DNA of 16,550 nt from Candidatus Eiseniibacteriota bacterium. Lineage in GTDB: Bacteria > JAFGKV01. The notes under the pieces are model-generated. The model was not told where the DNA came from, ran no database searches, and worked only from the letters and a program-made list of their open reading frames with translations. Location of the stretch: the NCBI GenBank assembly GCA_025453925.1, contig JALOPK010000069.1:1-16550 (forward strand). The letters run 5' to 3'. Both the position numbers and the translations under genes were made by a program. Position 1 is the stretch's first letter. Every line of letters starts with the position of its first letter. Shown piece after piece: positions 1-16,550 of this stretch.

Positions 1-248
1 TCGAAGAGCGCGTGCCATGAATCCTGGTCACCCTGCAAACAGCCCCGGATAGTCTCGTGAAGATCGACGACCTGCATGCGTACCCCGAATCCCGCGCACT
101 ACACAGAGTCACACACCCAACGAACCGAGCACCAGAATGTACGCTCCCTCTCCGCGCGCGCCAAGATCCTGGGTGGGCCTCGTTGGCCCCTCGCATGCGC
201 AACTCTCGCCATACGGCATGATACCCCACTTCAGGTCTGCGATGAGTC
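1..248. other. Stretch without a supported gene
   Basis: All frames entering from the left edge close within about 60 bases, so no partial gene from outside reaches far into the window. Short open frames between about 76 and 264 look like chance frames in GC-rich DNA: they have no clear ribosome binding site and no recognisable protein features. I see no tRNA, terminator or convincing promoter here. Confidence 0.5.
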
Positions 249-407
249 ATGGAGCCTCGACTGAGGTTGACACGCCTGGTGGGCCACCACATCGTCGCGT
301 GGGCAGACAACCGGGGATTCGGGCGTTCCACTGTGCCGGTAGTCCCCGGCGACGCACTGGACTCCATTGCGTGCGAGGCAGGCGTGAGTACATCGAGGAC
401 AGAATGA
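249..407 (+). CDS. Possible small ORF (52 aa) coupled to the UPF0175-like gene
   Basis: An ATG at 249 opens a 52-codon frame ending in a TGA at 405-407. That stop overlaps the ATG of the next gene (404-406) in the classic ATGA arrangement. About 70% of its third codon positions are G or C, similar to real genes nearby, but the upstream ribosome binding site is poor. The product has no transmembrane segment or motif that I recognise; it contains the stretch GHHIVAWADNRGFG and a VVPGDALDSIA segment. I cannot assign a function. It could be a small partner of the UPF0175-like protein, the remnant of a longer gene (an in-frame TGA lies at 243-245), or a chance frame. The ATGA overlap is the main reason for listing it. 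Confidence 0.3.
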   Translation: MEPRLRLTRLVGHHIVAWADNRGFGRSTVPVVPGDALDSIACEAGVSTSRTE

Positions 408-604
408 CCAGGCGGTACTATTCGCACACCGGCTTGGAGACCTATGTGGTGCGGCTCTACAGGCGAGGAGAGCTGACGCTTCGCGAGGCGGCACGCCGGC
501 TTGGCCTTGATCTCGTGGCGACGATGGATCTCATGCTGGATCATGGTGTAAAAGGCAACCTCGACGCGTCGGACGTGGTGGAGGCCGCTGAGCGCTTCGG
601 CTGA
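404..604 (+). CDS. UPF0175-like small helix-turn-helix protein (antitoxin-like)
   Basis: This 66-residue protein starts at an ATG preceded by GAGGA (395-399). The open frame extends upstream to 137, but residues before this ATG are low-complexity Arg/Pro/Ser and look non-coding. The core, from about residue 10, reads ETYVVRLYRRGELTLREAAR followed by RLGLDLVATMDLMLDHGVKG. This matches the UPF0175 pattern of a short helix, then a helix-turn-helix of the form 'LYRxGxxSLxxAAxLxGL...', then a 'xxLLxxxGI' helix. Members of this family are often encoded beside PIN-domain toxins and are thought to act as DNA-binding antitoxins. No PIN gene follows here: the next gene, 85 bp downstream, is the Lon-like/FG-GAP membrane protein. 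It may be an orphan antitoxin, a regulator of that gene, or a solitary family member. The family call is by eye and moderately sure; the role is inference. Confidence 0.6.
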   Translation: MTRRYYSHTGLETYVVRLYRRGELTLREAARRLGLDLVATMDLMLDHGVKGNLDASDVVEAAERFG

Positions 605-689
605 ATCCTTGGGCGGTGCTGAGGCCTTTCGAGCGCCCCCAGAGAGTGCGGCACGCGAGGGTTAGAGCAACGGTCTGAGAGGAGGGGGT

Positions 690-3062
690 GTGGACGCCCA
701 ACCAGGCGGCACGCAACGGGACGAGACGCCAGCACGGATCACCGGCATCGCTGAGCTCGATCGACGGCACGGGGAGCTGGTGGCGTCGCTTCCCGTCTTG
801 GCGCCCAAGGTCGCGGCGCTCCGCCTGCTGGGGCACGCACGAGGGCTCCCCGATCTAACCTCGGCACCGCAGAGTCTGTTCTATCACCTGGACGCTTTGA
901 CCCGCATCGCGGCCTTGGTACTGGCCCCGGATCCCTTTACGTCGCATCCCGATCTCCTCGGCGATCTGTTGAGTCTGCTGGAAACTGCACCCCAGGGCCA
1001 CCCGGCGTTTCGCCGGGACGACATCTCCCAGGCGACCGCGCGCCTCGCGGCCCTGCTCGTCGTCGAGCACGCGATCCGAGGTGTCTGGGATCAGAGTCTG
1101 GCGCTGCTGGCGCGTATCTCCCACCGACTCGACTTGCCCGCCCGCTTCGCCACTGATCTCGCTGATGTTCCCCCGGATTGCCGATTCGAGGTCCTGTTCA
1201 CAAAGGTACGGTGCCTCCCGGTGTGCTCCGGGATGCACTGGCCGTATCACCTGCAGGACGGCGTGAACCTTCCGGAGGATACCCTGCTGACGGTCCTCAT
1301 TGACACCGACGCCGTTCCGCCTGCGTACCAGGAGGCCTACCTGGCGGCGCTCTCGGTGAAGGTGGAGGCCCGGAAGACGAGGACTGCGGCGCCGACGGTG
1401 ATTCGGTCCCAGGACGATCGGGGAGAGGATCTGCCTTTGGGCGAAACACTGAAGGAACTGGTTCGGGAGGCCATCGACCGCGCAATCGGGGTGCTGGGGC
1501 CATCTGCGACGGCGCGTATGGCAGGGAGGCAGCTCACGGTCGGGATTCTGCTCCGGAAGCCGGCCCCCGTCGAAGAGATTGAGGGCAGATCGCTCCTCCT
1601 GCCCCTCGTGTTGGCCCTGGCGCGACAGCTTGGCGAACAGCTCAACATGTCCGCCCGCCTTGATCCTTCGCCGTCGGCAGTCTGGACCGGCGATCTCGAC
1701 CGGCACGGGAACATCCGGTCGGTCTCCGGCATGCCGCTCAAGAGCGCACGGGTGGCGTCATCCCGTGCAGAAGCATTTGGCTTTCCTGAGGCGGATCACG
1801 GGGCGGTGACCGGGGCGCTGGCCGGTGCGAATCATGTTGTATCACTCGCGCCTCTTGCCCATGTCCTGGACGTTGACGAGGCCAAGGGATTGGCGAAGGT
1901 GACGCGTCGTCCCTGGACTGTGCGTACCGGTTTCGAGCTTCGCCGACGGGCCCGACCACTGGGCGTTGCCGGTGTGGTCGCACTGGGAATACTGCTGACA
2001 GCGCTGGGATTCGCCACGAGAAACCTCTCGTCGTGGCTCGACACGGAGGTTGCCAACGTGCGGTTGGGCCCGGGGGGCGACCGCATCGAGTTGCTCAACT
2101 CGTATCAACGTGTAGTGCACCGATTCCAGGTGGCACAGACCTCACCGAACCTGCGCCCCAGCCTCGGAGACGTGGATGGGGACGGCATAGTGGAGGTCTT
2201 CACCGGGACCGGCACTCTGGATTCCCTCCCAAGCACCGCGTTCTGCTATGACCAGCGGGGGCGCCTCATGTGGACGTTTCGCGGAGGGTTCCGCCCTGAC
2301 GAGCCGGTTCCTCCGGAGTTTGCCGAGTACGCCAACACGTTCAACATGGGGGGCGCCTACGTACGCGACGTCGATCGCGACGGGGTGGCTGATGTGTTCG
2401 TGGTCTTCAACCACAGCCCCTTCTGCGCCACCCAGATCGCCCGTCTCACTCCCGATGGTGCGTATGCCTCAAGCTTCTGGAACTGCGGCCACTGTGCCAG
2501 TACCAACGTGATCGCTCCCGACCTGACCTTCGATGACATCGATGGAGATGGATACGACGAGATTCTGGTCGCGGGAACCTCAAACGCCTGTGACAGAGCG
2601 GTGGTGATAGTGCTGGACCCGCGGAGTTTCGGTGGCCGCGGGCACGTGTGCGATGGCACCGACAGAACGCGATCGTGGCAGAGCTATATCCTGCTTGCCG
2701 ATCCCGAGGAAATCCGCCATGCCCTGCGCATGCCGCGCCTCCATGCAACCAGCATCGAGGCAAGGAACTGGAATGGGCAACGGGTGATCATGGCAGGTAT
2801 CTGGCTGGCTCTTGGCAGGCAATTCGAGGGAGCGTTCCGCTACCGGCTAGACCGGGATCTGAACGTGGTTGACTTCTACTGGTCCGACTGGTTCGTCGGT
2901 TGGGCCGATTCGGCGCGGTCGGCCGGGGCGTTGCCCGCCGATTGGAGCCTTTCCAGGTTCAGGGAACGGATGAAGCAAATCGAGGTCATCCCCGGCCCGC
3001 AATGGCTTTGGGAACCCGACCCGGAGCCCGCAACGGACCTCCCCGACGGTACGCCCTCTTGA
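690..3062 (+). CDS. Membrane protein with Lon-like cytoplasmic segment and extracytoplasmic FG-GAP/VCBS domain
   Basis: This 790-residue protein starts at a GTG preceded closely by AGGAGG (680-685). Residues 1-250 are a soluble, Leu/Ala-rich region without a motif I know, containing Cys164, Cys175 and Cys179. Residues about 251-400 resemble the S16 (Lon) proteolytic fold: an EGRSLLLP segment stands where Lon has its DGPSAG serine loop (Ser301), a TGDLDRHGNIRSVSGMPLKS stretch matches Lon's 'TGEI...G.V.PIGGLKEK' strand-turn, and Lys351 falls near the catalytic lysine. The serine loop is divergent, so activity is uncertain. Arg-rich residues 418-422 precede one transmembrane helix (about 424-442), which predicts the N-terminus inside and the C-terminus outside. 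The outer part has three calcium-loop repeats of FG-GAP/VCBS type at 494-499 (DVDGDG), 560-565 (DVDRDG) and 616-621 (DIDGDG), plus six cysteines, two of them in a CGHC. I know of no named family with this combination. A signal-transducing or regulated-proteolysis role is inference. Confidence 0.8.
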   Translation: MDAQPGGTQRDETPARITGIAELDRRHGELVASLPVLAPKVAALRLLGHARGLPDLTSAPQSLFYHLDALTRIAALVLAPDPFTSHPDLLGDLLSLLETAPQGHPAFRRDDISQATARLAALLVVEHAIRGVWDQSLALLARISHRLDLPARFATDLADVPPDCRFEVLFTKVRCLPVCSGMHWPYHLQDGVNLPEDTLLTVLIDTDAVPPAYQEAYLAALSVKVEARKTRTAAPTVIRSQDDRGEDLPLGETLKELVREAIDRAIGVLGPSATARMAGRQLTVGILLRKPAPVEEIEGRSLLLPLVLALARQLGEQLNMSARLDPSPSAVWTGDLDRHGNIRSVSGMPLKSARVASSRAEAFGFPEADHGAVTGALAGANHVVSLAPLAHVLDVDEAKGLAKVTRRPWTVRTGFELRRRARPLGVAGVVALGILLTALGFATRNLSSWLDTEVANVRLGPGGDRIELLNSYQRVVHRFQVAQTSPNLRPSLGDVDGDGIVEVFTGTGTLDSLPSTAFCYDQRGRLMWTFRGGFRPDEPVPPEFAEYANTFNMGGAYVRDVDRDGVADVFVVFNHSPFCATQIARLTPDGAYASSFWNCGHCASTNVIAPDLTFDDIDGDGYDEILVAGTSNACDRAVVIVLDPRSFGGRGHVCDGTDRTRSWQSYILLADPEEIRHALRMPRLHATSIEARNWNGQRVIMAGIWLALGRQFEGAFRYRLDRDLNVVDFYWSDWFVGWADSARSAGALPADWSLSRFRERMKQIEVIPGPQWLWEPDPEPATDLPDGTPS

Positions 3063-3329
3063 GGCCCACCGCGATCACCGCATCAGACCGATAGGGCCGG
3101 GGGCACGGGAGCGGACGCGGCCCCTTGGCCTCCGACTGTTCTCCGGATACTATTCTAATGTTAGAATAGTCGCGTACCTTGCACTGCCCGGCCCCTCCCG
3201 GCAGGAGGCGCCGAATGCCTCGCGCTGCGACCAGGCACCGCGCGCGATGCCGTCGTGCCCGCGAACTGGACACTCCCCTCGATCGTGTCCCGCCCGCCAA
3301 CGGACGAGGCAGATCTTCCGGCGCCGGTT
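3063..3329. other. Convergent intergenic region
   Basis: This gap lies between two genes whose 3' ends face each other. It contains the AT-rich palindrome listed separately, and a weak GC hairpin candidate (GGGCCG at 3094-3099 with CGGCCC at 3118-3123, 18-base loop, no T-run) that is not a convincing terminator. An aggagg at 3203-3208 is followed by an ATG at 3215. Confidence 0.5.
3149..3170. promoter_or_regulatory. Perfect AT-rich palindrome, operator-like, overlapping a -10-like hexamer
   Basis: The arms ACTATTCTAA (3149-3158) and TTAGAATAGT (3161-3170) are exact reverse complements around a 2-base centre, in otherwise GC-rich DNA. The right arm contains TAGAAT (3162-3167), a 5/6 match to the sigma-70 -10 box; the -35 position (TTCTCC at 3139-3144) is weak. 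A perfect palindrome over a -10 element is typical of a dimeric repressor operator. It is unlikely to be a terminator, because the stem is AT-rich and no T-run follows. The regulator is not identifiable from the site alone. Confidence 0.55.
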
Positions 3330-3340
3330 CTACTCGTTGA
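3215..3340 (+). CDS. Possible small Arg-rich ORF (41 aa) downstream of the palindrome
   Basis: The ATG at 3215 sits 6 bases after a good AGGAGG (3203-3208) and about 40 bases downstream of the palindrome/-10 element. The frame runs 41 codons to TGA at 3338-3340. It begins MPRAATRHRARCRRAREL and is strongly Arg-rich, with no recognisable domain. Its last codons overlap the 3' end of the sulfatase-like gene on the other strand. It could be a real small basic protein, or the start of a gene whose body was lost when the neighbouring segment joined here. A chance frame is also possible; only the promoter-RBS-ATG arrangement supports it. Confidence 0.2.
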   Translation: MPRAATRHRARCRRARELDTPLDRVPPANGRGRSSGAGSTR

Positions 3341-4646
3341 CGACATAGCCGAGGGCTTCGAGCCGCAGGTTCGTTTCAAGCTCGAGGACGGCCGGGTGTT
3401 CCTCGGGAACGGGCCGGTGAGCGTGCATCGCCAACATGATCGCGCCGAGGGAATCGGCGACTTCAGGCCTGTCCCTCGCGAGATTCTCCTTTTCCCGGGG
3501 ATCCTTCCGAAGGTGAAACAGCTCGGTGCGCACAACCTGTCCCGCCTCCTCGATCAGGGCCAGCTTCCAGTCGGCCGTTCTGATTGATTTCATCAATCCG
3601 CGGGGCCCACGGTCTTTCTGTGCCATTGAGACCCGCGCGTGCTCCCGACCGTTGCGGGAAGAGCCGCCCCGGATCAGGGGGATGAGAGTCGTTCCTTCAA
3701 AGGAATCGGGAATGCCCAATGCCGCCACATCGAGGATGGTCGGCGCGATGTCGATGCTGCGAACCTGTTCCCGCACGATTCTCCCCGCTGCCGCGGACCG
3801 AGGGAGTTTCACGATTAGGGGGACATGCAGCAGTTCATCGTACATGGTGTGCCCGTGCCACCCCATCATGCCATGCTCCCCAAACTCCTCACCGTGATCG
3901 GACGTGAATACGATGAGCGCCCGGTCGTAGACCCCCAGCGTCCGGAGCGAATCCATGAAGGTGGCGAGGGCCCTGTCCATGGAGAGGATCTCGGCATCAT
4001 ACGCCGCAACGATGTGGCGGCGATCGGTATCCGTGATGGAGCGCCTCCCCTCGTTGATGTCGGCGAGAAGGTGCTTGTTGATTCGCCCGGGCAAGGCGCC
4101 TCGGTATCTCCCGTCCAGCTTCCGCAGATATCCGGCCCGGGGATTGTATGGGGCGTGCACCTCGTATGTGTGCAGGAAGAAGAACGTGGAATCCGCGCCA
4201 TGGCGGCTGATCCACGAGAGGGTACTGTCTACCGTGGTTGAGAAGTGGTGCTCACCGACAACGACGTACCGGTCGAACCCGGCGTCGAGGCCGAACTCCG
4301 GCGCGATCTGGGCGCCGCCGTTGTAGGAGATCGTTCGATACGAGCCGCCCGCGAGCACCGCTGCCAGCGTCGTGAGGGAGGGAGCGCAACGCGTTTTCCG
4401 CCCATAGAACGCGCCGTGGTGGGCCGGATAGAGCGACGTGAGCATGGAGGCGTGCGAGGGGAGAGTGCTCGGTGCCTGGGCGGTCGCGGCGGCGAAGCGG
4501 ATGCCGTCCTTCGCCAGGTGGTCGACGCCGGGGGTCGACAGGCGGCGATACCCGTAGCAGCGCAAGTGATCGGGGCGGAGGGTGTCGATCGAGATGAGAA
4601 AGACGGGGCAGCCCGGTTCCGCAGGCCCCGGCCTCTTGCTTCGCAT
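3330..4646 (-). CDS. Sulfatase/alkaline-phosphatase-superfamily hydrolase with Thr nucleophile
   Basis: The chosen ATG (4646) gives 438 residues beginning ten residues before the conserved first strand. The frame could extend to a GTG at 4736, but none of the candidate starts has a well-placed ribosome binding site. Using numbering from 4736, the metal-binding Asp is in FLISIDTLRPDHLRCYGY (Asp51). The nucleophile segment is APSTLPSHASMLTSLYP, with Thr91 where classical sulfatases have the Cys of CxPSR. The late metal site is FTSDHGEEFGEHG (Asp280, His281). A C-terminal 'TADWKLAL...ELFHLRKDPREKENLA' stretch is typical of the family. With Thr, formylglycine cannot form, so phospho-transferase or phosphodiester/phosphatase chemistry is as likely as sulfate ester cleavage. 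No signal peptide or lipobox is visible from any start, which is unusual for this family. It lies 230 bp downstream of the ABC permease gene on the same strand and may be the last gene of that operon. Confidence 0.85.
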   Translation of the reverse strand: MRSKRPGPAEPGCPVFLISIDTLRPDHLRCYGYRRLSTPGVDHLAKDGIRFAAATAQAPSTLPSHASMLTSLYPAHHGAFYGRKTRCAPSLTTLAAVLAGGSYRTISYNGGAQIAPEFGLDAGFDRYVVVGEHHFSTTVDSTLSWISRHGADSTFFFLHTYEVHAPYNPRAGYLRKLDGRYRGALPGRINKHLLADINEGRRSITDTDRRHIVAAYDAEILSMDRALATFMDSLRTLGVYDRALIVFTSDHGEEFGEHGMMGWHGHTMYDELLHVPLIVKLPRSAAAGRIVREQVRSIDIAPTILDVAALGIPDSFEGTTLIPLIRGGSSRNGREHARVSMAQKDRGPRGLMKSIRTADWKLALIEEAGQVVRTELFHLRKDPREKENLARDRPEVADSLGAIMLAMHAHRPVPEEHPAVLELETNLRLEALGYVVNE

Positions 4647-4877
4647 TGTCCCGTGGCGTCGCACGTGGCGAGGCGCTCCCCGTCCGCCAGCGCCACAGAA
4701 CGGAGATGCACCCATCCCCACGACGGGTGCCTGCACGGGGAGTGATTATGGGTTCTCCTCGTGGCATGGGTCAAGTTCGGGGATCCCTCCGAGGGGAGTC
4801 AACACGGTTCACGGTCGCACGCTCCAGTGCCCATCGGTCAGCCGCCACGTCTTTCGCCGTCTGCCTGCGTTCGACCG

Positions 4878-5816
4878 CTACCGGCGTTCCTCGCGCCGGA
4901 ACGGAACGGTCAGGGCGGCAGGGGCGTCCATCGTGTGGCGCCGGGAGCGCCAGGCGACGAGAACGAGCACCGCGATGGTGGTCAGATATGGCAGCGTCTG
5001 AAGGAGGGGCGCCGAAACCGGGGATCCCAGGGCCTGAAAACGGAACGTCGCCGCGCCCACCAGGCCGAACAGGTAGGCGCCGAACAAGGCACGATAGGGC
5101 CGCCAGCACGAGAAGATCACCACCGCCAAGGCGATCCAGCCCCTTCCCGCCACCATGCGTTCGATCCACATCTGGTTGTAGGCGAGAGAAAGATGCGCGC
5201 CGCCGATGCCCGCCAGAATCCCCGCGAACGCCGAGGCCAGCATCCGCACCTTCACCACGGAGATGCCGTGGGCATCCGCGGCTTCGGGGTTTTCTCCCAC
5301 CGCCCGGAGCGCCAGACCCCAGGTCGTCCGCATCAGGATGAAGGCGATCGAAGGCACCAGCAGGACGCCGGCATAGGTCAGCGGGTCATGTCGGAAGAAG
5401 GCACGTCCGGCAAGCGGGATATCCGCCAGCAGCGGCACGGGAAGGGAATCGAGGCCGGGCGCGGTCTGCCCGATGAGCCGCTGCCCGAAGAACCCCGAGA
5501 TGCCGGTACCCAGCATCAGGAGGGCGAGTCCCGCCACTACCTGGTTCGCCCCCAGCAGAACCGTCACGCTCCCATGCAGGAGCCCCATGCACAGACCCGC
5601 GCCCCCGGCACAGGCCACGGCCAGGCCGGGATTCACTCCGGCATGACTCGCCGCGAATGCCGCCAGGGCGCCTACCAGCATGATGCCCTCGATCCCGAGA
5701 TTCAGCACACCGGCTCGCTCCAGGACGAGCTCTCCCAGCGCCGCCAGCAGGAGGGCGGTCCCGGCCTGGATGCCCGCAGCGATCAGGGCGGCGCACACGC
5801 CCATGGCATCAGTCAC
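4878..5816 (-). CDS. Nucleoside/purine-type ABC importer, permease 2 (NupQ-like)
   Basis: This 312-residue integral inner-membrane protein has 8-10 hydrophobic segments. The conserved start of this permease class is clear: LLLAALGELVLERAGVLNLG then IEGIMLVGALAAF, followed by GANQVVAGLALLMLGTGISG. The coupling-loop region that contacts the ATPase is about WGLALRAVGENPEAADAHGI. The first helices and length (family about 300-320) match the second, shorter permease of BMP-dependent nucleoside importers such as B. subtilis NupQ. Its ATG overlaps the stop of permease 1 by 8 bp (5809-5816), so the two are probably co-translated in equal amounts. The tail from about residue 290 is basic and should lie in the cytoplasm. 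Confidence 0.92.
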   Translation of the reverse strand: MTDAMGVCAALIAAGIQAGTALLLAALGELVLERAGVLNLGIEGIMLVGALAAFAASHAGVNPGLAVACAGGAGLCMGLLHGSVTVLLGANQVVAGLALLMLGTGISGFFGQRLIGQTAPGLDSLPVPLLADIPLAGRAFFRHDPLTYAGVLLVPSIAFILMRTTWGLALRAVGENPEAADAHGISVVKVRMLASAFAGILAGIGGAHLSLAYNQMWIERMVAGRGWIALAVVIFSCWRPYRALFGAYLFGLVGAATFRFQALGSPVSAPLLQTLPYLTTIAVLVLVAWRSRRHTMDAPAALTVPFRREERR

Positions 5817-6900
5817 CTGAGCCCTCCACAGCGGGAGACCCGGACAACTCCGGATGGCGTGCCTCGCCGTGACGGCGGCGCAGGAAGGCCTCCGCCGCGA
5901 GAGCGAGAAACAGGATCAGTCCCTGCAGGATATCGACCAAAGAGGACGGCACGCCCGCGCTCACCTGAAGCTGCTCTCCACCGGTCAACAGCATACCGAG
6001 GAACAACGCCACGGGGGGAATCGCTAACGGGTGAAGGCGTGCCAGCCACGCCACCAGAATGGCGGTGTAACCGTACCCCGGCGAGAACCGCGGCTGCAAC
6101 CGGTGGAGGACTCCCGCCATCTCGACCCCGCCGGCGAGGCCGGCCAACGCGCCGGAGATGAGCATCACCACCACGACGTCACGGCGGATTCGATACCCCG
6201 CGTACTCGGCGGCCCGCGCATTGCTCCCCGCGACCCGCACCTGGAACCCCCACCGGGTGCGCCACAGGAGCGCCCACAGCAGCACCGCGCCGATGAGCGC
6301 GATGGCGAGCCCTCCGTGCACCCGCGTGCCGGCATAGGTTGGCAGGTCGGCATCGGCGGGAAACCGGTCGGACATGGGGAATCCGAAGGTGGTCGACCCC
6401 TTCCACGGGCCGTAGCAGAGATGATCGGCGAGGAGCATGGCCAGGTAGTTCCCCATGAGCGTGACCAGAATCTCGCTGACGCCAAGAGAGGCCTTCAGTA
6501 TCCCGGGCGCCAGCGCCCAGGCTGCCCCCGCCGCGCACGCCGCGGGCAGCATGAGCATTACTCGGGGAATCCCGCACCGCGGCAGGAACAAGGCAACCCA
6601 GGCCGCCGCCAGCGCCCCCGCGTAGAGCTGCCCCTCGCCGCCGATGTTCCACAGCCGCATTCTGAAGGCGACTGCGACCGCCAGCCCCGCGAGCATGAGG
6701 GGCGTCGCCTTCACGACGCTCTCGGAGAAACCGTAGCGTGTGCCCAGCGATTCCCGGAACAACGCTGCGCAGGCTCCGGCCCCATGGATGCCGGCGGCCC
6801 CGAGCACCACGTGGCAGGCGAGCAGGACCGTGCCAACCGCGCCCGCGATCACGGCGAGATCGCGGCACGCCCGGCGCAGGATGACTGCCGCAGCGCTCAT
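5809..6900 (-). CDS. Nucleoside/purine-type ABC importer, permease 1 (NupP-like)
   Basis: This 363-residue integral membrane protein has about ten hydrophobic segments. Recognisable parts are LGTRYGFSESVVKATPLMLA, AVAFRMRLWNIGGEGQLYAGALAA, GVSEILVTLMGNYLA, and the coupling region WGFQVRVAGSNARAAEYAGY. These are characteristic of the longer permease of the BMP-family nucleoside importers. The length fits the family (about 350 residues). The start ATG overlaps the stop of the ATPase gene by 4 bp (ATGA, 6897-6900). It pairs with permease 2 to form the transmembrane channel of the importer. The substrate class is inferred from the whole cluster, not from this protein alone. Confidence 0.92.
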   Translation of the reverse strand: MSAAAVILRRACRDLAVIAGAVGTVLLACHVVLGAAGIHGAGACAALFRESLGTRYGFSESVVKATPLMLAGLAVAVAFRMRLWNIGGEGQLYAGALAAAWVALFLPRCGIPRVMLMLPAACAAGAAWALAPGILKASLGVSEILVTLMGNYLAMLLADHLCYGPWKGSTTFGFPMSDRFPADADLPTYAGTRVHGGLAIALIGAVLLWALLWRTRWGFQVRVAGSNARAAEYAGYRIRRDVVVVMLISGALAGLAGGVEMAGVLHRLQPRFSPGYGYTAILVAWLARLHPLAIPPVALFLGMLLTGGEQLQVSAGVPSSLVDILQGLILFLALAAEAFLRRRHGEARHPELSGSPAVEGSGD

Positions 6901-8423
6901 CCACCACGCTCCTGGCCCATCATATCCCGCCCCAGCTGGAGGCGGTTCGTAGACGCGGGACGTCGCTCCGCAACGATTCGACCCCGGGCCAGCACCACGA
7001 TCCGGTCACTCAGCGCGAGGAGATCATCGACATCCTCGCTTATCAGCACGATGGCAGTCCCCGACGAAGCCAGGCCCTGGAGTCGCGCCCTCACGAAGCG
7101 AGTCGCCCGCGCGTCCAGCCCGCGGAGGGGATACTCCGCAATCAGCAGCCGGGGCGGCTCGCGGGTCTCACGGCCGACAAGGAGCCTCTGCATGTTGCCC
7201 CCTGATAGGAGGCGGACGGGCCGCCCGGGGTCGCCGGGCTCAATCCCCTCCGCTTCTGCCAGGTCAGCGCCGAAGCGTCGCACCGCCCCGCGGGACAGGA
7301 TCGGCCCACGGCCAAGCCGCGGGTGCCCGAGCCACGTCATCACGGAGTTCTCTGCAAGCGTCAGGTCAGCCGCAAGGCCACGGCCACGCCGGTCTCCGGG
7401 CACGAACCGCACACCGCTGCGGCGGAAGTGCCGCGAGGGCCGGCCGGTCATGTCCTTCCGGCCGATGAGGACGGCTCCTCCCGAGGGTGCCAGGAGGCCG
7501 GCCATGACTTCGGCCAGCGCCGACTGCCCTGCTCCCGCAAGGCCCGCGACCCCGAGGATCTCTCCAGGCAGCACTTCGAGGTTCACGCCGAACAAGACCG
7601 CCGCCCTTCGATCGGAAGTCTGGATGTCCCTCAGCTGAGCGGCGGGTTCCCCGGAGGGGTTCGGGCGGGGAGAGGCCTCCCCGGGATGCCCGGCATCGCC
7701 CATCATGTGCGCGACGATCTCGTCAGGGGTGCACCCGACCGCCGGCCCAGTATGGACCACTCTCCCGTCCCGCAACACGGTGATCTGGTGCGCAATCTCC
7801 CGCACCTCTTCGAGCTTGTGGCTGATGAACACCAGCGCGGTTCCGCCTGCCGCCAAGGCGCGGAGGGTAACGAAAAGACCCTCCGTCTCCTGGGGAGTCA
7901 GCACCGCGGTCGGCTCGTCGAGTATCAGCACCGCCACCTCCCGCGCCAGGTTGCGCAGGATGTCGACTTGCTGTTGTTCCGCCACCGAGAGGTCGCCGGC
8001 CCTCACATCTGGGCGGAGGCGGAATCCCAGCCCATCCGCCAGTGCCGCGGCGCGGCGGCGAAGCTTCGGCTGGCGGAGGGCCCATGGGATAGAGCGGTCG
8101 CCCACTGCCAGGTTCTCGAGGACCGTCATGCCGCCAAACAGCATAGGATGCTGATGCACCATGCCGATGCCGGCCCGCAATGCGTCGGCGGGGGAGTGGA
8201 ATCGGACGGATAGTCCCCGCAGGCGTATGTCGCCCGCGTCCCGCGCGTAGCTCCCGGCGAGAATGCTCATCAGCGTGCTCTTGCCCGCGCCGTTGGCTCC
8301 CAGCACAGCGTGGATCCGTCCGGGTTCGAGATCGAGATCAACGTGGTCGTTGGCCCGCACGCCGCCAAACGACTTGGTGATACCGCGAAGTTCTACGATG
8401 GGTGGCAACGTGCCCTCACACAT
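6897..8423 (-). CDS. Nucleoside/purine-type ABC importer, tandem ATP-binding protein (NupO-like)
   Basis: This 508-residue protein has two fused nucleotide-binding domains, as usual for sugar/nucleoside importers. Domain 1 has Walker A GANGAGKST (42-50), Q-loop Gln91, signature LSVAEQQ (145-151), Walker B LILDEP (166-171) and H-loop His202. Domain 2 has a degenerate Walker A, GLAGAGQSA (294-302, Gln replacing Lys), the signature LSGGNMQ (406-412), and LLIAEYPLRGLD (426-437) where relatives read LLIAxxPTRGLD. Degeneration of the second site is the family norm. The ATG at 8423 has no ribosome binding site; an in-frame TTG at 8408, five codons in, has GAGGG at a good distance and gives LPPIVELRGITKSFG, so it may be the true start. 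The gene lies 97 bp after the binding-protein gene. Confidence 0.94.
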   Translation of the reverse strand: MCEGTLPPIVELRGITKSFGGVRANDHVDLDLEPGRIHAVLGANGAGKSTLMSILAGSYARDAGDIRLRGLSVRFHSPADALRAGIGMVHQHPMLFGGMTVLENLAVGDRSIPWALRQPKLRRRAAALADGLGFRLRPDVRAGDLSVAEQQQVDILRNLAREVAVLILDEPTAVLTPQETEGLFVTLRALAAGGTALVFISHKLEEVREIAHQITVLRDGRVVHTGPAVGCTPDEIVAHMMGDAGHPGEASPRPNPSGEPAAQLRDIQTSDRRAAVLFGVNLEVLPGEILGVAGLAGAGQSALAEVMAGLLAPSGGAVLIGRKDMTGRPSRHFRRSGVRFVPGDRRGRGLAADLTLAENSVMTWLGHPRLGRGPILSRGAVRRFGADLAEAEGIEPGDPGRPVRLLSGGNMQRLLVGRETREPPRLLIAEYPLRGLDARATRFVRARLQGLASSGTAIVLISEDVDDLLALSDRIVVLARGRIVAERRPASTNRLQLGRDMMGQERGG

Positions 8424-8450
8424 GGGTGGGGAGCAGGTTACGCTTCACGG

Positions 8451-8475
8451 GCCGCCCTGATTGGCAAGGGGCGGC
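8451..8475 (-). promoter_or_regulatory. GC hairpin between binding-protein and ATPase genes
   Basis: GCCGCCC (8451-8457) and GGGCGGC (8469-8475) form a perfect 7-bp stem with an 11-base loop in the 97-bp gap after the binding-protein stop. No T-run follows, so it is not a standard terminator. Such inter-cistronic stems commonly protect the upstream message from 3' decay or partly attenuate transcription, giving more binding protein than membrane components. This role is inferred from position. Confidence 0.45.
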
Positions 8476-8520
8476 GAGGTTCGGGGTTCGGCCATCAGCC
8501 TGGACTGCCGGCACCCGGTG

Positions 8521-9636
8521 CTACTTCGGTATGGTGCCCGCCACGCCCTGCACGAAGTAGGACATGCTTAGCAGCTCCTCGTCGGTCGCCCGGGCGCCCG
8601 CTGGATAGGCCTCGGTGCCGTCCTGTCGGATGATCGGCCCATGGAACACGTCGAAGCTCCCATCTGTGATTTCCCGCTGGCGGGTGCCAACCCGCTGCCG
8701 CACCGTTTCGGGCACGGCGGGGCCCCACGGGGCCAACTTGGTGATTCCGGTCTCGATACCCCACCAGTAGTCCTCCGCCTTCCAGATTCCGGCCAAGACC
8801 TCGTCAACGATGCGGGAGTAGAGAACGCTCCAGTCCCACACCGCCGCCGTGATGAATCTTGTCGGCGCGAAGGCCCGGGCATCGGAGTTGTAGCCGATGG
8901 CGAAGGCCCCGCGCTCTTCGGCAGCCTGGAGCGGAGCGGGGGAATCACCCTCGGTCATGATGACGTCGCATCCCGTGTCCATGAGGCTGAGGGCGGCATC
9001 CTTCTCCGCCGCGGGATCATACCAGGCATTGGTCCACACCACATGGACCGTGCAGGACGGGTTCGCCTCCCGGGCCCCCAAGGTGAAGGCGTTTATGTGT
9101 CGGATGATCTCGGGGATAGGCACCGGAGCGACGAAGCCGATCTTGCCCGACGTCGTCAGCGCGCCGCCCGCAAGTCCCGCGAGGTAGATGGTCTGATACG
9201 CGCGACCGAAATAGGTCCCGACATTGGCGTCGCGCTTGAAGCCCGTGGCGTGCATGAATGCGACTCGGGGGTACTTCGCGGCGGTGGCCAGCACCGCATC
9301 CATGTACCCGAAGCTGGTGGCGAAGACCAGAGCGCATCCCTCCTGGGCCAGCCTTGTCAGGACACGTTCCGCGTCGGCGCCCTCCTTCACGTTCTCCACG
9401 TAGACGGTCTTCAGGCCGCGATAGCGCGTCTCCAGCGCCCGGCGGCCCTGATCATGGGCGAAGGTCCAGCCCGCGTCACCGATCGGGCCGACGTAGACGA
9501 ATCCGACTTTGAGATCCACCATGGCGACGGTATCCCCCACGGCCGGCACCGCCTCGCTCCGGCCGGGTGAAGCTCGATCACCGCACGAGACCGTCGCGAG
9601 AATCGCCATTATCCACGCACCGTTCCAACGCACCAT
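8521..9636 (-). CDS. BMP-family substrate-binding lipoprotein (nucleoside/purine type)
   Basis: This is a 371-residue periplasmic binding protein of the BMP/Med/PnrA family. Two ATGs lie in tandem (9639 and 9636). AGGAGG at 9642-9647 is only 2 bases from the first and 5 from the second, so 9636 is chosen. The N-terminus is a short hydrophobic leader (AWIMAILATVSC); Cys18 is a plausible lipidation site although Thr at -3 is not ideal. The mature domain starts LKVGFVYVGPIGDAGWTFAH followed by DQGRRALE, typical of the family. Further family hallmarks are the segments LVFATSFGYMDAVLATAAKYP, YFGRAYQTIYLAGLAGG and GKIGFVAPVPIPEIIRHINAF. Relatives bind nucleosides or purine bases, and one spirochaete member (RfuA) binds riboflavin, so the exact ligand is open. 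As the first gene of the cluster it delivers substrate to the ATPase and permeases downstream. Confidence 0.92.
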   Translation of the reverse strand: MVRWNGAWIMAILATVSCGDRASPGRSEAVPAVGDTVAMVDLKVGFVYVGPIGDAGWTFAHDQGRRALETRYRGLKTVYVENVKEGADAERVLTRLAQEGCALVFATSFGYMDAVLATAAKYPRVAFMHATGFKRDANVGTYFGRAYQTIYLAGLAGGALTTSGKIGFVAPVPIPEIIRHINAFTLGAREANPSCTVHVVWTNAWYDPAAEKDAALSLMDTGCDVIMTEGDSPAPLQAAEERGAFAIGYNSDARAFAPTRFITAAVWDWSVLYSRIVDEVLAGIWKAEDYWWGIETGITKLAPWGPAVPETVRQRVGTRQREITDGSFDVFHGPIIRQDGTEAYPAGARATDEELLSMSYFVQGVAGTIPK

Positions 9637-9648
9637 CATAACCTCCTT

Positions 9649-10010
9649 GCGAGAGCGATATCAGAGAAGTAAGGCGCGCTGCCGAGGCTGTCCACCCCGC
9701 CATCGCCCCCGCAAGGCGATCCGGTTGGCCCCCCGTTTCGTGCCCCAGGATCCGTGCCTTCCGATGGACCCCCGCGTCACCCTTCCGGCTGCCATGATCC
9801 GGCGCTGAAGGTCTCGCGAACATCGTCACCGGACTTGCGCAGCCCTCAGAGTCATGTCGGGAAAGGGTTTCGCGGAACCGTTGAGTCCCGATTGCCGGCC
9901 TTCCCGTCACCTTTTGCCTTCGGGTTGCGCAGGCAACAACGGTGCGCTAAGTTGATTTGGTTGGATGAGCGCCGGATGCTGCCCCGCGATGACCGGGGCA
10001 TCACGATGCG
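9649..10010. other. Divergent control region between bmp-type gene and ino1
   Basis: About 400 bp separates the two divergent starts. The AGGAGG of the lipoprotein gene (9642-9647, minus) borders it on the left. I see no convincing -35/-10 pair; TTGCGC (9925-9930) with TAAGTT (9948-9953) has a 17-base spacing but only 3/6 matches each. A small hairpin, GCCCCG (9981-9986) with CGGGGC (9994-9999), precedes the larger one that covers the ino1 ribosome binding site. No known riboswitch is recognised. Confidence 0.4.
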
Positions 10011-10041
10011 CTCCCGGGGCCCCGGCTGGGGCCGGGAGGAG
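10011..10041 (+). promoter_or_regulatory. Hairpin sequestering the ino1 ribosome binding site
   Basis: CTCCCGG (10011-10017) pairs exactly with CCGGGAG (10032-10038). CCCC (10020-10023) pairs inside it with GGGG (10028-10031), leaving a GGCT loop and a 2-base bulge. The 3' arm contains the GGGAGGA ribosome binding site of ino1 (10034-10040). A competing pairing is available: CCGGGGC (9993-9999) with GCCCCGG (10019-10025). The arrangement resembles a translational on/off switch, but GC-rich DNA makes such stems by chance too. Confidence 0.4.
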
Positions 10042-10046
10042 TCTGC

Positions 10047-11360
10047 ATGGATCGACCTAAGACCGTTGCGCCCGCCGATGGTACGCTGGGCGTTCTGCTC
10101 CCCGGGATGGGAGCTGTCGCTACGACCTTCATCGCCGGCGTTTCAGCCGTTCGCAGAGGACTCGGGCTTCCCATCGGCTCCCTGAGCCAGATGGGCACCA
10201 TCAGGCTCGGGAAGAGAACCGACGGAATCACCCCCCGCATCAAGGACTTCGTCCCCCTTGCCTCCCTCGACCAGCTCGCTTTCGGCGGCTGGGATATCTT
10301 CGAGGATACCGCGTATGATGCCGCAATGAGGGCAGGAGTCCTGCGGCCCGAGCTCCTCGGGAAGCTCCAGCAGGATCTCACTCGCATCGCGCCAATGTCC
10401 GCCGTTTTTGATCGCCACTACGTTAAGCGCCTGGATGGTCCCAATGTGAAGAAGGGCGCGAACTGGCGGGATCTGGCCGATCAACTCGCCGATGACATCG
10501 CGGCATTCAAGCAGCGGAACGGCTGCGCGCGGATGGTCATGATCTGGTGCGGCAGCACCGAGATCCACCTCGCGCAGTCGGAGGTGCACCAGACCCTGGA
10601 ACGCTTCGAACGTGGTCTCGGCGACCGCGATCCCGCAATCGCCCCCAGCATGGTGTATGCCTACGCGGCCATCAAGGCAGGTGTACCATTCGCCAACGGG
10701 GCGCCCAACCTGACCGTCGACATTCCCGCCCTCTTGTCCTTCGCCCGTGACCGCGGAGTCCCGTTGGTAGGCAAGGATTTCAAGACTGGCCAAACGTTGA
10801 TGAAGACGATAATCGCCCCGGGCCTGAAGGCGCGAATGATCGGCATCAGAGGTTGGTTCTCGACCAATATTCTCGGGAATCGCGACGGCGAGGTGCTCGA
10901 CGACCCGGAAAGCTTCAAGACCAAGGAAGAGAGCAAGCTCAGCGTGCTCGAACAGATCCTCCAGCCCGAGAAGTACCCCGAGCTGTACGAGCACCTCTAT
11001 CACAAGGTTCGAATCAACTACTACCCGCCCCGGGGCGACGACAAGGAGGGGTGGGACAACATCGACATCTTCGGCTGGCTGGGCTATCCGATGCAGATCA
11101 AGGTCGATTTCCTCTGCAAGGACAGTATCCTGGCCGCGCCTCTGGTGCTCGACATTGCGCTGTTCCTCGACCTGGCCGCCCGATCCGGATGGCGAGGGAT
11201 TCAGGAATGGATGTCGTTCTTCTTCAAGAGCCCCATGCATGCCCCGGGGCTCTATCCGGAGCACGACCTGTTCATCCAGGCCATGAAGCTGAAGAATACA
11301 CTCCGGTTCTTGATGGGCGAGGAGTGCATTACGCATCTGGGAAACGAGTACTACGACTGA
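10047..11360 (+). CDS. ino1: myo-Inositol-1-phosphate synthase
   Basis: The NAD-dependent enzyme converts glucose 6-phosphate to 1D-myo-inositol 3-phosphate, the first step to inositol and inositol lipids. The protein has 437 residues, the usual length of the long bacterial form. The dinucleotide-binding segment GVLLPGMGAVATTFIAGV is at 15-32. The active-site motif GKDFKTGQT, with its lysines, is at 242-250. STNILGNRDG lies at 272-281 and DIFGWLGYPMQIKVDF at 340-355. The fold's C-terminal return to the Rossmann domain is visible as SILAAPLVLDIALFLDLA. The ATG has a GGGAGGA (10034-10040) six bases upstream. It is transcribed divergently from the nucleoside-type transporter and lies about 100 bp ahead of the EIIA-type gene. 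No inositol monophosphatase or phosphatidylinositol synthase gene is in the window. Confidence 0.95.
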   Translation: MDRPKTVAPADGTLGVLLPGMGAVATTFIAGVSAVRRGLGLPIGSLSQMGTIRLGKRTDGITPRIKDFVPLASLDQLAFGGWDIFEDTAYDAAMRAGVLRPELLGKLQQDLTRIAPMSAVFDRHYVKRLDGPNVKKGANWRDLADQLADDIAAFKQRNGCARMVMIWCGSTEIHLAQSEVHQTLERFERGLGDRDPAIAPSMVYAYAAIKAGVPFANGAPNLTVDIPALLSFARDRGVPLVGKDFKTGQTLMKTIIAPGLKARMIGIRGWFSTNILGNRDGEVLDDPESFKTKEESKLSVLEQILQPEKYPELYEHLYHKVRINYYPPRGDDKEGWDNIDIFGWLGYPMQIKVDFLCKDSILAAPLVLDIALFLDLAARSGWRGIQEWMSFFFKSPMHAPGLYPEHDLFIQAMKLKNTLRFLMGEECITHLGNEYYD

Positions 11361-11457
11361 AGGATCACAGCCCAGGGGAGAGCGCGCGTTGATAGGTCAA
11401 GCTCCGCCAGGAAGAGGTCTCACGAGGAAGGAACCCGAGCCCAAGCGTCCCGGACCG

Positions 11458-11931
11458 ATGGAACCGAAGGTATTCACCCGGTTCCTCAAGCCGGATTCCT
11501 ACATGCCTGACTTGAGGGCCAGGGATAAGCCCGCGCTTCTTCAGGAGCTTCTGTCGGGGCTCAAGCAGCCTGGCCTCGAAAACGAGTGCTGTGGCGTTCA
11601 CGAACTCCTCCTTGCCAGAGAGCGGGTCGGCACCACCGCTCTGGGCAAGGGGCTCGCGGTGCCCCACGCCCGCACCGCGCTTGTCACGACGCTGAGCGTC
11701 GTGATCGGCCGGTCCGTGGAGGGTGTGGACTATGGGGCTCCCGATCGGAAACCGGTTCACGTCTTTTTTCTCGTCCTCGGTCCCAACGAGGATCCCAGCC
11801 AGCTCTATCTTTCTTTTCTTAGCACGATCGTGAAGGTGTTCAAGTCGCGGGCCATGAAACGCCGACTTCTCGCCGCCGCGAGCTTCGAGGAGTTGGTCGG
11901 AATCCTGGAGGATGCACTGGCTTGTGAATAA
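11458..11931 (+). CDS. PTS EIIA type-2 domain protein (PtsN/fructose-type)
   Basis: This 157-residue single-domain protein is of the PTS fructose/nitrogen EIIA fold. The phosphorylation motif is clear: LGKGLAVPHARTALV, with His70 the predicted phospho-acceptor. VFFLVLGPNEDPSQLYLSFLSTI and the C-terminal SFEELVGILEDAL helix match the family. The frame opens upstream to a TTG at 11389, which has AGGGGAG (11374-11380) at a fair distance; that start would add 23 Pro/Lys-rich residues outside the domain. The ATG at 11458 fits the family length but has no good ribosome binding site, so the start is open. No sugar-transport EIIB/EIIC genes are nearby, so a regulatory role (PtsN-like) is more likely than sugar uptake. 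The 3' end overlaps the zinc-ribbon gene. Confidence 0.88.
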   Translation: MEPKVFTRFLKPDSYMPDLRARDKPALLQELLSGLKQPGLENECCGVHELLLARERVGTTALGKGLAVPHARTALVTTLSVVIGRSVEGVDYGAPDRKPVHVFFLVLGPNEDPSQLYLSFLSTIVKVFKSRAMKRRLLAAASFEELVGILEDALACE

Positions 11932-12274
11932 GGACATTCGACTCTTGGTTTCTCTGCAGGATATCGACAATCTTCTCGAGGATGCCAGCGATCAGGGCGA
12001 TGCGCATGAACTCAAGTCCCTGGGTTTTGCCTTGGGGAGCCTGGAGGAACTGAAGAACGCGCGGGTCCGCGTGCGCGCGGCCGTTGACCAGGCGCACGTT
12101 CGCGCATACGACCGTCTCTCGGGGGTATATAGGCGGAGGTCAGTCGTGCCGATCGTCAATGGAACGTGCTCGGGGTGCTTCGGCACCTTGCCCACCGCCC
12201 GACTCCAGGAGGCGAAGATCGGTGACAAAGTCCTCTGCTGCGAGAATTGCGGCCGCATTCTGTTCTGGATGTAG
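11912..12274 (+). CDS. Short C4 zinc-ribbon protein (zf-RING_7 / CdsZ-like)
   Basis: The 120-residue protein has a charged helical N-terminal part (about 6-75), probably a short coiled coil, and a C-terminal zinc ribbon: CSGCFGTLPTARLQEAKIGD then KVLCCENCGRILFWM. Cys86, Cys89, Cys110 and Cys113 are the likely zinc ligands. This ribbon matches proteins of the C4-type zinc-ribbon family, normally about 230-250 residues with a long coiled coil; this copy has about half the coiled coil. The ATG at 11912 abuts GGAGG (11907-11911) with no spacer, and the in-frame GTG at 11924 is 12 bases away, so the start could be either. In both cases it overlaps the stop of the EIIA gene, implying coupled translation. 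Relatives have been linked to nucleic-acid or secretion roles, but no function can be assigned here. Confidence 0.8.
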   Translation: MHWLVNKDIRLLVSLQDIDNLLEDASDQGDAHELKSLGFALGSLEELKNARVRVRAAVDQAHVRAYDRLSGVYRRRSVVPIVNGTCSGCFGTLPTARLQEAKIGDKVLCCENCGRILFWM

Positions 12275-12313
12275 CGTCGTCGACATTGGCCGGCGGGGGT
12301 TCCCGGAGGTAGC

Positions 12314-12964
12314 ATGGCCCTTCAGAACGTGACCCAGGAAGGCCGGATTCATGCCCGTACGCTGAATAGCGCATACGAGGGCATGGTGGTGATGCCCGGC
12401 GCAACCAGACTCAAGGAATTCATCAATCGCCCCTGTCCCACCCTCAACCTCACAGATGTCACCGTGACCACCGCCCCCCCGGGCGCTTCCCGTTCGCCCG
12501 AAGAAGCCCCCGTGATCACCCTCTACAAGAGTCAGATACTTTACCTTACTTTGGTCGAGGAGATCCGCCGGGCGCGGACCCGGGTGTATGAGCGTGACGT
12601 CCTGGCCGCGCACCTGAAGAAGGAGCTCTTCACCTTTCAACTGGACGGCGGCCTTCTCGTCACCGGTGAGGTGGTCGGCGGGGAGCACTCGGTCGCTTTC
12701 TTGAAAGGCATGTTCCTCGCGGTGGCCAACCCGACGGTGGCCAACCTCCGCGGAGTCGATCTGCTTGGCGCGCTGAGCTTCGTCCTCATCAATCTCAACC
12801 GCGTGGAGTACTACCGACCTCTATCCGGGGAACCAGGCGAGCCCGTCCAGCGATCCGAGTGTGAGGAACCCCTGGCGGAATCCGCGCCCGTCGACACGGA
12901 CTTCTCTGAGTTCGAAGCGCAGTTCGTTCGGCTGGACCGGGTCAAAATCAAACCGCCCTCCTGA
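12314..12964 (+). CDS. Unknown protein with two similar beta-rich repeats (DUF6812-like)
   Basis: This 216-residue soluble protein has no signal peptide or membrane segment. The ATG follows GGAGGT (12305-12310). Residues about 11-52 contain GMVVMPGATRLKEFINRPCP followed by TLNLTDVTVT. This resembles the 'G.v.lp.g.RLsDfLN....flpLTDa.V' pattern of small beta domains I associate with DUF6812. Residues about 106-146 (FTFQLDGGLLVTGEVVGGEH, then SVAFLKGMFLAVANPTVANL) look like a second, diverged copy. Between them is a helix-forming segment (72-104), and the tail from 171 is acidic. I do not know its function. Its stop overlaps the lexA start by one base (TGATG), so the two are probably translated together. 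Confidence 0.75.
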   Translation: MALQNVTQEGRIHARTLNSAYEGMVVMPGATRLKEFINRPCPTLNLTDVTVTTAPPGASRSPEEAPVITLYKSQILYLTLVEEIRRARTRVYERDVLAAHLKKELFTFQLDGGLLVTGEVVGGEHSVAFLKGMFLAVANPTVANLRGVDLLGALSFVLINLNRVEYYRPLSGEPGEPVQRSECEEPLAESAPVDTDFSEFEAQFVRLDRVKIKPPS

Positions 12965-13587
12965 TGAGCGATCCCAAGCTATTCCCCCGCCAGAGAGCGA
13001 TCCTTCGGGAGATCGCCCGATTCACCAATGAGCGGGGGTTCCCTCCCACGTTGCGCGAGTTGGCGATGGTGCTCAACGTTCGTTCGGCCAACGGCATCCG
13101 CCAGCAAATCCTCGCGCTGGAGAGGAAAGGCTATCTCCGCCGCGATGCCCGGAAACCTCGGAGCATCGCCCTGACGAGCCCGGAAGAAGAACGGACCATT
13201 CCCGTGCTCGGTCTCGTGGCGGCGGGCTCGCCCATCGATGTGAGCGAGGGTGATCACGGGCGGCTGGAACTCGGCCCTTCGCTGGGCATCACGAACCCGC
13301 GTTGCTTCGCCGTTCAGGTTGAGGGCGAAAGCATGATCGGCGAGCACATCGTCCAGGGCGACTATGTCGTTTTGGATCCGGGAGTCGAACCCCGCAATGG
13401 CCACGTGGTCGCCGTGAGCGTGGATGGTGCGGTCACACTGAAGACCTACCACCCTGTGACCGGAGGCGTCGAACTCGTGCCAGCCAATCCCCGGATGAAG
13501 GCCATCCAGATTCGCACCGGAGCGGTCCACGATGCCCATGTCCTGGGGGTAGCCGTGGCCCTGGTCCGGCGGATGGGGACTGCGTAG
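12964..13587 (+). CDS. lexA: LexA repressor
   Basis: LexA is the SOS repressor; RecA filaments on single-stranded DNA stimulate it to cleave itself. This 207-residue protein has the full architecture. A winged helix-turn-helix lies at about 8-70, with RGFPPTLRELAMVLNVRSAN as its recognition region. The cleavage site is VAAGSP (scissile Ala87-Gly88). The catalytic serine loop is VEGESMIGEH (Ser123), and the catalytic lysine is in DGAVTLKTYH (Lys160). All key residues are intact, so it should be active. The start overlaps the stop of the preceding gene by one base. I found no GAACNNNNGTTC-type SOS box ahead of this gene run, so its own regulation is not visible. Its placement between an unknown protein and envelope genes is unusual; lexA is more often monocistronic or beside DNA-repair genes. 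Confidence 0.95.
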   Translation: MSDPKLFPRQRAILREIARFTNERGFPPTLRELAMVLNVRSANGIRQQILALERKGYLRRDARKPRSIALTSPEEERTIPVLGLVAAGSPIDVSEGDHGRLELGPSLGITNPRCFAVQVEGESMIGEHIVQGDYVVLDPGVEPRNGHVVAVSVDGAVTLKTYHPVTGGVELVPANPRMKAIQIRTGAVHDAHVLGVAVALVRRMGTA

Positions 13588-15504
13588 ATGCGGCGTCACC
13601 TGTTGATTCTCCTGCTGGCGCCGTGCGTGGCCGCGGCGGGCTGGAACGGAGGCATACCAGGGGGATATCTGCGCTTCGGTGCATCTGCGCGTTCCTTGAG
13701 CATGGGGGGCCTGGATCTTGTGCTGGGTCATGGCGAGGCGGCCGCATACGGAAACCCCGCCCAGGTCGGCCTGCTTGCCGAGCAGGAGCTTTCGTTTACT
13801 CATGTCTCCCTGTATGAGGGCGCTTCCTACACGGTCGCCACCGCCGCCCTGCCCGGCCAGTCATGGGGCGGGTTGGCGCTCGCGGTTGTGAGCCTCGGGT
13901 GCGACGGGTTCGAGCGGCGCGGAGAACTGGACAACCGCTATTCCGTGAAGGGCGAAGAGTTCGGCACCACCCATACCGCCATCATGGCCGGCGGTGGGCA
14001 GGACCTGACCCGCTTCGCCTTAGGGTCCTCCATCGGCGGCAGGGTGAAGCTGGTCGCGCAGTCCATGCTGGACCAGCGGGCGTTCGGATTCGGCGCGGAT
14101 CTGGGGTTCGAGCACCGGATGGTGCTTCCCTACCTTCATCGATGGATCGCTCCCCTCACGCTGTCATGGTCCGCGTCAAATGTGCTGCAGCCACGTCTCC
14201 GCATGGAAGAAGAAACTGAGCGGTTCGCCCGCCGCATGGACGTCGGCGCCAGCTATGATGTCTCACCGTACGGAACGCTGGGCCTCCAAGCGCGGCTGAG
14301 CGGCGACGGCAGCCGGCGCCTTGCCCTCGGAGTCGAAACCTGGCCACGGGAGGAGCTCGCGGTGAGACTGGGCGGGAATGACACGGAGCTGACGGCAGGC
14401 GTGGGCCTGCGATGGAAGGCCTTGGGCATCGACTACGGCATCGCCTGGCATGAGGAGTTTTCATCGAGCCACCGTCTCAGCCTCGTGATCGCGCGACCCC
14501 GAAGTCCCGGAGTGAGCCCGGATGGCACGATGGCGCGTGGGGACGCCTCACGCTGGGTCGTGCAGCACTATCGCGACACCGAGGCGGCGCACCTGGCCCA
14601 TCGGCTCGCCCGGCTGTCCGGCGGAGGTCGTGCCGCGAGGCTCTATCATTACGTCATCGGCGAACACCCGGCGACGGTGTGGGCGGCGCATGGTTGGCGC
14701 TGGTTCGGCGACCGTGCCTACGACCGCGACGACTGGGGCGATGCCGAACGCGACTTCACGAAACTTCTCCACCATGCACATCGCGACGAAGTCGCCGAGC
14801 CGGCGACATGGTTCAGGCTCGGCGACGCGGCCGAGCACCAAGAGCACTGGCGCAGCGCTGTCGACGGCTATGAGCTGGTCATGTCGGCCTCCGACCAGTC
14901 AAGCTGGAAGGAAGAGTCGTTCTTCCGCGCGGGCGCGGTGTACTTCCTGCATCTGACCGATTATCCGGCCGCGGTCAGGGTCTACGAGCAGGCCGTCGGC
15001 CGCTATCCTGCCCGGGACCTCTCCGATGCCTATTTCCGGCTGGGCAGGTCCTACGCGGGGCTTGAGCGCTGGCAGACCTGCGTGGAGCGGATGGACACCT
15101 TCCTGGGAAAGTATCCGGGCGACTCCCGGGTTCCCCAGGCACTGTTCTGGAGCGGCCGAGCCCTATACGAGCTTGGTCTACCGGAAGACGCACTCCCACG
15201 CCTTGAGAGGGTCGTCGAGGGGTATCCCCGGGACGACGTGGCGGATGACGCAATCCTGTTCAAGGGTCACTGTCGCCGACTGACGGGTGACTTGGAACAG
15301 GCCCGCATAGAGTATGCCCGCGTGGTAAAGGATTTTCCCAGCGGCGACGTCACGCCGCTGGCCCAGCTTTCTCTGGGCGTCGTGCTCCAGGAGGCGGGCT
15401 CACGGGAACTCGCCGCGCGGGAGTTCCAGCGTTTCATTGCGAACTACCCGACCCATCCGGGTCGAAGGGAAGCCGAGGACCGGCTGAGCGCCGTAAATCG
15501 CTGA
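13588..15504 (+). CDS. PorV/PorQ-like outer-membrane barrel fused to C-terminal TPR repeats
   Basis: This 638-residue exported protein begins with a signal peptide, MRRHLLILLLAPCVAAA, probably cut before Gly18. Next comes the PorV/PorQ/UPF0164-type opening, YLRFGASARSLSMGG followed by an 'AAAYGNPAQ' turn. Alternating beta strands run to about residue 300, ending with HRLSLVIA, as in an outer-membrane barrel. Residues about 372-632 are a run of 34-residue tetratricopeptide-like repeats, including DYPAAVRVYEQAVGRYP, RWQTCVERMDTFLGKYP, LPEDALPRLERVVEGYP, DLEQARIEYARVVKDFP and ELAAREFQRFIANYP. The repeats resemble the TPR part of YbgF/CpoB and BamD. The ATG immediately follows the lexA stop (TAG, 13585-13587), pointing to coupled translation. 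The ExbB/TolQ gene comes next, so the TPR part may act in the periplasm with that motor. Confidence 0.88.
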   Translation: MRRHLLILLLAPCVAAAGWNGGIPGGYLRFGASARSLSMGGLDLVLGHGEAAAYGNPAQVGLLAEQELSFTHVSLYEGASYTVATAALPGQSWGGLALAVVSLGCDGFERRGELDNRYSVKGEEFGTTHTAIMAGGGQDLTRFALGSSIGGRVKLVAQSMLDQRAFGFGADLGFEHRMVLPYLHRWIAPLTLSWSASNVLQPRLRMEEETERFARRMDVGASYDVSPYGTLGLQARLSGDGSRRLALGVETWPREELAVRLGGNDTELTAGVGLRWKALGIDYGIAWHEEFSSSHRLSLVIARPRSPGVSPDGTMARGDASRWVVQHYRDTEAAHLAHRLARLSGGGRAARLYHYVIGEHPATVWAAHGWRWFGDRAYDRDDWGDAERDFTKLLHHAHRDEVAEPATWFRLGDAAEHQEHWRSAVDGYELVMSASDQSSWKEESFFRAGAVYFLHLTDYPAAVRVYEQAVGRYPARDLSDAYFRLGRSYAGLERWQTCVERMDTFLGKYPGDSRVPQALFWSGRALYELGLPEDALPRLERVVEGYPRDDVADDAILFKGHCRRLTGDLEQARIEYARVVKDFPSGDVTPLAQLSLGVVLQEAGSRELAAREFQRFIANYPTHPGRREAEDRLSAVNR

Positions 15505-15563
15505 GCCCGGCCCTTCTGTTGCGCGGAGGTGTTCCGTTGTTTACTCGCCCGAAGGGAGATGGA

Positions 15564-16373
15564 ATGAGAGTAGTGGTCGCAGGCGCGGCGTTTGCCCTGG
15601 TACTCGGCCTGGCGGCGGTGGCGCTCGCGCAGGCCCCCGGGGATGTTCCCGGGACCGGTGGAGAGACCGAAGCGCTGGGTCTGCCCGTGGTGGATACGCT
15701 CGCGCTGGAGCCCCCGCCGCAGGAGGGGCGGATCATGGTCAAACGGGGATTCATCGCCGAGCTGTGGCGCAAGGGCGGACCGGTGATGTGGGCGCTCCTG
15801 GCCAATTCGGTGCTGGGAAGCGCCCTGGTGGTAGAACGGCTCATGGCGCTCAGGCGCTCCAAAGTGCTGCCCCCCTCCTTCCTGAAGAACGTGCGGGCGC
15901 GCTGGCTGTCCGGAGACGTCAAGGGCGCGTTCGATCTCTGCACAGAGTCCGACCTTTCGGTGGCGCGAGTGCTCAAGGCGGGTCTGGCCAAGCACAACCG
16001 CGGGGTGGCCGAGGTCGAACGAGCCATCGAAAGCACCGGGGGGCACGAGATCCAAGCTCTCAACAAGCACCTTCGCACTTTGGGCGCGCTGGCGAGTATC
16101 GCACCCCTTCTCGGGATCCTCGGCACCGTCACCGGAATGATCAAGGCATTCAACTCGATTGCCGTGAGCGGGTCGCGCCGCCCTGACCTGATCGCTTCCG
16201 GCATATCCGAAGCGCTCATCACCACGGCCGCCGGCCTGGTCATCGGCATTCCGCTCTTCGTGATCTACCACTATCTCATGGGCCGGGCCGATCAGCGGGC
16301 CTGGGAGATGGAAGAGGTGGCCACGGACATCATCGAGAATCTCTCCCTGAGGAGTGACGGCATTGAAGTTTAG
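15564..16373 (+). CDS. ExbB/TolQ/MotA-family proton-channel protein with signal peptide
   Basis: In this family the ExbB/TolQ subunits form an inner-membrane pentamer that uses proton flow to drive ExbD/TolR and periplasmic partners. The ATG at 15564, with GGGAG at 15554-15558, gives 269 residues. An in-frame TTG at 15537, six bases after GGAGGT (15525-15530), would add 9 residues before the same signal sequence. The N-terminus MRVVVAGAAFALVLGLAAVA then LAQA is a cleavable signal peptide, followed by a Gly/Pro-rich linker to about residue 56. Three membrane segments follow: GGPVMWALLANSVLGSALVV (71-90), the hallmark ALASIAPLLGILGTVTGMIK (175-194), and SEALITTAAGLVIGIPLFVI (215-234). Signal-peptide-bearing ExbB proteins occur in several FCB and PVC lineages. 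The end overlaps the ExbD gene. Confidence 0.93.
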   Translation: MRVVVAGAAFALVLGLAAVALAQAPGDVPGTGGETEALGLPVVDTLALEPPPQEGRIMVKRGFIAELWRKGGPVMWALLANSVLGSALVVERLMALRRSKVLPPSFLKNVRARWLSGDVKGAFDLCTESDLSVARVLKAGLAKHNRGVAEVERAIESTGGHEIQALNKHLRTLGALASIAPLLGILGTVTGMIKAFNSIAVSGSRRPDLIASGISEALITTAAGLVIGIPLFVIYHYLMGRADQRAWEMEEVATDIIENLSLRSDGIEV

Positions 16374-16550
16374 GAAGCGTCAGGCCGAGGGGCTTGAGCT
16401 CCAGATCGTGTCCCTCATCGACGTGGTGTTCCTTCTGCTTATCTTCTTCCTGATGGGCACGACGTTCGTGGATCTGCTGGACAAGCTGGACATCCGGCTG
16501 CCCGAGAGCTCCGTGACCAACCGCCAGCAGCGCCGCAACCATCTGATCGA
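16363..16550 (+). CDS. ExbD/TolR-family protein, 3' end outside the window
   Basis: This is a partial gene of 62 codons. The likely start is a TTG at 16363 with GGAG at 16351-16354, eight bases upstream; this overlaps the ExbB stop by 11 bp. The short basic N-terminus (KFRKRQ) is followed by the family motif LELQIVSLIDVVFLLLIFFL then MGTTFV, a single transmembrane helix with the conserved Asp20. That residue carries protons in ExbD/TolR. The periplasmic part begins at about residue 37 and is cut by the window edge. It partners the ExbB/TolQ protein upstream. Confidence 0.88.
   Translation, partial: MKFRKRQAEGLELQIVSLIDVVFLLLIFFLMGTTFVDLLDKLDIRLPESSVTNRQQRRNHLI

Follow-up and report, generated by a model that had tools for sequence, protein, structure and literature searches.

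The window analyzed here, 16,550 nucleotides long, is an entire contig of a 3.9-Mb draft genome of a Candidatus Eiseniibacteriota bacterium. An open reading frame at positions 690 to 3062 of the forward strand begins with GTG, remains open throughout and encodes a protein of 790 residues; a Shine-Dalgarno sequence, AGGAGG (680 to 685, same strand), lies four bases 5′ of the start codon. We regard it as a real gene because paralogues share 35 to 48% identity across its Lon-like region. Both the reading frame and the build that an earlier note on this DNA had reported for its product, i.e., a Lon-like segment, one transmembrane (TM) helix and an outer FG-GAP domain, were confirmed, the latter by an AlphaFold model and by Pfam FG-GAP matches above cut-off; a helical domain precedes the Lon-like segment.

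A TolQ/ExbB-family gene also lies in the window, and the open reading frame after it is ExbD/TolR-like by eye. A cell envelope with two membranes is therefore probable, which would probably put the outer domain of the 690-3062 protein in the periplasm. Elsewhere, a sulfatase-family gene (3330 to 4736, reverse strand) adjoins a PnrA/BMP-type nucleoside ABC transporter cluster (4878 to 9639, reverse strand), and a myo-inositol-1-phosphate synthase gene and then a PTS EIIA-type gene occupy positions 10047 to 11931. Upstream, a small open reading frame for 66 residues (404 to 604, forward strand) scores 26.7 bits against UPF0175, for which the Pfam cut-off is 27.9. The earlier note had placed a UPF0175-like regulator directly in front of the 690-3062 gene; the reading frame is indeed there, but as a partner it is not supported, since nothing equivalent turned up at the other loci searched, and it is probably an incidental neighbor.

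The AlphaFold model of the full-length protein, obtained with 8 sequences (mean pLDDT, 79.6), comprises an all-helical N-terminal domain (residues 20 to 174), a mixed domain (198 to 406), one long helix (409 to 450) and an all-beta C-terminal domain. On the forward strand, residues 1 to 197, which lack a Walker A motif, correspond to positions 690 to 1280; the S16 Lon-like domain, delimited by fold and profile comparison (about residues 198 to 407), to 1281 to 1910; the hydrophobic TM stretch (residues 424 to 442) to 1959 to 2015; and the extracytoplasmic FG-GAP-type domain (residues 443 to 779) to 2016 to 3026. No member of the window's lineage has a Walker A motif, and no AAA family of Pfam matched. 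The outer domain was recognized by Pfam FG-GAP_3 (PF13517; 27.5 bits, cut-off 26.9, E = 4.9e-6) and FG-GAP (PF01839; 23.9 bits, cut-off 22.1, E = 3.9e-5), and its median length in 50 relatives is 334 residues. The 18 residues that precede the TM helix contain seven Lys or Arg residues versus two after it, consistent with the positive-inside flanks described before, and the inner side is the richer one in 49 of the 50 relatives. The protein is thus predicted to be single-pass, with a cytoplasmic N terminus.

The FG-GAP-type domain contains three DxDxDG loops, as previously noted, starting at residues 494 (positions 2169 to 2186), 560 (2367 to 2384) and 616 (2535 to 2552). Loop 1 is mostly retained in relatives and loop 3 is invariant within the window's lineage, whereas loop 2 is absent from most relatives. 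Because of this loss, calcium as the signal is not supported, and we read the loops as structural, as loops 1 and 3 look to be. Of the suggestion that an outside ligand or calcium state is sensed, the sensor part is retained and the calcium part is dropped.

The resemblance to Lon had been proposed from motifs only. VIA-align searches with the full model yielded a top Z score of 17.9 (192 aligned residues, 3.0 Å), with Lon, RadA or BrxL in all 50 rows listed, and searches with a domain-only model of the Lon-like region (pLDDT, 72.1) a top Z score of 14.2 (176 residues, 3.4 Å), with Lon, RadA or ComM in all 50; structure prediction and structural search thus match the S16/Lon fold at Z scores of 14 to 18. 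Foldseek also matched the region (1.4e-7). In hhalign comparisons with profiles of Lon and LonB-type proteins from the same phylum, Ser301 and Lys351 took the places of the catalytic Ser and Lys, respectively, with scores of 27.4 and 35.3 against shuffle maxima of 20.0 and 20.5, and none of 200 column shuffles reached either. A ComM profile scored at noise against the family profile. When a profile made from the family only was run over 386 genomes, 22 of the 22 loci fetched outside the family were Lon-type, as called by DGPSAG-, DGPSSG- or GDSA-type motifs, in part with a script and otherwise by eye. Pfam Lon_C did not match the window protein; it gave E = 0.037 for one paralogue in a genome search and 31.3 bits, above its cut-off of 21.1, for a distant member of a sister lineage. 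The cytoplasmic domain is predicted to have the S16 fold, and support for the Lon reading now goes far beyond a shared motif.

Ser301, the predicted nucleophile (codon at 1590 to 1592, forward strand), and Lys351, the predicted general base (1740 to 1742, forward strand), had been put forward as the key residues, with free variation at these positions named as grounds for abandoning the idea. In an alignment of 50 relatives from several phylum-level groups, both are invariant (50/50), and only two other columns, both glycines, are fully invariant, making 4 among the 163 well-covered columns of the domain. The residue preceding Ser is Asp in 34 relatives, Arg in 10, Asn in 3, and Glu, Pro or Ala in 1 each. 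The window's lineage has Arg there and 49 residues between Ser and Lys; relatives outside it mostly have Asp, with an interval of 50 to 51. The departure of EGRSLLLP from DGPSAG had been a worry, which is answered by the LonB-like GDS that most relatives have at this place. In published Lon proteases the residue before Ser is Pro in LonA and Asp in LonB and LonC, and 42 residues separate Ser and Lys in LonA and LonB; the authors of that work regard the residue before Ser as unlikely to matter greatly for catalytic properties (PMC9569914). The window protein, with Arg and 49 residues, differs from LonA and LonB on both counts, and its lineage lacks the AAA+ module that they carry in the same chain. 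LonB and LonC share with the family the S16 fold and, with most of the distant relatives of the window protein, the Asp before Ser; they differ by their AAA+ module, which is degenerate in LonC and into which the TM segment of LonB is inserted, and the interval of 42 in LonB compares with 49 to 51 in the window family. The domain thus has the predicted S16 fold and the Ser-Lys dyad, yet stands outside the known Lon subfamilies.

RadA and ComM use a Lon-like fold as an oligomerization or binding module. The S16 domain might likewise be non-proteolytic and signal without cutting, by contact with the zinc-finger protein described below. This is the chief rival to a protease. In its favor are the Arg that the window's lineage has in front of Ser, the missing AAA module and the scores of RadA and ComM, which are close to those of Lon in the fold lists. 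We nevertheless consider it unlikely, as the perfect conservation of both predicted catalytic residues in a domain with so few invariant columns speaks against it, and RadA copies of the same phylum, inspected by eye, have no Ser at the equivalent motif.

We also looked at where the outer domain occurs. A class-wide search in the acidobacterial class of locus L015 revealed proteins of about 420 to 620 residues with one TM helix and the same ectodomain; comparison of the ectodomain with this acidobacterial domain gave a profile E value of 3.1e-37 over 288 columns. N-terminal to their TM helix are HTH_17/MerR-like or Trans_reg_C winged-helix segments, of which Trans_reg_C scored above the Pfam cut-off and MerR and HTH_17 below. 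These proteins (L070 to L088) constitute a family of membrane transcription regulators with several members per genome, and the N termini of L074, L078 and L081 match no DNA-binding family of Pfam. In other genomes, a combined ectodomain profile detected a protein with a Ser/Thr kinase, a TM helix and the ectodomain (L094, genome G350), a VWA and PKD protein whose C-terminal end is the same FG-GAP-type domain (L092, genome G325), and three further proteins of the Lon-like-TM-ectodomain type (L093, L095 and L096, the last with an in-frame TAA). The outside part has the look of a sensor, and these homologies indicate a modular one: elsewhere a single helix connects it to HTH, winged-helix or Ser/Thr-kinase outputs. 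ToxR/CadC-type one-component regulators similarly combine a cytoplasmic output with one TM helix; among them are the acidobacterial HTH-TM-FG-GAP proteins, whose ectodomain is homologous to that of the window protein. The output of such regulators is DNA binding, whereas it is an S16 domain here.

Searches with single sequences and with the Lon-like profile had returned three genomes only, as if the family were restricted to one lineage, a view refuted by the ectodomain and combined profiles. The Lon/TM/ectodomain order was found again in three other phylum-level groups; in phylum-wide searches, about 30 of 132 genomes of one phylum carry members, and further members occur in another. The genomes surveyed are drafts and metagenome-derived. 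The window's phylum was represented in the searches by three genomes, all of which carry the receptor family: the window's own genome has one further full paralogue and one fragment, a congener has five matched places, and the third genome, of the same family, has one, the matches being 36 to 43% identical. The window gene thus truly belongs to a paralogous family, as one of its dispersed copies. A tandem pair of receptor genes (L012, 1 to 921 and 921 to 3209; L011, 3851 to 6133 and 6181 to 6294) is conserved across two species of the genus, and in L012 it adjoins polysaccharide-deacetylase-like and TsaB-like genes, named by eye. The Lon/TM/FG-GAP order has no named family, as the earlier note supposed: neither Pfam nor NCBIfam has a model that covers the whole protein. 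Literature searches combining Lon-like, S16, transmembrane and FG-GAP, or FG-GAP with anti-sigma and ECF, returned nothing on this architecture.

At 34 loci, a gene for a zinc-finger protein of about 290 residues with an HxxxCxxC motif lies directly upstream of the receptor gene, on the same strand. The motif is present in 37 of 38 zinc-finger matches, the exception being a truncated open reading frame. The partner weakly resembles anti-sigma and zf-HC2 models (for one partner, Pfam zf-HC2 gave 18.6 bits, below the cut-off of 22.2), and the three proteins checked have no hydrophobic segment. Profiles made solely from zinc-finger proteins of the window's lineage detect the partner in the other phylum, with E values down to 3e-18.

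In two lineages the module also includes an ECF sigma gene. At L013, in the window's phylum, the only one in which an ECF sigma gene stands in front of the zinc-finger gene, the genes run ECF sigma, zinc finger, receptor; at L105 they run receptor, sigma, zinc finger. At L181, a zinc-finger open reading frame lies 3′ of the receptor gene, as seen by eye. The sigma slot of the remaining loci is filled by proteins of about 360 residues that have no recognized domain and are related to one another among loci. They precede the zinc-finger gene at L149 (2731 to 3840), L150 (8210 to 9292), L106 (6148 to 7245) and about 25 further loci. Pfam gave no match for them, a profile comparison with an ECF sigma set gave P = 0.07, and their weak likeness to ECF region 2 is one of pattern only; they may constitute a new family of sigma-like proteins.

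Within the available sequence, no anti-sigma-like gene lies upstream of the window copy or of its paralogues at L010, L011 and L012. Another contig of the window's own genome (L066) ends with a sigma/zinc-finger pair, precisely where a receptor gene would come next, and the third genome has such a pair with no receptor gene in the following 1.2 kb. The operon with the zinc-finger gene, which recurs among relatives from several phyla, suggests an undescribed route by which an outside signal might reach gene expression through protein cutting. The zinc-finger gene at 34 loci and the ECF sigma genes of two lineages support the idea of a regulated-proteolysis system in the earlier note, whose interpretation held up for the fold, the dyad, the topology, the novelty of the domain order and the system, and not for the UPF0175 neighbor and calcium.

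YlbL of Bacillus subtilis is an AAA-less, membrane-anchored S16 protease with a Ser-Lys dyad that acts in a checkpoint (PMC6051672), and LonB is membrane bound (PMC9569914). The family might similarly perform quality control and degrade damaged or short-lived membrane proteins, with the ectodomain serving to bind clients or the cell wall and no signaling role of its own. We find this improbable in view of the fixed linkage to a zinc-finger gene, the fact that transcription regulators and a kinase carry this ectodomain too, and the several paralogues per genome. YlbL, which shares the AAA-less S16 domain, the anchor and the dyad, has the order TM-Lon-PDZ, with the protease outside the cell, and has neither an FG-GAP domain nor an anti-sigma partner.

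The CRISPR cascade of CalpL, CalpT and CalpS offers a parallel. CalpL, a Lon protease without an AAA module, binds cA4 through its SAVED domain; the oligomerization that follows switches the protease on, so that it cleaves the anti-sigma factor CalpT, and the ECF sigma factor CalpS is freed as a result (PMC11417357). In both cases an AAA-less Lon domain is tied to a sensor and has anti-sigma and ECF sigma partners, here in two lineages. An operon with Lon, anti-sigma and ECF sigma genes like that of CalpL, CalpT and CalpS occurs at L013 and L105; most other loci have the unrecognized protein in the sigma slot, and nothing of the kind lies beside the window gene. The CalpL sensor is SAVED/cA4, cytoplasmic and part of type III CRISPR, whereas the sensor here is an FG-GAP-type ectodomain across the membrane, with no CRISPR link seen and no PADLOC match for the window protein. 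The family might instead serve in conflict or anti-phage defense, as a relative of CalpL outside CRISPR that senses attack at the envelope. This would fit the protease/anti-sigma/sigma logic and the weak match to CARF_LON (E = 0.0095) that PADLOC gave for one member, but is very improbable, as the other three members scanned have no PADLOC match, SAVED and CARF domains are absent, and no CRISPR genes were noticed at the loci read.

Taken together, sequence, model and analogy lead us to favor, with a probability of roughly 60%, a single-pass receptor protease that would cut its zinc-finger partner and thereby free a sigma or sigma-like factor. The analyses above establish the fold, the conservation of the dyad, the topology, the modular nature of the sensor and the conserved gene linkage; the ligand, activation step, peptidase activity and substrate are what we infer. 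The periplasmic FG-GAP-type ectodomain would bind a ligand or report on the envelope, which would change how the TM helix packs or oligomerizes. The AAA-less cytoplasmic S16 domain, with Ser301 and Lys351, would thereby turn into an active peptidase and cleave the soluble, zinc-finger anti-sigma-like protein, whose cleavage would release the sigma or sigma-like factor. The window copy would be a dispersed paralogue with its partner encoded elsewhere in the genome. Weighing against the receptor protease are the Arg before Ser, the interval of 49 rather than 42 residues, the lack of an adjacent anti-sigma gene at the window gene and at L010 to L012, and an ECF sigma gene in the sigma slot only in the phylum of L013.

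In regulated intramembrane proteolysis of the RseA/RsiV type, an envelope signal frees an ECF sigma factor through proteolysis of a membrane anti-sigma factor by separate site-1 and site-2 proteases. The proposed mechanism shares the envelope signal, anti-sigma proteolysis and sigma release; it differs in that a single chain would be both receptor and protease and would act on a soluble anti-sigma factor. The known outputs of bacterial one-chain receptors are kinase, cyclase, phosphatase and DNA binding; to our knowledge, a transmembrane sensor that acts directly through a protease in the cytoplasm would add a new one. Sensor-controlled AAA-less S16 proteases are already known, namely CalpL and YlbL, and the receptor proteases have a fair chance of meriting a separate class. 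More tentatively, at somewhat under even odds, they would represent a new class of enzyme-coupled receptors in at least four phylum-level groups, single-pass and with a cytoplasmic Ser-Lys protease, which would release sigma or sigma-like factors in one ligand-gated step, as an alternative to the intramembrane cascade with its two proteases, with the protein of about 360 residues as a possible new sigma-like partner. If true, the logic of CalpL, i.e., sensor, Lon domain, anti-sigma and sigma, would be linked to ordinary envelope signaling, which hints that CalpL may have been recruited from such receptors or have a common origin with them.
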